DNA of 64,000 nucleotides, from the NCBI RefSeq assembly GCF_028368975.1, contig NZ_JAQNDM010000002.1:6070425-6134424 (forward strand), given 5' to 3'. The stretch comes from Stigmatella ashevillena (GTDB lineage: Bacteria; Myxococcota; Myxococcia; Myxococcales; Myxococcaceae). Positions 1 through 64,000 of this stretch are shown piece by piece. Both the position numbers and the translations under genes were made by a program. Every line of letters begins with the position of its first letter. Within the stretch, counting starts at the first letter, position 1. Below the pieces are notes generated by a model. It saw nothing but the letters and a program-made list of their open reading frames with translations, ran no database searches and was not told the DNA's origin.

Positions 1-1216
1 TGAAGCCAGCCCAGCCCAGGGCGCCGGCTACCAACAGGAGCGCCACGGTGGCGCCGCCCACGGCGAACCGGTGCTTGCGGGCCTTCTTGCGCAGTCGGTA
101 GCCCAGGCCGGTGGGGCGTGCGCGCACGGGCTCGCCACTGACGAAGTGGTCCAGATCCTCGGCCAGGGCGCGCGCCGACGCGTAGCGGGCCGAGCGATCC
201 TTCTCCAGACATTTGAGGACGATGGCCTCCAGGTCTTGAGGAAGGCTCGGGTTGAGCGCGCGCGGAGGGCGTGGCTCCACGGCGGCGATGTTGTGGAGCA
301 CCTCCAGCCCGTGGGTACCGGGGATGGGGAACTGGCCCGTCAGCAGATGATAGAGGGTGGCGCCCAGGCTGTAGACGTCGGCGCGGCGATCCAGTTGTCC
401 GACCTCGCCGCGCGCCTGCTCCGGAGACATATAGTGGGGCGTGCCGAGCACCGCGCCCGTGGCGGTGGTGCCCTGGGCCGTCCAGTCATGGGCCAGCCCA
501 AAGTCCATCACATACGGCTTGAGGCGGCCGTCGGCGGTGCGCTCCACCAGGATGTTGGAGGGTTTGAGGTCTCGATGGATGAGACCGGCACGATGGGCGT
601 CGTGGACGCCTTCGGCCACGTCGCGGAGCACCAGCGCCTGCTGCTCCACGGTGAGGGTGCCCGCGAGCTGTCCGAGCGGCACGCCGTCGATGAACTGCAT
701 GGCGATATAGGAGCGGCCTTGGATTTCCCCCACCTCGTAGACCTGGCAGACGCGCTCGTGTTTGACGCGAGCCTGGGCCTGGGCCTCGGACAGCAGGCGG
801 CGGACGATCCCGGCATCGTCCCCTTTGACGAACTTGAGAGCGATGTCGCGGCGCAGGCGCGGGTCATAGGCCAGGAAGACCTGGCCCATGCCGCCCTGCC
901 CCAGGAAGCGCAGGCCCTGGTAGCGCTCCCAGCCAGGGAAGGGGAAGGGCGGGACGGCGGGGCTGTGGCTCTTCGGGGGGGAGGTGGGTTCAAGCGTTGG
1001 GGCTCCCGAGGAGGGTGAGGTCCCGGCCGCAGGGCCTTGCTGCGACGGCCGCAGGGCCGCGAGTGTCTGATCCGAGATCTGGCCTCGCTCATGGAGCAGT
1101 GTCAGAGGGCCTCGGCCCAGGCGGCGCGCCTCCTCGCCCAATGTGGCGGCTTCCTGCCGGGAGACGAGGCCTTCGGCCACCGCGATGCGCAGCTCCTCTT
1201 CGTGAGGGTCATGCAT
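1..1216 (-). CDS. Hanks-type Ser/Thr protein kinase, 3' end outside window
   Basis: Transmembrane Ser/Thr kinase; 405 codons are visible and the frame runs off the left edge inside a membrane helix. Order: a short helical N-terminal segment, a Pro/Ser linker, then a complete kinase domain with the Gly-loop GQGGMG, the catalytic HRDLKPSN, the MDFG and the SPEQ activation-segment motif, followed by a basic stretch and the start of a hydrophobic helix. The extracellular or TPR part lies outside the window. The start ATG is preceded by an AGGAGG-type site and begins 20 nt after the stop of the Cys-rich mini-gene, so the two are probably co-transcribed. It is closely similar, also at nucleotide level, to the kinase at 52341-55994. 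Substrate unknown. Confidence 0.9.
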   Translation of the reverse strand, partial: MHDPHEEELRIAVAEGLVSRQEAATLGEEARRLGRGPLTLLHERGQISDQTLAALRPSQQGPAAGTSPSSGAPTLEPTSPPKSHSPAVPPFPFPGWERYQGLRFLGQGGMGQVFLAYDPRLRRDIALKFVKGDDAGIVRRLLSEAQAQARVKHERVCQVYEVGEIQGRSYIAMQFIDGVPLGQLAGTLTVEQQALVLRDVAEGVHDAHRAGLIHRDLKPSNILVERTADGRLKPYVMDFGLAHDWTAQGTTATGAVLGTPHYMSPEQARGEVGQLDRRADVYSLGATLYHLLTGQFPIPGTHGLEVLHNIAAVEPRPPRALNPSLPQDLEAIVLKCLEKDRSARYASARALAEDLDHFVSGEPVRARPTGLGYRLRKKARKHRFAVGGATVALLLVAGALGWAGF

Positions 1217-1236
1217 GCTGTCTCCCCCCTCCTGTC

Positions 1237-1371
1237 TTATGTACGAATAGTGCAAATGTTGCAGAAAATGAAACAGATGTCACAGATGTCAACGGGCTCC
1301 TTGTCCTTGGCATTTGCCTTCACCAGCGCGTCGATGAGCTGATTGGCCTGCTTCGAGCGGGTCTTCTTCAT
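1237..1371 (-). CDS. 44-residue Cys-rich peptide, unknown function
   Basis: Short gene not matching any family I know. The ATG follows a GGAGG site with a 6-nt spacer, and a good promoter lies 33 nt upstream, so it looks real despite its size. Residues 1-27 are polar and lysine-rich (a leader-like helix with NQLIDALVKA); residues 28-44 hold four cysteines in two CxxC pairs, CDICFIFCNIC, then TIRT and the stop. This leader-plus-Cys-core layout recalls ribosomal peptide precursors or a small metal/Fe-S ligand, but no modifying enzyme is visible. The kinase gene starts 20 nt downstream, suggesting that the peptide is made with, and perhaps acts on or is phosphorylated by, that kinase. Function is inference only. 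Confidence 0.6.
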   Translation of the reverse strand: MKKTRSKQANQLIDALVKANAKDKEPVDICDICFIFCNICTIRT

Positions 1372-1403
1372 GGGAAACCTCCACAGGGTAAAAGAGACGG
1401 AAA

Positions 1404-1433
1404 ATCATACGCCGAAGAAGCGCCCATTGTCGG
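1404..1433 (-). promoter_or_regulatory. Sigma70-type promoter of mini-peptide/kinase unit
   Basis: On the minus strand a -10 box TATGAT (1404-1409) is preceded at 18 bp by CCGACA (1428-1433), a 4/6 match to TTGACA. Transcription would start near 1397, giving a leader of about 26 nt that contains the GGAGG site of the mini-gene. Confidence 0.45.
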
Positions 1434-1546
1434 TGGTTTCCACTTCGGAACAGTCACGCGAGAAGGAGCAGGACGGCACGACCCTACGCACGCCGAGAGG
1501 GTATGAGCCTCCGTCCGCCAGTCGCTTGGCGCAAAGGAGGCGTTCC

Positions 1547-3646
1547 ATGGATTGTCACTCGCAGCGAGTTCTGTTGAGGAAGCTGTTTGGCTTTTCCACC
1601 TTGTTCTTGGCAGCCGCGTGCGGGTCCGGGGCAGTGTCCGAGTCACCCGGGCTGCAAGCCCAGAGCGCGGCGCTCGTCGCTGGCGAGCCGCTCGTGAGTG
1701 CGTCGAGCGGCCGTTGCCTCGATGTGGCACAAGAGAGCCGCACGCCCGGCACAGGGTTGCAGATTTACAGCTGCCACGGCCGCATCAACCAGGCCTTCAC
1801 CTTCACCGCCGCGGGCGAGCTGCGCACCTACGACAACACGCTGTGCGTGGACACGGCCTCGGGGCAGACGGCCCAGGGGACGCGCGCCGTCATCGCCACG
1901 TGCACGGGCTTGCCGGCGCAGCAGTGGGTCTTCAACGCGAACGGTGCCGTGGTTCACACGGCGAGCGGCCTGTGCCTGGACGTGGAGGGCGGGAAGACCG
2001 TGGACGGGACGCCCGTCATCGTCTGGGCCTGCAACGGACAGACGAACCAGAAGTGGTCCCGTCCCGCGGTCTTGGACACGCAAGCGCCCACGCCGCCGAG
2101 CAACCTCGTGACGAGCAACCTCACCTGCAACTCGGTGACGCTGAGCTGGACGGGCTCGACGGACGACGTGGGCGTCGCCTTCTATGACGTGTACCACGAC
2201 GGTCAGCAGATGAAGTCCGTGGACGGCAGCACGCGCTCGACGTCGCTCACGGTGGTGCCGGGCGCCACCTGGGGCTTGTACGTGAACGCGCGCGACGCCG
2301 CGGGCAACGTCTCGCAGGCCAGCCCCACGCTGTCATTGACGCCGCCGCAGTGCCAGGTGGACACCACGCCCCCGACGGCACCGACACAGCTTGTGGGCAG
2401 TGCGTCCGGAACGAGCGTGACGTTGAGCTGGAACGCCTCGACGGACAACGTGGGCGTCACTGGCTACGACGTGCTCCGCAATGGCGCCAAGGTTGGAACC
2501 GCGACGGGCACCACGTTCGCGGACAGCGGGCTCGCGGCGAGCACCGCATACACCTATGCGGTCGTGGCGCGAGATGGCCAGGGCAACCTCTCCACCGCGA
2601 GCAACGCGCTCACGCTCACCACGGGCGCGGCCTGCACGAACCCCATCTGCTCGGTGACGCAGGTCGCGACGGACACGGACATCCCGTGGGGGCTCGTGCC
2701 GCTCGCGGACGGGACGGTGCTCTACAGCCGCCGGGACGCGCAGGACATCGTGCGCTTGAATCCCGCGACGGGCGTGAAGACGACGCTCGGCACGGTGCCC
2801 AACGTGCAGAGCACGGACGGAGAGGGCGGCCTGCTCGGGCTCGCCGTCGCGCCGACGTTCAACACGGACCGCTGGCTGTACATCATGCACACGTCGCCCA
2901 CGGACAACCGCATCGTGCGCATTCAGGTCACGGCAGGCTTCACGTTGGATCTCGCGAGCGAGCAGGTGTTGGTGCAGGGGTTGTTGCGCAACAAGTTCCA
3001 CAACGGCGGACGCCTGCGGTGGGGCCCGGACGGCAAGCTGTACGCGAGCACCGGTGACGCGCAGAATGGCGCCAACGCACAGAACACCTCGAACCTCGCG
3101 GGCAAGGTGCTTCGCATCAACCCGGACGGCACCATCCCCAGCGACAACCCGTTCGGGAATTTCGTCTGGAGCTATGGCCACCGCAATCCGCAGGGGCTGG
3201 CCTTCGACTCGAGCGGCCAGCTTTGGGAGCAGGAGTTCGGAAACTCGGTCATGGACGAGACCAACCTCATCGTGAAGGGCGGCAACTACGGTTGGCCCAA
3301 TTGCGAGGGCACGGTCTCGCAAGGCGGAAGCGGTTGCGCGACGCCGGGCTACCTCGCGCCCAAGCAGACGTATTCCACGGCCGAGGGTTCGTGCAGTGGA
3401 ATCGCTGTCGTGCGTGACGTGCTTTACGTGGCGTGCCAGCGCGGCACTCGGCTGTACCGAGAGGTCATCTCGGGCTCGAGCCTCACCAACGTGACGCCGT
3501 ACTTCGTTGGAACGTACGGACGGCTGCGCACGGTCGAGCCGTCCGTGGACGGGAATCTCTGGCTCACCACGAGCAACTCGGGAGACAAGGACAGTATCCC
3601 CAACAACAGCAACGAGAAGATCTTCCGCGTGCTGCTCGGCAATTGA
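1547..3646 (+). CDS. Secreted RicinB-FN3-FN3-PQQ sugar dehydrogenase
   Basis: A 699-residue exported protein. The ATG at 1547 is chosen because an AAAGGAGG site sits 6 nt before it and a signal peptide with a lipobox-like LAAAC (Cys25) follows at once. Domains: ricin-B lectin (about 45-170, with QxW motif QQW), two fibronectin type III repeats (about 178-268 and 275-358), then a glucose/sorbosone dehydrogenase beta-propeller (about 365-699) with GGRLRWGPDGKLY, STGD, HRNPQG and NYGWP. Family members oxidise aldose sugars with PQQ at the cell surface; the lectin and FN3 parts would bind glycans. Single gene, divergent from the mini-peptide unit. The exact sugar is unknown. Confidence 0.88.
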   Translation: MDCHSQRVLLRKLFGFSTLFLAAACGSGAVSESPGLQAQSAALVAGEPLVSASSGRCLDVAQESRTPGTGLQIYSCHGRINQAFTFTAAGELRTYDNTLCVDTASGQTAQGTRAVIATCTGLPAQQWVFNANGAVVHTASGLCLDVEGGKTVDGTPVIVWACNGQTNQKWSRPAVLDTQAPTPPSNLVTSNLTCNSVTLSWTGSTDDVGVAFYDVYHDGQQMKSVDGSTRSTSLTVVPGATWGLYVNARDAAGNVSQASPTLSLTPPQCQVDTTPPTAPTQLVGSASGTSVTLSWNASTDNVGVTGYDVLRNGAKVGTATGTTFADSGLAASTAYTYAVVARDGQGNLSTASNALTLTTGAACTNPICSVTQVATDTDIPWGLVPLADGTVLYSRRDAQDIVRLNPATGVKTTLGTVPNVQSTDGEGGLLGLAVAPTFNTDRWLYIMHTSPTDNRIVRIQVTAGFTLDLASEQVLVQGLLRNKFHNGGRLRWGPDGKLYASTGDAQNGANAQNTSNLAGKVLRINPDGTIPSDNPFGNFVWSYGHRNPQGLAFDSSGQLWEQEFGNSVMDETNLIVKGGNYGWPNCEGTVSQGGSGCATPGYLAPKQTYSTAEGSCSGIAVVRDVLYVACQRGTRLYREVISGSSLTNVTPYFVGTYGRLRTVEPSVDGNLWLTTSNSGDKDSIPNNSNEKIFRVLLGN

Positions 3647-3698
3647 GCCGCACGTGCGGAGTGGGGCGGGCGGCGACGTAAAGCGCGGACGCTGCTGT

Positions 3699-3723
3699 GG
3701 AGGAGGGGAATCCCCCCTCCTCC
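3699..3723. terminator. Bidirectional hairpin between convergent genes
   Basis: Perfect 10-bp inverted repeat GGAGGAGGGG / CCCCTCCTCC with a 5-nt loop in the 138-bp gap between the dehydrogenase and the Ala/Gly-rich gene. No U-run follows, but position and stability fit a terminator serving both strands. Confidence 0.65.
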
Positions 3724-3784
3724 CCCCCCATGCGCCGCGCTCGGCAGGCACATGGCGATTGCCTCACCGAATCGGTCGGTGTGT

Positions 3785-4936
3785 CTACCAGCCGGTCGCC
3801 CTCGAGAAGAACTTCTCGAACCCGGACTTCTCGGGCTCCACCACGCCCGTAGAGGAGCCGACGCCCGCCGCTGAGGCCAGGCTGGTGCGCAGGCCCGAGG
3901 CAATGCCGGGCTGCATGTGGTGGCGCAGATCCAGCGCGACGTCGGTCTTGAAGTGGGTGCCCACGCCCATGGCGGCGTTGACGTCCGCGGAGTGCTTGAG
4001 GAAGCCGTTCTCCAGCCCGAGCTTCCCGCCTGCCTGGGCCGCCACGCCCGCCACCGCGCCCGCGGTGGCAGAGCCGTGCAGTCGGCCCAGATGTCCGCCC
4101 ACCGTGCCGTACGCTCCCGCAGTGGCGCTCGCGCCCACCTGGCCCGAGAGCATCGCCGTGGCCGTCCGCGGATCCAACGAAGCCACTCCTTCGGCATAGG
4201 CGCCGGCCGAGGCCTTGGCCTCGCCCTTGAGGTAGGCGCCCGCGTGCCGGTTGAAGTCATGGCTGACGCTGCCCGTCACGCCCACGCCCGTCTCCGCCTT
4301 GCCCGTCAGCGCGGCCGTGTACGCGTGGTTCTTCGTATCGGCCGAGATGCCCGCCTGCGCGTTCGCCCGGAAGGCATTGGCCTCGGCGGTGAACTGGCCG
4401 CTGGTGACGCCCAGCCGCCCCGCGTGAGCCTTCTGCACTTCGTAAGAAGCCTGCGGCCCGTTGATCTGGGCCTGCGCCGAGTGGTGAAACACGCCTCCGC
4501 CGTTGTGGTGGGTGGTGGACGCCTGCATCGAGCCCAGCTGGGCGTTCACCGTGCCGCCAAAGACATCCTTCTGATAGGGATTGCCCGGCTTGTCGATGAG
4601 CATGTTCTGCGTGGCGTTCGGGGGCGCCGTCAGCTTGTTGTCGCCGCCCGATGGCATCAGGTTCCCGGCCTCGCCCGTGGTCTTCTCGAAGGGGGTGTAC
4701 GCGGGGGCGCCCGAGAGCTGGCCCGGGTGCTTCAACGGAGTGGCCTGCGGGGCCGCCGCGGTGTTCGTCGCGGCCGGAGAGGACACGCCGGGCTTGGGGG
4801 TGGGCTTGGTGGCCAGCGGCGAGGTCGCCGAGGGCGGCAGCGTGGAGGCACGCGAGGGAGCCTGAGGACGGGACGCGGAGGGAGTGGGCAGGGTCGCGGA
4901 GCGGTGGGGCAGCTTGGATCCGAACGAGGTCTTCAT
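3785..4936 (-). CDS. Ala/Gly-rich hypothetical protein
   Basis: A 383-residue protein of unknown function, without signal peptide or clear membrane segment. Residues 1-90 are a disordered Pro/Ala/Thr/Ser-rich linker. From about 115 on, short Ala/Gly-rich segments recur with conserved spacing (ASAGAYAEG, ASATAGAYGTVGG, GSATAGAVAG, AQAGGKLG), alternating with His/Tyr patches, which suggests a repetitive beta-fold or a glycine-zipper core. The C-terminus (EKSGFEKFFSRATGW) is amphipathic. A GGGAG site lies 6 nt before the ATG. It is monocistronic and faces the kinase gene at 5257 across a 320-bp regulatory region. The architecture resembles myxobacterial secreted or polymorphic-toxin-like proteins, but nothing identifies an activity. 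Confidence 0.7.
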   Translation of the reverse strand: MKTSFGSKLPHRSATLPTPSASRPQAPSRASTLPPSATSPLATKPTPKPGVSSPAATNTAAAPQATPLKHPGQLSGAPAYTPFEKTTGEAGNLMPSGGDNKLTAPPNATQNMLIDKPGNPYQKDVFGGTVNAQLGSMQASTTHHNGGGVFHHSAQAQINGPQASYEVQKAHAGRLGVTSGQFTAEANAFRANAQAGISADTKNHAYTAALTGKAETGVGVTGSVSHDFNRHAGAYLKGEAKASAGAYAEGVASLDPRTATAMLSGQVGASATAGAYGTVGGHLGRLHGSATAGAVAGVAAQAGGKLGLENGFLKHSADVNAAMGVGTHFKTDVALDLRHHMQPGIASGLRTSLASAAGVGSSTGVVEPEKSGFEKFFSRATGW

Positions 4937-5074
4937 GGTGGGCTCTCCCGGCGTTGGTGCGGAAAGGTGATGTCTTGTCTCTGTGCACCTGACATGCCAT
5001 GCCGGTGTCGCACCTTTGGCGAGAGCGGGCTGACGGATTTCAATGGGTTACGGGAGAGAGGTGCGGGGGAAGCG

Positions 5075-5088
5075 GTGACGGCGCTCAC
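5075..5088. promoter_or_regulatory. CRP/FNR-like palindrome, site 1
   Basis: GTGA-N6-TCAC, extended to GGTGACGGCGCTCACC. It matches the core of the CRP-family consensus TGTGA-N6-TCACA and lies 21 bp from an identical-format site. Confidence 0.5.
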
Positions 5089-5095
5089 CAGCCCC

Positions 5096-5109
5096 GTGAC
5101 AGTTGTCAC
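5096..5109. promoter_or_regulatory. CRP/FNR-like palindrome, site 2
   Basis: GTGACAGTTGTCAC, again GTGA-N6-TCAC and with perfect 6-2-6 symmetry. It starts 21 bp (two helical turns) after site 1, so two dimers could bind the same DNA face 150-180 bp upstream of the kinase start. Confidence 0.55.
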
Positions 5110-5256
5110 CACCCGCAGGCTCGGCCCGGCCTGGAACTTCCGAGCAACCCGCGATTCCCTGACTCATTGAGTATTCCGGGAGTCTTTGGCAGGATGGGTC
5201 ATTCGTGACACACAGCCGGAGGGGGGATTCCTTCGAGGCCTCCGGGGAAGACGCGA

Positions 5257-8013
5257 ATGAGCGACAGGACTCGGGAGGACAAGAAGCGAAGTCCATCGGC
5301 TCCCTCGCCGGATGATCAGGACACCCAGGTCATTCCTCCTCTCTCGCCACCTGTTCCCTGGGACGCCTCCCCCGGGCGGGCCATGAGTTCTCCTCCGGTC
5401 GCGGAGAATCCAGACGCGCAGGTCTTCGAGAAGACGACGACGAGCCCGAGCCTCTGGCGGCCTCCCCGAGATGTGCCCCTCCCGGGGCGCACCGTGGCTG
5501 GCCGTTACACGGTGCTGGACCGGCTCGGCGAGGGCGGGATGAGCGTGGTGCTGGCCGCCTATGACGTGCGGTTGGACCGGCGCGTGGCCCTCAAGCTGTT
5601 GAACCCGCGGCCGGGAACCGCCCAGGAGCGCTCGGAGCTGCGCATGGTGCGCGAGGCCCAGGCCATGGCCCGCCTCAACCATCCGCACGTGGTGGCCGTC
5701 TACGACTCGGGCACGCTGGAGGACGGCTCACTCTTCATCGCCATGGAGTACGTGGAAGGGCAGACGCTGCGCCAGTGGCACGCGGAGAAGCCCCGTGGTT
5801 GGCGCGAGGTGCTGGAGGTGTTCCTGGCCGCCGGGCGGGGGCTGGCCGCGGCGCACCAGGCGGGCCTCGTGCACCGGGACTTCAAGCCCGACAACGTGCT
5901 GGTGGGCCGGGATGGGCGTGTCCGGGTGACGGACTTTGGCGTGGCGCGCACGGAGTCTTCGTTCGAGGGGCCCGTGCTGGCCCTGCCCATGCCGCTGCCC
6001 CCGGGCGCCTGGGACACCTCGCTCACCCAGCCGGGTTTCGTGGTGGGCACGCCGAGGTACCTGGCCCCCGAGCTGCTCCAGGGCGCCTCGGCGGACGCGC
6101 GCAGTGACCTGTTCTCCTTCTGCGTCGCCCTCTACGAGGCCCTGTGTGGCCCCCCGGCCTTCGCGGGGAGCACGGACCGCGAGCGCACCCTGGCCCGCAT
6201 TGAAGGGCGCATCACGCCGCCTCCGCCCCAGTTGCCGGGCTGGCTCATGCGGGCAGTGCTCCAGGGGTTGTCTCCCAAGCCCGTGCAGCGTCCTGCCTCC
6301 ATGCCCGTGCTGCTCAAGGCACTGGCGGAGGATCCCGCTCTTCGGCGCGGCGTCTGGATTCGCGGAGGGCTGGTGGCCTCGGTGGGCGTGGGGCTGGCGG
6401 CGCTGGCTGCCTGGGGTTGGTGGGGACAGCAGGAGCGCGGGCCCCAGTGTTCCCAGATGCCAGGCCGGTTGGCCGGTGTCTGGGATGGCGCCGTCCAGCA
6501 ACGGATCCGTCAGGCCCTGGAGGGCACGGGGTTGCCCTATGCGCCTGCCACCGCGGATCGCGTCTCGACGGCGCTGGAGGGCTACGCGAGAACGTGGGGG
6601 CGGATGCGCGTGGAGGCCTGCGAGGCGGCGCGTGGACAGGCGCGGGAGTCCCGGGGCCTGGCGGTGTCGCAGGAGTATTGTCTGGAGCGGCGGCGCAGCC
6701 AGCTTCGCGCCGTCACCGAGTTGCTGGGGCGAGGTCCGGATCCCGAACTCGTGCCTCGCGCGGTGGAAGCTGCCCAGGCCTTGCCGCCCCTGGAGTACTG
6801 CGCGGACGCCCAGGCGTTGATGGCGGCGGTGCCCCCTCCGGAGGATCCGCGCGTGCGTGCCCAGGCCGATGCGCTTCATGCGGAGGTGGACCGGCTGGAG
6901 ACGCTGTATGAGGCGGGCAAGTACGCGGAGGGTCTGGCGCTCGGTGAGCAGTTGTTACCGAAGGTGCGGCAGGTCGCCTACGCGCCCTTGCACGCGCGGA
7001 CCCTGTACCACTTCGCCCAGAACCTGGAGGGAGCTGGGGAGTTCAACCGGGCCGAGGCGCTGGCGCGTGAGGCCATCCCCCTGGCCGCGGAGGGACGGGA
7101 TGATGCCCTGACGGCGCGCTCCTGGGGGCTGCTGGTGCTTCTCGTGAGCAACCGGCAGGGGCGCCATGACGAGGCGAAGGGGCTGCAACTCATCACGGCC
7201 GCCGCGGCGGCGCGGACCGAGGATGTGCTGGCGCGCGCCGAGGCTCTCAACGCGCTGGGCATGCTGTTCAACGGTCAGGAGCAGTACAGCGAGGCGCGCG
7301 GGAGCTTCGAGCGGGCGCGGGTGCTCTGGGAGAAGGTGCGAGGCCCGAAGCATCCCTATGTGGCGGGGTTCCGCAGCAACCTGGGCATCGCGCTGTTTCT
7401 CCAAGGGCGGTACGAGGAGGCGCGGCAACAGTCGGCCGAGGCGCAGGCGGTCTGGGAAGAAGTCCTGGGACCCGAGCACCCGTACCTCATCCATGCGCTC
7501 ATCAGCCAGGGGGCATCGCTCTGGCGGCTGGGAAGGCTCCCGGAGGCGATGGCCCTGCTGGAGCGGGCTCAGTCGCTGATTGAAAAGGCCATGGGGCCCG
7601 AGCATCCCTTTTTGACCGAGCCCCTGAGTCTGCTGGGGTTCGTGTTGACGGACATGGGCCGTTACCCGGAGGCGCGGCAGCGGTTGCGGCAATCCCTGGC
7701 CCTGGTGGAGAAGGTGATGGGCCCGGAGCATTTCGGGGTGGCGGATCCGCTGCTGGGGTTGGCCCACCTCCACCGGCTCCACGGGGCGTCCGCCGAGGCC
7801 CTGCCCTTGCTGGAGCGGGCCCTGGAGCGCGCTCAGGGCTCCACCCGCGCCGAGGTGCAGTTCGAGATGGCCCAGACACTTTGGGAGTTCCAAGCACGAC
7901 GTCCGCGCGCCCGCGAGCTGGCCGCCCAGGCCCATGCGTACTGGCAGCGATTGGAACACCCGAAGAGCGCGCAGGCCCAGCAATGGCTGTCGAGTCATTC
8001 CCTGTCGCGATGA
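5257..8013 (+). CDS. Ser/Thr protein kinase with TPR receptor part
   Basis: 918 residues. A Pro-rich N-terminus (1-75) precedes a kinase domain (about 84-357): Gly-loop GEGGMS, Lys113 in ALKLL, HRDFKPDN at 206-213, DFG at 226-228. A single transmembrane helix lies at about 371-389. The outer part has a Cys-containing helical region, then kinesin-light-chain-like TPRs (about 540-910), each repeat carrying the recurring MGPEHP-type motif. The HRDFKP variant of HRDLKP is common in myxobacterial kinases and should be active. Monocistronic; the convergent neighbour ends 45 bp away. The tandem CRP-like palindromes upstream suggest cAMP or redox control. Partners are unknown. Confidence 0.9.
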   Translation: MSDRTREDKKRSPSAPSPDDQDTQVIPPLSPPVPWDASPGRAMSSPPVAENPDAQVFEKTTTSPSLWRPPRDVPLPGRTVAGRYTVLDRLGEGGMSVVLAAYDVRLDRRVALKLLNPRPGTAQERSELRMVREAQAMARLNHPHVVAVYDSGTLEDGSLFIAMEYVEGQTLRQWHAEKPRGWREVLEVFLAAGRGLAAAHQAGLVHRDFKPDNVLVGRDGRVRVTDFGVARTESSFEGPVLALPMPLPPGAWDTSLTQPGFVVGTPRYLAPELLQGASADARSDLFSFCVALYEALCGPPAFAGSTDRERTLARIEGRITPPPPQLPGWLMRAVLQGLSPKPVQRPASMPVLLKALAEDPALRRGVWIRGGLVASVGVGLAALAAWGWWGQQERGPQCSQMPGRLAGVWDGAVQQRIRQALEGTGLPYAPATADRVSTALEGYARTWGRMRVEACEAARGQARESRGLAVSQEYCLERRRSQLRAVTELLGRGPDPELVPRAVEAAQALPPLEYCADAQALMAAVPPPEDPRVRAQADALHAEVDRLETLYEAGKYAEGLALGEQLLPKVRQVAYAPLHARTLYHFAQNLEGAGEFNRAEALAREAIPLAAEGRDDALTARSWGLLVLLVSNRQGRHDEAKGLQLITAAAAARTEDVLARAEALNALGMLFNGQEQYSEARGSFERARVLWEKVRGPKHPYVAGFRSNLGIALFLQGRYEEARQQSAEAQAVWEEVLGPEHPYLIHALISQGASLWRLGRLPEAMALLERAQSLIEKAMGPEHPFLTEPLSLLGFVLTDMGRYPEARQRLRQSLALVEKVMGPEHFGVADPLLGLAHLHRLHGASAEALPLLERALERAQGSTRAEVQFEMAQTLWEFQARRPRARELAAQAHAYWQRLEHPKSAQAQQWLSSHSLSR

Positions 8014-8058
8014 TGGCGTGTGCCGCGCCTCCTGCGCCGCCACCGCCCAGGCCCTTGC

Positions 8059-9174
8059 TCAGCCCCTCAATCGGGTGACGGAGGCAGTGGGGGAGGCGTC
8101 GGGGGCTTCGTCGATGGGCGCGGGAGTGTCCTGGCCCAGGGCCGCGAGCCGCTGAGCGAGGTGGGCTGCTTGGGCTCCCTTGGCGCTGGCCTCAGTGCCC
8201 GCCACACCCACCAGGGACATCCGCGCACGTTCCAGCAAGGCCACCTGGGCGTGGAACTGGGCCAGCAAGCGGGAGCGCTTGCGGGCCAGGAGGTTCAGTC
8301 GGTTGAGCTCCTCTCCCAGCGAGGAGGCCGCCAGCTCCAGTTGCCGCCTTGCCCCCGCATCCTCGGTGGCCGCGGCGCGCTGGCGCAGTTGTTCGACCTG
8401 GGTCTCCACGTCTTGAGGCACCACGGCCGCCAGTTGCGTTTCCAACTCGGCATGGGACTCGGCCAAGGTGAAGGACTCGTTGGCCATCTTTTGCAGCACG
8501 CCCACCAACTCGTCGCGGCCGGGGCCCGAGGGCATCTTCAGGGCCAATGTCTGGCACTGCCGGTACAAGGACCGGGTGCGCTCCAGCAGCGTCTTCGCCT
8601 CGCCGCCCACCCGGTCCTCCAGCAGGCTCCCGCGAGACTCCACCGCATCCACGTGCACCGTCACATGCGAGGCCAGCGTGCCCACGCTCCAGAAGAGGGC
8701 CACGGCGCTGAAGCCCACCAGCGCCCCCAGCAGTCCCCCCTGCGGAAAGAAGCGCGCGTCCAGCACCTGCTGCACGTACATGCCCAGCGGCACCAGCGCC
8801 CCGGCGGCCACCGCGCCTGCGGTCACTTCGGTGGGCTTGCCGAGCCGATCGCCTCCCGGCCCCATCCAGCCCACCAACGCTGCGGCGATGGCGCCGGACA
8901 GGGCCTGGGGGACCGGTGCATCGACCTGAAAGAGGTAGGGGAGGGCCGACAGCAGGGGCACTCCCACCCACAGCAAGCCCTGGGTGCCGGGCCTCGGCCG
9001 GGCTCCCGCCAGCGCCGCCGCGATCACCGCGAAGCCGGGATGCAGCGGCAGGTGGATGCGCTCGGCCAGCGCTGCCAGGAGGCCCATGGCGGCGCCTCCC
9101 ACCAGTGCGCGCAATGTGCGCCTTTCGAAATCTTCACGGTGGAGCAGGTGCAGGGAGGGCGCCATGGTCTTCAT
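8059..9174 (-). CDS. Membrane protein with long cytoplasmic coiled coil
   Basis: 371 residues, no recognised family. Five or six hydrophobic helices lie in residues 22-165, then an alpha-helical, Leu/Gln/Glu-rich region (185-345) predicted as coiled coil, then an acidic Pro/Ala tail. The frame is open upstream, but ATG at 9174 is chosen: it begins 7 nt after the stop of the VWA gene and a GAGGAGG site lies immediately before it. An in-frame ATG at 9165 has better spacing to that site and may be the true start. It is the second gene of an operon with the VWA protein and may anchor or transmit for it. Confidence 0.75.
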   Translation of the reverse strand: MKTMAPSLHLLHREDFERRTLRALVGGAAMGLLAALAERIHLPLHPGFAVIAAALAGARPRPGTQGLLWVGVPLLSALPYLFQVDAPVPQALSGAIAAALVGWMGPGGDRLGKPTEVTAGAVAAGALVPLGMYVQQVLDARFFPQGGLLGALVGFSAVALFWSVGTLASHVTVHVDAVESRGSLLEDRVGGEAKTLLERTRSLYRQCQTLALKMPSGPGRDELVGVLQKMANESFTLAESHAELETQLAAVVPQDVETQVEQLRQRAAATEDAGARRQLELAASSLGEELNRLNLLARKRSRLLAQFHAQVALLERARMSLVGVAGTEASAKGAQAAHLAQRLAALGQDTPAPIDEAPDASPTASVTRLRG

Positions 9175-9181
9175 TCCCTCC

Positions 9182-10594
9182 TCAATACGAATTTTCCTGC
9201 CCAAAGTTCTTGATGGATTTGTTTTGGAGTTGCCGGGCCTGCTGGCGCTGCTCGGACGCGCTCTGGGCGCTCTCGTAGGCCGCCTGGGAGCGGTCCAACT
9301 CCGCGATGTCGCCTGCCAGCGCCGCGGCACTCGCGCCAAAGAGGCTCCGGGCGTTGCCCATCAAGCTCAGGGCGCCCTGGCGGTTGCCCTTCTTCATCTC
9401 CTCGGCCGCCGCGCGCATCTGCTGGGTGCCCAGGGCCCGGTGCGCATGCACGCGCACGTCCTTGTCCAGGTGAGCCCGCACCACCTGGGCGTCCTCCGTG
9501 GAGCGTGCCGTCAGCGTCACCCGCGCCTGAGCGGGGCCGTCCTTCTCCACGTCGATGTAGTGCACCGTGCTGACGAGCAGCTCCTGGGGGTGTTCCGAGG
9601 GCTTCGTCTCCAGGGAGAGCTTCACCACCAGCCGGGCCGATTGGCCCCCGGCCATGTCGTACAGCGGCACGCGCACGGTGCGGCCCTCGCGCACGGCGCT
9701 CACGCCCATCACCTCCACCTCGCGGACGGACGGCGGCAGGTCCAGCCTCACTTCCACGGCGCGCGCCACCGTGCCCGTGGCCTGCTCCAACTCGCGGGTG
9801 AACACCTCGGCGAGCTGATCCGAGCGCAAGAAGCCGCTGAAGCCGCCGCCCTGGTCCGCGATGCCCTGCATCAGGTTCTCGTTGAAGTCCTCGCCCACGC
9901 CCAGGGCGCTCACGGCCATGCCCTGGGAGCGCAGGGTGCGTGCCAGCCCCGTCAGTTGCTCCTCGCGCGTGAGGCCGGCGGTGGGCTGGCCATCGCTCAG
10001 GAGGATGATGCGGCTGACCCGGAACTGGCCCGTGATGTCCCGGAGCTGCTGGGCCGCCGCCTCCAGCCCTCCGCTGATGTGGGTGGAGCCCGAATCCTCG
10101 ATGGCATTCACGAAGACGTGCATCTGCTCGCGGGCCTCCGACGTCGCCAGCGTGCTGGGGAACACGGTGACGTCCGTGCCGTAGTGCACCAGCGCCACCC
10201 GGTCCTCCGCGCTCACCCGATTGATGAACGTGCGCGCGGCACGCTTGGCGTCCTCCAGCTTCTGCCCGCGCATGGAGCCGGAGCGGTCGATGACCAGCGC
10301 CACGTTCACCGGCACCCGGCGCCGCTCCTGGGGCGCGTGGGCCTTCACCTCCAGCACGGCGAAGGCCTCGCTCGGGCCCGCGTGCACCCAGGCCCCGGAC
10401 AGCTTGCCCTCCAGCGACAGGGCCCCCGTTTCCGGGGAGGCCACCGTGGGGAGCACCTCGGTGGCGGCCTCCTCATCCGGCAGGGCCACGGTGTGGGTGG
10501 TGTCCGTCACGGGAGGCGGCGGGGGACGGCCCAGGGCCAGCGCGCCCACGGCGAGCAGCGCGGCGGCGGACAGCAGCAGGACGGTGCGGCTCAT
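9182..10594 (-). CDS. Exported VWA-domain protein
   Basis: 470 residues with an N-terminal signal or anchor helix (4-22) followed by a Pro-rich spacer. A von Willebrand factor A domain (about 95-265) carries a complete MIDAS: DRSGS (Asp103, Ser105, Ser107), the GSTHISGG threonine region and LLSDGQPT. A beta-rich part follows, then a C-terminal helical, Gln-rich tail. VWA proteins of this type bind protein partners through a metal ion; in bacteria they often work at the membrane or periplasm. It is the first gene of a two-gene operon with the membrane/coiled-coil protein 7 nt downstream. The Shine-Dalgarno site is weak. The specific role is unknown. Confidence 0.85.
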   Translation of the reverse strand: MSRTVLLLSAAALLAVGALALGRPPPPPVTDTTHTVALPDEEAATEVLPTVASPETGALSLEGKLSGAWVHAGPSEAFAVLEVKAHAPQERRRVPVNVALVIDRSGSMRGQKLEDAKRAARTFINRVSAEDRVALVHYGTDVTVFPSTLATSEAREQMHVFVNAIEDSGSTHISGGLEAAAQQLRDITGQFRVSRIILLSDGQPTAGLTREEQLTGLARTLRSQGMAVSALGVGEDFNENLMQGIADQGGGFSGFLRSDQLAEVFTRELEQATGTVARAVEVRLDLPPSVREVEVMGVSAVREGRTVRVPLYDMAGGQSARLVVKLSLETKPSEHPQELLVSTVHYIDVEKDGPAQARVTLTARSTEDAQVVRAHLDKDVRVHAHRALGTQQMRAAAEEMKKGNRQGALSLMGNARSLFGASAAALAGDIAELDRSQAAYESAQSASEQRQQARQLQNKSIKNFGQENSY

Positions 10595-10622
10595 GCGGAA
10601 GAGACCTCGCAGGCGGAGAGTG

Positions 10623-10651
10623 GGAAGCAGGCTAGAGGCTTTCCTGCTTCC
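10623..10651 (-). terminator. Hairpin after hybrid histidine kinase
   Basis: GGAAGCAGG / CCTGCTTCC, a perfect 9-bp stem with an 11-nt loop, 55 nt past the stop of the kinase ending at 10706 and before the VWA start. It fits a terminator separating the two co-directional units. Confidence 0.55.
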
Positions 10652-10705
10652 GCCACATCGGACACTGGGAGGACTCCGGGCGTTCCAGGCCCGTTTCCGT
10701 ATCGG

Positions 10706-13603
10706 TCAACGGGAGGATGGGCCCCGGCTCACGAGGTCCTGAACGATCTGCCGCAGGGCGGGCTCGTTGAAGGGCTTCTCCAGCTTGGGGTTGGGGATGG
10801 CCTCCAGGAACTCGCGCGCGTTGGTGGTGAAGGCACCGCCGGACACGAAGATGAAGCGCCGCTCCAGCCCGGACTGCGTCTTGCGCACCGCCTCGTAGAG
10901 ATCCTTGCCGCCCAGGTCCGGCATCATCACGTCGCACAGCACGGCGTCGAAGAAGTCCGGCTCGCGCTGGAGCCGCTCCAGCGCCTGGCGCCCGCCGGAG
11001 GCCACCTCCACCTCGTGCTCCTTGAGGATGCGCCGCAGCACCTTGCCCACGCCGGGCTCGTCGTCCACCACCAGCACGCGGCCCTTGCGCTGCGTGGTGG
11101 GCTGCGCCGCGGGCAGGGCGGTGTGCGCGCGCGTGCGGGTGCGCGGCTCCAGCGAGGGCAGGATGACGCGGAACGTGGAGCCCTTGCCCATCTCGCTGTC
11201 GGCGGAGATCTCTCCGCCCAGGTTGGTGATGATGCCGTGGCAGATGGACAGGCCCAGCCCCGTGCCCACGCCCACCGGCTTGGTGGTGAAGAACGGATCA
11301 AAGATGCGGCCCAGCGCCTCGCGGGGAATCCCCGAGCCCGAGTCCTGCACCTCGATGAGCACGCGGCCCACATCCAGGCGCCGGGTGACCAGGCGGATGG
11401 AGTGCCGCTGGGCATCGCCCTCGGGGATGGCCTGGGCGGCGTTCACCACCAGGTTGAGGAACACCTGGCACAGCCTGCCCTCGTTGGCCATGACCATGGG
11501 GACCGAGGCGTAGTCCCGGTGCAGCTGGGCGCGGTGGCGGATCTCGTTGGCCGCCATCATCACCACCGAGTCGAGCACCTGGTGGATGTCCACCGGGCTC
11601 AGCCGCTCCTCGTCCGGGCGCGAGAAGGTCTTCAGCTGGCGGACGATCTGCCGCACGCGCTCGGCGCCCTCGTACGCTTCGCTGAGCACTTCCTGCCACT
11701 CGGCGAGATCCAACTCCGCGCGCTGGCGCAGCTTCGGGCCATTCCCGGAAGTAGGGTTGCTCGATTGGGTGCCTTCCAGGGACAACTGGCTGCGGCGCAT
11801 CTCCTCGGACAGGAAGCTCAGGTTGGAGATGACGAAGGCCAGCGGGTTGTTGATTTCGTGGGCGATGCCCGCCGCCAGCGTGCCCACCGAGGCGAGCCGG
11901 TCCGCCAGCGTCAGCCGCGCCTGGAGCTGGCGCTGCTCCGTCACGTCGCGCGCGATGGAGACCACCGCGGGGGCGCCGTCGAACAAGAGCGGCAGCGAGA
12001 CGAGCTCCGCCACACGCGTCTTGCCGTCACGCCGCACCAGCCGCCGCTCGCCGGTAATCATCCCCTTGATGCCGCTGGGGTCCGGGGGCGGGCCGGGCAC
12101 CTCTTCGAGGTCATCCTCGACGAAGCGCATCAGCGCACGTCCCACGAGCTGATCGGGCCGGTCGAAGCCCAGCGTGGTGACGAGCGCCATGTTGGCGTAG
12201 ACGATGCGGCCATCGCGCTGGATGGCCGCCGCGTCCGTCACGCCCTCCAGGAGGATGCGGAAGCTGGCCTCGGACATCTTGAGGGCCTCTTCCACCTCGC
12301 GGCGATCGGTGATGTCCCGGGCGATGCCTTCCACGGACACCGCGCGCCCGTTGCCGTTGAGCACCGGGGCCACGGTGTGCTCCAGCCACCGCGTGCGCCC
12401 ATCCCGGCAGGTGAAGCGCAGCACCACCGGCTTGTTGCTCACCGACTGGGGATTCTCCAAGAGCTGGGTGAGCGCCGGCAGGTCTCCGGGGTGGACCCGC
12501 TTGTGCCACAGCTCGGGGTCCGCGTAGTGCTCCTCGGGGGTGTAGCCCAGCCGGTCACTCACCACGCGGCTGACGAATAGGAAGCTGCGCGGGTTCTCCA
12601 GCCGGTACCGGTACTGGATGTCCGAGGCGTTCTCCGCGAGCTGCCGGTAGCGCGTCTCCCGCTCGCGCAGCGCGCTCTCGAACTGGCGGTGCTCCAGCTC
12701 CAGGGAGATGGCCCCAGCGGCCGCCGACAACAGATCCACCTCCAACTGCGTCCACGGCCGGGCCTCCACGCAGTTGTCGAAGCCGATGAAGCCCACCAGC
12801 GCCTCGTTGACGCGCAGCGGCAGGACCAGCAGGGAGAGCACTTTCTGCCGGTCGAGGAGGGTGCGCTCCACTTCGGGCAGGTCCTTCACCAGCCCCATGA
12901 TTTTATCCCCTTGGGACAGCCGCTCCAGCCAGCGCGAGAAGCCGGGCTCCATGGGGAGGTTCTGCAGGGAGGGGTTGTCGATTTCCGGGGAGATGCCGTG
13001 GGCGCACCACTCGGCGCGCTGGCTCATCAGCACCTTGCCGGCCTCTTCCCGGTGCAGGATGAAGACGTAGACGCGGCTGGCCCCGGTGGCCTGGCCGATG
13101 GGCCCCAAGACTCCTTTATAGGACTCCTCTCCCTGCTGGGCCACGAGCAGCCGCTGCTGCATCTCCACCAGCGCGCCCAGGTAGCGCTCGCGCTGGGAGA
13201 GCGCGTCATGGGTCCGCCGCCGCTCGCTCACATCGGTGAGCGTTCCACAGACGCCCTGCACGCTCCCGTCCTCGCCGCGCAGGGGCCGCGCCACCATCTC
13301 CACCCAGCGCTCGGCTCCCTCGCGAGACAGGTATCGCCCCTCGAGCCGCTGGCGCGCGGGAGGCTGTTTCAGGACTTCTTGAAACAGCTTCTGGTGCTCC
13401 TCCCGATCCTTCGGGTGGACGGAGTCGAGGAAGGAGTGGCCCACGCTCTCGTCGGGGCGGTAGCCCGTCAACGCCGTCCACGCGGGGTTGAGAAACGTCC
13501 ACACCCCTTGGGTGTCCAGTTGGAACACCACTTCATCGAGGCTGTCGATGATCTGCCGGTGGAAGCGATCGCTGCGGCTGGGCTCGGGCATGACCGAAGA
13601 CAT
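10706..13603 (-). CDS. PAS/GAF hybrid sensor histidine kinase with receiver
   Basis: 965 residues from the ATG at 13603; codons upstream in the same frame lose the G/C third-position bias, so the longer frame is not used. No membrane segment: a soluble sensor. Order: PAS (15-125), GAF (150-305), PAS (317-435), PAS (447-560), HisKA with phosphoacceptor His582 in IAHEINNP, HATPase with N and G boxes (DSGSGIP, GVGTGLGLSI; about 690-805), and a C-terminal receiver (835-955) with VVDDEPG and phosphoacceptor Asp in CDVMMPD. Such hybrids pass phosphate from His to their own receiver. It is divergent from another PAS/GAF kinase across 293 bp, and a 19-bp near-palindrome lies between them. Ligand unknown. 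Confidence 0.9.
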   Translation of the reverse strand: MSSVMPEPSRSDRFHRQIIDSLDEVVFQLDTQGVWTFLNPAWTALTGYRPDESVGHSFLDSVHPKDREEHQKLFQEVLKQPPARQRLEGRYLSREGAERWVEMVARPLRGEDGSVQGVCGTLTDVSERRRTHDALSQRERYLGALVEMQQRLLVAQQGEESYKGVLGPIGQATGASRVYVFILHREEAGKVLMSQRAEWCAHGISPEIDNPSLQNLPMEPGFSRWLERLSQGDKIMGLVKDLPEVERTLLDRQKVLSLLVLPLRVNEALVGFIGFDNCVEARPWTQLEVDLLSAAAGAISLELEHRQFESALRERETRYRQLAENASDIQYRYRLENPRSFLFVSRVVSDRLGYTPEEHYADPELWHKRVHPGDLPALTQLLENPQSVSNKPVVLRFTCRDGRTRWLEHTVAPVLNGNGRAVSVEGIARDITDRREVEEALKMSEASFRILLEGVTDAAAIQRDGRIVYANMALVTTLGFDRPDQLVGRALMRFVEDDLEEVPGPPPDPSGIKGMITGERRLVRRDGKTRVAELVSLPLLFDGAPAVVSIARDVTEQRQLQARLTLADRLASVGTLAAGIAHEINNPLAFVISNLSFLSEEMRRSQLSLEGTQSSNPTSGNGPKLRQRAELDLAEWQEVLSEAYEGAERVRQIVRQLKTFSRPDEERLSPVDIHQVLDSVVMMAANEIRHRAQLHRDYASVPMVMANEGRLCQVFLNLVVNAAQAIPEGDAQRHSIRLVTRRLDVGRVLIEVQDSGSGIPREALGRIFDPFFTTKPVGVGTGLGLSICHGIITNLGGEISADSEMGKGSTFRVILPSLEPRTRTRAHTALPAAQPTTQRKGRVLVVDDEPGVGKVLRRILKEHEVEVASGGRQALERLQREPDFFDAVLCDVMMPDLGGKDLYEAVRKTQSGLERRFIFVSGGAFTTNAREFLEAIPNPKLEKPFNEPALRQIVQDLVSRGPSSR

Positions 13604-13896
13604 CGTTCTATGGGCCTTGAGGAGAGGGGATTTCATTATTTCACGGGCCGAGGTTCCCGTGCTCGCCGTGTCACATGCCCCCGGGGGGCATGCCGGAGCA
13701 CCAAAGTTCGCGAAAAGCACGGGTTCCGGCAAGTTGGGTCAGCGTCTACCCGTCCGCGCAATGGGACGTGCTGTGGACGGTGGCCCTGCCTGCCCAGAAG
13801 GACAGCAGGCCAGGAGGGATGGGCATAAATCCCAATGGGGAGGCTTCCGGAAGGCAGGCGCTGTCGAGCAAGATGGGCACTTGGGGGAACCTGCGG
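13604..13896. other. Intergenic region between divergent kinases
   Basis: 293 bp whose open frames have non-coding codon composition. It carries the 13674-13692 palindrome and must contain both promoters; no convincing -35/-10 pairs were recognised. Confidence 0.5.
13674..13692. promoter_or_regulatory. Near-perfect palindrome between kinases
   Basis: CATGCCCCCGGGGGGCATG: a 19-bp symmetrical sequence (five C against six G) in the shared control region of the two histidine kinase genes. Candidate operator; the binding factor is unknown. Confidence 0.35.
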
Positions 13897-15633
13897 ATGT
13901 CCTTGGGTCGTGCTTGGCTGGCCTCGAGTGAGGAAGAGGACGAGGACGGCTCTGCCGCTGGCCCTGAGCCGGTGACAGGGCAGGAGGAGCACGCTCGGGG
14001 AGGAGCGGGGCACACCGCCGGTCCGGAAGAGACGCTGGTGCGGCGGCTGATGCGGGTGCCGATGCCGGCGCTGGCGGTCATGGATGCCGCGGGCCGGGTG
14101 GTGGATGCCAACGACAGCTTCCTGCGTTTGGGAGGCGTCGGGCGGGAGGAACTGGAGGCAGGCCGGATGCGCTGGGACGCGCTGGCGGCGCCGGAGTCCC
14201 CCGCCGCCGGGGCGCAGGCCATGGACATGCTGCGCCGGTTGGGAACGGCGGGCCCCCTGGAGACGGAGTACGTGCGTCCGGATGGTTCGCGGGTGCCGGT
14301 GATGCTGGCGGCCCTGAGCCTGGAGTCTCCCGAGCGGCTGCTGGTCCTGGTGCAGGACCTGACGTCGCGTCGGCGGGCAGAGGAGGCCCTGCGCTTCCTG
14401 TCCGATGCGAGCCGGGAGCTGGCCGAGGTGCGGGCCGAGCCGGAGGCCATCCTGGCGGGCGTGGCGCACCTGGCGGTCAGCGCGATGGCGAGCTGGTGCC
14501 TGGTGGATGTGCTGGAGGAAGACGGAAGCTTCCGGCGAGTGGCCGCGGCGCACCGGGAGCCCAGCGGTGAAGCGCTCCTGCGCGAGGCACCGCGCTATCC
14601 CCCCATCACGGATGCCACCAGCCCCCTGTTTCAAGCGCTGGCGCGGGGCGAGTCGCGCGTCTACCCGGACTTTCTTCCCGAGCATCGCGCCCTGATGGCG
14701 CGGGGGGCCGAGCCGCTGGCCCTGCTGGAGCAGTTGGAGGCGCGCTCGGTGATGCTGGTGCCCATGCGCTCGCGGGGCCGGGCGGTGGGCCTGCTCACCT
14801 TCGCCTCATGCGACGTGGGGCGGCGCTACGGCTCGGAGGACCTGGAGATGGTGGAGGAGTTGGCGCGCCGCGTCGTGGCGGCGGTGGACAACGCCCGGCT
14901 CTACCACGAGGGCCAGGACGCGGTGCGCCTGCGCGACGAGTTCCTGGGCATCGCCAGCCATGAGCTGAAGACACCGCTGACGCCGCTGCGGCTGCGGCTG
15001 CAAATGCTTCAGCGCCAGGTGGAGGGGGCGAGCCGCAGCGGAGACCCGCTCTCGCCCGAGCGGTTCTCGGAAGCCCTGGATGTCGCACTGCGTCAGGTGC
15101 GCAAGCTGACGGACCTGGTGGACAACCTACTGGATGTCTCCCGCATCTCCGCCGGCCGGATGAAGCTGGAGCTGGAAGAGGTGGACCTCGCGGGGTTGGC
15201 GGCGGAGCTGGTTTCGCGCTTCACCCCCTCGGCGGCCCAGTTGGGCTGTGCGCTGGAGTTGCATGCACCGGTGCCGGTGATCGGCCGGTGGGACCGGCTG
15301 CGGGTGGAGCAAGTGGTGACGAACCTGCTGACCAATGCGCTGAAGTACGGCGCGGGGCGGCCGGTGGCGGTGCGGGTGGAAGGGGCCGGAGAGCGGGCCC
15401 GGCTCACGGTGGAGGATCACGGCATCGGCATTGCCGAGGAGGACCTCTGCCGCATCTTCGAGCGCTTCGAGCGGGCGGTGAGCGACCGCCACTACGGAGG
15501 GCTGGGGCTGGGGCTCTACATCACCCGGCAGATCGTCGAGGCCCTGGGCGGCACGGTCGGGGTGACCAGCCGGCCGGGCATGGGCTCCACCTTCACGCTG
15601 GAGCTGCCGAAGGGCACGGCGGCCGTGCCGTGA
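13897..15633 (+). CDS. PAS-GAF sensor histidine kinase
   Basis: 578 residues from the ATG at 13897, which has a GGGGGA site 8 nt upstream; in-frame ATGs at 13819 and 13873 are possible but less well placed. An acidic N-terminus precedes PAS (about 45-160), GAF (170-330), HisKA with His355 in IASHELKTPLTP, and HATPase (about 460-570) with DHGIGI and GLGLGLYI. No receiver and no membrane helix, so it is a soluble kinase needing a separate response regulator, not evident nearby. Its stop lies 4 bp from the stop of the convergent GreA/B-like gene. Confidence 0.88.
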   Translation: MSLGRAWLASSEEEDEDGSAAGPEPVTGQEEHARGGAGHTAGPEETLVRRLMRVPMPALAVMDAAGRVVDANDSFLRLGGVGREELEAGRMRWDALAAPESPAAGAQAMDMLRRLGTAGPLETEYVRPDGSRVPVMLAALSLESPERLLVLVQDLTSRRRAEEALRFLSDASRELAEVRAEPEAILAGVAHLAVSAMASWCLVDVLEEDGSFRRVAAAHREPSGEALLREAPRYPPITDATSPLFQALARGESRVYPDFLPEHRALMARGAEPLALLEQLEARSVMLVPMRSRGRAVGLLTFASCDVGRRYGSEDLEMVEELARRVVAAVDNARLYHEGQDAVRLRDEFLGIASHELKTPLTPLRLRLQMLQRQVEGASRSGDPLSPERFSEALDVALRQVRKLTDLVDNLLDVSRISAGRMKLELEEVDLAGLAAELVSRFTPSAAQLGCALELHAPVPVIGRWDRLRVEQVVTNLLTNALKYGAGRPVAVRVEGAGERARLTVEDHGIGIAEEDLCRIFERFERAVSDRHYGGLGLGLYITRQIVEALGGTVGVTSRPGMGSTFTLELPKGTAAVP

Positions 15634-15637
15634 GCCC

Positions 15638-16153
15638 TCAGGCCACCTCGAGCACCGTCCACTCCCGCACCTCGCCCCCCCAGGTGACATCCACGCTGTC
15701 TCCGGCGCGGCGGCCCAGGAGGGCCCGGCCCACGGGGGAGGCGGGGGTGATGACGGACAGGAAGCCATCGCCGCCCGGGCCTGTCAGCTCCGTGCCCGCG
15801 CCCACGGGGAGCACGAAGAAGGTGCGCTCGTCATAGCCCTTCTCGTCCTCGGTGCGCACATCGACGAGGGCGCCCAGGGCCACGGGGTCTCCCCGCCGGA
15901 AGCGGGGCGTCTGCGCTTCGGAGAAGGCGGCAAGTACCCCCAGCTCCTCGTGAAGGCGGCGGGCGCGGGCGGATTGCCCGGTGGCGAGGCTTCCGTACTC
16001 GATGGCGGCCCGGCCATCCTCTTTCTTCTCGGACTCGGTGGCGAGACTGCGCGCGGCCTCGCGGGCCTCGGCCTGGGCCCGGTGGGCAAGCCGGTCACTG
16101 TGCTGGAGGCGCTCCGCGAGCTGGGCCATCAGCGCTCTTTTGTCGATTCCCAT
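15638..16153 (-). CDS. GreA/GreB-family transcript cleavage factor-like protein
   Basis: 171 residues. The N-terminal half is helical and charged (Arg/Glu/Ala, coiled-coil-like), the C-terminal half matches the FKBP-like domain of Gre factors with the diagnostic ITPASPVGRALLGRRAGDSV. Gre factors enter the secondary channel of RNA polymerase and stimulate cleavage of backtracked RNA; some paralogues only bind. The acidic tip residues cannot be assigned with certainty, so it may be a Gre-like regulator rather than a housekeeping GreA. The start codon is followed by a basic, helical beginning (GIDKRALMAQLAERL). Divergent from the rhodanese gene. Confidence 0.8.
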   Translation of the reverse strand: MGIDKRALMAQLAERLQHSDRLAHRAQAEAREAARSLATESEKKEDGRAAIEYGSLATGQSARARRLHEELGVLAAFSEAQTPRFRRGDPVALGALVDVRTEDEKGYDERTFFVLPVGAGTELTGPGGDGFLSVITPASPVGRALLGRRAGDSVDVTWGGEVREWTVLEVA

Positions 16154-16211
16154 GCGACAGGACTGTAGCGGCGCTGCCAGAAGGCTCCAGTTTCTGGATT
16201 ACAGTCGGGCC

Positions 16212-16493
16212 ATGAACCCGAAAGAACTCTCAGAGAAGGCCCGGCAGCTCGTCGCGGCGGGCGCGGTGCTGCTGGATGTGCGGACGCCGGAGGAGTTTCG
16301 GCAAGGCCACCCCGAGCAGGCGCTCAACATCCCCGTGCAGGAGCTGGCGCGGCGGCTGGCGGAGGTAGGTCCGCCGGGAAGGCAGGTGGTGGTCTACTGC
16401 GCCGCGGGAGGCCGCAGCGCGGTGGCCGCGCAGTTGCTGCGCGCCAATGGGTTTCAGGACGTCTTCGACCTGAAGTCCGTCTCGAACTGGTAG
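16212..16493 (+). CDS. Single-domain rhodanese
   Basis: 93 residues from the ATG at 16212, where the conserved domain starts; the longer frame overlaps the divergent Gre-like gene. A complete rhodanese fold: LLDVRTPEEFRQGH near the N-terminus, and the active-site loop YCAAGGRSA with the catalytic Cys that carries persulfide. Cytoplasmic small rhodaneses move sulfane sulfur to cofactor or thiol acceptors; GlpE-like. Its stop is 20 bp from the convergent lgt stop. Confidence 0.85.
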   Translation: MNPKELSEKARQLVAAGAVLLDVRTPEEFRQGHPEQALNIPVQELARRLAEVGPPGRQVVVYCAAGGRSAVAAQLLRANGFQDVFDLKSVSNW

Positions 16494-16512
16494 CCCGGAA
16501 GGGGGCCCTGGC

Positions 16513-17316
16513 TTACCGCGCCGTGCCCACCGCGCTCGGCGTGGGGGAGGGGGTCCCGCTCTGGGGAGCGCGCTTCTTCACCAGCCCCCAGACCCCGTAG
16601 ATGACCAGCAGGAAGCAGCTGTACTGGGCGGGGGTGAGGCCGAAGTAGCGCGCATCGACGTAGCTCAGATCCGTGGCGCGCATGAAGTCGAAGCAGAAGC
16701 GGCCGCAGGCATAAATCAGGGCGACCAGGTGCAGGAGCCGACCCTGGAGCTTGCCCGCGTTGCGCAGGGCGTAGATCAGGCCGGTGATGGAGAACAGCAG
16801 GATGGCATCGTAGAGGCCGAGATCATGCCGGGGGCCTCCATAGATGGATGCGGGGAAGTCCACGGCCAGGAAGAAGTCGGTGCGCGTGCCGGGGTGGTCA
16901 TGCGCGACGAAGCAGCCGAGCCGGGCCACGCCCCACCCGGGCGTCACCCCGAGGGCGAAGGCATCGGCGTACCGGGAGAAGGGGATGCCGCGCAGGCGGA
17001 AGAAGATGATGGCGGCGACGATGCCGCCCAGCAGGCCGCCGAAGGAGGACAGGCCGTCCCAGACCTTGAAGAGCTGGAAGGGGCTCTTGGAGAGCTCCTC
17101 GGGGTGGTAGAAGAGCAGGTGGACGAGGTGGCCCACGACCACTCCGCCGGCCACGCCCCACATGGAGTAATCATGAATGGGGTTGGGATCGAGCCCTTGC
17201 CGCTCCGACTGCTTCACGATGAGGCGAGCGGCGAAGAAGATGCCCAGCGCGACGAAAATGCCGAAGGGCTCGATGGGGCCGATCTTCAGCGAGTGAGGAT
17301 TGACGTAGGGAATCAC
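16513..17316 (-). CDS. lgt: Prolipoprotein diacylglyceryl transferase
   Basis: 267 residues starting at GTG 17316, which follows a GGAGA site by 7 nt and gives the family's usual opening (IPY-N-H). Inner-membrane enzyme that moves diacylglycerol from phosphatidylglycerol onto the lipobox Cys of prelipoproteins. Multiple membrane helices are clear; family motifs include the PFGIFVALG opening helix, SSFGGLLGG, and ARLGCFVAHDHPGT, equivalent to the R-GNF-HG-PT region. The conserved NxE of that loop is not obvious, so it may be a divergent paralogue. It would serve the many lipoproteins in this region. The stop lies near the convergent rhodanese. Confidence 0.8.
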   Translation of the reverse strand: MIPYVNPHSLKIGPIEPFGIFVALGIFFAARLIVKQSERQGLDPNPIHDYSMWGVAGGVVVGHLVHLLFYHPEELSKSPFQLFKVWDGLSSFGGLLGGIVAAIIFFRLRGIPFSRYADAFALGVTPGWGVARLGCFVAHDHPGTRTDFFLAVDFPASIYGGPRHDLGLYDAILLFSITGLIYALRNAGKLQGRLLHLVALIYACGRFCFDFMRATDLSYVDARYFGLTPAQYSCFLLVIYGVWGLVKKRAPQSGTPSPTPSAVGTAR

Positions 17317-17890
17317 GGTGGCTCTCCAACGGGCGGGGACCTCCCCATACCCGTATGACGCGAGCCTGACGAACAATTCGTGATGGTGAATCATCCACAG
17401 GCCCCGCTGGGACCACAACGTGGTCCATTGAGCGACATGCACTGTCGCCCTTCGGATGACCTCGGCTCACCCAGTAGGGAATGATTCTCACTTCCGGACG
17501 TTCGAGGAGGCACTGAAGGACCTGCCCATCAGGGATTGGCGTCTAATAAGGGAAAACCCGTGATTTTTTGTCAGGGTTCCCCGTCTCGAGCCACAGAGAG
17601 CCTGGGCACCTGGAGAGAAGTGGGGGAATGACATGAAGGCGGTTGCGGCGTCAGGCGTGGACCTGTTGGGGCAGTTTCCCAGCGAGGGGCGAGGCGACGT
17701 GAGGGGCCTCCCGGAGCGCGTGGGACCCCCTCTGTAGCATCTCCCCCGGCGCCGCCGGTGCGCCCCCATGCTTCACCCATCGCCGTTGGTTGGCTCAACC
17801 CCTGGAAGGATTCGGAGGTCCCCATCCACCATCCCAGCAGCACACGAGGTCCCCAGCAGCCCGAAGTCCCCAGTAAGGAGTGAACGTTCC
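17317..17890. other. 574-bp intergenic region between lgt and subtilase
   Basis: Divergent control region with lower GC near 17540-17580. The only candidate gene is a 34-codon frame at 17633-17737 (plus) with a GGGGGA site 5 nt before its ATG; its codon use is not convincing. A weak imperfect hairpin (GGAAAACCC / GGGTTCC) lies near 17550-17581. Confidence 0.4.
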
Positions 17891-19300
17891 ATGAAGTCCT
17901 ATCTGTTGGTTTCCAAGGAGAGCATCGAGACCCAAGCGCGCGAGGGGGTCAGGGGGACGGCGAGGGGCGAGCGGCAGTTGCTGCGGTCCACGGCACTGCG
18001 GTTCGGAGGCGCGGAGCGGGCCGCCGAGGCCCTGCAACAGCTCGGGCTGCGCTCGGCGACCCTGCCGGGCGCGCGCCCCGCGGTCAGCCAGTCTTCGGAC
18101 AAGACGGACAAGAAGCAGGGGCGAGGGCGGGGCCATGTCGTCACGGCCCAGGCCACGCCCATCCCCGGGCCGGTGCAGGAGCTGACCGGCATGGAGAATG
18201 GCTCGTACCGCTACATGCCGCTCATCGGCGCGACGATGGCGCACTTCTACTCGGAGCAGGCCGAGCGCTCCGCGCGCGGCGAGCTGGAAGGCGACTTCGA
18301 GTTTGTCCCGGACGTGGTGCCGCTGTCCTTCCCCGGCCCCGTGGCGGGGCAGACGGGCCCGCGCAACCGCGGCATGGCCTCGTTGTCCGAACGGGAGTGG
18401 CCTGCGGAGTGCGGCGTGTCCCTCGCGCACGCCCAGGGCATCCGGGGGGCTGGCGTCATGCTGGGCATCCTCGACACCGGCGTGGACGCCGATCACCCCG
18501 AGCATGCCAGCAAGGTCATCCAGTTCCGTTACGTCTCGCTGTTTCCCAACTCCCCTCACACCCCAGCGCGCGACATCCGTGGGTTTGATCCGTCGGGCCA
18601 CGGCACGCACGTCTCGGGCATCGCGGCGGGGGTGCACCATGGGGTCGCCCCGGAGGTGGATCTCTACGTCGCCTCGGTCATCGAGTCGGAGACCATCCGC
18701 ACCAGCCTGGGGCGGGTGGCGGCGGGCATGGACTGGTTGCTGCACCAGTTCTCCCGGCCGGAGAACGCCACGCGTCCGGCGGTGGTGAACATGTCGCTGG
18801 GCTTCCCGGTGCAGTGCCCCGCGGGCATCAGCGAGGCCGACTACCGCCTCAACCTGAGGGCCCTGCAGAGCATGATTCGCCGGCTGCTGGACAGCAATGT
18901 GCTCCCCGTTGTTGCGGCAGGCAACAGTGGGCCAAACACGGTTGGTTACCCAGCAGGCTTCCCAGAGGCACTGGCCATCGGTGCAGTCGACTTTGACCGC
19001 CGAGTGGCCAGTTTCTCGGCCAGCGGAGCCGTGGGAAAGCGGTCCGTGCCGGACGTCATGGGCTACGGTGTTAACATCTACTCAAGCACCGAGCGGCGCT
19101 GCAACAACCAGGCTTTCTATGAGAGAATGAGTGGCACGAGTATGGCGGCCCCTTATGTAGCTGGTATTGCAGCACTGTACCGTTGCCGTGCTCCTGACTT
19201 GACGGCGTCTGAAGTGAGGGATTTGATACTGGGGAGTGCGGTCAAGCTCCCCCGCTCGTCCGTGCACCGGACAGGCAAGGGGCTGGCTGTCTACCGGTGA
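17891..19300 (+). CDS. Subtilisin-family (S8) serine peptidase
   Basis: 469 residues from ATG 17891, 10 nt after an AAGGAG site. No signal peptide is apparent; residues 1-60 look like an I9-type propeptide, followed by a basic linker. The catalytic triad is complete: Asp195 in GILDTGVDADH, His237 in SGHGTHVSG, Ser417 in GTSMAAP, with oxyanion Asn345 in AAGNSG. The first two thirds have extreme G/C third positions, but from about 18890 to the stop A/T third positions become frequent (GTT, GCA, ACT), suggesting a recombinant catalytic end. The next gene follows closely and encodes a small partner. Substrate unknown; either cytoplasmic or exported by a non-classical route. Confidence 0.88.
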   Translation: MKSYLLVSKESIETQAREGVRGTARGERQLLRSTALRFGGAERAAEALQQLGLRSATLPGARPAVSQSSDKTDKKQGRGRGHVVTAQATPIPGPVQELTGMENGSYRYMPLIGATMAHFYSEQAERSARGELEGDFEFVPDVVPLSFPGPVAGQTGPRNRGMASLSEREWPAECGVSLAHAQGIRGAGVMLGILDTGVDADHPEHASKVIQFRYVSLFPNSPHTPARDIRGFDPSGHGTHVSGIAAGVHHGVAPEVDLYVASVIESETIRTSLGRVAAGMDWLLHQFSRPENATRPAVVNMSLGFPVQCPAGISEADYRLNLRALQSMIRRLLDSNVLPVVAAGNSGPNTVGYPAGFPEALAIGAVDFDRRVASFSASGAVGKRSVPDVMGYGVNIYSSTERRCNNQAFYERMSGTSMAAPYVAGIAALYRCRAPDLTASEVRDLILGSAVKLPRSSVHRTGKGLAVYR

Positions 19301-19359
19301 CGGTGGTCGTGTCTGGGGTCGGCGCCATTCGAGCGCCGGGCCCGGGGAGGATGAAGGCC

Positions 19360-19770
19360 ATGAGCAGGAAACAGAACGGATCAGGAAAGAGCCTGTACGC
19401 CTTGCCGCGCGAGTCTCTCCAGGTCCGGGCCCTGCCGGGTCATCGCGGCGATGAGACGCTCTCCCCCGAGTGGATTGACGTCACGGTCATGCCCGCAGAG
19501 GACCGAGCGCCCCGTCACCCCATTGCCTCACGGCCTCGCAGCCGGGCAGACGTGTACCGGGACGGCTTGGCCGCCAATACCCAATTCCGGGACAGCCTGA
19601 TGCGCTGGTTGGAGGCGCACCACTTGCTGGGCGCGGTCCGGGCCGTCAGCGAGCCAGGCGGCTCCCTCCCCATGTTGACCTTGCGCTGTGCGCCCCGGGT
19701 TTTGGACCAGTTGCGGCGCGCTCCTGAGTTCGAAGCCGGCACAGCCATGTCGCTCGAACTTCATTCCTGA
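19360..19770 (+). CDS. Small companion of the subtilase, propeptide-like
   Basis: 136 residues from the ATG at 19360, with GGGGAGG 9 nt upstream. A GTG at 19297 that overlaps the subtilase stop (GTGA) is an alternative start giving 157 residues. The N-terminus is basic and disordered; residues 60-136 form an alpha/beta unit (DVYRDGL, a helix RDSLMRWLEAHHLL, strand PMLTLRCAP, helix VLDQLRRAPEF, strand AMSLEL) similar in layout to subtilisin propeptide/inhibitor I9 folds. I infer an intramolecular-chaperone or inhibitor role for the upstream peptidase. No database match is claimed. Confidence 0.6.
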   Translation: MSRKQNGSGKSLYALPRESLQVRALPGHRGDETLSPEWIDVTVMPAEDRAPRHPIASRPRSRADVYRDGLAANTQFRDSLMRWLEAHHLLGAVRAVSEPGGSLPMLTLRCAPRVLDQLRRAPEFEAGTAMSLELHS

Positions 19771-20116
19771 GGCGCCACCCACCTTCCCCTCCGCGGGCCC
19801 TCCTCCTTCTTTGGGAAGGACGGTTGCGGTCGGCACTTGGAGGAGGCCGCTTCCCAGACTTCCAGTCGGTTGCGTTCTCTCTTGGGAACGGACGAGACCG
19901 GCGTCTTCTTCCTGAATAACCTAAAATCTCTGTTTTGTCATGGCAACCCGCCCAGGCACGGGGAGGGAAGATTCCCTGTTGGTGGGAGGACAGGGGTGCG
20001 GAAAGCCGTTCACCCCAGAATATCTGTCTCATCCCTGTTTCAATGTTTCATGTGGGTCAGGTGGCGCGGAGAAGCTGCCGAGGCCCCCTCTGTCGGCCTG
20101 CTCCGGACACGGGCGC
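19771..20116. other. 346-bp convergent intergenic region
   Basis: Lower GC than its surroundings, lies between convergent genes. It holds a hairpin at 19993-20016 (GGGGTG...CACCCC, with an inner CGG/CCG pair) that could be a terminator without U-run. No gene or RNA was recognised. Confidence 0.4.
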
Positions 20117-20863
20117 CTAGAAGTTGAGGCCGCCGTCCACATCGATGGTGCGGCCATTGAAGTAGTCGCACTCGAGGATGAACTTCACGGCGAGCCAGAT
20201 GTCCTCGGGCAGACCGATGCGGCCCACGGGGATGGCGGCCACCAGCGTGTCTCGCGCCTTCTGGTTCATCCCCTGAGTCATCGGCGTTTCGATCATGCCG
20301 GGGGCCACGGCGCCCACGCGGACGCCAAAGGGGGCGAACTCGCGCGACCAGGTGACGGTGTTGGCGGCCAGCGAAGCCTTGGCCGAGACGTAGTTGGACT
20401 GGCCGCGGTTGCCGTGCCGTGCAATGGACGACATGTTGACGATGACGCCGGGCTTCTGATCGGTCTCCACCATCTTGGTGACGACCTCGCGCACCATGAG
20501 GGTAGCGCCGGTCAGGTTGACGCCGATGACGGCGTTCCAGTCCGCGGTGCTCAGCTTCTTCACCTGGCCGGTGGCCTTGTCCTTCTTCACCAGCAGGGCG
20601 TCGCGCAGGATGCCCGCGTTGTTGATGAGGCCGTTGAGGCCTCCCATGGCGTGGTGGGCCCAGTGAACAAAGGACGTACAGTCCTCGTCGTTGGACACGT
20701 CCAGCCGGCGGCGGTGAATTCCCGCGGGGAGCGTGGCGAGCTTCTCCTCGCTGACGTCACCGACGGCGACCTGTGCACCCGCCTCGAGCAGCCGCTGGGC
20801 GAAGTGCGCGCCCATGCCTTGGGCGCCGCCCGTCACCACGATCTTCAGATCCTTGAGCTGCAT
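20117..20863 (-). CDS. Short-chain dehydrogenase/reductase, FabG-like
   Basis: 248 residues from ATG 20863, with AGGAGAG before it. A classical SDR: cofactor loop TGGAQGMG (11-18), NNAG, and the catalytic Ser in NMSSIA with YVSAK (Tyr-x-x-x-Lys). The PGMIETPM loop and the C-terminal DVDGG match the FabG/3-hydroxyacyl dehydrogenase group. It probably reduces a 3-oxoacyl or hydroxy-ketone substrate with NAD(P)H in the cytoplasm. It is 71 nt downstream of the beta-lactamase-like gene and close to the lipid gene cluster at 22-28.6 kb, which makes an acyl substrate plausible, but it is on the other strand. Confidence 0.88.
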   Translation of the reverse strand: MQLKDLKIVVTGGAQGMGAHFAQRLLEAGAQVAVGDVSEEKLATLPAGIHRRRLDVSNDEDCTSFVHWAHHAMGGLNGLINNAGILRDALLVKKDKATGQVKKLSTADWNAVIGVNLTGATLMVREVVTKMVETDQKPGVIVNMSSIARHGNRGQSNYVSAKASLAANTVTWSREFAPFGVRVGAVAPGMIETPMTQGMNQKARDTLVAAIPVGRIGLPEDIWLAVKFILECDYFNGRTIDVDGGLNF

Positions 20864-20934
20864 GGATGCTCTCCTGGAAGTGCGGTGGCACCGGCCACCG
20901 GAAAAGAGGGCCGGAGGGTATGTCCAACACGTGT

Positions 20935-21837
20935 TCACTGGCCAGCATCCGGTCCCTGAAACAGGACTCGCGTGGCATGGGCATGCACATGCCGGGAGAG
21001 ATCCACGATGAGGGCCCGGGCCACCTGCTCATCGGAGATGCCCCGGGTGAGCACGACGAGGACATACGGAGCGCGGCCCGGCGGGTAGACGATGGCCGCG
21101 TCATGGAGCACGGCGGTGATTTGTCCCGTCTTGTGCGCCACGGGGGTACCGGGCGGCAGCCCTGCCGGGATGAGCTCATTCAGCTCCTGCGCGAGGAGGA
21201 TGCCGCGCATGGCCTGGGTGGAGCGCGGCGAGGCGGCCTTGCCCCGCTCGAGGGCAGCCAGCAACGTGGAGAGATCCCTCGCCGTCGCGGTGTTGTTGAG
21301 CCCCTTCGCGTACGCCTTGCCGTCCTCCACGCCTCGCAGCACCGTCATCGAGGGCGCGCCCAGGGCGCGCAGCGTCCGGGTGACACGCTTCGCGTCCACC
21401 AGGGCGAGGAGGGAGTTGGTGGCCAGGTTGCTGGAGCGGATGATCATCCGCTTCAGCAACTCGCTGGCGGGCACGGGCTTGCCGAGGTGCTCGTAGAGCG
21501 CGGCGTCCTCGTCCTCCCGGGCGTCGAGCGAATAGGGCGAGCCATCCACGATGGAGGCGAAGCGGTTGGACAGGACGATGGGCTGCTCCAGGGCCAACCC
21601 GCCGGCGTCCACTTGCCGGAAGAACTCGACCATCACCGGCACCTTCATGGTGCTGGCCGCGTGGAAGGAGACGTCCGCCTCCAGGAACACCGCGTCCCGG
21701 GAATCGCCGAGATCCTGGTACGCGACGGCCACCGAAGCCCCCTTCACTTGGGAGATCCTTTGCTGGAGGATCTCCTGGAGGGAGCTGGCCCCCGGAGGGG
21801 CCGCGAGGAGCATGAGCAGCAGGGAGGTCTGGAGCAT
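20935..21837 (-). CDS. Class A beta-lactamase-like serine hydrolase
   Basis: 300 residues with an N-terminal signal peptide (hydrophobic 5-12, cleavage near APPGA). Penicillin-binding-fold motifs are present: S62-T-M-K65, SSN in the SxN position, and HKTG. In the omega loop, however, the region equivalent to E166-x-x-L-N reads AKGLN, so the deacylating Glu of true class A beta-lactamases is replaced by Ala. It is therefore better called a beta-lactamase-related hydrolase; it may bind peptidoglycan or esters or deacylate slowly. Monocistronic or leading the SDR gene; divergent from tetR. Confidence 0.82.
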   Translation of the reverse strand: MLQTSLLLMLLAAPPGASSLQEILQQRISQVKGASVAVAYQDLGDSRDAVFLEADVSFHAASTMKVPVMVEFFRQVDAGGLALEQPIVLSNRFASIVDGSPYSLDAREDEDAALYEHLGKPVPASELLKRMIIRSSNLATNSLLALVDAKRVTRTLRALGAPSMTVLRGVEDGKAYAKGLNNTATARDLSTLLAALERGKAASPRSTQAMRGILLAQELNELIPAGLPPGTPVAHKTGQITAVLHDAAIVYPPGRAPYVLVVLTRGISDEQVARALIVDLSRHVHAHATRVLFQGPDAGQ

Positions 21838-21947
21838 GGGAGGAGGCGAGCGAGCCTAGCAAAGAGGCCGCGTCGCATCGCACGAGGCAACGCACCGCGC
21901 CGTGGCCATGACGCACGGGGCCATGGGTGGGGATGACGCGTGAGGTT

Positions 21948-21963
21948 TTGACAAGCGCGTCAA
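21948..21963. promoter_or_regulatory. TTGAC-N6-GTCAA operator upstream of TetR gene
   Basis: A perfect 5-6-5 palindrome located 24 bp before the TetR start. Its left half continues as TTGACA, a consensus -35 box, so a repressor bound there would block the promoter. Likely autoregulatory site of the TetR protein. Confidence 0.5.
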
Positions 21964-21987
21964 CGCGGTGCTACCCGTAGCTGAAAG

Positions 21988-22680
21988 ATGAATCGGCCTT
22001 CAACTTCAGATCGCGTCTTGCCCGTGACGCCACGAGGCCAGAAGACACGGCAGAAATTGCTCCGGGCCGCCGAGAGCGTGTTCGGAGAGAAGGGCTATGA
22101 GCGCGCCTCCATCGCGGACATCACCCGGAAGGGTGGTGTGGCGCTGGGCACCTTCTACGTCTACTTCCCCGACAAGCAGTCCATCTTCGTGGAGGTGGTG
22201 GACGAGCTGGGGGAGCGCCTGCGTCGGCTCATCGCCGAGGCCGTGAGTGGGCTGAAGGACCGGCTCCAGGTGGAGCGCACGGGGCTGCGCACCTTCTTCG
22301 AGTTTGCCCGCAAGCACCCCAACCTCTACCGCGTGGTCCGTCAGGCCGAGTTCGTCGACGAGGCCTGCTACCGCCGCTACTACGACCGCTTCGCCAGGGG
22401 CTATGTGAGCGGCCTCACCCAGGCCATGGATGCCGGCCAGGTGCGCCGCATGGATCCCGAAGTGCTCGCCTATTGCCTGATGGGCATCGGGGACTTTCTC
22501 GGCATGCGCTGGGTCATGTGGGAAGACGATCCCGGCCTGGAGCGCGTGCTGGACACCGCCATGGCGCTCATCCGCCATGGGCTCGAGCCCCGCCCCTCGT
22601 CCAAGCCGGGCAAGTCCCCGGCGGCTTCCCCCAAGCGCGGCGCTCGTGGCGCGCGCAACGCTCTCCGGACCCTCGCATGA
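21988..22680 (+). CDS. TetR-family transcriptional regulator
   Basis: 230 residues. N-terminal HTH (about 18-64: KLLRAAESVFGEKGYERASIADITRKGGVALGTFYVYFPDK) is typical of TetR; the rest is the helical ligand domain, ending in a basic, disordered Lys/Arg/Pro tail. The stop overlaps the start of the FabH-like gene (ATGA), so it heads that operon and very likely senses a fatty acyl compound, by analogy with FadR/PsrA-type TetR regulators. A palindrome over the -35 region suggests autorepression. Confidence 0.9.
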   Translation: MNRPSTSDRVLPVTPRGQKTRQKLLRAAESVFGEKGYERASIADITRKGGVALGTFYVYFPDKQSIFVEVVDELGERLRRLIAEAVSGLKDRLQVERTGLRTFFEFARKHPNLYRVVRQAEFVDEACYRRYYDRFARGYVSGLTQAMDAGQVRRMDPEVLAYCLMGIGDFLGMRWVMWEDDPGLERVLDTAMALIRHGLEPRPSSKPGKSPAASPKRGARGARNALRTLA

Positions 22681-23672
22681 GATACGCCCAGATCCTCTCC
22701 ACCGGCCGCTATGTCCCCGAGAAGGTCATCACCAACGCGGACATGGACCGCATCCTCGGCGAGCCCGTGGGCGACTGGCTCGTCCAGAACGTGGGCATCC
22801 GCCAGCGCCATGTGATGGCGGATGACCAGGCCACCTCGGACCTGTGCGTGCCCGCCGCGAAGCAGGCCCTGCAGCGCGCGGGCACCCGCCCTGAAGAGCT
22901 GGATCTCATCATCATCGCCACGGACACGCCGGATTACCTCAGCCCGGCCACCGCCTCGGTGGTGCAGGCCAAGTTGGGGGCGGTGAACGCGGGGACGTAT
23001 GATCTCAACTGCGCCTGCGCCGGGTGGGTGACGGCCCTGGACGTTGCGAGCAAGACGATCGCCGCGGACGACAGCTACCAGCGCATCCTCGTGGTGGGCG
23101 CGTACGGCATGACGCGCTATGTGAACTGGAAGGACAAGAAGACCTGCACCCTCTTCGCGGACGGGGCGGGCGCCGTGGTGCTGGGCGCGGGCACCACGTC
23201 TGGCTTCCTGGGCGCGAAGCTGCTCGCCAACGGCGAGTACCACGACGCCCTGGGCGTCTACACCGGAGGCACGCACCGGCCCGCCACCGCGGAGTCGTTG
23301 CAGCTCACCGGCGGCAAGCCCGCGGTGCAGTTCGTGCGCAAGTTCCCCTCCACCTTCAACACCGAGCGCTGGCCGCAGCTCCTGGATGCCCTGCTCAAGC
23401 GCGGGGGCCTCACGTTGGACGACGTGAAGCTCTTCGTCTTCACCCAGCTCAACCTGCGCACCATCGAGGCCACCATGAAGACGTTGGAGCAGCCCATGGA
23501 GAAGGCCCACTACACGATGGACAAGTGGGGCTACACGGGCTCGGCCTGCATCCCCATGACGCTGGATGACGCGGTGGAGCAGGGCAAGGTGCGGCGCGGG
23601 GATCTGGTGGCTTTCTGTGCCAGCGGCGGTGGGCTCGCCATGGCCTCGGCGCTCTACCGCTGGACGGCCTGA
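22677..23672 (+). CDS. FabH-like ketoacyl synthase III with altered active site
   Basis: 331 residues, starting in the ATGA overlap with tetR. The thiolase fold is complete and aligns with E. coli FabH: nucleophile Cys114 in CACAGW, and the C-terminal GGGLAMAS. But the motif equivalent to VPHQAN reads VFTQLN (His to Thr256) and the one equivalent to HGNTSAAS reads WGYTGSAC (Asn to Tyr286). With His and Asn missing, decarboxylative condensation of malonyl-ACP is unlikely; acyl transfer or a non-decarboxylative reaction is more plausible. It is followed after 27 nt by an acyl-CoA ligase gene. Intact frame and normal codon use argue against decay. Confidence 0.85.
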   Translation: MRYAQILSTGRYVPEKVITNADMDRILGEPVGDWLVQNVGIRQRHVMADDQATSDLCVPAAKQALQRAGTRPEELDLIIIATDTPDYLSPATASVVQAKLGAVNAGTYDLNCACAGWVTALDVASKTIAADDSYQRILVVGAYGMTRYVNWKDKKTCTLFADGAGAVVLGAGTTSGFLGAKLLANGEYHDALGVYTGGTHRPATAESLQLTGGKPAVQFVRKFPSTFNTERWPQLLDALLKRGGLTLDDVKLFVFTQLNLRTIEATMKTLEQPMEKAHYTMDKWGYTGSACIPMTLDDAVEQGKVRRGDLVAFCASGGGLAMASALYRWTA

Positions 23673-23699
23673 GCGGGTTGGGCCGAGGAGAGGACGCGC

Positions 23700-25250
23700 A
23701 TGTTCATCGGCGACTGGATGGGGCGGGGAGCCCTGTACTGGCCAGAGGCGCTGGCGGCCGTGGACGTGGCCAAGGGCGAGGCGGGCCGCTTCACCTACCG
23801 GGCGATGAACGCACGCGCGGAGGCGCTGGGGGGCTGGTTGCGGGATGTGGCCGGTGTGCGGCCCGGCGAGCGCGTCGGGCTCGTGGCCCACAACGGCGTG
23901 GAGTACCTGGACGTCCTCTTTGCCTGCGCCAAGATTGGCGCCCTCTTCGTTCCCTTCAACTGGCGTCTGCATGCCCAGGAGCTCACGGAGCTGGTGCGCG
24001 ACACCACCCCGGGCGTGCTGATCTTCGGCGGTGAGTTCAGCGCCACCGTGGCCCAGGTGAAGGAGGGCATCGGCGAGTCCCTGCGGCTGGTTCACCTCGA
24101 CAGCGAAGCGCTGCCCGGCAGCACACCCTATGCGGAGACGCTGGCCTACCAGCCCTCGGTCCGGGTGGTGAACGAGCAGGTCGAGGCCGAGGACATCTTC
24201 TGCCTGCTCTTCACCGGAGGCACCACCGGGCGCTCCAAGGGCGCGAGGATCTCCTACCGCATGGCGGCGTGGAACGCGCTCAACACGCTGGTGCACGAGG
24301 CCCGGCCCGGAGACATCACCCTCACCCACACCCCCATGTTCCACACGGGCGGGCTGTTCGTGTACACGCTGCCACTGCTCACCGTGGGCGGTACGGTCGT
24401 CATCATGCGCAAGTGGGATCCGGACGAGCTGCTCGCCCTGGTGGAGCGCGAGCACGTGACGCTCTTCTTCGCGGTGCCCACGCAATACCAGCAGCTCCTC
24501 GACTCGCCGCGCTTCCGCTCCACCCGGTTCTCCACCGTGCGCTTCATGACGAGCGGGGGCGCGCCCCTGCCCGTGCCCCTGATTCAGGCCTGGCAGGCCG
24601 TCCATGCGGTGCCCTTCAAGCAGGGCTTCGGGATGACGGAGTTCGGCCCGGGCATCTTCAGCATGGGGCCGGAGTTCGCCGTCTCCAAGGCAGGCTCCAT
24701 CGGTCGGCCCAACTACTTCATCGAGGCGAAGCTGGTGGAGGACGGCGGCCGGGAGGTTCCCACGGGCGAAGTGGGCGAGCTGGTCCTCAAGGGGCCGTCG
24801 ATGTGCTCCGGCTACTTCAACGACGAGGCCTCCACCCGGGAGGCCATCGATGCGCAGGGTTGGTTCCACACGGGAGATCTGGCGCGCAAGGACGCGGAGG
24901 GCTTCTTCACCATCGCGGGACGCAAGAAGGACATGTTCATCTCCGGTGGAGAGAACGTGTACCCGCTGGAGCTGGAGACGGTCCTCTACGAGCACCCCGC
25001 CGTGCATCAGTGCGCGGTGACGGGCGTGCCGGACGCCCAGTGGGGCGAAGTCGGCCGCGCCTTCGTGGTGCTGAAGCCTGGCACGGCCGCCACCCCGGAG
25101 GAGTTGCTCGCGCATCTGCGGGAGCGGGTGGCGCGCTTCAAGGTGCCCAAGCGGGTGGAACTGCTGGAGCGCCTCCCCATTTCACCCGCGGGCAAGATTC
25201 TGAAGCGGGAGCTGCGTGCGGCCGTCCTGGCCTCGGAAGCCCCGCGCTGA
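23700..25250 (+). CDS. Acyl-CoA synthetase (AMP-forming)
   Basis: 516 residues. ANL superfamily: P-loop FTGGTTGRSKGA, the GFGMTEFGPG motif, GWFHTGDLARKD with the ATP-ribose-binding Asp, GRKKDMFISGGENVYP and the C-terminal catalytic Lys in PAGKILKREL. It should activate a carboxylic acid (medium- or long-chain, judging from neighbours) to acyl-AMP and then a CoA thioester, feeding the FabH-like enzyme. A GAGGAGAGG site lies before the ATG. Cytoplasmic; the third gene of the tetR operon. Confidence 0.9.
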   Translation: MFIGDWMGRGALYWPEALAAVDVAKGEAGRFTYRAMNARAEALGGWLRDVAGVRPGERVGLVAHNGVEYLDVLFACAKIGALFVPFNWRLHAQELTELVRDTTPGVLIFGGEFSATVAQVKEGIGESLRLVHLDSEALPGSTPYAETLAYQPSVRVVNEQVEAEDIFCLLFTGGTTGRSKGARISYRMAAWNALNTLVHEARPGDITLTHTPMFHTGGLFVYTLPLLTVGGTVVIMRKWDPDELLALVEREHVTLFFAVPTQYQQLLDSPRFRSTRFSTVRFMTSGGAPLPVPLIQAWQAVHAVPFKQGFGMTEFGPGIFSMGPEFAVSKAGSIGRPNYFIEAKLVEDGGREVPTGEVGELVLKGPSMCSGYFNDEASTREAIDAQGWFHTGDLARKDAEGFFTIAGRKKDMFISGGENVYPLELETVLYEHPAVHQCAVTGVPDAQWGEVGRAFVVLKPGTAATPEELLAHLRERVARFKVPKRVELLERLPISPAGKILKRELRAAVLASEAPR

Positions 25251-25278
25251 CGTCTTCCACATCCAAGAGGAGTAACAC

Positions 25279-25878
25279 ATGAAGAAGAAGCTGATGTCGG
25301 CGGTGATGGTGTGCGCGCTCGGATTCGTAGGCTGCGGGGATGATGATGAAGGGCCCACCCCGCCTCCGGCCACGAAGTTCAATACGGCCGATAGCATCCG
25401 GACCTACCTTGAAGGGAAGTCCATGCTGATGGAGGGGGGGAACATCCCGAGCCACCCCAATGGCTTCAGCGAGGACGTCAACTATGGCTCCGCCTCGCAG
25501 TGCTATGAGAAGGTTCTGATGACCAACTCCAGTGGTAACTTCACTGTGAACAGCACGCTGGCCACCATCCGGGCCGACGGGTGCGATCACACGGCGTCCG
25601 GCAGCCAGTCCTTCACCTCCACCGGCGTTCTCATCGAGAACGTGAAGGAGGACGCCTCGTGCTTCGACATCACCATCACCTTCGTGGGCTTCAAGCAGGT
25701 GGGCCGCGGCATGCTGAGCCAGGATGGCAAGATGCTCACCCTGGAGCTCTACTTCGAGGGCCAGGCCGTGGGCGCGACCTGTGCGGCGGGGGCCGTGGGC
25801 GCTTCCACCGTGACCCTCAACAAAGCGCCCTTCACCGGCAACGCGAAGCAGGTCTATACGGTCTCCGCCGGGCAGTAG
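25279..25878 (+). CDS. Lipoprotein of unknown function
   Basis: 199 residues. Signal peptide MKKKLMSAVMVCALGFVGC with lipobox Cys19, then an acidic GDDDEGPTPPP spacer that would favour outer-membrane location. The mature part is Thr/Ser-rich and beta-strand-like with four or more Cys that may form disulfides. Start 9 nt after an AGAGGAG site, 28 nt after the ligase gene. Placed between a ligase and a beta-barrel gene, it may help deliver a lipid to or from the outer membrane; this is inference. Confidence 0.8.
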   Translation: MKKKLMSAVMVCALGFVGCGDDDEGPTPPPATKFNTADSIRTYLEGKSMLMEGGNIPSHPNGFSEDVNYGSASQCYEKVLMTNSSGNFTVNSTLATIRADGCDHTASGSQSFTSTGVLIENVKEDASCFDITITFVGFKQVGRGMLSQDGKMLTLELYFEGQAVGATCAAGAVGASTVTLNKAPFTGNAKQVYTVSAGQ

Positions 25879-25930
25879 CTCTCCCAGCGCGCTTCGCGCG
25901 CTCTGGCTCCTTCTTGCTCCTGAGGGGTTT

Positions 25931-27589
25931 ATGACGTGGTGGTCGAAGGCTGAGGCAGGCAGGACCCTTCGGGCAGGCGCGGCCGCGCTCGCCCTGGGGG
26001 CTTTGGGAGTCGGGCTTCCCGCACAGGCAAGCCCGACGACCGTTCCGGGCGCGTATCACGGCCCCTGGCAGGACGAGAAAGACCGTGAGAAGGAGGCCGA
26101 GCCGCGCGAGTTTTCGCTCATCAACTACTTCTTCACCCGCGCGACGATCACCAATCAGGTCGGAGACCCCAGTGGCCTCAAAGGCGTGGCCCTCGGCCCC
26201 ATCGGAAATCTGACCGGCAGCGCGGTGCGGGTGCAGGACGCGAAGGCGTACTACCTCGAGCAGCGGTGGATCCCCATCATCGAGTACAGCCCGTGGTTCG
26301 TGGACGGGCTGGCCAGCTTTCGCGCCCAGTTCGAGGTGGACTTCCTCTGGGGCCGCGCGGCCAACACCGTGCAGCCCAACGAGGGCGGTGGCTTCAACGC
26401 CGACCAGGTCAACATCCAGACGAAGAACGTCAACGTCGCCGTCTACCCTTTCCGGGACCCCACGAAGCTCACGCTGCTCATCGGTGCTCAGCCCGTCTAC
26501 GACGCCTATCAGGATCCGACGCGCACCCCGCTCAACGAGATCATCCGCACCGGCTACAAGCTGACCTTCCTGGGCAGCGATGCGACGGGCCTGTCCCTCT
26601 TCAGCAGCTACAAGGGACACGCCAAGCTGAGCCTCCTCCCGCTGGGCACCGCTCAGGCGGACAAGGCACTCGAGGATGATCCGCGCCTGAAGTACATCTG
26701 GCTGCTCACCGCCGACTACGTGTACCCGGTGCAGCCTGGAACGAACGTGGGTGTCTCCGCCTGGGGACTCAAGGACGACACCAAGGGCGACGCCTTCGCC
26801 TTCGAGGGGCTCGTGAAGAGCGGCCCCTCCTCCTCGGGTCTGGGCGGCTTCACCGGCGCGGCGCGCTTCAGCATCGACCGTCCCACGGGCTCGGTCTTCT
26901 GGTTGGGCGCGCACTTCAACCACAACATCGACTTCCGCACGGGCCCCCTCGGCGCCTCCGGCTTCGTCATGTACAACGGGGGCAGCTACGAGAGCAGCAA
27001 CCCCGAGACGCCCCTCAACCGCACGGTGGACATCAGCGGCCTGTCCGCCAACGCGGAGGTCACCTACAACTGGGGCCGCACCGGCAGCGACGTGGTGACG
27101 CTGGAGGGCATCTACACCACCGGCGACAAGGACCTGACCGATGGCAAATACACGGGGGCCTTCACCCTCAACCAGTACGGCCTGCCGGGCGCGGTGTGGT
27201 TCAACCACAAGACGTTGATCCTCTTCCCCTTCACCAGCACGGCCAACAACTACACGGGCGCGGTGACGGACATCTCCAACCAGGGCTACGGCCTCCAGGC
27301 CGCCATCGCCACGGGCGCCATGGACCTCATCCCCAACAAGCTGAACCTGAAGCTGGGCGCGGCGCTGGCCTCCAGCTCGGTCACCCCGCCGCGCTGGGAC
27401 GAGAGCGTGGAGCGCGGACGCTTCATCGGCGCCGAGGTGAACGCAGAGCTGAAGTACCACATCCGCTACCTCATGACCGTGGGGCTGCACACCGGCTACA
27501 TGTTCAAGGGCAGCTTCTATGACGGGGCCTCGCGGGTGACGTCCAACCCCTGGGCCGCCTTCACCACCTTCACCTGGTACGCGTTCTGA
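25931..27589 (+). CDS. Predicted outer-membrane beta-barrel protein
   Basis: 552 residues. A long N-terminal signal peptide (Arg region near 11, hydrophobic 15-31, cleavage after AQA), then alternating amphipathic strands rich in Gly, Tyr, Trp and Asn through to the C-terminus FTTFTWYAF, whose terminal Phe is the standard barrel-insertion signal. I could not place it in a named porin family; the size and the neighbours suggest an exporter or uptake channel for hydrophobic or acyl compounds. 52 nt after the lipoprotein gene and 2 nt before the hydrolase gene, so clearly in the operon. Confidence 0.75.
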   Translation: MTWWSKAEAGRTLRAGAAALALGALGVGLPAQASPTTVPGAYHGPWQDEKDREKEAEPREFSLINYFFTRATITNQVGDPSGLKGVALGPIGNLTGSAVRVQDAKAYYLEQRWIPIIEYSPWFVDGLASFRAQFEVDFLWGRAANTVQPNEGGGFNADQVNIQTKNVNVAVYPFRDPTKLTLLIGAQPVYDAYQDPTRTPLNEIIRTGYKLTFLGSDATGLSLFSSYKGHAKLSLLPLGTAQADKALEDDPRLKYIWLLTADYVYPVQPGTNVGVSAWGLKDDTKGDAFAFEGLVKSGPSSSGLGGFTGAARFSIDRPTGSVFWLGAHFNHNIDFRTGPLGASGFVMYNGGSYESSNPETPLNRTVDISGLSANAEVTYNWGRTGSDVVTLEGIYTTGDKDLTDGKYTGAFTLNQYGLPGAVWFNHKTLILFPFTSTANNYTGAVTDISNQGYGLQAAIATGAMDLIPNKLNLKLGAALASSSVTPPRWDESVERGRFIGAEVNAELKYHIRYLMTVGLHTGYMFKGSFYDGASRVTSNPWAAFTTFTWYAF

Positions 27590-27591
27590 TC

Positions 27592-28620
27592 ATGACGACT
27601 TCTCGCGCCGTCCCGGCCCTGCTGCTCTCCGCCGTGCTCGCCTCGGGGTGTGTCCGTTCATACCGGTCCGAGCCGCCCCTGGACTTCCAGGACTTTTCCT
27701 ACACCTCGCTCGACGGCCAGCCGTGGCCCCTCCAGCGTGTGCCGCTGCCCAAGACGGCGGAGACGTACCAGATGGCCTCCGTCCCCCAGGTGGCCTATGT
27801 GGAGCTCAATCCCACGGGGGCCCGCACGCTCGTCTTCATTCACGGGCTGGGCTCCTACCTGAAGTTCTGGCGCTATCAGCTCGATGCCTTCGCCCAGCAG
27901 GGCTACCGCGTGGTGGCGGTGGATCTGCCCGGCTATGGCAAGTCCGACAAGCCCGCCACCTTCCCGTACACCATGGAGGCCATGGCGGACGTGGTGCGCG
28001 AGGTGGTGCAGACGCTGGGCGTGGAGCGCCCCCTGCTGGTGGGGCACTCGATGGGGGCGCAGACGGCGCTCTCCTACGCCATCCGCTACCCCGAGGAGCC
28101 CGCCGCGCTGGTGCTCACCTCGCCCGCGGGCTTCGAGAAATTCTCCGACAAGGAGAAGCGGTGGTTCCGGCGCTCGCTCACCTCCGCGTTCATCAAGTCC
28201 TCGCCCGAGTACAACATCTGGGGCAGCGTGCGGCAGGCCAACTTCTCGCGCTGGCGTCCGGAGTTGGAGTGGCTCATCGAGGAGCGCGTGCGCGTGGTGG
28301 GCACGCCCGCGTTCGACGCCTATGCTTACGCCAACGTGCGCACCGTGGATGGGCTGGCGCACAATGACTTCGTGCGCGAGAACCTGGGCCGTGTCCAGGC
28401 GCCCGCGCTCATCGTCTTCGGTGAGGAGGACCGGCTCATTCCCAATCCGTTCCTCCATGGGGGCTGGGCCCGGGACATCATGGCGTACGGACACGCGGGG
28501 CTGCGCGGCTCGTCGCTGGTGGGGCTCGAGGGTTGCGGCCACTCGGTGCAGCTCGACTGCCCAAAGGAGTACAACGCGGCGGTGACCACGTTCCTCGGAA
28601 AGCTGGCGCCCGCCCCCTGA
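27592..28620 (+). CDS. Lipid-anchored alpha/beta hydrolase
   Basis: 342 residues. N-terminal signal with lipobox-like LASGC (Cys20), so anchored in the envelope. Alpha/beta hydrolase features: oxyanion region FIHGLGSYLKFW, DLPGYGKSDKP, nucleophile elbow GHSMGA, and the catalytic His in GCGHSVQ; the Asp is probably in FGEEDRLIPNP. Start 2 nt after the barrel gene. An esterase or lipase for the compound handled by the operon is the simplest role. A GGCGCCCG/CGGGCGCC hairpin ends the transcript. Confidence 0.87.
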   Translation: MTTSRAVPALLLSAVLASGCVRSYRSEPPLDFQDFSYTSLDGQPWPLQRVPLPKTAETYQMASVPQVAYVELNPTGARTLVFIHGLGSYLKFWRYQLDAFAQQGYRVVAVDLPGYGKSDKPATFPYTMEAMADVVREVVQTLGVERPLLVGHSMGAQTALSYAIRYPEEPAALVLTSPAGFEKFSDKEKRWFRRSLTSAFIKSSPEYNIWGSVRQANFSRWRPELEWLIEERVRVVGTPAFDAYAYANVRTVDGLAHNDFVRENLGRVQAPALIVFGEEDRLIPNPFLHGGWARDIMAYGHAGLRGSSLVGLEGCGHSVQLDCPKEYNAAVTTFLGKLAPAP

Positions 28621-28630
28621 GACGGGCGCC
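28605..28630. terminator. Hairpin between convergent hydrolase and lipase genes
   Basis: GGCGCCCG / CGGGCGCC, 8-bp perfect stem, 10-nt loop, overlapping the last codons of the hydrolase gene. It can act on both strands. Confidence 0.55.
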
Positions 28631-28643
28631 TTCGGGCACCGCG

Positions 28644-29669
28644 CTACGGGATGAGGTGGTTCTTCACCATGTTGAACTGCACCTCGCCCGTCAGGTCCTT
28701 CGAGTTGAAGTGCCCATACGGGTACGCGCTGTACACCTTCTCTCCCGTCTGTCCCGGGATGCGGGAGGTGTACGCGCCGTAGACGATGCCGCCGTAGCCC
28801 ACCACCTCGTCCGCGGTGGAATAGAGGGCGTAGCGGTAGGCGCCCTCGTAGCCCTGGCTGGACTGGAGGTTCTTCAGGTAGTTCGACGGGCCGGCGCCCG
28901 CCCAGCTTCCGGGGAACAGGCCGTTGGTGGCCCCGCACGTGGGCGTGGTGGCTCCCGCCGTGTAGCAGTTGGTCAGCCCCAGGTTGGCGCCTGCGATGCC
29001 CACGAAGGTGTCCACCGACGCGGTGAGCGAGCTGCCCACGGTGTACTGGCCCCCCTCCAGCGCATCGGTCGCGGTGCCGCCGAGGATGGCCTTGCGCGCC
29101 AGCGTCACGCCCATGGAGTGGGTGATGATGTCCACCTTCGAGGCCCCGGTGTAGGCCTTCACCGCCTCGATGAACTTGCGGACCTGCATCACGTGCGTCT
29201 TCGAGTGGTACTGCTGCGCTGAGAGCAGCGCGCTCGCCGGGCCCCACGTCATCGCGTAGAGCTCACTCGTCTTGTAGCCCTTGGACTGGAAGTACTCGAT
29301 GGAGGCGTTCCAGCCCGTCTGGCCCGCCGTCCCCGTGCCGATCGCCTTGTCCGAGTTGCCGTGGATGAAGATAACCGGTTGGTTCACCACCGTGTCACTG
29401 GCGCTGCTCTTGCCGCCGTAGCTGCCGCCCGCGAGGTCCTTCCGCGCGAAGTCGTAGGCGCTGTAGCCGTTGGCCGAGAGCCACTGGCTGAAGTGAGGGG
29501 TGATGCCCGCGGTGGAGACCGCCTCCGCCTCGTGGGTGGCCAGCGCCTCGGCGGGCTCTTCGGTCTCATTCATTCCCATGTCCGGGCCGCAGCCCAGGGA
29601 CAACGAGCCCAGGGACAACGAGCCCAAGCACAACGCACCCAGCACGGTATGGCAGGAGCGCAAACGCAT
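28644..29669 (-). CDS. Exported lipase (class 2 type)
   Basis: 341 residues. Signal peptide with a repeated LGSLS core and a Cys at 27 (LGC), suggesting a lipoprotein, though position -3 is not the usual Leu. The mature protein has the oxyanion strand PVIFIHGNSDKA, the nucleophile elbow THSMG, and a Cys pair (NCYT...PTCG) that could form a disulfide, matching PF01674-type extracellular triacylglycerol lipases. AAGGAG lies 8 nt before the ATG. Monocistronic. Likely degrades lipids of prey or substrate. Confidence 0.85.
   Translation of the reverse strand: MRLRSCHTVLGALCLGSLSLGSLSLGCGPDMGMNETEEPAEALATHEAEAVSTAGITPHFSQWLSANGYSAYDFARKDLAGGSYGGKSSASDTVVNQPVIFIHGNSDKAIGTGTAGQTGWNASIEYFQSKGYKTSELYAMTWGPASALLSAQQYHSKTHVMQVRKFIEAVKAYTGASKVDIITHSMGVTLARKAILGGTATDALEGGQYTVGSSLTASVDTFVGIAGANLGLTNCYTAGATTPTCGATNGLFPGSWAGAGPSNYLKNLQSSQGYEGAYRYALYSTADEVVGYGGIVYGAYTSRIPGQTGEKVYSAYPYGHFNSKDLTGEVQFNMVKNHLIP
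29593..29637 (-). repeat. Three 15-bp tandem repeats in lipase signal peptide
   Basis: Two identical copies of CCCAGGGACAACGAG and one diverged copy, in frame. They encode repeats of LGSLS in the hydrophobic core of the signal peptide, so slippage would change signal length by five residues without frameshift. Confidence 0.8.
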
Positions 29670-29793
29670 CGTGATTCTCCTTGAAGGGGGATGCGCCTAC
29701 CCGGAGGGCGGGCGCACGCGAAAGTGTAGGGGCTCCTGCGGGAGAAAGTCGTCAGGCAAGGGAATCAAAGTTGAAACCTGATTCACCTTTGCA

Positions 29794-29834
29794 GTGCGTC
29801 AATCGCCACGCGTCACAGTCGCGGTGCGTCAATC
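29794..29834. repeat. Direct repeats upstream of lipase gene
   Basis: GTGCGTCAATC at 29794-29804 and 29824-29834, exactly 30 bp apart, with a third GCGTCA at 29810-29815 between them. They lie 125-165 bp upstream of the lipase start and may bind an activator. Confidence 0.4.
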
Positions 29835-29850
29835 CCGGCCGCTGAGTGGG

Positions 29851-30423
29851 TCAGCGGCGACGGCGGGGAGCGGGGGCGCGCTTCGGCTTCGGGGTGGGCA
29901 GGGCCGCCATCACCGGGGTCAGCGACGTGGCGATGCGCACGGAGTCCGGGAAGAGGTGCTGCGCGCGCTTGCCCAGCGCCACGGCCTCTTCCAGCCGTCC
30001 CTGGGCATACAGCACGTCGATGAGCCCGCTCCACCCATCCTCCAGCACGGTGAGCGCCTTCTCCACCCCCGCGAGCAGGTAGCGCTCCGCCGCATCGGAG
30101 GCGCCTTCCGTGACGTGCAGGAAGTAGCCGAGCTCCACCAGGGATGCCGCCGAGCGATCCGAGGCCAGGACCGCCTGCTGCAAGTACCGGCGGGCCTTGT
30201 GCAGCCCCGCGCGCTTTTCAGCGGGCCCCTCCGAGGTGCTCGTCTGGAGCCGGCGGCCCGCGAGCAACAAGGCGGGCACGTAGGCCGGACAGGCCTCCAG
30301 GGCCTCGTCCAGCATCTCCAGGGACTGGGCCGATTCCCCGGCCCGCTTCATCCGGGTGGCCTGGCGGTGCAGGGAGGCCACTTCGCTCAGGGCAACGTGT
30401 TGCGAGGGCTTCCGAGGCTTCAT
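29851..30423 (-). CDS. TPR-repeat protein
   Basis: 190 residues, entirely helical, no signal peptide. At least three TPR-like units can be seen (AGESAQSLEMLDEALEACPAY, HKARRYLQQAVLASDRSAASLVELGYFL, GRLEEAVALGKRAQHLFPDS), and a basic Pro/Arg tail ends in RRRR, which might contact nucleic acid or membrane. TPRs mediate protein binding; the partner is unknown. It lies 97 bp downstream of the chemoreceptor gene, on the same strand, and could be read from it. Confidence 0.75.
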   Translation of the reverse strand: MKPRKPSQHVALSEVASLHRQATRMKRAGESAQSLEMLDEALEACPAYVPALLLAGRRLQTSTSEGPAEKRAGLHKARRYLQQAVLASDRSAASLVELGYFLHVTEGASDAAERYLLAGVEKALTVLEDGWSGLIDVLYAQGRLEEAVALGKRAQHLFPDSVRIATSLTPVMAALPTPKPKRAPAPRRRR

Positions 30424-30520
30424 CGTTGTTCCCAGGGACAGGGCAGGGACGGCATGGGCACGGCGCGGCGGGACGATTTACTCACGCGGGAAGCATTCTC
30501 CTCAACCACTCCCCGGAGCC

Positions 30521-32197
30521 TCACACGTTCTGGGAGGGCGGAACGGTGGGGTTCTGCACCTCCGGGGGCGAGAAGCGCTCGGCCAGCGTCCACAGGTGCT
30601 GGGCCTGGGTGTGCAGGTCCAGCACCGATTGGGCGATCTGCTCCATTCCCGAGACGGCGTCCGCCGCGCTGGCGGAAATCGTGTGGATGCGCTTGGCGAG
30701 GGCCTGGCCGGAGCTGGACTGCCGCGTCCCCTCGGAGGCGAGGATCCCCACGCGCGTCTGGATCTCCTTGGCGCCGGAGACGATGCGCTCGAGGGCCTCC
30801 GCGGTGGCGGTGGACAGCCGCACCCCTTCCTCCACCTTCACGGTGCCCTGACGCATCTGGAGCGCCGCGGCCGTGGTCTCCTCCTGGTTCTGTTTCAACA
30901 GGTGGTCGATCTGTTGCACCACGTCGCGCGAGCGCTCGGCGAGCTTGCGGACCTCGGCGGCCACCACGCCGAAGCCCTTGCCGCTCTCGCCCGCGCGCGC
31001 CGCTTCGATGGCGGTGTTGATGGCCAGGATGTTCGTCTCGGTGGAGATGTCCTCGATGAGCTGCAACATCTGCCCGACCACCTCGCTGGAGGCTTGGAGC
31101 CGCGCCACCATCTGCGCCGCGCGGTGCACCATCTGGACGAGCTCGGAGATTTTTTTCGAGGCGCGCTCCACCGCATCGTTGCCCTCCGACGCCACGCGGC
31201 CGTTGTTCTCGGCGGCCTGGGCGGTGAGCAGCGCCTGCTGGGCGCCCTGGGAGATGCCATGGCTCATCTCCTGGACGGCATCCGCCACCATCTGCATCTG
31301 CTCGGAGCGCTGGCGGGTTCCCATGGACAGCACATCCGCCGAGCGCCGGATGCGGTCGGCGTTGGCCACCGTGGAGACCGCCACCGAGGCGATGCCCTGC
31401 ACGGTCTCCCGGATGCCCGTCACCATGGTGTTGAAGGCGTGGCCCAACTGGCCCACCTCGTCCTCCTTGTCCACGGGGACCGTGACGTTCAGGTCCCCTG
31501 CGGCCACGCGCTTCGCCGCTTCGGACAGCGCGCGCACGGGTTTCACCACCCGCCGCGAGAAGACCGCGCCCACCCCCGCCACGAGGAACAGCACCGCGCC
31601 CACCGTCACCATCAGGCGCTCCTCCATCACCGCCATCTCCTTGTCGATGTCCTCCACGTACACGCCCGTGCCCAGCACCCACCCCCAGGGGGCGAAGAGC
31701 TTCACGTAGGACTCCTTGGGAATGGGCTCCCGGCTGCCTGGGCGGGTGGCGGCGTAGGCGATGGCACCTTCTCCCTGCGCCTGGGCCAACTGGACGATGT
31801 CCACGAAGACGGCCTTGCCGCGCGCATCCCGGTACCCGGTCATGTCCTGGCCCAACATGGCGGGCAGGTAAGGGTGCATCACCAGCCGTGTCGAAAGATC
31901 ATTCACCCAGAAGTATTCGACTTTGCCGTAGCGCAACCCCTGGAGCATCTGCGCGGCCTGGGCCTGGGCCTGCTCCCGTGACAGCTCTCCCGTGGTGACC
32001 TTCGCCGCGTACGTCTCCAGCACGCCATAGGCCGTCTCCACCGTGCTGCGGAGCGTGCGCACCCGGTCCTCGCGCAGTTGGGCTCGTACGGCGGGGAGCA
32101 CATAGAGCGGGTGGAGCAGGAGCAGAGGCAAGGCCACCATGCCCATGGCGATGTAGAGCTTCGTGAGAAGGCTGCGGCGTCCCGGTCTCCACTTCAT
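30521..32197 (-). CDS. Methyl-accepting chemotaxis protein, sCache sensor
   Basis: 558 residues. Membrane helix 1 at about 10-32, a periplasmic single-Cache domain (35-190) with [24 protein letters not shown], helix 2 at about 195-213, HAMP (214-266), then the signalling domain with the hairpin tip [26 protein letters not shown] and methylation helices on both sides. The sensor probably binds a small organic acid; this family often does. No che genes are nearby, so it must join a distant array. Long frame open at the start; the ATG at 32197 gives a basic start ([12 protein letters not shown]) before helix 1. Confidence 0.9.
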
Positions 32198-32696
32198 GCC
32201 CGCAGCCTAGGGCACTCACGCCCTTCGCAGGAGGGTTCCTCCCCATTCCCGGAGTGGAAAAAATGCCTCGATTCAGGGCTTCCCAGACGTATCGGGTCCA
32301 GGTCCAAAGAGACCTTTTAGGCATGCACGAGGGAGGACCTCCCAGGTCGGATACCCATTTCTCACCTGGAAAGGCCCGGAGGTATCCGGCCATGAAACCC
32401 CCCTGGGGATCCGGCTACCCGGCGGGGCAGGCAGCCGCTGTCCACCCGTCCGGGGGAGAACTCGCTCGGAGAATCCTCAGAGGGGAAGCACGGTGGACAG
32501 CAGGGTGTCCTACCCCGTAGGCCCGTCATTTCCAACGTGACGCGTTTCCCTGCTGTCCGTGACGCCGCGGCGTGCCATCTGCTTTCAGTCAGCGACCTGC
32601 CAGGTGAAGACACATCGATCTACCCGGCAAGTTCTGTGCGTCTGCCTCCATACGTCCTAAGCCGTCAACCGCACCCTTCGGGTCGGGCAAGAAAGC
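32198..32696. other. 499-bp divergent intergenic region with structured element
   Basis: Between the chemoreceptor (minus) and XRE gene (plus). No gene recognised. It contains the 11-bp inverted repeat at 32495-32558 described separately. Confidence 0.5.
32495..32558 (+). other. Nested inverted repeat, possible leader structure
   Basis: GGACAGCAGGG (32495-32505) and CCCTGCTGTCC (32548-32558) pair perfectly; between them a small hairpin CCTAC-CCC-GTAGG (32509-32521) can form. It lies 139 bp before the XRE start and could be a 5' leader structure, a small RNA or a paired operator. Confidence 0.4.
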
Positions 32697-33059
32697 ATGG
32701 ACAAAGAACTCGCATCGACAATCGGCGCTGCGGCGCGTGCCGCCCGGACGCGCCTGGAGCTGACACAAGCGGACGTGGCGGAGCGCATCGACGTGGCGAC
32801 AGAAGTGTATGGGCGTCTGGAGCGCGGAGGAATGCTTCCCAGCGTGCAGACCCTTCTGAAGCTCTGCCACGAGCTGAGCGTCTCCTCCGATGAGCTGCTG
32901 GGTCTGACGCAGATCAGCCCCGTCAACCGTGTCTCGGAGGCACCCTCCGCGCCTTCGGAGCGGCCGGAAATCCGCCGACTGCTGCGCAGCATGCGCCAGC
33001 TGGACTCGGGGCACATCAAGCTGCTGGGCCTGGTGGCCAAGGCGCTGCTGCGCCGGTGA
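32697..33059 (+). CDS. XRE-family HTH regulator
   Basis: 120 residues. The Cro/CI-type HTH fills residues 8-66 (ARTRLELTQADVAERIDVATEVYGRLERGGMLPS), followed by a linker and a C-terminal helix with basic residues. No enzyme domain. It sits alone between the chemoreceptor and the B12/kinase operon, ending 12 bp from the convergent kinase stop; it may regulate either neighbour. Confidence 0.85.
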   Translation: MDKELASTIGAAARAARTRLELTQADVAERIDVATEVYGRLERGGMLPSVQTLLKLCHELSVSSDELLGLTQISPVNRVSEAPSAPSERPEIRRLLRSMRQLDSGHIKLLGLVAKALLRR

Positions 33060-33071
33060 GCCCGGGCAGGC

Positions 33072-34604
33072 TTACAGGTTCAGCAGCAGCTGGTTCAGAT
33101 CATCCGGTCTCACCGGCTTGACCATGTGGTGGTCGAAACCCGCCTGGAGCGCACGCGAGCGATCCTCGGGGCCGCCGTAGCCCGTGATGGCCACCAGGCG
33201 GATGTTCTGGCCCACCCGCGCCCTCAGCTCCTTCGCCACGCGGTATCCGTCCAGCCCCGGCAGCCCGATGTCCACCAGGGCCAGGTCCGGGCGGATCTCC
33301 AGGGCCAGGGTCAGGCCTTCCATCCCATCCTGGGCGACCTGCACCCGGTGGCCCCACAACTCCAGGAGGTCCTGGAGCGCCTGGCGTGCGTCCGAGTTGT
33401 CCTCCACGAGGAGGATGCGGCGATGGAGGGAGTGGCCCGCGGAGGGGTGCGGCTTGCCGGGCTGAGGTGCGCTGGAGTGAGCCATGGGCAGCTTCACCAC
33501 GAACTCGCTGCCGCGGCCCGGTCCGTCACTGGTGGCGCCAATGGTCCCGCCGTGCAGCTCCACCAGGTTGCGCACCAGGGTCAACCCGATGCCGAGGCCT
33601 CCCCGGGAGCGCTCCAGGGATTCGTCCGCCTGGGCGAACAGCTCGAAGATGTCGGGCAACTTGTGGCTGGGGATGCCAATGCCCGTGTCCCGGATGCGCA
33701 CCACCGTCCGCGCGCTTCCGTCCACCCCCTCCTGGTAGGCGTGGACGAAGATGCTGCCTCCGGCATCCGTGTACTTGGCCGCGTTGTCGAGCAGGTTCAT
33801 GAAGACCTGCTCCAGGCGGGTGCTGTCGCCCTCCACCCACAGGGGGCCTTCGGGCAGCTGGCTCTCCAGGCGCAGGCCGCGTCCCACGGCCGTCGGGCGG
33901 ATGAGGGAGATGACCTGTTGGAGCAGGGACAGGGTGTCCAGCCGCTCCCGGCGCAGCTCCACCTTCCCGCGGGTGATGCGGCTGACGTCCAGCAGGTCGT
34001 CCACGAGGCGCGCCAGGTGGTGCGTCTGCCGCTGGATGATGGAGCGCATCCGCGCTTCCTTGACGTCGTCGGTGGGTTTGCGCTCGAGGATGCCGATGGC
34101 CGTCATGATGGCGGCCAGGGGGTTGCGCAGCTCGTGGGCGAGCATGGCCAGGAACTCGTCCTTGCGGCGGTCCGCGGCGGTGAGCTGGTCGGCGCGCACG
34201 CGCAGCTCGCGCTCCGCGTGGCGCAGGCGCAGCAGGCTGCGCACCGTGGCGATGAGCTCGGCGGGCTCGAAGGGCTGGGTGAGGTAGCCGTCCGCGCCCG
34301 CATCCAGGCCCTGCACGCGCTTGTCCGAGGTGACAAAGGTGGCGGAGGTGTGCAGCACGGAGATGGAGGCCGTGTCCGGGCTGGCGCGCAGGCGCGAGGC
34401 CACCTCATAGCCGAGGATGTCCGGCAGCCTCACGTCCAGGATGATGAGGTCCGGGCGGTGCTGCGCGGCCAGCTTCAGGGCCTCGTTGCCGGAGCTGGCT
34501 TCGATGACCCGGTAGCCTCCCATCTCGAGGATGCGGCTGGCGACATAGCGGGTGGCATCGTCGTCGTTGACATTGAGAATGGTGGCGGTGAAGGGCTCAG
34601 CCAC
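33072..34604 (-). CDS. Hybrid kinase REC-HisKA-HATPase-REC
   Basis: 510 residues starting at GTG 34604, chosen because AAGGAGG lies 6 nt upstream and it overlaps the preceding stop by 8 nt. Order: receiver 1 (5-125; Asp57 in ILDVRLPD), HisKA with His157 in LAHELRNPLAA, HATPase (about 260-370), receiver 2 (390-505, LVDIGLPGLD). In receiver 1 the nearly invariant Lys of the KP motif is Gln (LTQPF), while receiver 2 keeps it (VKPV), so receiver 1 may work differently. Last gene of the B12/phosphorelay operon; it can receive phosphate from the upstream kinase and pass it on. No DNA-binding output. Confidence 0.9.
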   Translation of the reverse strand: MAEPFTATILNVNDDDATRYVASRILEMGGYRVIEASSGNEALKLAAQHRPDLIILDVRLPDILGYEVASRLRASPDTASISVLHTSATFVTSDKRVQGLDAGADGYLTQPFEPAELIATVRSLLRLRHAERELRVRADQLTAADRRKDEFLAMLAHELRNPLAAIMTAIGILERKPTDDVKEARMRSIIQRQTHHLARLVDDLLDVSRITRGKVELRRERLDTLSLLQQVISLIRPTAVGRGLRLESQLPEGPLWVEGDSTRLEQVFMNLLDNAAKYTDAGGSIFVHAYQEGVDGSARTVVRIRDTGIGIPSHKLPDIFELFAQADESLERSRGGLGIGLTLVRNLVELHGGTIGATSDGPGRGSEFVVKLPMAHSSAPQPGKPHPSAGHSLHRRILLVEDNSDARQALQDLLELWGHRVQVAQDGMEGLTLALEIRPDLALVDIGLPGLDGYRVAKELRARVGQNIRLVAITGYGGPEDRSRALQAGFDHHMVKPVRPDDLNQLLLNL

Positions 34605-36645
34605 GGCGTACCTCCTTCTCATCGGAACGCGTCCCCAGTCCTGCCTTGGCCAGGGCATCCCGGATTCGCGCGATGGCCACTTCACGGCTCAGCGTGTGCT
34701 TGGCGAGGATGGCCGCCGTCTCCCGGGCCAGCCGCGTACGCTCGTTCTCTTTCAGCTCCTGGGAGGTGTGGAGGATGACGGGGATGTCGCGCGTGCGATT
34801 GTCCGCCTTCAGCTCGTCCAGCACGTCGAACGCCGTCATGTCCTGCAACAGGAAGTCCAGGAAGATGAGGTGGGGGGCTTTCTCCTGGGCCAGTTGAATG
34901 CCATCCCGGCCTCCGCTGGCCTCCATCAGCACATAGGAGGTGTCCTTGAGCACCTGCTTGAGCAGATAGCGGTGCACCTCGTCGTCATCAATGATGAGCA
35001 GGCGCTCGACGGGGCCGCGGTGGGCCAGCTCCTCCAGCTTGCGCAGCAGATGATCGGGCTCCACGGGCTTGAGCCAGAACTCGTCGGCGCCCAGGGCGCG
35101 CGCCTTCTGCTCGCGGTCGGTGATGGTGACCACGAGGATGGGGATGTCCCGGGTGTCCTCCTTGCTCTTCATCTCGGCGAGGAAGTTCCAGCTCGTCTCG
35201 CCCTCCAGCATCACGTCCAGCACCATGGCCGCCGGGCGGATGCGCTGGACGGTGCGGCGGGCCTCCTCCACGGAGCGCACCGCGACCACTTGGAAGCCGG
35301 AGCGCTCCAGGTACTTTTCATAGAGGAAGAGCGTCTGCCGGTCGTCCTCCAGCACCAGCACGGGCGCGCGCGCCGGATCCAGGTGCTGGCTGCGCTCGGT
35401 GAGCCCCGCCATCTCCTTCACCTCGGGATGCACCCGGGGAAGGGTGACGGTGAAGGTGGAGCCCTTGCCCTCCACGCTCTGGACGGTGAGCGTTCCACCC
35501 AGCATCTCCGTGAGGCGGCGCGCCAGGGGCAAGCCCAGGCCGGTGCCCTTCACCTTCTTGTGCAGTGGCGTCTCCACCTGGATGAACTCCTCGAAGATCC
35601 GTTCGTGGTACTCCGGAGGGATGCCGATGCCGGTGTCCTTGACGGAGAAGGACACGGTGTCGCGGGGGCCCTGGGCCACGGTGATGGCGATGCTGCCCTT
35701 CTCGGTGAACTTCACCGCGTTGGAGACGAGGTTGCGCAGCACCTGGCTGAGCTTGGCCTCGTCCGTCTCCAGCTCCACCGTCGAAGGGGTCTCCGGGAAG
35801 ATGAACTCCACCGAAGACTCCGGTGGCAGCAAGGGCCGCATCATGCCGCGCATCGCGCTGACGAATTCACCGGCCACGAAGCGGTTGGGGCGCAGCACCG
35901 CCTTGCCGGCCTCCATCTTGGAGAGGTCCAGCAGGTCATTCACCAGCTCATAGAGCGCCTCGGCCGAGGTGCGCACGAACTGAACCTGCTTCTCCTGCTC
36001 GGTGGTGAGCGGTCCGTTGAGCGGGTTGAGCAGCACCTTGGACAGGCCGAGGATGGAGTGCAGCGGGGTGCGGAACTCGTGGCTGACGTTGGCCACCACG
36101 CGGCCCTTCACCTCGGCGGCCCGCTGGAGGCTCTCGGCCTTCTCGTCCAGGGCGGCATGGAGGCTGCGCACGCCGCGGTTGGATTCCTCCAGCTCCCGGT
36201 TGAGCCGCTGCAGCTCGTCCGCGCGGCGTTGGAGTTCGCGCTGCTGGCGCTCCGTCTCCCGGTGGAGCGCGGACAGCTCGCTCAAGGAGGAGCTGACCTG
36301 GGAGAGCGCCGCGCCGTAGTCCTCTGGCACCAGGCTGCCCACCATCACCACCTGGCCTTCGAGGGGTTGGGCGCGGAAGGCAAAGGTGGTTGGCCGGTGC
36401 TCCGAGGTGCACAGGATGAGCTCCCAGCCATCCACGCGCTCATCGCGCGCCTGAAGGAGAAGCCGGTCCACCTTCTCTTCGGTCCCTTGGGCCGCGAGAC
36501 CCCTCAACCGCTTGCCCTTCTGTGCCCCGAGGATGTTCTCCGCCCGAGGGTCCATCCAGGTGATGGTTCCTGAGGGGTCACACACGAGCGCCACTTCCCG
36601 GCTCAAGGCATCGAGCAGGCGTGAGGCGAATGAGGCTGCCGTCAT
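34597..36645 (-). CDS. Hybrid histidine kinase PAS-HisKA-HATPase-REC-REC
   Basis: 682 residues. PAS-like N-terminus (10-105), coiled coil (115-178), HisKA with His189 in VSHEFRTPLHS, HATPase (about 295-415), receiver 1 (435-550; LDVMLEG) and receiver 2 (560-672; LDFLLQDM). Cytoplasmic, no membrane helix. It starts 12 nt after the stop of the helical protein gene and overlaps the next kinase gene. Input probably comes from the B12 protein and the helical protein encoded upstream; the two receivers suggest a multi-step relay. Confidence 0.9.
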   Translation of the reverse strand: MTAASFASRLLDALSREVALVCDPSGTITWMDPRAENILGAQKGKRLRGLAAQGTEEKVDRLLLQARDERVDGWELILCTSEHRPTTFAFRAQPLEGQVVMVGSLVPEDYGAALSQVSSSLSELSALHRETERQQRELQRRADELQRLNRELEESNRGVRSLHAALDEKAESLQRAAEVKGRVVANVSHEFRTPLHSILGLSKVLLNPLNGPLTTEQEKQVQFVRTSAEALYELVNDLLDLSKMEAGKAVLRPNRFVAGEFVSAMRGMMRPLLPPESSVEFIFPETPSTVELETDEAKLSQVLRNLVSNAVKFTEKGSIAITVAQGPRDTVSFSVKDTGIGIPPEYHERIFEEFIQVETPLHKKVKGTGLGLPLARRLTEMLGGTLTVQSVEGKGSTFTVTLPRVHPEVKEMAGLTERSQHLDPARAPVLVLEDDRQTLFLYEKYLERSGFQVVAVRSVEEARRTVQRIRPAAMVLDVMLEGETSWNFLAEMKSKEDTRDIPILVVTITDREQKARALGADEFWLKPVEPDHLLRKLEELAHRGPVERLLIIDDDEVHRYLLKQVLKDTSYVLMEASGGRDGIQLAQEKAPHLIFLDFLLQDMTAFDVLDELKADNRTRDIPVILHTSQELKENERTRLARETAAILAKHTLSREVAIARIRDALAKAGLGTRSDEKEVRRG

Positions 36646-36657
36646 GAAACGCTTCTC

Positions 36658-37383
36658 CTAAGAGGCGGCGCGCGCCGAAGCGAGCACCGCCCTCACTGTG
36701 TCCAGATCCGTGGAGGCAGGAGGCACGAAGCCCTCCGCAAGCACGGAATCCAGAGCTTCAATGAATCGCTGAAAAGACAGGCTGTCCAGCGCCCGTTGAG
36801 GCCAGAAGTCCCGATACCAACGGGCATGCTGCGGGAAGAGTTCGGGTCGGCCCGTCCCCACCGAATCGGCCAGATAGGACAGTTGGAGCAGTCCTTCTTC
36901 CTCCAGCCGGGAGTGGATCTCCGGGGGAACGTCCGAGGCGAGGAGCCGAAGGGTCTGCTGGGCCAGCGCGGGGGTGGCGTCCTGGAGTGCCCGCGCGGGG
37001 CCCTCGGGGTAGAGCAGTGCCCTGCGTCCAGCTTGGACGTAGATCTGCGCGAGCGAATCGAGACCCAGGCCCGCGGCGGCCAGTGCCGCCTGAAGCCCCG
37101 CGAAGTGTTGATCCAGGTGGCGCGTGCACATGCCCCGGCCCACGAGCAGGGGACGCAGCCAGGCCGCATAGCCCTCCATCACCGAGGGGCGCCGCTCCTG
37201 GAGCGCCAGGACAAGGTAGCGCACGTGGAAGAGTGCATCCTCGTTGCCGAAGCGGCGGGCGCGCTCGTCGCCGTAGCGCGCGCGCCAGAATGGATCCTCG
37301 TACATCCACTCCACGGAGGAGGAGGCGAGCTGGGCGGCCTGGGCGGCGATCCTCCGGTGGAGGGAGTCGTGGAGGGCGTTCAT
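36658..37383 (-). CDS. All-helical protein, partner of B12 sensor
   Basis: 241 residues from the ATG at 37383; unknown family. Mostly alpha-helical and cytoplasmic, no motif I recognise. It contains several conserved-looking aromatic and His positions (EWMYEDPFWRARYG, MCTRHLDQHF, QHARWYRDFW) that would suit a cofactor- or protein-binding helical bundle. It starts 7 nt after the B12-protein stop and ends 12 nt before the hybrid kinase, so it is made with both; I infer an adaptor between photosensor and kinase. Confidence 0.7.
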   Translation of the reverse strand: MNALHDSLHRRIAAQAAQLASSSVEWMYEDPFWRARYGDERARRFGNEDALFHVRYLVLALQERRPSVMEGYAAWLRPLLVGRGMCTRHLDQHFAGLQAALAAAGLGLDSLAQIYVQAGRRALLYPEGPARALQDATPALAQQTLRLLASDVPPEIHSRLEEEGLLQLSYLADSVGTGRPELFPQHARWYRDFWPQRALDSLSFQRFIEALDSVLAEGFVPPASTDLDTVRAVLASARAAS

Positions 37384-37390
37384 GGCAGGG

Positions 37391-38056
37391 TCAGACTCCC
37401 AGCGCCTTGCAGGCCGAGGAGACCAGCTCGCGCGCGTCTTTTCCAAAGAAGGAAACGCCCAGTTCCCTTTCCAGGCCCGGGGCCCAGTTGAAGGCCAGTC
37501 CGCCCACAGCGATGGGCAGGCGTGGCACGGCCTCGCGGACGGCCTCCACGGCGGTGCGAAGTGCGGGCAGGTGGTAGGTCATCGTGACGGAGAGGGCCAG
37601 CAGGTCTGGGGGCTGCTCCCGGATCATCCGCACCAGGTGGTGGCTGGGGACGTTGGCACCCAGGAAGCGCACGTCGAAGCCAGCCATTTCCAAGAAGTCC
37701 GCGGCCATGCGCGCCCCCACCTCGTGCAGCTCGCCTTCCACGCACGAGAGCATCACCACTTTTCCATTGGACGGATCTCTGGGCAGGTGCCGGTAGAGAT
37801 GAGACAGGGCCAGCTGTGAGATGGCGGTGGCCAGGTGCTCCTGGGCCACGGAGATGTGGTTCTCCTGCCAGAGGCGGCCGATCTCGTACTGTGCGGGCTG
37901 AATGATCTTGAGGTGCAGATCCTGCAGGGGGATGCCGATCAGCAGTCCTTCATCCACGATGAGGCGCAGCGCCTCGCGGCGATTTCCCGCGAGCTGGGCG
38001 GTGAGGTAACGCTTTTGGAGAACGAGGAGAGGATCGGTTTCCACGGACGGATGCAT
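37391..38056 (-). CDS. Stand-alone B12-binding light-sensor-like protein
   Basis: 221 residues from the ATG at 38056. Two domains: the helical B12 cap (about 15-90) and the Rossmann-like B12-binding domain (about 98-215). The cap holds Trp63-x9-Glu73-His74 (WQENHISVAQEH), the signature of CarH-type light sensors; the binding domain has ELHEVG, the DxHxxG motif with Asp to Glu, so His111 is the expected lower Co ligand, and the GG loop VGGLAFN. There is no MerR DNA-binding domain. It most likely binds adenosyl- or methylcobalamin and senses light or B12, signalling to the downstream kinases. The start lacks a clear Shine-Dalgarno site. Confidence 0.85.
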   Translation of the reverse strand: MHPSVETDPLLVLQKRYLTAQLAGNRREALRLIVDEGLLIGIPLQDLHLKIIQPAQYEIGRLWQENHISVAQEHLATAISQLALSHLYRHLPRDPSNGKVVMLSCVEGELHEVGARMAADFLEMAGFDVRFLGANVPSHHLVRMIREQPPDLLALSVTMTYHLPALRTAVEAVREAVPRLPIAVGGLAFNWAPGLERELGVSFFGKDARELVSSACKALGV

Positions 38057-38218
38057 GCCGGAGGGCTCTCTCCCATCGTAAAAGAAGGCGCACCTTCCGT
38101 CTGTCATCCATCGCTGAACACGTCGACAGGAGAGGTGCTTCCTGTCCAGTAGTGGCCCATTGGGATTCGCGGCCACCGGGGCATGGGCCTCCTCTCCTGC
38201 TTGGAGAGCGCGCGGGCG

Positions 38219-38995
38219 CTAGCCGGGTGGGGGGGACACCTCCAGGCGGCGCACCCAGTTGGTCCATCGGCCCACGGTGCGGAAACCCAGGCGCTGGTAG
38301 ACGCCGTGTCCCATGGCGGTGGATTGGAGCACGGCCGCGGTGAGCCCTCGTTCCCGGGCTCCCGTCAGCAGTCCCCGCATCACCTCGGAAGCGAGCCCCT
38401 GACGGCGTGCTTCCGGGGCCGTGGCCACCAGGTAGATGCCGGCGGTGTCGCCCTCGTCCAGGGACAGACCGCACGCGAGCACCCGCCCCTCTTTGCGCAG
38501 GGCGATGGCATGCAGCGAGGGAGGGGGCAGGCGGTGCCACGGCTGGGCGCTGACATCGGAGCCGAAAACCCCGGCGCTCAACTGGATGAGTTCCTCCAGC
38601 GAAGGCAGGGACTCCAGGGGAGAGCCCGGCGGGTCGGAGGGCACGTCCGCGAACGCCACCCCCATGGCGAGGAAGATCTCCTCGCGGCGGTAGCCGGCTT
38701 GGCGCAAGAGGTCCTCGGCTCGGAGTTCCCCAGAGGGGACCTGCACCCTCCAGGCGGGAATGCCGTGGCCTCGGAAGAAGCCCTCGAGGGTTCCCAGCGA
38801 AGCACCCAGCGCCTCCACATCCCAGAAGAGGACCTGCTGCAGGAAGAGGACCTGGGCCGTGTTGGGACGGACGGAGGCCCAGACGCCCGGAAGGTGAAGG
38901 TTCCAGTCCGGTGCGCCCGACGCCTGAAGGCGCTTGAAGCAGAGGAGGTTGGCGCGCAATCGCGCGGCGAGTTCAGCATCCGTCACGGGGAGCAA
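38219..38995 (-). CDS. GNAT-family acetyltransferase
   Basis: 258 residues. The N-terminal half is a divergent GNAT-like part, the C-terminal half carries motif A (AGIYLVATAPEARRQGLASEV, acetyl-CoA pyrophosphate loop R-Q-G-L-A) and motif B (YQRLGFRTVG). It transfers an acyl group from CoA to an amine; substrate unknown. The start is TTG at 38995, GTG at 38986 is equally possible; neither has a Shine-Dalgarno site. Divergent from the membrane protein at 39085. Confidence 0.8.
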   Translation of the reverse strand: MLPVTDAELAARLRANLLCFKRLQASGAPDWNLHLPGVWASVRPNTAQVLFLQQVLFWDVEALGASLGTLEGFFRGHGIPAWRVQVPSGELRAEDLLRQAGYRREEIFLAMGVAFADVPSDPPGSPLESLPSLEELIQLSAGVFGSDVSAQPWHRLPPPSLHAIALRKEGRVLACGLSLDEGDTAGIYLVATAPEARRQGLASEVMRGLLTGARERGLTAAVLQSTAMGHGVYQRLGFRTVGRWTNWVRRLEVSPPPG

Positions 38996-39084
38996 GGGTA
39001 GGCCGGGCCGCTCACCGGAGAACAGCCTGATGGTGGAAAGTCCCCGCCTGGCAGGGCCAGGGCGGTTAGGTTGGAGGGCCTCAT

Positions 39085-39543
39085 ATGGATTCGCGCTTCT
39101 ACGCCTTCAATCCCCGGCCCACCCGGATTGCCCTTTTCCTGGGAGCCTGTGTGCTGGCGGTGCTCACCGCCTGGGCCCTGGCGGCTGCCCGCCAGGGTGC
39201 CGAGCCCTTCGCGGAGGCTCGAGCGGGCATCACCACCGGCCTGATGCTCGTCTTCCTCTTCGCCTTCCACCGCCTGCGCCCCCGGCCGGAGTGGGGCATC
39301 ACCCTGGGTCCTCTGGGTGTGAAGGTGGCCCGGCCTTTCAGCAACGCTCAGGCGCTGGAGTTCGGTTGGTCACAGATCGGTAGCGTGCGCCGGCTCGGCC
39401 GCAAGGGGGACGTGCTGGGGCTCTTCTTCCGGGAGCAGGGGCGGGTGCTCGTCACCCGGCATCTCTTCGCGGGCCGGGCTGTTTTCGAAGAGATGGCCTC
39501 TGCGTTGGAAAAGCGTGTCCCAACGCCCCCTTACAACGCCTGA
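39085..39543 (+). CDS. Small membrane protein, PH-like C-terminus
   Basis: 152 residues. Two membrane helices (about 14-34 and 48-63) are followed by a beta-rich soluble domain (70-140: WGITLGPLGVKVARPF, FGWSQIGSVRRL, VLGLFFREQGRVLV) that looks like the PH-type domain of small bacterial membrane proteins. Function unknown. It precedes gyrB by 145 bp; no shared role is suggested. Confidence 0.65.
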   Translation: MDSRFYAFNPRPTRIALFLGACVLAVLTAWALAAARQGAEPFAEARAGITTGLMLVFLFAFHRLRPRPEWGITLGPLGVKVARPFSNAQALEFGWSQIGSVRRLGRKGDVLGLFFREQGRVLVTRHLFAGRAVFEEMASALEKRVPTPPYNA

Positions 39544-39616
39544 GAGGCTGTAGTGAACGCATGCTGGGTAGAGCGGGTTTTCTGAATATTTCCGCTGCCT
39601 TGCACACGGTCGTTAA

Positions 39617-42142
<2,526 letters not shown>

Positions 42143-42166
42143 GCCGCGAGTTCAGGCACGTGGGGC

Positions 42167-42194
42167 GGAGCCGCCCTTGAGACGGGGCGGCTCC
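42167..42194 (+). terminator. Hairpin after gyrB
   Basis: GGAGCCGCCC / GGGCGGCTCC, a perfect 10-bp stem with an 8-nt loop, 24 nt after the gyrB stop and just before the AAA gene's ribosome site. Probably a U-less terminator that limits read-through from gyrB. Confidence 0.6.
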
Positions 42195-42206
42195 AGAGAG
42201 GCACCG

Positions 42207-43523
42207 ATGCTGATTGAGCTGAAAGTCTACGATTTCAAGAGCTACCGCGAGGCTGCGCTCCCGCTTGCGGAACTCACGGTGCTGATTGGTGCGAACGCTT
42301 CCGGCAAGAGCAATCTGCTGGAGGCTCTGCAAATTCTATCCTGGCTTGCACGTGGACGACGGTTGTCCGAGATCCTTTACGCCTTGAAAGATCGGCAACT
42401 GGATGTTCGTGGGCCTGTGAGCCGTTTGGTTCATGGAGACGGCGCGGAGTTCAGTCTGTCTGCCATGCTTGAAATTGACGGTCAGATTCTAGGATTCGTC
42501 GTGGAGTTGGGTCTAGAAGCGCAAGGCCTGCGAATCGTCAGCGAAGCTCTGCTCGATGAAGAGACCGCCGCCAAGCTATTCCTTTATCGGGTCGATCGAG
42601 AATCCGCGTCCCCGTACAGCAACGAGGTACAGGTCGAGTACAACAACTTCGCGCGGGGTGGAGTGAAGCCCAAGATTGCATGCATCAATCAGCAGGCCAT
42701 CTTTACGCAGCTGACGACGCCCGCCCGCTTCTGGAGCGAACACAAGAAGTCACAGGAGCGTATTCCTCAGGCGTCAAAACAGCTCCAGTCCGCGCTGGAG
42801 TCGATCTTGTTCCTCGATCCTGCTCCGCGACGGATGCGTGACTACAGCTTCACCGTAGAGCGTACCTTGCAGGGGGATGGCTCGAACGTCTCTGCCGTTC
42901 TCTACGATCTCTGTGAGAAGCAACAGCGCAAGGCCGAGGTGCTGGCCTTCATCCGGTCTTTGCCAGAGCAGGACATCCTGGACCTTTTGTTTCTCAAGGG
43001 GCCTCGGGATGAGGTCATGGTCCAACTCACGGAGAGCTTTGGCGGCAAATCGCAGACCTACGAGGCGGCGCTGCTGTCCGACGGGACGCTGCGCGTTCTG
43101 GCCGTGGCCGCTGCGGTTCTCTCCGTGCCTGAGGGCTCGTTGGTGGTGATCGAAGAGATCGACAACGGTGTGCATCCGAACCGGGCCAGGCTGCTTCTGG
43201 AGAACATCCAACGGGTCGCTCGGGCACGGAAGCTGCGAGTCCTGCTCACCACCCACAATCCCGCTCTGCTGGACGCCATCCCGGTGGATGCCATTCCGGA
43301 CGTGGTGGCCTGTTACCGGGATCCGAAGGAGGGCGACAGCCGCCTGATGCCGCTCAGCAAGATCCCGGACTATCCAGAGCTGGTGGCTCAGGGGCCCGTG
43401 GGTCAACTTGTGACGCGGGGGATTCTGGATCGCTACCTCAAGTTCCCGAAGACGCCCGAGGACAAAGCAGCTCAGGCTCAGGAGGTCTTGGCGATGCTGC
43501 ATGATGCTCCGAGCGAGCCGTGA
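42207..43523 (+). CDS. AAA_21-type ATPase of putative defence/toxin pair
   Basis: 438 residues from ATG 42207, AGAGAGG 5 nt upstream. SMC/RecF/OLD-like ABC ATPase: Walker A GANASGKSN (28-36), an inserted lid region, signature LLSDGTLR (289-296), Walker B SLVVIEEID (311-319) and H-loop TTHNP (His350). No nuclease domain of its own. The stop overlaps the start of the PIN-like gene (GTGA), a tight translational pair. A/T third codon positions are far more frequent than in gyrB, suggesting acquisition. Such ATPases with small nucleases commonly act in phage defence or as toxin systems; the exact class is not known. Confidence 0.85.
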   Translation: MLIELKVYDFKSYREAALPLAELTVLIGANASGKSNLLEALQILSWLARGRRLSEILYALKDRQLDVRGPVSRLVHGDGAEFSLSAMLEIDGQILGFVVELGLEAQGLRIVSEALLDEETAAKLFLYRVDRESASPYSNEVQVEYNNFARGGVKPKIACINQQAIFTQLTTPARFWSEHKKSQERIPQASKQLQSALESILFLDPAPRRMRDYSFTVERTLQGDGSNVSAVLYDLCEKQQRKAEVLAFIRSLPEQDILDLLFLKGPRDEVMVQLTESFGGKSQTYEAALLSDGTLRVLAVAAAVLSVPEGSLVVIEEIDNGVHPNRARLLLENIQRVARARKLRVLLTTHNPALLDAIPVDAIPDVVACYRDPKEGDSRLMPLSKIPDYPELVAQGPVGQLVTRGILDRYLKFPKTPEDKAAQAQEVLAMLHDAPSEP

Positions 43524-43978
43524 GCATCTGCCTCGTAGACACCAGCGTCTTCTGCGAATTGCTCCGGGTCCCGAACATGGACCAGCGGCATGCGGAGGTA
43601 ATCGCAGAGTTCGAGAAGAAGCTGAAGATTCCTGAGACGCTCCTGTTGCCGATGACCACGGTTCTTGAAACGGGAAATCACATCGGTCAACAGGGAGACG
43701 GGCGCCAGCGGCGAGAGGCTGCGAGCAGGTTCACGGCACAGGTGCGCCGGGCGCTGGAAGGACGGTCTCCGTTCGCCCCAACGCGTCTCCTGAACCGAGA
43801 GTCTCTTCTGGAGTGGCTGGATGAGTTTCCAGAATGGGCCCTGAAGGGAAGTGGGCTGGGAGATCTCTCGATCCTGAAGGACTTCGAGCATCAATGCGCG
43901 CTGCACCGGGGGCGCCGCGTCTACATCTGGTCCTTGGATGTCCACCTCTCCTGCTACGATCGGGCTGCGACGCTCTGA
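43520..43978 (+). CDS. PIN-like nuclease partner of AAA ATPase
   Basis: 152 residues, GTG start in a 4-nt overlap with the ATPase gene. PIN-fold acidic residues are in order: Asp7 in LVDTSVF, Glu in TTVLETGNHI, Asp in GLGDLSIL, and Asp in SLDVHLSCYD. Length and order match VapC/PIN RNases, though the long helical insertion between Glu and the third acidic residue is unusual. I infer an RNA-cutting effector controlled by the ATPase. No antitoxin-like gene is nearby; the neighbour ends 10 bp away on the other strand. Confidence 0.75.
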   Translation: MSICLVDTSVFCELLRVPNMDQRHAEVIAEFEKKLKIPETLLLPMTTVLETGNHIGQQGDGRQRREAASRFTAQVRRALEGRSPFAPTRLLNRESLLEWLDEFPEWALKGSGLGDLSILKDFEHQCALHRGRRVYIWSLDVHLSCYDRAATL

Positions 43979-43988
43979 GTCCCAGCCG

Positions 43989-44867
43989 TCACTCGATGCC
44001 CAGCCGCTCCGGGTGCGTGTAGACGTTGAAGCGTCCGTTTCGCACGAACGTGGCGAGTGTAATCCCGGAGCGCTCGGCCAGGTCCACCGCGAGGGAACTG
44101 GCCGCTGACACGCTGGCCACCACCGGAATCTTTGCCATCGCCGCCTTCTGCACGATTTCGAAGCTCGCGCGCCCACTCACCACGAGCACCCAGGGTTGGT
44201 ACTTGGAACTGGGATTCAGGAGGGACGTGGGGGCTCGCGCGGAGCGGATCACACCCTCCAGCACCATGTCTCCCACCACCTTGTCCACCGCGTTGTGCCG
44301 GCCCACGTCCTCGGCTGCCGCCAGCATCTCGCCCTTCGCGTCGAGTGCCGCCGCCGCGTGCATTCCTCCCGTGCGCGCGAAGTTGAGCTGCACCTCCTTC
44401 AGGCGGTCCGTCGCCCGGGCAACCAACTTGGGCGAGAGCGTTGCCCCTGCGGGCACCGGCGTGCAAACCGCCATCAGGTCCTCCACGCTGCGCCGCCCGC
44501 ACACCCCACAGGCCGATGTCGTCAGCGTCCCTCTTCGCGCCGCGCTCACCTTTTCGATGTCCAGCACCAACCCCGGCGCGGGCGTCACCTCGATGATGTT
44601 GCCCCAGCCTTCTTCTCCGGGATGCCCGCAGTGCGCCAGTCCCCCCAAGTCATCCGCCGAGCGGATGATGCCCTCGGAGAACAGGAAGCCCGCCGCCAGC
44701 TCACGGTCTTGTCCCGGCGTCCGCATGGTGATCGCCACCGTGTCCCCACTCACGCGGATCTCCAGGGGTTCCTCCACCGCCACCGAGTCCAGTTCCGAAG
44801 GCGTGGCCTTGCCCGACGAGAACCGCATCACCTTCCGCTGGGCGACGCCTTTATTGTCAATCAACAT
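43989..44867 (-). CDS. fdhD: Formate dehydrogenase sulfurtransferase FdhD
   Basis: 292 residues from ATG 44867, which lies inside the end of mobB. FdhD moves sulfur from IscS to the Mo-bisMGD cofactor of formate dehydrogenases. Family features: VAVEEPLEIRV, FLFSEGII, the catalytic CxxC in TSACGVCG, TGGMHAAA, and AEDVGRHNAVDKVVG. Last gene of the moeA-mobB-fdhD operon. No formate dehydrogenase gene lies in this window. Confidence 0.93.
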   Translation of the reverse strand: MLIDNKGVAQRKVMRFSSGKATPSELDSVAVEEPLEIRVSGDTVAITMRTPGQDRELAAGFLFSEGIIRSADDLGGLAHCGHPGEEGWGNIIEVTPAPGLVLDIEKVSAARRGTLTTSACGVCGRRSVEDLMAVCTPVPAGATLSPKLVARATDRLKEVQLNFARTGGMHAAAALDAKGEMLAAAEDVGRHNAVDKVVGDMVLEGVIRSARAPTSLLNPSSKYQPWVLVVSGRASFEIVQKAAMAKIPVVASVSAASSLAVDLAERSGITLATFVRNGRFNVYTHPERLGIE

Positions 44868-45381
44868 GGGTCCTCTCCCGCGCCAACCGCGCGATGAACA
44901 TCGCGAGCCCTTGCACTTCCTCCAGGCCAAACCGTTTTGGCTCCTGCGGGGCCCCCTCGGGCAGCTCCCGGGCATCCGTGACGATGGCCACGACATCCGG
45001 ACGCGAGGCCGCCAGCAGCGGCCCCTGGCCCTCGCGCCACACCTCGAGTTTGGGCAACGGCCCGTTCTTCCATCCCTCCACCAGCACGAGATCCACCGTG
45101 TCCCCAAAGCGCGCGAGCAAGGGAAGCAACGCGCGGGAGGGGTCCTCGCGCACCGTGAGCTGCACCCCCGCCGGTGTGGCGAAGGCGACAAAGGCGGCCT
45201 CTGCCTGCTCGAAGCGGGCCGTGTCGCTGTGCTCCCGGTGCAGCGGGTGGGGATCCGAGGAGTGCTTCACCACGCCCACCCGCAGGCCCTGTTCCTGGAG
45301 TGCTGGCAGGAGCCGCTCCACCAGCGTCGTCTTTCCCATGCCCGAGCCGCCGATGATGCTCACCGCGGGGGGCGCCCTCAT
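44857..45381 (-). CDS. mobB: Molybdopterin-guanine dinucleotide protein B
   Basis: 174 residues. P-loop GGSGMGKTTL near the N-terminus, VGVVKHSSDPH, and DLVLVEGWKNGPLPKLEVWR, all typical of MobB. It binds GTP and helps MobA make MGD cofactor. Start overlaps the moeA stop (ATGA), end overlaps the fdhD start by 11 nt, so translation is coupled. Confidence 0.93.
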   Translation of the reverse strand: MRAPPAVSIIGGSGMGKTTLVERLLPALQEQGLRVGVVKHSSDPHPLHREHSDTARFEQAEAAFVAFATPAGVQLTVREDPSRALLPLLARFGDTVDLVLVEGWKNGPLPKLEVWREGQGPLLAASRPDVVAIVTDARELPEGAPQEPKRFGLEEVQGLAMFIARLARERTHVD

Positions 45382-46616
45382 GGCACGGCCGCCAGGTAGC
45401 GAGGACGGTCGAACAGCTCCACCTCGACTTCGTCTCCCTCGGCGAAGTCCGCCCTCCCGGGGGGAAGCACCGCGTAGCCCTCAGCCCCCACGTTCTGGAG
45501 AATCTGGCCCGCGCCCTGGGGCCGCAGCCGCACCCAGGCAAGGCCCTCCCGGTGCTCCACTTGGGCGCTGATCAGATAGGTGAGGCCCGCCTGTTTGTGT
45601 CGGCCTTCCGTGAGCCTCGCCCGCAAGCGCCGCCGCTCCTCGTGCACGCCCTGGAGCTTGAGCAGCACCGGACGCCCGAGCTGATCCCACGCCACGGTGG
45701 CGGCCCCGGGATTGCCGGGCAGGACGATCACCGCCGTGCTCCCCAGCCGTGCCACCGCCACGGGCTTGCCGGGCTTGAGTGCCACCCCATCCACGACGAA
45801 GCGGGCCCCCAGTTCGGTGAGTGCGCTTTTCACCTGGTCCTTGTCTCCCACGGAGGCTCCGCCCGTGGTGACAAGCACATCCGCTTGGGACGCCAGCCGC
45901 GTCACGGCCTCGCGAAGCTCCGTGCGGTCGTCCCGTGCTCGCCCGGTGGAAATCACCTCCGCGCCGGCTTCGCGGGCCAGGGCGGCCACGAGCAGGAGGT
46001 TGCTCTCGTACACTTGATGGGGCTGGGCCGGGTGTCCCGGAGGCACCAGCTCGTCCCCGGTGGCGAGCACGGCCACACGCGGTGCCGGGCGGACGAGCGC
46101 GGTGGGCATCCCCAAGGAGGCGAGCACTCCCAGCACGGAGGGCTCCACACGTTGGCCCGCGGCGAAGAGCGGCGTGCCTTCGCGCACCTCTTCGCCCGCA
46201 CGGCGGATGTCGTGGCCCGGCGGAACGGTGATGAAGAGGGAGACATGCCCGGTTCCCTCGGCCCGCGCGGCCTCCTGGCGGACGACGGCATCGGCTCCGG
46301 GTGGGAGCGGGGCGCCCGTGAAGATGCGCGCGGCCTCGCCCGGTTGGAGTGAGCACGAGGGCAGGGCGCCCGCGTACACCGTATCGACGACGCGCAGGCG
46401 CACGGGGTGGCCCCGGGTGGCCCCGTGGGTTTCCCCGGCGCGCACGGCCCAGCCATCCATGGCGGAGTTGTCGCACCCTGGCAACGAGCGCGTGGCGCTC
46501 ACCGCGGTGGCCAGGAACCGGCCATGGGCGTGCAACAAGGGCACGGCCTCGGCGGGCGCGGGGCAGACGGCGTCGAGCACGGCCTGTCTCGCGGTGGCGA
46601 GGGAGGTCAGGGACAT
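45378..46616 (-). CDS. moeA: Molybdopterin molybdenumtransferase
   Basis: 412 residues. MoeA inserts Mo into adenylated molybdopterin. Motifs: CDNSAMDGWAV, GEAARIFTGAPLPPGADAV, TGDELVPPG, TTGGASVGDKD, and VALKPGKPVAVARL...VLPGNPGAA. First gene of the Mo-cofactor operon; divergent from the AlkD-like gene across 113 bp. Confidence 0.94.
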   Translation of the reverse strand: MSLTSLATARQAVLDAVCPAPAEAVPLLHAHGRFLATAVSATRSLPGCDNSAMDGWAVRAGETHGATRGHPVRLRVVDTVYAGALPSCSLQPGEAARIFTGAPLPPGADAVVRQEAARAEGTGHVSLFITVPPGHDIRRAGEEVREGTPLFAAGQRVEPSVLGVLASLGMPTALVRPAPRVAVLATGDELVPPGHPAQPHQVYESNLLLVAALAREAGAEVISTGRARDDRTELREAVTRLASQADVLVTTGGASVGDKDQVKSALTELGARFVVDGVALKPGKPVAVARLGSTAVIVLPGNPGAATVAWDQLGRPVLLKLQGVHEERRRLRARLTEGRHKQAGLTYLISAQVEHREGLAWVRLRPQGAGQILQNVGAEGYAVLPPGRADFAEGDEVEVELFDRPRYLAAVP

Positions 46617-46729
46617 GGAGGGCGGGAGGCCCGCCGGTCCGACGGGTTCCAGTGCCAGGAATCCTACCTCAAAGGTGGGTGGACCTGCTGGACAGACAAG
46701 GCCTCGGCCGGGAGATATAGGGCGTCTCC

Positions 46730-47434
46730 ATGTCTGCGGAGACCATTCAACGGGAGCTGGCTCAGTCCGCCGATGCGGCGAAGGCCGCCTTTTACCCGCG
46801 CTTCTTCAAGACCGGACCGGGGGAGTACGCCGAGGGAGACCGGTTTCTCGGCGTTACGGTTCCCCTCCAGCGGCGGATCGCCCGGCGCCACCGGGACACG
46901 CCGCTGCCCGAGCTGGCCAAGCTGGTGGGCAGCCCCATTCATGAGCACCGCCTCACGGGTTTTCTCATCCTCATCGGACAGTACCGCCAAGCGGACGAGG
47001 CCGTGCGCGAGCGGCTCCATGCCTTCTGCCTCCGGCACCTCGCGTCGTTGAACAACTGGGACTTGGTGGACACGGTGGCGCCCCATCTGCTCGGGGAGCA
47101 CCTTGTCCTGCACCCGGAGCGCCGGTCCATGTTGTTCGACTGGGTCCGCTCCCCCTCGCTGTGGAAGCGGCGCATCGCCATCATGGCCACCCATGCCTTC
47201 GTTCGGAAAGGAGACTTCGCGGATGCCCTGGCCCTTGCGGAGCGCCTCCTGGGGGATCCAGAAGACCTGATCCACAAGGCGGTGGGCTGGACCCTGCGCG
47301 AGGTGGGGACACGGGCGCTCGCGTTGGAGGAAGCCTTCCTGGAACGCCACGCGGGGCAGATGCCCCGCACCATGCTCCGCTATGCCATCGAGAAGTTTCC
47401 CCCCGCTCGCCGCCGGTACTTCATGGAGCGTTGA
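46730..47434 (+). CDS. AlkD-like DNA glycosylase (HEAT-repeat)
   Basis: 234 residues, all helical. AlkD family: removes 3- and 7-alkylpurines without flipping the base. Diagnostic segments: SLNNWDLVDTVAPHLLG with the active-site Trp and Asp, SLWKRRIAIMATHAFVRKGD with the conserved Arg, HKAVGWTLREVG, and MPRTMLRYAIEKFPP. Only 3 bp separate its stop from the mobA start, so it is co-transcribed with mobA although unrelated in function. Confidence 0.9.
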   Translation: MSAETIQRELAQSADAAKAAFYPRFFKTGPGEYAEGDRFLGVTVPLQRRIARRHRDTPLPELAKLVGSPIHEHRLTGFLILIGQYRQADEAVRERLHAFCLRHLASLNNWDLVDTVAPHLLGEHLVLHPERRSMLFDWVRSPSLWKRRIAIMATHAFVRKGDFADALALAERLLGDPEDLIHKAVGWTLREVGTRALALEEAFLERHAGQMPRTMLRYAIEKFPPARRRYFMER

Positions 47435-47437
47435 GCG

Positions 47438-48061
47438 ATGGGCCCGTATCCCGATGTGACCTGGGCGGTGATTGCCGGAGGCCAGGCCCGGAGGCTGTCG
47501 GGCGTGCCCAAGGGGCTCCTCGAGTTCGAGGGACGTCCGGTGCTGGCGTGGCTGCTCGCGCTGTCTCCGCTGTTCGCCGAGACGCTGTTGGTGGCGAACG
47601 TCCCGGAGCCCTATGCGCGCTTTGGACTGCGCACGGTGGCGGACTCGGTGCCGGACAAGGGCGCTCCGGGGGGGATCCACGCGGCGCTGTGCGCGGCCCG
47701 CACGGAGTGGGTGATGGCGGTGGCCTGTGACATGCCCTTCGTGGCTCCCGCGGCTGTGCGCGTGTTGCTGGAGGCGCGCGGTCCCGAGGTGGACGCGGTG
47801 GCCTTCACGGTGGAGGGCCGGGTGGAGCCGCTCCTGGCGGTCTATCGCGCGTCGCTCGCCGCGCCCTGGGGCGAGGTGCTGAAGCAGGACAATCCCTCCC
47901 TGCGGGGGCTGCTTGCCCAGTGCCGCGCGAGGCTCCTGCCGGAAGAGGCCCTGCGGGCCGTGGACCCGGCGCTGCGCTCCCGGGTGAGCGTGAACACCCC
48001 CGAGGAGTTGGTGCGCTGGGGCCTCACGTGGCCAGGGGGGCCCGGGGCAGGTACACGGTGA
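47438..48061 (+). CDS. mobA: Molybdenum cofactor guanylyltransferase
   Basis: 207 residues. Nucleotidyltransferase fold that joins GMP to molybdopterin. N-terminal loop VIAGGQARRLSGVPKGLLEF (the GG-x-S/R-R-G/L-x-K signature), PDKGAPGGIHAAL, and VACDMPFV with the metal-binding Asp. It completes the Mo-cofactor set with mobB. The last 38 nt overlap the 3' end of the convergent histidine kinase gene. Confidence 0.92.
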   Translation: MGPYPDVTWAVIAGGQARRLSGVPKGLLEFEGRPVLAWLLALSPLFAETLLVANVPEPYARFGLRTVADSVPDKGAPGGIHAALCAARTEWVMAVACDMPFVAPAAVRVLLEARGPEVDAVAFTVEGRVEPLLAVYRASLAAPWGEVLKQDNPSLRGLLAQCRARLLPEEALRAVDPALRSRVSVNTPEELVRWGLTWPGGPGAGTR

Positions 48062-49886
48062 AGCGGGTGCCCTCCTCCTTCGTGGAGCGCACCTCCAGTC
48101 TTCCTCCATGCGCCAGGGCGATCTGCCGGGCGATGAAGAGCCCCAGCCCCAGGCCGGAGGGCTTCGCGTCCTCCGCCTTCGCACCCCGGCGGAAAGGCTC
48201 GAAGAGTTCGGGAAGAATGCTGGCGGGGATGGGCTCGCCTTCGTTGTGCACCTCCAGCCGTACCTGGGGGCCGTCGTCGTACAGGGTCACCGTCACCGGC
48301 GTGTCGTCCGGGCTGTAGTCCAGCGCGTTCTTCGCCAGGTTCCCCACCAGTTGCGCCAGCCGGTCCCCGTCCCACTCGCCCTGGAACTGGCCCTCGCCCT
48401 TCAGCCGCACCTCGCGCTCGGGCCGGGCCACGCGCAGCTCGTCCAGCACGTGGCGGCACAGGGGCCGCAGGTCTCCGGGTTTCCGGGCGATGGGGATGCC
48501 TCCGCCCAGCCGCCCCCGCGTGAAGTCCAGCAGCTCGCCGATCATCCGCCCCATCCGCTCGGTGCTGTGGACGATGCGTCCAGCCGTCTTCATCGCCCGC
48601 GCGGGCAGCCCCTCCTCGCGCACCAGGGCTCCCGCGGACAGGGCGATGGCGTTGAGCGGGTTGCGCAAGTCATGGCTGACGATGCCCAGGAAGCGTTCGC
48701 GGAACTCCGCGGCCCGCCGCAGCTCGCTCTCGCGTTTCTGGTGCTCGGTCAGGTCCGTGACGATCACCACCGCGCTGGCGATGCGCTCTCCCATGCGCAC
48801 GGGCGCCGCCGCGAAGCGCACCCACAGGTCCTTCCCGCTGGGGACATGGCACAGCACCAACTCGTGGGTGAAGGCCTCGCCCGCAAGGGCCCGCGTGAAG
48901 GGCTCGTTCTCGGGCGCCAGGGCCTCGTCGGTGTCCGCCGTCCGGCAGGCCAGCCGCCTTCCCAGTTCCTGCGGCGCCACGTGGCGGATGTCCTCTCCCA
49001 GCAGCTCCCTCGCCCGCGCATTGGCGTGCTTGATGTGCCGGGCGTCGCCCACGTACACCGCGTCCGGGATGCTCTGGAGGATGGCCTCCAGCTTCGCCGC
49101 GTCGCTGGCCACCGCGTCCGCGGATCGCTTGCGCTCGGTGAGGTCCACCACCACGGAGCCCATCAGGAAGGTGCGTCCCTGGGCGTCCTTCACGGGGTAG
49201 CAGCTCACCACCCAGAAGCCCGGCTCTCCGTTCAGGCCCGGCGTGGTGCCTGTCAGCTCGAAGTCGAGCACGGGCTCTCCGGTCTGCAGCACCTTCTGGT
49301 AGAGCGGTTCGAGCACGGAGGCCAGCTCGGGGACGACGTCCCGCAGGGGCCGGCCCAGGCTCTGCTCCACCGGCACGCCGTTGATGGCGGCGATGGTTCG
49401 GTTGAGGTGCACGAAGCGCAGGTCCGGACTCACGAAGCACAGCCCTACCGGAGCGGTGGCCAGCATCGTGTCCAGCAGCACCTGGGCCTCGACCTGTGCA
49501 TCCATCTGGCTTTGCCGCGCGGTGGCTGCTGCGGCCTCCGTCAGCGCTTCCTCCAGCGCCTGATCCAGGAAGTGGTGGAGCACCTTCAGCTCCTGGAAGT
49601 CCACCGTCTCTCCGGCCTCTTCCCACAGGTCGAGGACACAGTCCCGGACGAGGCCGAATCCGGAGCGGAGCTGCGAGGCATCCGCGCCCTTCAAAGGCTG
49701 GCGGGCAGGCGCCTCGCGCGGGGGGAGGGGACGGGACTCGAGCGCGGCCTGAAGCCCATCCAGCAGCCTGGGGAGTGTCTCCATCCATCCGGGAGGAGGC
49801 AGGACCTGGGCCTTGCCCACGACGCGCTGGAGGAGCGCCTCTCTTTCGGAGGAGAGCAGCCGGGCCAGTCCGTTCATGGCCTTCAT
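48024..49886 (-). CDS. PAS-PAS sensor histidine kinase
   Basis: 620 residues starting at ATG 49886 in an ATGA overlap with the response regulator gene. N-terminal helical RsbR-like segment (1-120), PAS (135-255), PAS (270-395), HisKA with His405 in IVSHDLRNPLNA, HATPase (about 500-612) with NALDYSPDD and GLGLGLFIARQI. Cytoplasmic. The preceding response regulator is the obvious partner. Its 3' end overlaps mobA by 38 nt. Confidence 0.9.
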   Translation of the reverse strand: MKAMNGLARLLSSEREALLQRVVGKAQVLPPPGWMETLPRLLDGLQAALESRPLPPREAPARQPLKGADASQLRSGFGLVRDCVLDLWEEAGETVDFQELKVLHHFLDQALEEALTEAAAATARQSQMDAQVEAQVLLDTMLATAPVGLCFVSPDLRFVHLNRTIAAINGVPVEQSLGRPLRDVVPELASVLEPLYQKVLQTGEPVLDFELTGTTPGLNGEPGFWVVSCYPVKDAQGRTFLMGSVVVDLTERKRSADAVASDAAKLEAILQSIPDAVYVGDARHIKHANARARELLGEDIRHVAPQELGRRLACRTADTDEALAPENEPFTRALAGEAFTHELVLCHVPSGKDLWVRFAAAPVRMGERIASAVVIVTDLTEHQKRESELRRAAEFRERFLGIVSHDLRNPLNAIALSAGALVREEGLPARAMKTAGRIVHSTERMGRMIGELLDFTRGRLGGGIPIARKPGDLRPLCRHVLDELRVARPEREVRLKGEGQFQGEWDGDRLAQLVGNLAKNALDYSPDDTPVTVTLYDDGPQVRLEVHNEGEPIPASILPELFEPFRRGAKAEDAKPSGLGLGLFIARQIALAHGGRLEVRSTKEEGTRFTVYLPRAPLAT

Positions 49887-50251
49887 CCACCACAGTGCGC
49901 GGCGACCGTGGCGAACAATTCGCCGATCTCGAACGGCTTCTTGAGGATGCCCTGCGCTCCTGGGAGGGGTTGCTTGCCACTGGCCGTCACGATGATGACG
50001 GGCAGGGAATGGAAGACCGGGTGCTTGCGCAGATGGCGCAGGAAGTCCTCTCCACTCATCACCGGCATCATGAGGTCCAGCAGCACCATGCACGGAGGAT
50101 TCATCTGCTCGATGACCTCCAGTCCCTCCTGGCCGTTGGACGCCACGGAGATCTCAAAGCCCTCGGTCTCGAGGAGCTCGGCCATGGCGGCCCGGATGTC
50201 TTCGTCATCCTCGACGATGAGGATGGTGCCGCGGGAGGTGGGGAGGCTCAC
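49883..50251 (-). CDS. Single-domain response regulator
   Basis: 122 residues, receiver only: acidic pocket IVEDDED, phosphoacceptor Asp in LLDLMMPVMSG, conserved Ser/Thr in VTASG and Lys in KKPFE. No output domain, so it acts by protein interaction, probably on the overlapping histidine kinase or the divergent sigma54 activator. First gene of the pair. Confidence 0.92.
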   Translation of the reverse strand: MSLPTSRGTILIVEDDEDIRAAMAELLETEGFEISVASNGQEGLEVIEQMNPPCMVLLDLMMPVMSGEDFLRHLRKHPVFHSLPVIIVTASGKQPLPGAQGILKKPFEIGELFATVAAHCGG

Positions 50252-50303
50252 AAGAGGATTCTAGACAGCCAGCCCTTCCGGGTAATTTGGATTGCACTTG
50301 CTC

Positions 50304-50318
50304 TGTCGGATTCCGACA
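50304..50318. promoter_or_regulatory. 15-bp perfect palindrome in divergent control region
   Basis: TGTCGGA-T-TCCGACA between the response regulator start (50251, minus) and the sigma54-activator start (plus). Perfect 7-1-7 symmetry; likely operator for a dimeric regulator, possibly the adjacent activator itself. Confidence 0.5.
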
Positions 50319-50416
50319 TCGCGCGCTTGCGGGGGACGCCCCTGACGCGGTCCGGTACACTGCTGGTGACAGGACGGGCGCCCCACGGAATGGATGACTC
50401 CTCGCGCGAAGGCAAC

Positions 50417-52006
50417 ATGGCCGACGTCTCCACGATGGGCGTGAGGGAGCGGGCCAGCGAGCAGCAACGCGCCCGCATCATTCCCGCGCTGACCCTCGTC
50501 TCGCATTCCATGGCCCACCGGGTGGGCGAGCGGCTGCTGCTGGAGCCGCTCACGCTCGGCCGGGAGGTGGCTTTGTCGCGTAACCTGCCGGATTTCCAGC
50601 GCCCTGGCTCGTCGCTGGGATTGCCCCTCGCCGACCCGTTCCTGAGCCGCAAGCCGCTGGTGTTCTCGCCCGCGCCCGAAGAGGGCCTCCGGCTGAACCC
50701 GGGAGAGGGCAGCAAGGTGTCCATTGGGGGCATGCTTCTGTCGGGTCCCTGGGAGTTCACCCGGGAAGAGGTGGCCGCGGGGATTCCCCTGGAGTTGGCG
50801 GGACGCGTGGTGCTGCTGCTGCACCTGGCGGACCTGTCGCTGACGGAGACAGCGGACACGCTGGGGATGGTGGGCGTGGGGGGCGGCGTCCAGCGCGTGC
50901 GCCGCCACATCGAGCAGGTGGCGGACCTGAACGTTCCGGTGCTGGTGCGCGGGGAGACAGGCTCCGGCAAGGAGCTCATCGCCCGCGCCATCCACCAGCG
51001 CAGCAAGCGGCGGGACAAGGCGTTCATCAGCGTGAACCTGGGGGCCATTCCGAAGGAGCTGGCCGCCGCCGAGCTGTTCGGGGCCCACAAGGGGGCGTAC
51101 ACGGGCTCCACGCGGGACCGCGAGGGGTTCTTCCGGGCCGCGCACGAGGGGACACTCTTCCTGGATGAAGTGGGCGAGGCGCCCCCCGAGGTGCAGGTGA
51201 TGCTGCTCCGGGTGCTGGAGACGGGGGAAATCTATCCCGTGGGTGGCCATACGCCGGTGGCGACCGATGTGCGGCTCATCGCGGCGACGGACGCGCAGTT
51301 GGAGGACCGCATCCAGGATGGGCGGTTCAAGGCGCCGCTGCTGCATCGGCTGTCAGGGTATGACCTCCGGGTGCCCGCCTTGCGCGAGCGCCGGGAGGAC
51401 ATCGGGCTGCTGTTCCACCACTTCGCCCGGGAGGTGCTGGAGGAGTTGGGAGAGACGTGGCGGTTGAAGCCGGAGGATGCGTCGGCGGAGCCGTGGTTGC
51501 CGGCCTCGTTGGCTTCCCGGCTGGTGCAATACGCGTGGCCCGGCAACATCCGGCAGCTGCGCAACCTCTCGCGGCAGCTCATCATTGGCAGCCGGGGGCA
51601 TCCCCACTTGAGGCTGGACCCGAGGTTGGAGCAGGAGTTGGAGGCCGAGACGCTGGCCCGGCCGGGCCGACCCGCGGTGTTGTCCCCCACGCCCGAGCCG
51701 AAGACGCCCGCCCGGCGCAAGGCCTCGGACGTGGCCGAGGAGGAGTTGCTGTCTGCTCTGCGGGAGTGCGCGTGGGACCTCAAGGCCACGGCGGACCGGC
51801 TCGGGATTCCCCGTTCTTCCATTTATGACTTGATCGACAAGAGTCCCCACCTTCGGACTGCGGGAGACCTGAGCGTGGAGGAGCTCACCCGCTGCTACAG
51901 GGAGTGCGGCGGGGACCTGGAGGCCATGGCCCGGCGGCTCGAAGTGTCCAAACGGGCGCTGGGCCGCCGCATCAAGGAGCTGGGTCTGGCGTCCCAAGAC
52001 ACGTGA
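50417..52006 (+). CDS. FHA-domain sigma54-dependent activator
   Basis: 529 residues from ATG 50417 (GAAGG 4 nt upstream); an in-frame ATG at 50390 adds nine residues. FHA-type sensor (about 25-120; LTLGREVALSRNL, SRKPLVF), then the AAA+ domain (150-385): Walker A GETGSGKEL, sigma54-contact loop GAYTGS in place of GAFTGA, Walker B GTLFLDEVGE, and arginine-finger region. Two Fis-type HTH units are seen at the C-terminus (DLKATADRLGIPRSSIYDLI and DLEAMARRLEVSKRALGRRI). FHA activators read phosphothreonine, usually from Hanks kinases, so the kinase at 52341 is a candidate input. Confidence 0.9.
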   Translation: MADVSTMGVRERASEQQRARIIPALTLVSHSMAHRVGERLLLEPLTLGREVALSRNLPDFQRPGSSLGLPLADPFLSRKPLVFSPAPEEGLRLNPGEGSKVSIGGMLLSGPWEFTREEVAAGIPLELAGRVVLLLHLADLSLTETADTLGMVGVGGGVQRVRRHIEQVADLNVPVLVRGETGSGKELIARAIHQRSKRRDKAFISVNLGAIPKELAAAELFGAHKGAYTGSTRDREGFFRAAHEGTLFLDEVGEAPPEVQVMLLRVLETGEIYPVGGHTPVATDVRLIAATDAQLEDRIQDGRFKAPLLHRLSGYDLRVPALRERREDIGLLFHHFAREVLEELGETWRLKPEDASAEPWLPASLASRLVQYAWPGNIRQLRNLSRQLIIGSRGHPHLRLDPRLEQELEAETLARPGRPAVLSPTPEPKTPARRKASDVAEEELLSALRECAWDLKATADRLGIPRSSIYDLIDKSPHLRTAGDLSVEELTRCYRECGGDLEAMARRLEVSKRALGRRIKELGLASQDT

Positions 52007-52037
52007 GTCAGGAAAGCAGTGAAAAAGGCAGCGGCGG

Positions 52038-52069
52038 CGACGTGTCGGCGACGCCCGGCCGACACGTCG
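52038..52069 (+). terminator. Strong hairpin after sigma54 activator
   Basis: CGACGTGTCGGC / GCCGACACGTCG, a perfect 12-bp stem with an 8-nt loop, 32 nt after the stop. It is followed at once by G7C8 (52072-52086), a second self-complementary stretch. The combination is likely the transcription end. Confidence 0.7.
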
Positions 52070-52225
52070 ATGGGGGGGCCCCCCCCTTGTTCACAACCCG
52101 ATAGGACGGTCATGCTGGAAACGGCTGCTGACCTTGCGGGTCTCTCTGTTGGCATCGCCGTTGCTGAGACCCCAAGGCGGACGGCCCTTATCGGATCCAC
52201 CCGCCGGACACTTGGAGACATGACC

Positions 52226-52354
52226 ATGGCCAACGAGAAAGAGACCCCGAAGAACCCCACGACGACGACCACCACGACCAGCAAGGGCAGTGGCGCGACG
52301 ACGAACGCGGGTCCGGGCGGCAAGACCGGCGATGTGCCGGTTATCTCGGGTTAG
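52226..52354 (+). CDS. 42-residue Thr-rich small protein
   Basis: Starts at ATG 52226 with GGAGA 7 nt upstream (an ATG at 52220 is in frame). Low-complexity, hydrophilic: an acidic/Lys start (NEKETPKNP), a run of seven Thr, Ser/Gly/Thr, then GPGGKTGDVPVISG. No signal peptide, no Cys. Its last 14 nt overlap the convergent kinase gene. The run of Thr next to a Ser/Thr kinase suggests a phosphoacceptor, but this is speculation. Confidence 0.45.
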   Translation: MANEKETPKNPTTTTTTTSKGSGATTNAGPGGKTGDVPVISG

Positions 52355-55300
52355 GACTCTCTGGAGAGGTTGGATGAGGCTGGGAGGATTCTTTCCAGCC
52401 CGATGCCAGGTTGGGATTTTTCTTCAGCGCCCGGGAGAGATCTTCCCGGCTCCGGGCCAGCCATGCTTGTTGTTCCGCCGCATTGGTTTTCGTACCTGCG
52501 CGCATCAGCCGTAATTGTGATCGCAGCAGCAGAGCACGGGGCCATTCGGGACAGGTGGACAGCACTTCTTCCACCAAGGTAAGGCCGCGCTCCAAGGGCA
52601 GAACGGGGGCATGGCCTGCCTGTGCTTCAAAGGTGGCCCAATCGAACTGGAGCGCACCAAAGGCCAGTCGCGCCTCGAAGGCGTCGGCCATCAGCTCCAG
52701 GGACTTTTCGTAGGCCCGCGCTGCTTCCTGCAGGTCTGCATCCGGTGTGATTCCCTGCCGTACCCGCCAACTCGCTTGGAGTCTGTGCATTAAACCCAGA
52801 TAGAGCCAGGCTCGGGCATGCTTGGGGTTGAGCGCCAAGGCTTCACGAAGGGTCTTCTCGGCACGCTGAAGAAAAGTGCTTGGCGCTTTTCCTTGCCGCA
52901 ACGCTGCGTCCGCCAGCCATGTGAGGCTCTCTCCCAATCCGGCTTGGGAATCCGCCTCGTCCCGGGACAATTCGATGGCTTCCTCAAAGGAAGCGGTAGC
53001 GGAGCGGAGGCTGTCGCTCGGGTCCTGTCCCCGGTCTCGCTGAAACGTGGCGCGCAGCAGGAAGGCCGAGCCGCGGTTGATGTGACCGTAGAGTTGGAGC
53101 GGAGCCAGCCGGATGGCTTCCTCATAAGAGGCTTGGGCCTCCTGAAGCAGCGCAAAAGCATCACCACCGTGCTCCCAGCGCCGCTGGGCTTGGTTGAACA
53201 AGGTGAAGCCCAGCCCATTGTGGAGGTTGGGTGCCTGGGGGTTGATGGCAAGCCCTTTGCGGAACAGAACCAGCGCGGTGTCCAGGTAGTTTGAGCCTTC
53301 GTCCCCGCAGCGGTGCATCTCAGCCCACGCATTGTGGATGTTGCCTCCATAGAAGTAGGGCACCCAGTTCTGGGGGTTGAGTTCCATCGCCCGCTGGAGT
53401 GCTTCCCAGGCTTGCCGCAACAGTTGTTCGCGGTGAGAGCCCACGTCTGGCGAAGCGTTGGCCACCATTCCATCTGCGTACCGGTAGCGGGCCATCCCCA
53501 AGTTGGTCCATGTCCCCGTGGAGAGAGGAGAGATCCGGGTGGCGGTCTGAAGGGACTCGATGGCCAACCGCCAGTGCTCTTCGGAAGAGGCCCCCGTGTC
53601 CTGTTCGTAACTGGCCCAGGTGAAGAAGATGAGTCCGAGCGTCTCGTGGTACTCGGCTTCTTGGACTTCCGTGGGGATATCCAGGAGTGATTGCTGGGCG
53701 CTGAGCAACTGCTCGCGCGGATCCAGTCCCTGGCTTTGGCGGAAACGAGCGGACATGAAGAACAAGCGCCCCAGTTCCAGGCGCGCTTCCCACGCGGTGG
53801 GTTGTTGTTGGAGAACCTCGCGGGTCACGGACAAGGCCGTCTGCAGGGCCATCTCTGGATTCTCTCCGCGGTTGAACTGGACCTCGACCAGCCGCCGATG
53901 GAACCGTGCTTTCAAGATCAAAGACGTCGGCGCATTGGCGGATGCTTGAATGGCGCGCGCCACACCCTCCATTCCGCGCGTGAAGGGAGGCAGTACATCG
54001 CCCTGGCCATATAGGGCCATCAGCATGGCGGTGTATTCGAGCTTCGCCATGGCTTGGTGGACAGAGGGCACACTGCGGCCGATCTCCGCTGCTGCGGCGT
54101 AAGCGCGGCGGCCCTCCTCTAGATCCTTCTTGGCTTCTTCTCCCTCCCCCTGGTTCCAATGACGGGCGGCCCGGGCTTGGAGAATGTCTCCCCGTAGCAG
54201 GGGGGCTTCATGGAACCACGGCAGGCGGTTCCCAATCGCGTCCAGCCGAGCCAGGGCGTCGTCGAAGCGCCCCTCATAAAAGGACAGGAGCGCCGCCACG
54301 TACTCCGTGGAGGGCACGTCTGCGCCCTCGCTCTGGCGCAGATAGGCCAGGGCGGGATCCCGGTATTGCCGCTCCACTTCGAGCCTGCGCGCCTCACGCA
54401 CGGAGGCGTCGCGCAGGCGCTCGGCTTCCAAAAGGCCGTCCTGGTACAAATGCCCCATCACCAGGGCCAGCGCATAGGCGACGCGCGGCTCCCGGTAACC
54501 GCTGCGCCACGCCGCCTCCAGGTGCTGGCGCGCGCTGACTTCATCTCCCAGCGCCAGGGCGCCACGCCCCAAGGCATAGCGGCCCGGCGCCGCCGCCAGC
54601 CCTCCGGCCCGTGCCACCTCGGCCTCCAGGGTGGCGATGTGCTGGCGCAACTCCTGGAGATCCGCCCGCGTGTCGTGCAGCGGTGACAGGCCAGAGTAGC
54701 GGGCCAGGGCTTCAATGTGCTCCACCTGCTCGGTAAAGCGGCGCGCCAGGTACTCACGCCGGGAGGCTTGCCGTTGGGTATAGAACGCCCAGCCGAGCGC
54801 CAGCGCCACCGCCAGCAACGCCACCCCGGACACGCTCACCGCCACCCGGTGCTTGAGGGCCTTCTTGCGCAGCCGGTACCCCAGCCCCATGGGGCGCGCC
54901 AGCACGGGCTCCCCGGCCAGGAACCGGTCCAGATCCTCGGCAAGGGCCCGGGCCGAGTCGTAGCGGGCCGAGCGGTCCTTCTCCAGGCACTTGAGGACGA
55001 TGGCCTCCAGGTCCTTCGGCACGTCCGGGTCCAGCTTGCGCGGCGAGCTGGGTTCCACGGTGGGGATGTTGGTGAGCACCTCCAGGCCGTTGGTGCCTGG
55101 AATGGCATGGTGGCCTGTGAGGAGGTGGTAGAGCGTGGCGCCCAGGCTGTAGACATCCGCGCGCCGGTCCAGCCGGGCCACCTCGCCCCGGGCCTGCTCG
55201 GGCGACATGAAATGCGGGGTGCCCAGCACCGCGCCGGTGGCGGTGTTGCCCATCTCGCTCCACTCGCGCGCCAGGCCAAAGTCCATCACGAAGGGCTTGA

Positions 55301-55994
55301 GCCGCCCATCTTCCGTGCGCTCCACGAGGATGTTGGAGGGCTTGAGGTCCCGGTGGATCAACCCCGCGCGGTGCGCGGCGTGCACCCCCTCGGCGGCGTC
55401 CCGGAGCACCATGACCTTCTGCTCCACGGTGAGCTCGTGAGCAAGCTGGGTCAGCGGCTGCCCATTCACGTACTGCATGGCGATGAAGGGGCGCCCCTCC
55501 ACCTCCCCTACCTCGAACACCTGGCACACCCGCTCGTGGTCCACGCGGGCCTGGGCCCGGGCCTCGGACAGCAGGCGTTGGATTAAGTCTGTGTCATCGC
55601 CCCGGACGAACTTGAGGGCCACGTTGCGGCGCAGCCGGGGATCATAGGCGAGGAACACCTGGCCCATGCCCCCCTGTCCCAGGAAGCGCACCCCCTGGTA
55701 GCGCTCCCAGGTGGGCACGGGAAAGCGGGGGTCCACCTTGTGGCGCTCCTGGAGCGTGAGCGCGGGGCCCAGGGTGTCCGCGCCGCCGGGCCGCGCCCGC
55801 GTCACCGTGGATTCGTCCTCCACCCCCCGCAGAGAGGCGAGCGACTTCTCCGAGAGCACCCCTCGCTCCCGGAGCACCGCCAGGGGACTGAGCCGCCGGT
55901 GCCGGGCCTCTTCGCGCAGACCGTCGGCCTCTTCGCGCGAGATGAGGCCCTCGCTCACGGCAATGCGCAGTTCCGCCTCGTGTTCTTCTTGCAT
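52341..55994 (-). CDS. Ser/Thr protein kinase with large TPR domain
   Basis: 1217 residues. A helical N-terminus like that of the left-edge kinase, a linker, the kinase domain (99-357): GQGGMG loop, Lys128, HRDLKPSN at 214-221, MDFG with Asp238, SPEQ. One membrane helix (385-404), then about 800 residues of TPR-like helices (repeated AL/NP-type units with A-x-x-Y-x-x-A-I). The kinase half has extreme G/C third positions; the TPR half is visibly lower, hinting at separate evolution. Likely senses an envelope or protein cue and phosphorylates cytoplasmic targets such as FHA proteins. Confidence 0.92.
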   Translation of the reverse strand: MQEEHEAELRIAVSEGLISREEADGLREEARHRRLSPLAVLRERGVLSEKSLASLRGVEDESTVTRARPGGADTLGPALTLQERHKVDPRFPVPTWERYQGVRFLGQGGMGQVFLAYDPRLRRNVALKFVRGDDTDLIQRLLSEARAQARVDHERVCQVFEVGEVEGRPFIAMQYVNGQPLTQLAHELTVEQKVMVLRDAAEGVHAAHRAGLIHRDLKPSNILVERTEDGRLKPFVMDFGLAREWSEMGNTATGAVLGTPHFMSPEQARGEVARLDRRADVYSLGATLYHLLTGHHAIPGTNGLEVLTNIPTVEPSSPRKLDPDVPKDLEAIVLKCLEKDRSARYDSARALAEDLDRFLAGEPVLARPMGLGYRLRKKALKHRVAVSVSGVALLAVALALGWAFYTQRQASRREYLARRFTEQVEHIEALARYSGLSPLHDTRADLQELRQHIATLEAEVARAGGLAAAPGRYALGRGALALGDEVSARQHLEAAWRSGYREPRVAYALALVMGHLYQDGLLEAERLRDASVREARRLEVERQYRDPALAYLRQSEGADVPSTEYVAALLSFYEGRFDDALARLDAIGNRLPWFHEAPLLRGDILQARAARHWNQGEGEEAKKDLEEGRRAYAAAAEIGRSVPSVHQAMAKLEYTAMLMALYGQGDVLPPFTRGMEGVARAIQASANAPTSLILKARFHRRLVEVQFNRGENPEMALQTALSVTREVLQQQPTAWEARLELGRLFFMSARFRQSQGLDPREQLLSAQQSLLDIPTEVQEAEYHETLGLIFFTWASYEQDTGASSEEHWRLAIESLQTATRISPLSTGTWTNLGMARYRYADGMVANASPDVGSHREQLLRQAWEALQRAMELNPQNWVPYFYGGNIHNAWAEMHRCGDEGSNYLDTALVLFRKGLAINPQAPNLHNGLGFTLFNQAQRRWEHGGDAFALLQEAQASYEEAIRLAPLQLYGHINRGSAFLLRATFQRDRGQDPSDSLRSATASFEEAIELSRDEADSQAGLGESLTWLADAALRQGKAPSTFLQRAEKTLREALALNPKHARAWLYLGLMHRLQASWRVRQGITPDADLQEAARAYEKSLELMADAFEARLAFGALQFDWATFEAQAGHAPVLPLERGLTLVEEVLSTCPEWPRALLLRSQLRLMRAGTKTNAAEQQAWLARSREDLSRALKKNPNLASGWKESSQPHPTSPESPNPR

Positions 55995-56024
55995 CAGGCC
56001 CCGCTCTCCAAGACTTCCGGGCGA

Positions 56025-56669
56025 TTATGGACCCTGGGCATACCCCGAGCGTGCCACCTGCGCCCACTCCTCCAGACGCAGGGAATCCTCCTCCGTCCAT
56101 TCGCCCAGGAACACCTGGATGATGCCGCCATCCAGCGCCTCGAGGGAGGCCTCGATGCGGGCGCCCGGTTCCACGCTGAAGCCCGGGGCGTGGATGCCCT
56201 CGAAGCGCTGCACGGTGAGAGAGGTGACACGCGTGTCCGGAAACTCCGCGAGGCACGCATCGAGCAACTCCTGGGGAGGGCGGTAGGGCGGAGGGGCGCC
56301 CACATGGACCTGCCAGGGGTCCATCTGCCGCCGCCGCGTGGTGTCCTTCACCCAGCGGGAGACGGCGCGCCGATGCGTGGCGCCCACGTTGCCCACGGAC
56401 TCCGGGCGCCGCATCCCATCCTGTCCCCGGACGTGCAGCGTATAATGAGGTTGCTCCTCCCCCCACCACAGGCTCATCTCGAACCGGTCTCCCGGGCCGA
56501 GCCCTTCCGGTTGGAAGAGGGCCTCCAGGTGCAGGATGAACTCCTCCAGGGAGAGGCTCACCCGGTGCTCGCGCAAGGCATGCCAATCCGTCCGCGAGAA
56601 GAACAACACCCGCGCACGGTAGGCGTGCGGATCCGTGCGCAGCAATTGCCTCCAGACGTCAGCGCTCAT
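56025..56669 (-). CDS. Hypothetical protein upstream of kinase
   Basis: 214 residues from ATG 56669 (an in-frame ATG at 56681 adds four). Unknown family; soluble, rich in Trp, Arg and Glu. Segments such as DPWQVHVGAPPPYRPPQELLDACLAEFPDTRV and GGIIQVFLGEWTEEDSLRLEEW suggest a mixed alpha/beta fold. Its stop is 30 nt before the kinase start on the same strand, so the two are probably co-transcribed; it might be a substrate or regulator of the kinase. Confidence 0.65.
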   Translation of the reverse strand: MSADVWRQLLRTDPHAYRARVLFFSRTDWHALREHRVSLSLEEFILHLEALFQPEGLGPGDRFEMSLWWGEEQPHYTLHVRGQDGMRRPESVGNVGATHRRAVSRWVKDTTRRRQMDPWQVHVGAPPPYRPPQELLDACLAEFPDTRVTSLTVQRFEGIHAPGFSVEPGARIEASLEALDGGIIQVFLGEWTEEDSLRLEEWAQVARSGYAQGP

Positions 56670-56724
56670 GGGCAGGCCCAACGTATCGCCCGGTTCTGGC
56701 GCGCGCGCACCGGGAAAACACCGT

Positions 56725-56793
56725 CCGTGAAAGCCGGAAATCGCGAGACTCCCTTTTCGTCGGCAAGAGTCACGAGAGTTTCCGGCTTCACGG
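56725..56793 (-). terminator. Long imperfect inverted repeat after proline dehydrogenase
   Basis: CCGTGAA(A)GCCGGAAA (56725-56740) pairs with TTTCCGGCTTCACGG (56779-56793) with one bulged A; inside, GACTC/GAGTC (56747-56751/56767-56771) extend it around a 15-nt loop. It lies 30 nt after the proline dehydrogenase stop. A terminator is likely; a REP-like element is possible. Confidence 0.55.
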
Positions 56794-56822
56794 TAAATGC
56801 AGTCAAGGGGCGCTTTGAGCGC

Positions 56823-57761
56823 TTAGCCCTTCACCAGGTTCTTCATCACGAACCAGAGGTTGGCGGGGCGTTCGGCCAGCCGGCGCATGAAGTACGGGTA
56901 CCAGGAGCGGCCATAGGGCACGTAGATGCGCACCGGGAAGCCTTCGCCCGCGAGGCGAAGTTGCAGGTCCCGGCGAATGCCATACAGCATCTGGAACTCG
57001 AAGGCCCCCTTGGGCAGGTGCTGCTTCGCCGCGTACTCCAGCGTGGCATCGACCATGCGTTCATCGTGCGTGGCGATACCGTGATACACGCCACTGTCGA
57101 GCAGCACGCGCATCACCCGGATGAAGTTCGCGTCCACGTCCCGCTTGTCTGGAAACGCCACGCGGGAGTTCTCCAGGTAGGCGCCCTTGCACAGCCGAAT
57201 GCGCACGCGGCGCGCGCACAGCGCTTTCGCGTCCGCCTCCGTGCGCCGCAGGTAGCTCTGGAGCACCGCGCCCACGTGGGCTTCACCAAACTCCGCGTGC
57301 AGCGCGCACACGGTGTCCAGCGTCGCCTGGGTGACCTCGCTCTGCTCCATGTCCACCCGGACGAAGGACTGGCGCGAGGTGGCCTCCGCCACCACCGTGC
57401 GCGCGTTCTCCAACGCCAGCGCCTTGTCGAACAGCAGCCCGCACTGGGTCAGCTTCAGCGACACATTGGCGCGCACGCCTTGCGCGTCGATGCGGGCCAG
57501 CAGCCGGCGGTATTCACGCACTTCATCGCGCGTCCCCTCCGCGGTGCGCACCGCCTCGTTGAGGTGGTCGAAGCTGGCCATCAGGCCTTGGGCGTTGAGC
57601 GCCCTCACCGCCTCCACGGCGTCTTCCAACTTCTCACCGGCGATGAAGCGGCTGGCCAGTTCGCGCAAGGGGCCCAGCCGGGTGGCGGCATTCTTCAAGC
57701 CCTCCTGGCGAGAGAGAAAGAGCAGGGCGGAGCGGGACAGGTCGGTGGGTGTGGTGGTCAT
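56823..57761 (-). CDS. Proline dehydrogenase
   Basis: 312 residues from ATG 57761, 5 nt after the upstream stop. Monofunctional FAD enzyme oxidising proline to pyrroline-5-carboxylate, first step of proline use. TIM-barrel features: DHLNEAVRT, NVSLKLTQCGL, VRVDMEQSEVTQATL, RIRLCKGAYLE, the helix-8 region YVPYGRSWYPYFMRRLAERPAN typical of PRODH. Lacks the P5C dehydrogenase and DNA-binding parts of PutA. Third gene of an acyltransferase-hydrolase-PRODH unit, an odd grouping; no P5C dehydrogenase is present nearby. Confidence 0.92.
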   Translation of the reverse strand: MTTTPTDLSRSALLFLSRQEGLKNAATRLGPLRELASRFIAGEKLEDAVEAVRALNAQGLMASFDHLNEAVRTAEGTRDEVREYRRLLARIDAQGVRANVSLKLTQCGLLFDKALALENARTVVAEATSRQSFVRVDMEQSEVTQATLDTVCALHAEFGEAHVGAVLQSYLRRTEADAKALCARRVRIRLCKGAYLENSRVAFPDKRDVDANFIRVMRVLLDSGVYHGIATHDERMVDATLEYAAKQHLPKGAFEFQMLYGIRRDLQLRLAGEGFPVRIYVPYGRSWYPYFMRRLAERPANLWFVMKNLVKG

Positions 57762-57766
57762 GGGTT

Positions 57767-58648
57767 TCAAAGCGGGGTGGAGGGAGAGTCAGCGAGGTGT
57801 TCCCACAGGAAGTCGTCCACGAAGGCGTTGAAGGCTTGCGGATGGCTCATGTACGGCAGGTGGCTGGCTTCGCGGAGCACCTCCAACCGGGCGCCTGGAA
57901 TGCGCCGGGCCACGTCGCAGGCATCGGAGAGAGGGACGACGTGGTCCCTCGCCCCATGAATGATGAGGGTGGGAATCCGGAGGTGTTCCAAGGATTCCAG
58001 GTAATCGGCATCCAAAATGTCCCGGAGCCGCCGCAGCAACTCCACGGGGGAGATGCGCCGCGCCTCGCGGACGATTTCCGAGCGGCCTTCGGGGGGCAGG
58101 TATCGCCCGCCGAGCACCCGCGCCACCGTGGGGGCGAAGAGATAGGCGAAAGGTTTGGGGATGCGCACCAGGGTGGAAAGGCTCAAGGCCCAGCGCCGCA
58201 CGCGGTGCACGCTGGGCACGGGCGATACCAGAATCAGCGCCCGGACACGCTCCGGATGTTTCAAGGCGAAAGCCAGGGCGACGAGGCTTCCAAAAGACGA
58301 GCCCAGGAGGGCAAAGCGGCTGGGAAGCCGGGCCTCAGGGTGGGCCAGGGCCTCCACGTTCCATTGCAAGGGCGCGTACGTCAGCGGGGTGCGCAGCGTG
58401 GGCGTCCATAAAAGCAGACGGTGGTCCGGAGCCAGGGGCGCCAGGGGCGCGAAAGAGCGCCCCGAGGCCCCCAGGCCCGGCAGACACACCACGGTGCGCG
58501 ACGCATTCTCAGTGCCATGAGGAAAGGTGAAGAGGCGGATGGGCGCGCCGCGCACCCGCCGCTCCTCCAGGGGCAATTCGTAGCCTTGCTGAATCTCCTC
58601 CAGCCCGGGGACGAGTGAGGGCGGGGGAGGGGAAGAGGCCTCAAGCAT
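57767..58648 (-). CDS. Alpha/beta-fold hydrolase
   Basis: 293 residues. Alpha/beta hydrolase: CLPGLGASGRSFA oxyanion region, nucleophile elbow LGSSFGS (Ser), Asp in IIHGARDHVVPLSDA, His in ASHLPYMSHP. No signal peptide, so cytoplasmic. Esterase or lyase type cannot be told. Its start overlaps the end of the acyltransferase gene by 8 nt. Confidence 0.85.
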   Translation of the reverse strand: MLEASSPPPPSLVPGLEEIQQGYELPLEERRVRGAPIRLFTFPHGTENASRTVVCLPGLGASGRSFAPLAPLAPDHRLLLWTPTLRTPLTYAPLQWNVEALAHPEARLPSRFALLGSSFGSLVALAFALKHPERVRALILVSPVPSVHRVRRWALSLSTLVRIPKPFAYLFAPTVARVLGGRYLPPEGRSEIVREARRISPVELLRRLRDILDADYLESLEHLRIPTLIIHGARDHVVPLSDACDVARRIPGARLEVLREASHLPYMSHPQAFNAFVDDFLWEHLADSPSTPL

Positions 58649-59363
58649 GGCAGGCCCTCAGCAAGAGGCCTCGCACGCTGGCGGCGATCCGGTCCCGGAA
58701 AGCCTTCAGGCGCGGCTCCGATGCATTTTCGGGGGGAGGGGCGTGTGGTTCACCCATGGCAAATGTCATACGCACCGGTAGCGGGAGCGGTCCCAATCCC
58801 ATCACCAACGGCACACGGTATTTGTCCCGCGCGGAGAGTCTTAGAGACAGTCGTTCCTCTCCTGGAGGGTAGAAGAACGTGTCATCCACGCCGAAACCCG
58901 CGAAGGGAACGATGGGCACCCGCGCACGCGCGGCCAGCCGGACGAAACCCAAGGCCTGCTCCCAGCGAAGCATGTAGCGGCCATGGGAGCGCTTGAACAC
59001 TTCGCGGGCTCCGCCGGGGTAACAGACCACCAACTGGCCTTCGCGCAGCGCCGTCAGGGCATTGGCAGGGGTTCCTTCTACCCCCCCGAGCCAGGGGAGC
59101 ACCGTGCGGAGCAGGGGGATGCGGAAGAAGCCCCGGTCGGCCAGACCGAGGGGATACCGGCCGCTGGCCTGGTGCAGCAGGTGGAAGAACGCGGGCGTCT
59201 CGTATCCCCACACGCCATGGTTGCCGACGAGGAGAACCGCCCCATGGCTGGGCAAATGCTCGGCGCCCAACAACTGCGCGCGATGATACATCGCTGACAG
59301 TGTGGCCCCTGCCTCGGCCAGCCGGAAGAACGCGCGACGGGTGGTAGCGGACAGAGATTCCAC
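58641..59363 (-). CDS. Lysophospholipid acyltransferase-like protein (PlsC family)
   Basis: 240 residues if the GTG at 59363 is used; ATG 59291 is an alternative; neither has a clear ribosome site and the frame upstream is open but of shadow-like composition. PlsC motifs: VGNHGVWGYETPAFF takes the place of NHxxxxD (His with Glu further on), then LADRGFFRIPLLR, FPGG-type VCYPGGAREVF and VPIVPFAGFG. It acylates a lysolipid or other alcohol; the divergent active site (NHGVWGYE) resembles the DGAT/acyltransferase group. First gene of the operon. Confidence 0.8.
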   Translation of the reverse strand: MESLSATTRRAFFRLAEAGATLSAMYHRAQLLGAEHLPSHGAVLLVGNHGVWGYETPAFFHLLHQASGRYPLGLADRGFFRIPLLRTVLPWLGGVEGTPANALTALREGQLVVCYPGGAREVFKRSHGRYMLRWEQALGFVRLAARARVPIVPFAGFGVDDTFFYPPGEERLSLRLSARDKYRVPLVMGLGPLPLPVRMTFAMGEPHAPPPENASEPRLKAFRDRIAASVRGLLLRACHA

Positions 59364-59570
59364 GCGGGAATGAAGATGGGGATGTTTGTTCCCGATGCCA
59401 GCCCTCTCGCTGGGGAAAGACCAGGCGGACAACCAGGCACTCCATTCCCTGGGAGTGAGTGCAAGCTGGCTTTTTTCCGGGGGTTTTCCTGACGCACCGC
59501 TCCCGGTGGACGGAGGCCTGTGTTTCACCGGGTTGTGCAACCCCCCCACCGTGCGGATGGTTGAGAAGCC

Positions 59571-60059
59571 ATGGGCCCTTTTGACATTTTGTCCGAGAAG
59601 CACCGCGAGTTGGAGGAGCACCTGGAGGCACTTCTTTCGGAAGAAGGGGCGGCCGAGGCGGAGGAGCGGACCGGGCCACTGGCCATGCTGATCCGCCAGC
59701 ACACGCGGCTGGAGGAGCGCCACCTGCAGCCGCTGATCCTGAGAGTCGAAGGGCGGAGCCGGGCCCGCGAGGCGTTGGAGGATCATCTGGCCTTGTGTGA
59801 GCTGGCGGAGGAGTTGGAGGAATTCACTCCGGGCGGGCCGGAATGGCAGGCACGGCTCACGGCCCTGGAGGATCTGCTGGTGGCGCACGCTCAAGAGCAG
59901 GAGGGAGCGCTCTTCCCTCGAATTGCTACATGCCTGAATGAGCGGGAGGGCGAGGAGTTGCTTCGTGCGCTCGAAGCTTCGCAAGAGGACCTGGGAAGGC
60001 GTTTTGGATCAACCGCCGAGGGCCCCAACCTGCAGGATGCGCCGCGTTGGGGCGCCTGA
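59571..60059 (+). CDS. Hemerythrin-like HHE domain protein
   Basis: 162 residues, all helical. A four-helix bundle with likely metal-ligand His/Glu positions: EKHRELEEH (first helix), RQHTRLEERH (second), EDHLALCELAEE (third), and VAHAQEQEGALFPRI (fourth). Such HHE proteins bind a di-iron or other metal centre and sense or store oxygen, NO or metals. Monocistronic. A CCTGAA-CGC-TTCAGG hairpin overlaps the stop. Confidence 0.75.
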   Translation: MGPFDILSEKHRELEEHLEALLSEEGAAEAEERTGPLAMLIRQHTRLEERHLQPLILRVEGRSRAREALEDHLALCELAEELEEFTPGGPEWQARLTALEDLLVAHAQEQEGALFPRIATCLNEREGEELLRALEASQEDLGRRFGSTAEGPNLQDAPRWGA

Positions 60060-60069
60060 ACGCTTCAGG
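60055..60069 (+). terminator. Short hairpin at end of HHE gene
   Basis: CCTGAA-CGC-TTCAGG, a 6-bp perfect stem with a 3-nt loop overlapping the stop codon. A second weak hairpin (AAGCGC/GCGCTT then TT) lies at 60134-60160. Low confidence as a terminator. Confidence 0.3.
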
Positions 60070-60203
60070 ATGATGAGCCTCATGTGACAATGCCTCAAAA
60101 GACAATCGACAATTGCGCGCGTGACAGATATTGAAGCGCCTGAAGCAACGAAGCGCTTTTACCTGTCTCAAGCACACATTTCGGTACAAGAGGTTGACCG
60201 CGC

Positions 60204-60725
60204 ATGTCTGTCGACAAAGCTTTCCGTGAGATGATCCGCAACGAAATCGAAGTTCAACTCAAGCCCCTGCGCGCGGTGGTAGCGCGGCTCGAGGCTGGCA
60301 CGGCGGACCTGGAGTCGCTGCGCAGCGTGGTGGAGCGTCTGGCGCCGGTGGCGCAGGCCATTTCGCCGTTGTTTGGGGCGCAGGCGCCCAAGACGGGCAA
60401 GCGTCCTCCCGGCCGTCCGCCGCGCTCGGCGGCGCCCGCCGCGGCCGTGAGCGCCCCGGCCTCCACGGGCAAGCGCCGTGGCCGCAAGCCTTCCGAGGAT
60501 GGCGCGCGCGTGTGCGCGATCCGTGGCTGCGGTTCGCCGAGCCGCACCAAGGGTTACTGCGCGGCGCACTACCAGAAGCTGCGGATGCTGACCAAGACCA
60601 ACCGCCGCCCGAACGCCTGGGTGGATTACGCGCCGCCCAACAGCGTCGAGGACGTGAAGCTGCCGCGTGGCCGCGCCGCCGCCAAGGCGCTCGCCGAGGC
60701 CGCCCAGAGTGGTGGCGCGTCGTAA
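60204..60725 (+). CDS. AT-hook DNA-binding protein with Cys/His motif
   Basis: 173 residues; unknown family. Helical N-terminus (5-60, coiled-coil-like, RNEIEVQLKPLRAVVARLE), two AT-hook-like basic segments (RPPGRPPR and KRRGRKPSED) joined by an Ala/Pro linker, then a CX4CX9CX2H cluster (CAIRGC...GYCAAH) that probably binds zinc, and an Arg/Ala-rich tail. Architecture suggests a chromatin-like or transcriptional architectural protein, comparable in style to myxobacterial HMGA-like CarD, though not homologous to it by what I can see. Monocistronic, with a low-GC upstream region. Confidence 0.75.
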   Translation: MSVDKAFREMIRNEIEVQLKPLRAVVARLEAGTADLESLRSVVERLAPVAQAISPLFGAQAPKTGKRPPGRPPRSAAPAAAVSAPASTGKRRGRKPSEDGARVCAIRGCGSPSRTKGYCAAHYQKLRMLTKTNRRPNAWVDYAPPNSVEDVKLPRGRAAAKALAEAAQSGGAS

Positions 60726-60905
60726 AGACGGTTTTCCAGCGACCTGAACAGTTGAGCAGTGTTTGGGCAGTTCGTCCGCGAACAATGCCTCTCTTTCGAT
60801 GAGGGGGAGAGGCGTTCCGGGCGGCGGCTCTGGGGAGCGCGGCTTCGTGGGCCGCGTACCCCAGCCATTGCGCCCCGGGGCATGGCGGAGCATGAATGCC
60901 GCCCC

Positions 60906-61772
60906 ATGAACAAGCGCGAGATGGAACCAGGCATCGTCACGGAGCTGGCGGGCCACACGACCTACGGCGAATACCTGCAGTTGGACCGGCTCCTGGCCGC
61001 GCAGGTACCTCGCTCGCAGCCCCCGCACCACGATGAGATGTTGTTCATCGTCCAGCACCAGACAAGCGAGCTGTGGATGAAGCTGCTCATCCACGAGCTG
61101 ACGGCATGCATTCGCTATGTCCAGGCGGACAAGCTGGAGCCCTCATTCAAGATTTTCGCGCGCGTGGGGCAGATTCAACGGATGCTCTTCGAGCAGTGGA
61201 GCGTGCTCGAAACGCTCACGCCCAACGAGTATCTGGCGTTCCGGGATGCGCTGGGGCATGCGTCGGGCTTCCAGAGCTTCCAGTATCACGCGGTGGAGAT
61301 GCTGCTGGGGATGAAGGATGCGAAGACGCTGAGCCCTTTCCGGCACGTGCCGGCGCAGCACGCGGAGCTGGAGCGGCTGCTGGAGTCTCCGGGGTTGTAT
61401 GACGAGTTTCTGCGGCACCTGGCCCGCATGGGGCACGCGGTGCCGCAAGACCGGGCGCAGCGGGACTGGAGCCAGCCGTATGAGAAGAGTCCTCACGTCA
61501 CGGAGGTCTTCCGGCGCATCTATGAGAACACGGAGAAGTACTGGGATGCGTACGAGATGTGCGAGAAGCTGGTGGACACCGAGGAGCGGTTCCAGCTCTG
61601 GCGCTACCGTCACATGATGACCGTGATGCGCATTATCGGTTTCAAGCAAGGCACGGGAGGCTCCTCGGGGGTGAATTTCCTGCGCAAGGCCTTGGACATC
61701 CGCTTCTTCCCAGAGCTGTGGGATGTGCGCACCGAGCTGGCGCCCCTGCCGGTTCGCCGCCCCTCTGTCTAG
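60906..61772 (+). CDS. kynA: Tryptophan 2,3-dioxygenase
   Basis: 288 residues from ATG 60906; an in-frame ATG at 60882 is possible. Heme enzyme opening the indole ring, first step of the kynurenine pathway. Clear family motifs: TTYGEYLQLDRLL, FIVQHQTSELWMKLLIHEL (distal His), SGFQSFQYH, and the proximal-His region RYRHMMTVMRIIGFKQGTGGSSGVNFL. Cytosolic. No other kynurenine gene is adjacent in this window. Confidence 0.94.
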   Translation: MNKREMEPGIVTELAGHTTYGEYLQLDRLLAAQVPRSQPPHHDEMLFIVQHQTSELWMKLLIHELTACIRYVQADKLEPSFKIFARVGQIQRMLFEQWSVLETLTPNEYLAFRDALGHASGFQSFQYHAVEMLLGMKDAKTLSPFRHVPAQHAELERLLESPGLYDEFLRHLARMGHAVPQDRAQRDWSQPYEKSPHVTEVFRRIYENTEKYWDAYEMCEKLVDTEERFQLWRYRHMMTVMRIIGFKQGTGGSSGVNFLRKALDIRFFPELWDVRTELAPLPVRRPSV

Positions 61773-61806
61773 CCAGACGCCTGGGGCGGTGATGGGGGCC
61801 CAGGGG

Positions 61807-61845
61807 CGGGGCACAGGAGCGGGGCACAGGGACGGGGCACAGCAG
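61807..61845. repeat. Three 13-bp tandem repeats after kynA
   Basis: CGGGGCACAG starts at 61807, 61820 and 61833, each followed by three variable bases. In the 145-bp gap between kynA and the LprI-like gene; could vary in copy number. No gene function seen. Confidence 0.7.
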
Positions 61846-61917
61846 CGGCGTTGAGTGGAAAGCGTTGCGCGGCACCGGGCCTCGGCCCGGTGGGGGCGTC
61901 TCTGGTAAGCCCTGGGC

Positions 61918-62670
61918 ATGTTCCCACTTGTCCTGGCCCTGACGGTCTCCGCTGCCCCCCCGTCGGCCGTGGACGCCTGGGCCCGGCAAGTGTGCCCCCT
62001 GCCCCCCCTCGAGGCGCACTCCAACGCGGAATTCAAAGTCCAGCAGGCGGGGCGCGTGGCGTGTCTCGAGCGAGCCATGAATCAGGCGGTCGACAAGGTT
62101 CTCCGCCCGCTCAAGAAGAAGGAGCCCACCGCGTTCGCGCAGTGGGGGGCACTCCAGACGGATTACCACCACTGGGTCCGCGAGGCCTGCGCCGCCCTGG
62201 AGGAGGCCCAGTGGCTCGACACCCATACCGGTGCGCGCTCCATGGGGACGTCCTATGGCAGCACCGAACGGGAGTGTCTCCAGGGCCAGTATGCCTGGCG
62301 TGGCTTCTTCGCGGAGGCCTGGAGCCGGAGCGATTGGAAGACGCTCGAAGCGGTGCTCGAGCGCTATGCGCAGGGCCTGTCCGGGCGCCTCGACGCGTTG
62401 GCCAAATACAGGCAACGGGTCGCCGCGGCCGCGGGCCGTGCCCCCGTCAAGGCCGAGCGGGTGGACTCTCCCGCGTGGAAGCTCACCCGGGAGGAGTGGG
62501 CCCGGTATGACAGCCGTTTGAGCCGCGTCGCTCAGGGGCCCCAGCAACTCGCGGAGCGTCAATGTGCCCTGCTGCCCAAGGCAAAGCCTTCCTGCCCCGC
62601 GCGGCTCCTGCCTGGCTTGATGGAGCAGCTGGATTTCCGAGAAGTACTCGGTGAGTCCGAGACGCATTGA
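61918..62670 (+). CDS. Secreted LprI-like protein
   Basis: 250 residues. Short signal peptide (residues 2-14, cleavage near SAAPP). The mature part has widely spaced Cys (QVCPL, VACLERA, REACAALEEA, ERECLQG, RQCALL, PSCPARL) and the AGRVACLERAMNQAVDKVL pattern of LprI/DUF1311 proteins, which inhibit lysozyme in some bacteria. Fold match is moderate; inhibitor role is not proven. Monocistronic. Confidence 0.65.
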   Translation: MFPLVLALTVSAAPPSAVDAWARQVCPLPPLEAHSNAEFKVQQAGRVACLERAMNQAVDKVLRPLKKKEPTAFAQWGALQTDYHHWVREACAALEEAQWLDTHTGARSMGTSYGSTERECLQGQYAWRGFFAEAWSRSDWKTLEAVLERYAQGLSGRLDALAKYRQRVAAAAGRAPVKAERVDSPAWKLTREEWARYDSRLSRVAQGPQQLAERQCALLPKAKPSCPARLLPGLMEQLDFREVLGESETH

Positions 62671-62912
62671 AGGCGCGCTTTCCTCGGCTCTGACAGTCTT
62701 CCCTGTTGGGTTGGATGGCCAATGCCGCACCGTGTCGTCCCGGGGTCAATGTCCTCTCAATTCCTAGGAACGCAACAAGGAGGGTTTTTCTCTTTACGTG
62801 GGATGAATCCTCGACTTGTGTGCGCGCGCTGGTATGGAGCCGGAGGGGCTGAGCCCCTTGAGCTCCGAGGGATGCCCTCCAGCGCCGACTCCCCGCCCGG
62901 ATGGATGACTGT

Positions 62913-64000
62913 ATGAACCAACCCACTTCTTTGCCCACGCGACCGGCGATCACTCCGATCCGGTTGAGTCTTCTTTCCGCGCTGGTGTTGAGCACCTCCG
63001 CGCTGGCACAGCCTGCCGGCTTGCCGGAGTTCGAGGTGGAGCGCATCGAGTTCAACCCCAGTGGCGCGGGCTCGCTCGTGCTGGGCACCGGCCAGGTGCT
63101 GCCGGACGCCAGCTTCCGCCTCTCCCTCATCGGGCACTACGAGAACCGCCCCCTCACCCCGTCCATCCCGGATGCCAGCGCGGAGAATGGCCGCCGCGAG
63201 GTGCCGCTGATCAGCCATCGCACCACCGCCCACCTTGTCGGTGCCTATGGTCTGGGGGGCAATGTGGAAGTCGGGCTCCAGGTGCCCCTCATTCTCAGCA
63301 ATGAGCAGGGCCAGCTGGAGAACACGCCCTTTGGCACCCCGGAGGGAGGCCTGAAGCTGGGCACCCCCATCGCCACCTTCAATGTGGGGCTGCTCTCCCA
63401 GTCCGAGGCCATTCCGGTGGACCTGGCCGCTGGGGTGAGCTTGGGCCTGCCGCTGGGCAGCGACAAGGCCCTGGCCCGTGAGAGTGGGCCGCGCGCCATT
63501 CCCCGCATCACGGTGGGCCGCGAGAGCGACGGCTTCCGCACGGGCTTCGAGTTGGGCGCTTCGCTGCGTCCCCGCGTGACCATCGGGACGGGCGAGAGCA
63601 ACGAGGCCTACAACACGCTGCGCCTGGGCACCTCGGTGAGCACCGTCGGCGAGGGCGTGCGCTACGAAGGCAACCTCCTGCTGAACATCCCCTTCGGCAC
63701 GGAGTCGCTCTCCGCTGAGGCGCTGGCGGGCGTGCGAGGCCCCGTGTCCAGCGGCGTCGAGGTCTTCGCCCTGGGCGGCATGGGCTTCGGTGGCACGCTG
63801 GGCACCCCGGACTTCCGCGTCATGCTCGGCGCGGCCTACGGCGGCGTTCCCAACCGCTGCGTGGCGGGCGGCAAGCATTCGCCGCAGCAGTGCCCGGACC
63901 TGGATGATGACAGCGACGGCGTGAAGAACAGCGACGATGCCTGCCCCACCGAGGGGGGCAAGGTGGACGCCAAGGGCTGCCCGCTCAAGGATGAGGACAA
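62913..64000 (+). CDS. OmpA-like outer-membrane protein, 3' end outside window
   Basis: 362 codons visible, running off the right edge. ATG 62913 (ATG 62901 also in frame, no ribosome site at either). Signal peptide with hydrophobic core RLSLLSALVLSTSALA, then an eight-to-ten-strand beta-barrel-like domain (about 45-305), then Asp-rich calcium-binding repeats (DLDDDSDGVKNSDDACPTE) of thrombospondin type 3, as in OmpA-like proteins ahead of their peptidoglycan-binding domain. The rest is outside. Confidence 0.85.
   Translation, partial: MNQPTSLPTRPAITPIRLSLLSALVLSTSALAQPAGLPEFEVERIEFNPSGAGSLVLGTGQVLPDASFRLSLIGHYENRPLTPSIPDASAENGRREVPLISHRTTAHLVGAYGLGGNVEVGLQVPLILSNEQGQLENTPFGTPEGGLKLGTPIATFNVGLLSQSEAIPVDLAAGVSLGLPLGSDKALARESGPRAIPRITVGRESDGFRTGFELGASLRPRVTIGTGESNEAYNTLRLGTSVSTVGEGVRYEGNLLLNIPFGTESLSAEALAGVRGPVSSGVEVFALGGMGFGGTLGTPDFRVMLGAAYGGVPNRCVAGGKHSPQQCPDLDDDSDGVKNSDDACPTEGGKVDAKGCPLKDED

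Follow-up and report, generated by a model that had tools for sequence, protein, structure and literature searches.

A KASIII-fold subfamily with Thr and Tyr in place of the catalytic His and Asn, linked to acyl-CoA ligase genes and possibly catabolic

The usual annotation of a KASIII protein is that of a starter enzyme in fatty-acid synthesis. A KASIII-fold enzyme is also one of the four kinds of part in the OleA/OleB/OleC/OleD module, the others being an alpha/beta hydrolase, an AMP-ligase-like enzyme and a short-chain dehydrogenase (SDR), and OleA keeps Cys-His-Asn. We know of no thiolase with the KASIII fold. Passages of PMC4807248 report that E. coli FabH needs both the His and the Asn for decarboxylation, yet that replacing the His alone lowers activity only 10-fold, so that about a tenth is kept. 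The same passages describe PqsC of PqsBC as FabH-like, with the Cys and the His kept and a Val where FabH has the Asn; PqsC can condense despite this loss, and when PqsBC is deprived of the His its Cys is still acylated almost as fast as in the wild type. In the available portions of PMC9573744, ChlB3 and CerJ are KASIII acyltransferases that combine the Cys nucleophile with a His-Asp pair (His296 and Asp301 in ChlB3, five apart). Ltp2 and Sal, as presented in portions of PMC12329534, are of the SCP2-thiolase type with a DUF35 partner, act on steroid side chains by a retro-aldol reaction, and are thiolase-superfamily precedents for C-C cleavage that relies on Tyr.

Here we describe a FabH-like protein encoded in a stretch of 64,000 nucleotides from Stigmatella ashevillena, referred to as the window (Table 1). 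An earlier note on this DNA had reported an intact gene whose product keeps Cys114 but has VFTQLN for VPHQAN and WGYTGS for HGNTS. Both statements hold. The reading frame gives a 331-residue protein with a single terminal stop, and four phmmer alignments to solved FabH chains, gap-free through both motifs, pair VFTQLN with the HQAN motif and WGYTGS with the GNTS motif. Cys114, Thr256 and Tyr286 are the equivalents of Cys112, His244 and Asn274 of E. coli FabH. Among the alignments to FabH we found none that gives back the His/Asn pair, whose restoration the earlier note had named as a refutation; the closest His to Tyr286 is H278, eight residues earlier, whose counterpart in E. coli FabH is Val266. 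An ordinary FabH with a misaligned motif is thus ruled out by the gap-free alignments. A pseudogene is likewise ruled out, as there are no internal stops and pairwise dN/dS between the window gene and seven relatives is 0.13-0.34, indicating purifying selection.

Family models place the protein within KASIII in the broad sense. It passes both KASIII domain models (PF08545, 84.7 bits against a cut-off of 24; PF08541, 95.8 against 26.6) and the broader NF006829 model for beta-ketoacyl-ACP synthase 3 (286.4 against 249), and fails the fabH model TIGR00747 (252.2 against 292.1) and the HMG-CoA synthase models NF003274 (65 against 244), TIGR00748 (36.2 against 353.35) and TIGR01835 (29.1 against 360.35). 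The AF2 model (pLDDT 95.8) matches E. coli FabH with a Z of about 47 and an rmsd of 1.5 over 317-318 residues, at 32% identity. The fold, the nucleophilic Cys, the Gly-rich C-terminal loop and both Pfam domains are shared with that enzyme, while His244, Asn274, Phe304, Phe87, Thr81, Arg36 and Arg151 are positions at which the two differ.

Cys114, Thr256, Gln257, Gly285, Tyr286 and Gly288 are present in all 80 loci kept from a genome scan with at least 562 matches, these 80 being the best-scoring loci and not a random sample. The same six residues occur in 47 of 48 loci with a strong match from earlier phylum samples, the single exception (L047) being an ordinary FabH. Given that the motif residues are kept in both sets, the Thr/Tyr pair is not a product of chance or a sequencing oddity. 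Position 316 is Ser or Thr in all 74 scan loci in which it is readable, the remaining alignments of the 80 stopping short. Across 54 aligned rows of this group, which we term TQ, the Cys, Thr and Tyr are invariant, and there are further changes with respect to FabH: Phe304 and Phe87 are each replaced by Ser/Thr, Thr81 by Asp and Asp140 by Tyr, while Arg36 has become mostly Asn (39/54) and Arg151 mostly Lys (44/54).

A KASIII tree had been proposed in the earlier note as a means of seeing whether TQLN/GYTG forms a clade. It does so even when the motif columns are removed: the 54 TQ rows lie on one side of a branch with support 98/95, opposite 18 FabH rows and 7 others, and are not placed among the Cys-His-Asn FabH. 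Two long-branch KASIII rows from the window's own genome (L003 and L004), labelled FabH-like in the first tree, were dropped before the position counts and this second tree; L003 is without the Asn in its tblastn alignment. We conclude that the Cys-Thr-Tyr proteins are a distinct KASIII-fold subfamily in which several positions have changed together. One might suppose instead, with two of three textbook catalytic residues gone, that these are catalytically dead KASIII paralogues serving as scaffolds or regulators; purifying selection and the invariance across phyla of Cys, Thr, Tyr and several more residues argue against this, and we consider it very improbable.

The subfamily is widespread and apparently uncharacterised. 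Its members span some ten bacterial phyla and the Asgard archaea, with the proviso that rows titled Shewanella, Thalassovita and similar are metagenome bins and possibly mis-binned. Counted by strong matches to its profile, the subfamily is found in 40 of 247 genomes when the phylum of a Bacteroidota member is sampled, and in 16 of 148 for the phylum of an Asgard archaeon, two of the 16 being cut or containing stops. In two of the seven genomes of the window's genus no match exceeds about 40%, in keeping with an accessory pathway. Carriage by phage or plasmid was considered and rejected, on limited evidence in both cases: a viral_contigs pattern scan gave four stretches, none of them a relative, and among the 40 plasmid matches listed, beyond which lie 346 further records, one stands out, a Chloroflexota entry at 47.6% whose motif was not read, with the others at 38.8% or below. 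A word-based literature search found no prior description of the Thr/Tyr pair or of the gene set, which is weak evidence of absence since motif letters are unsearchable and subscription coverage is poor. The earlier note had missed this phylum-spanning subfamily, with its many joint changes and a context suggesting catabolism.

The Cys-His-Asn triad of the FabH condensing enzymes is absent from the TQ rows, the Cys being kept and Thr and Tyr standing at the other two positions in 54 of 54. A Cys-His dyad of the PqsC type is also absent: PqsC, like the TQ proteins, has kept the Cys and lost the Asn, whereas in the TQ clade the His is gone as well and a Tyr occupies the Asn site. The earlier note held that such a change should stop malonyl decarboxylation. 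The need of E. coli FabH for both residues speaks for this, but as replacement of the His alone cost FabH only 10-fold, we regard the loss as likely rather than certain. The TQ enzyme probably forms an acyl-cysteine and then cleaves or transfers acyl groups.

Transfer was a possibility raised in the earlier note. In that case ligase-made acyl-CoA would load Cys114, which would then donate the acyl group to an acceptor, be it an alcohol, an amine or a thiol. KASIII acyltransferases do exist in ChlB3 and CerJ, which resemble the TQ proteins in fold, altered triad and Cys nucleophile; a relative without the His can still form acyl-Cys, and the most constant neighbour of the TQ gene is a ligase (53/80 loci, see below). 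However, the Cys-His-Asp triad of ChlB3 and CerJ is not seen. The 54 TQ rows contain no invariant His, and the positions presumed equivalent to His296 and Asp301 of ChlB3 hold Tyr in all 54 rows (Tyr286) and, five residues on, mostly Cys (Cys291; Cys 50, Ser 2, Ala 2). Furthermore, no AcpP-like carrier was found in the 80 loci, and no obvious acceptor-making gene is among the most frequent neighbour clusters. We view acyl transfer as a possible but rather doubtful account.

The earlier note placed the gene in an operon with an acyl-CoA ligase. The ligase is there, and the operon is larger than was stated, including also a TetR-family regulator, a putative lipoprotein, a barrel and a hydrolase. 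Gaps of 27, 28, 52 and 2 bases precede the ligase, lipoprotein, barrel and hydrolase genes, respectively. The nearest solved chains to the ligase are 8weu and 8wev, named as fatty-acyl-CoA synthase / feruloyl-CoA synthetase. The putative lipoprotein has no Pfam or NCBIfam match; eight of 99 loci hold a relative, and one pair among these eight is the same DNA. The barrel has no Pfam match and has relatives in 20 of the 99, including two same-DNA pairs; its AF2 model is of low confidence (pLDDT 65.8), and the Foldseek resemblance to AlgE (best) and then Occ/OprD porins, at a TM of 0.42-0.52 of the query, is to be taken as a hint.

Table 1. Features of the window discussed in the text (positions within the 64,000-nucleotide stretch)
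Feature	Position	Strand	Basis or remark
FabG-type short-chain dehydrogenase, possible partner	20117..20938	-	NCBIfam PRK08217, 275.9 bits, below cut-off of 298
TetR-family regulator	21988..22680	+	PF00440; 4-base overlap with KASIII start (ATGA)
KASIII-fold protein of the Cys-Thr-Tyr (TQ) subfamily, 331 aa	22677..23672	+	PF08545 + PF08541, AF2 model, tree
Cys114 codon, kept nucleophile (E. coli Cys112)	23016..23018	+	Coordinate computed from reading frame
Thr256 codon, replaces catalytic His244	23442..23444	+	T in 54/54 TQ rows, H in 18/18 FabH rows
Tyr286 codon, replaces catalytic Asn274	23532..23534	+	Y in 54/54 TQ rows, N in 18/18 FabH rows
Ser316 codon, replaces Phe304	23622..23624	+	TQ: S 48, T 6 of 54; FabH: F 14, V 2, I 1, Y 1 of 18
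AMP-forming acyl-CoA ligase, 516 aa	23700..25250	+	PF00501 + PF13193
Putative lipoprotein, 199 aa, no known family	25279..25878	+	Lipobox seen by eye
Outer-membrane beta barrel, porin-like, 552 aa	25931..27589	+	AF2 + Foldseek
Alpha/beta hydrolase, probable lipoprotein	27592..28620	+	PF00561; lipobox seen by eye

For neighbour counts we preferred tblastn on the 80 distinct scan loci, because the gene clusters made over 99 loci merge or miss some genes (the KASIII gene itself is seen in 90 of 99) and include duplicate DNA (L038/L063 and L042/L083); eight of the 80 loci are shorter than 7 kb, which lowers the counts. A search for an acyl-CoA ligase no more than 2 kb away and on the same strand was positive for 53 of 80 TQ loci and for none of 17 ordinary KASIII loci. 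In the other 27 TQ loci no ligase was found in that range and orientation, some of these loci being cut by contig ends. Five hydrolase-fold queries found an alpha/beta hydrolase within 6 kb in 51/80 TQ loci as against 1/17 ordinary ones, and an SDR lies within 6 kb in 37/80 (26 on the same strand) as against 4/17. The SDR is the weakest of the neighbour links. Over whole loci, an E. coli FabG query, to which other SDRs respond as well, had matches in 40 of the 80 TQ loci and in 4 of the 17 controls, while AcpP, PlsX and FabD matched none of the 80 and 4, 3 and 4 of the 17 (bit-score floors of 30 for AcpP and 60 for the others).

Part of the TQ loci carry transport genes, encoding a sodium:solute symporter, an ABC substrate-binding protein, a TonB receptor or a porin-like barrel; reductases, symporters and porins occur near TQ genes less often than hydrolases, and nearby regulators are of the TetR or MarR type. 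The TQ gene thus shows a genomic association with an acyl-CoA ligase; that with alpha/beta hydrolases, FabG-type dehydrogenases and import proteins is less uniform, and the loci examined show none with genes of fatty-acid synthesis. We read this neighbourhood as an uptake-and-catabolism operon. Membership of the OleABCD module was also considered; the kinds of part are alike, and the TQ sets differ from that module by the import genes in part of them. The neighbouring hydrolases and ligases belong to generic families that name no substrate. Polyhydroxybutyrate was considered, the prey S. meliloti having phbABC according to parts of PMC10315480, but as no PHB-depolymerase model scored above cut-off in the eight hydrolases tested, we claim no substrate.

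Our leading reading, thiolase-like cleavage of a 3-oxoacyl-CoA, is a guess: we put at roughly 40% the probability that the TQ enzyme is a catabolic, thiolase-like retro-Claisen enzyme on a FabH scaffold, acting in an acid-scavenging pathway. A hydrolase, secreted or lipid-anchored, would act on a polymer, lipid or lactone to liberate a 3-hydroxy (or 3-oxo) acid, which a porin with a symporter or ABC importer would take up. The ligase would then make its CoA thioester and the FabG-type dehydrogenase the 3-oxoacyl-CoA. Cys114 would attack the 3-oxo carbon, releasing acetyl-CoA, with the enolate held and protonated by the hydroxyls of Tyr286 and Thr256, and the shortened acyl group would finally be passed to CoA. 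The clade and its invariance, purifying selection, and a context of ligase, hydrolase and transport genes without AcpP, PlsX or FabD all favour a catabolic role, as do the TetR- or MarR-type regulators, the lack of a near match in two genomes of the genus, and the reports in PMC9548883 that disrupting MXAN_0215, a presumed orthologue, leaves lipid composition unchanged and that MXAN_0215 and MXAN_0216 rise during predation. In favour of the chemistry are the His-independent Cys acylation of PqsBC, the dependence of FabH decarboxylation on His and Asn, and the Tyr-based precedent of Ltp2 and Sal. Against thiolysis stand the unmatched thiolase model TIGR01930 (20.4 bits against a cut-off of 240.55), the 27 loci without a close ligase, the weak SDR link and the generic nature of the hydrolases and ligases. 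An SCP2-type thiolase is found nearby in 5 of the 99 loci, and thiolysis may be its job.

Another alternative is a Tyr-dependent retro-aldolase with a 3-hydroxyacyl-CoA as its substrate, on the model of Ltp2 and Sal and their steroid side chains. Near Chloroflexota members we find a DUF35/ChsH2-type protein (L069) and an SCP2-type thiolase (L064), and Tyr-based C-C cleavage in catabolic pathways of the thiolase superfamily is the point of likeness with Ltp2 and Sal (PMC12329534). The thiolase-like reading differs in invoking acyl-enzyme chemistry. The Cys that is invariant in 54/54 rows would be unneeded as a nucleophile in a retro-aldol reaction, and 37 of the 80 loci have close by an SDR that could act as oxidant of the 3-hydroxyl; we hold this alternative to be improbable.

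A further alternative is that the enzyme condenses after all, either with a nucleophile that needs no His/Asn decarboxylation (such as a 3-oxo acid or acyl-CoA) or through slow decarboxylation. The FabH-like fold and overall sequence are consistent with this, as are the behaviour of PqsC without the Asn and of FabH without the His (PMC4807248). Judging by the type of gene and by what lies next to it, we take MXAN_0215 to be the orthologue of the window gene; portions of PMC9548883 suggest for it a role in iso-fatty-acid formation, and iso-fatty-acid or signal synthesis could perhaps be the purpose of condensation. However, the same portions report lipid composition to be unchanged upon its disruption, AcpP, PlsX and FabD are without a match in the 80 loci, and part of the operons carry import genes, making us sceptical; condensation seems to us unlikely.

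Returning to the thiolase-like reading, a wider evolutionary account can be offered tentatively, and we would sooner doubt it than not. The FabH scaffold would have been converted once to a thiolase-like Cys-Thr-Tyr enzyme that cleaves C-C bonds, for the scavenging of 3-hydroxy or 3-oxo acids, and a module of KASIII enzyme, ligase, hydrolase, reductase and importer would then have spread between distant bacteria and Asgard archaea, serving predatory myxobacteria in eating prey lipids or polyesters.

The window member passes NCBI's broad 'beta-ketoacyl-ACP synthase 3' model and yet is without the residues for that reaction. If the catabolic reading is true, the annotation of such genes would be corrected in many genomes, a well-known enzyme fold would gain a Tyr-based active site, and a catabolic route unknown until now would be common to Asgard archaea, Chloroflexota, Bacteroidota and bacterial predators.

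Translation of the window's KASIII gene gives 331 residues and a lone stop at the end, in agreement with the earlier note's description of the gene as intact. Both KASIII Pfam domains score well over their cut-offs; the protein passes the broad NCBIfam model NF006829, 'beta-ketoacyl-ACP synthase 3' (286.4 vs 249), and fails the stricter TIGR00747, fabH (252.2 vs 292.1). Among solved structures, ordinary FabH chains come closest in sequence, and four alignments to solved FabH chains run without gaps across both motifs, placing Thr256 on the catalytic His, Tyr286 on the catalytic Asn and Cys114 on the catalytic Cys, as that note had read them. An AlphaFold2 model built from 54 relatives (mean pLDDT 95.8) can be laid over the E. 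coli FabH structure at Z ~47, with an rmsd of 1.5 over 317-318 residues. Given the domains, the gap-free alignments and the superposed model, we therefore conclude that the KASIII fold is not in doubt and that both replacements of catalytic residues are real.

The earlier note had also called for a KASIII tree, to see whether TQLN/GYTG proteins form a clade. Our first tree held 54 rows of this Cys-Thr-Tyr type (TQ), seven of a third type and 20 that are FabH-like: E. coli fabH, three KASIII from the window's own genome, and 16 taken from eight further genomes. A single branch, supported at 95/98, separates all TQ rows from the rest, and it kept support of 98/95 in a second tree from which the motif regions, seven more diagnostic columns and two long-branch rows were left out. 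Against ten whole genomes, a TQ profile found one TQ copy each at 480-546 bits, with every other KASIII at or below 282. On these sequences, the TQ proteins are a subfamily.

Comparing 54 TQ with 18 FabH rows (E. coli residues in parentheses), Cys114 (112) is present in all of both, whereas Thr256 (His244) and Tyr286 (Asn274) are each found in 54/54 TQ rows, where His and Asn are each found in 18/18 FabH rows. Asp83 (Thr81), Tyr143 (Asp140), Pro224, Asn228, Trp232 and Gly288 (Ser276) are likewise each in 54/54 TQ rows; Ser316 (Phe304) is Ser in 48 and Thr in 6, Ser89 (Phe87) is Ser in 51 and Thr in 3, and Asn38 (Arg36) and Lys154 (Arg151) occur in 39/54 and 44/54. Several of these changed positions we take to be pocket-lining in FabH structures. 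Pairwise dN/dS between the window gene and seven relatives is 0.13-0.34. Joint, invariant changes of this kind are more in keeping with a new substrate or reaction than with decay.

Within the phylum, 174 of 195 genomes (the window's own counted) have a KASIII match at 1e-40; among the matches listed, 72 genomes, own included, have one of at least 58% identity, and a further three (G193, G009 and G017) have matches of 42-48% whose motifs were read. Close relatives are in Corallococcus and Pyxidicoccus (85-90%), and two of the seven genomes of the window's genus (G095 and G097) hold nothing better than a ~40% match. Cys114, Thr256-Gln257 and Gly285-Tyr286-x-Gly288 occur together in 47 of 48 phylum loci with a strong match, the odd one (L047) being an ordinary FabH. 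A 13-row alignment, run as query against one genome from each of 84,980 species, gave at least 562 relatives, and the same set is present in all of the best 80, which were kept. Hosts, many represented by metagenome bins, are Myxococcota, Chloroflexota, Acidobacteriota, Bacteroidota, Ignavibacteriota, Balneolota, Bdellovibrionota, Fidelibacterota (Marinimicrobia), Pseudomonadota, Thermodesulfobacteriota and Asgard archaea. Counted by score and not by motif, there are 40 matches at 1e-100 or better in 247 sampled genomes of a Bacteroidota member's phylum, and 16 matches in 148 genomes of an Asgard member's phylum, one partial and one with two stops. Two Asgard genomes (G196 and G203) each carry a TQ copy and one other KASIII, of PRK06840 type (E 1e-10); ordinary FabH was not found in either at E 1e-10, and both may be incomplete.

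Several Chloroflexota and Asgard loci of the TQ family contain a second odd KASIII, as does a single locus from the window's phylum (L045). Copies from L064, L109 and L134, the three tested, score 403-413 bits with NCBIfam PRK06840 (cut-off 315). All seven aligned copies (L109's left out) keep the Cys, and their Asn site is His, followed five positions later by Asp, an apparent triad that looks like the Cys-His-Asp triad given for ChlB3 and CerJ in excerpts of PMC9573744. The acyl-CoA ligase cluster of our home-made gene clustering (cluster 1) is present in all of these loci but L045. Separately, a KASIII of the window's own genome (L003) keeps its His motif (HQPN) and has GSVG in place of GNTS in a tblastn alignment of 28% identity; its Asn also seems to be replaced.

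Coordinates of KASIII genes and neighbouring features
Feature	Locus	Position	Strand	Remark
Subtilase, then PopD-like inhibitor	window	17768-19770	+	just upstream
FabG-type dehydrogenase	window	20117-20938	other	upstream of operon
Class A beta-lactamase-like protein	window	20935-21837	-	PF13354
TetR regulator	window	21988-22680		ATGA overlap with KASIII start
KASIII, TQ type	window	22677-23672	+	after TetR gene
AMP-forming acyl-CoA ligase	window	23700-25250		27-base gap after KASIII
Putative lipoprotein, 199 aa	window			28-base gap after ligase
Outer-membrane barrel, 552 aa	window	25931-27589		52-base gap after lipoprotein
Alpha/beta hydrolase	window			2-base gap after barrel; lipobox by eye
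Class 2 lipase	window	28644-29669	-	PF01674; probable secretion signal by eye
Barrel counterpart	L128	12633-14237
Second odd KASIII	L064	13645-14688
Second odd KASIII, two copies	L084	1341-2321 and 3128-4105
Second odd KASIII	L085	3712-4770
Second odd KASIII	L109	12948-13973
Second odd KASIII	L134	2716-3720
Second odd KASIII	L045	768-1760	-
Second odd KASIII	L096	15-1037	-
KASIII, GSVG by tblastn	L003	G000:C2:632944-633891

In this 10.95 Mb genome the TQ gene does share an operon with an acyl-CoA ligase, as had been noted. The barrel matches no Pfam family; its identity to barrels of Bacteroidota, Ignavibacteria and relatives is 32-36%, with similar gene order. A beta-lactamase-like gene separates the dehydrogenase from the TetR gene, and a lipase that would fit lipid scavenging faces the operon end. 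The subtilase and the PopD-like inhibitor (NCBIfam PopD, 218.7 bits; cut-off 200) probably correspond to PopC and PopD, a signalling pair of myxobacteria. These two genes and the close relatives in Corallococcus and Pyxidicoccus mark the genome as myxobacterial.

Neighbours were sought by tblastn (E 1e-15), with proteins of the window and its relatives as queries, and compared with 17 ordinary KASIII loci from nine genomes that each also carry a TQ copy. Among 80 TQ loci, which are the best-scoring, are not independent (related lineages recur) and are in some cases cut by contig ends, 53 have a same-strand acyl-CoA ligase no more than 2 kb away, against 0 of 17 controls. Within 6 kb, the TQ and control counts are 51/80 and 1/17 for the hydrolase, 37/80 and 4/17 for the SDR, and 18/80 and 1/17 for the symporter; the barrel (11/80), ABC binding protein (7/80) and TonB receptor (13/80) are in no control locus. 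E. coli AcpP, PlsX and FabD queries each found 0 of 80 TQ loci, against 4, 3 and 4 of 17 controls; FabF found 1/80 against 8/17, and FabG, a general SDR probe, 40/80 against 4/17. Family searches gave a sodium:solute symporter and a weak MarR match in L128, Peripla_BP_6 and a branched-chain permease in L109, a TonB receptor in L101, and further TetR, OMP_b-brl_4 and MFS neighbours. We infer that the gene set takes up an acid, activates it and breaks it down, rather than making lipids.

One study describes Myxococcus xanthus MXAN_0215 as closely resembling the FabH-like MXAN_0853, and MXAN_0216 as a fatty acyl-CoA ligase, both upregulated with Sinorhizobium meliloti as prey, and says that only MXAN_0216 rises among at least six ligase paralogues (PMC9548883). 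It also reports from earlier work that MXAN_0215 disruption left lipid composition unaffected, and carries the authors' suggestions that the ligase serves uptake of exogenous fatty acids and MXAN_0215 iso-fatty-acid formation (PMC9548883). Judging by gene kind and adjacency, the two are probably orthologues of the window's KASIII and ligase.

A literature search by words found no paper on the Thr/Tyr replacement pair, the motif letters not being searchable. In E. coli FabH, decarboxylation is reported to need both His and Asn, and replacing His lowers activity only 10-fold; the PqsC cysteine is octanoylated at 76.6 per second without His, against 86.9 per second (excerpts of PMC4807248). From these published results, Cys114 could plausibly be acylated from acyl-CoA without His, and malonyl decarboxylation by the window protein should be impaired. 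The hydroxyls of Thr256 and Tyr286 would supply a new oxyanion site or an acid/base pair.

In the leading candidate reaction, suggested by the operon's parts, the ligase and dehydrogenase would make 3-oxoacyl-CoA, which the KASIII would cleave in a thiolase-like manner; Tyr-based C-C cleavage is described in the thiolase superfamily (excerpt of PMC12329534). The main rival is acyl transfer to another acceptor. The TQ protein poses a well-defined, testable question on a familiar fold, its reaction being so far a proposal. As conceivable substrates, prey-derived 3-hydroxy acids, such as those of polyesters or lipid A, would match the predation data.
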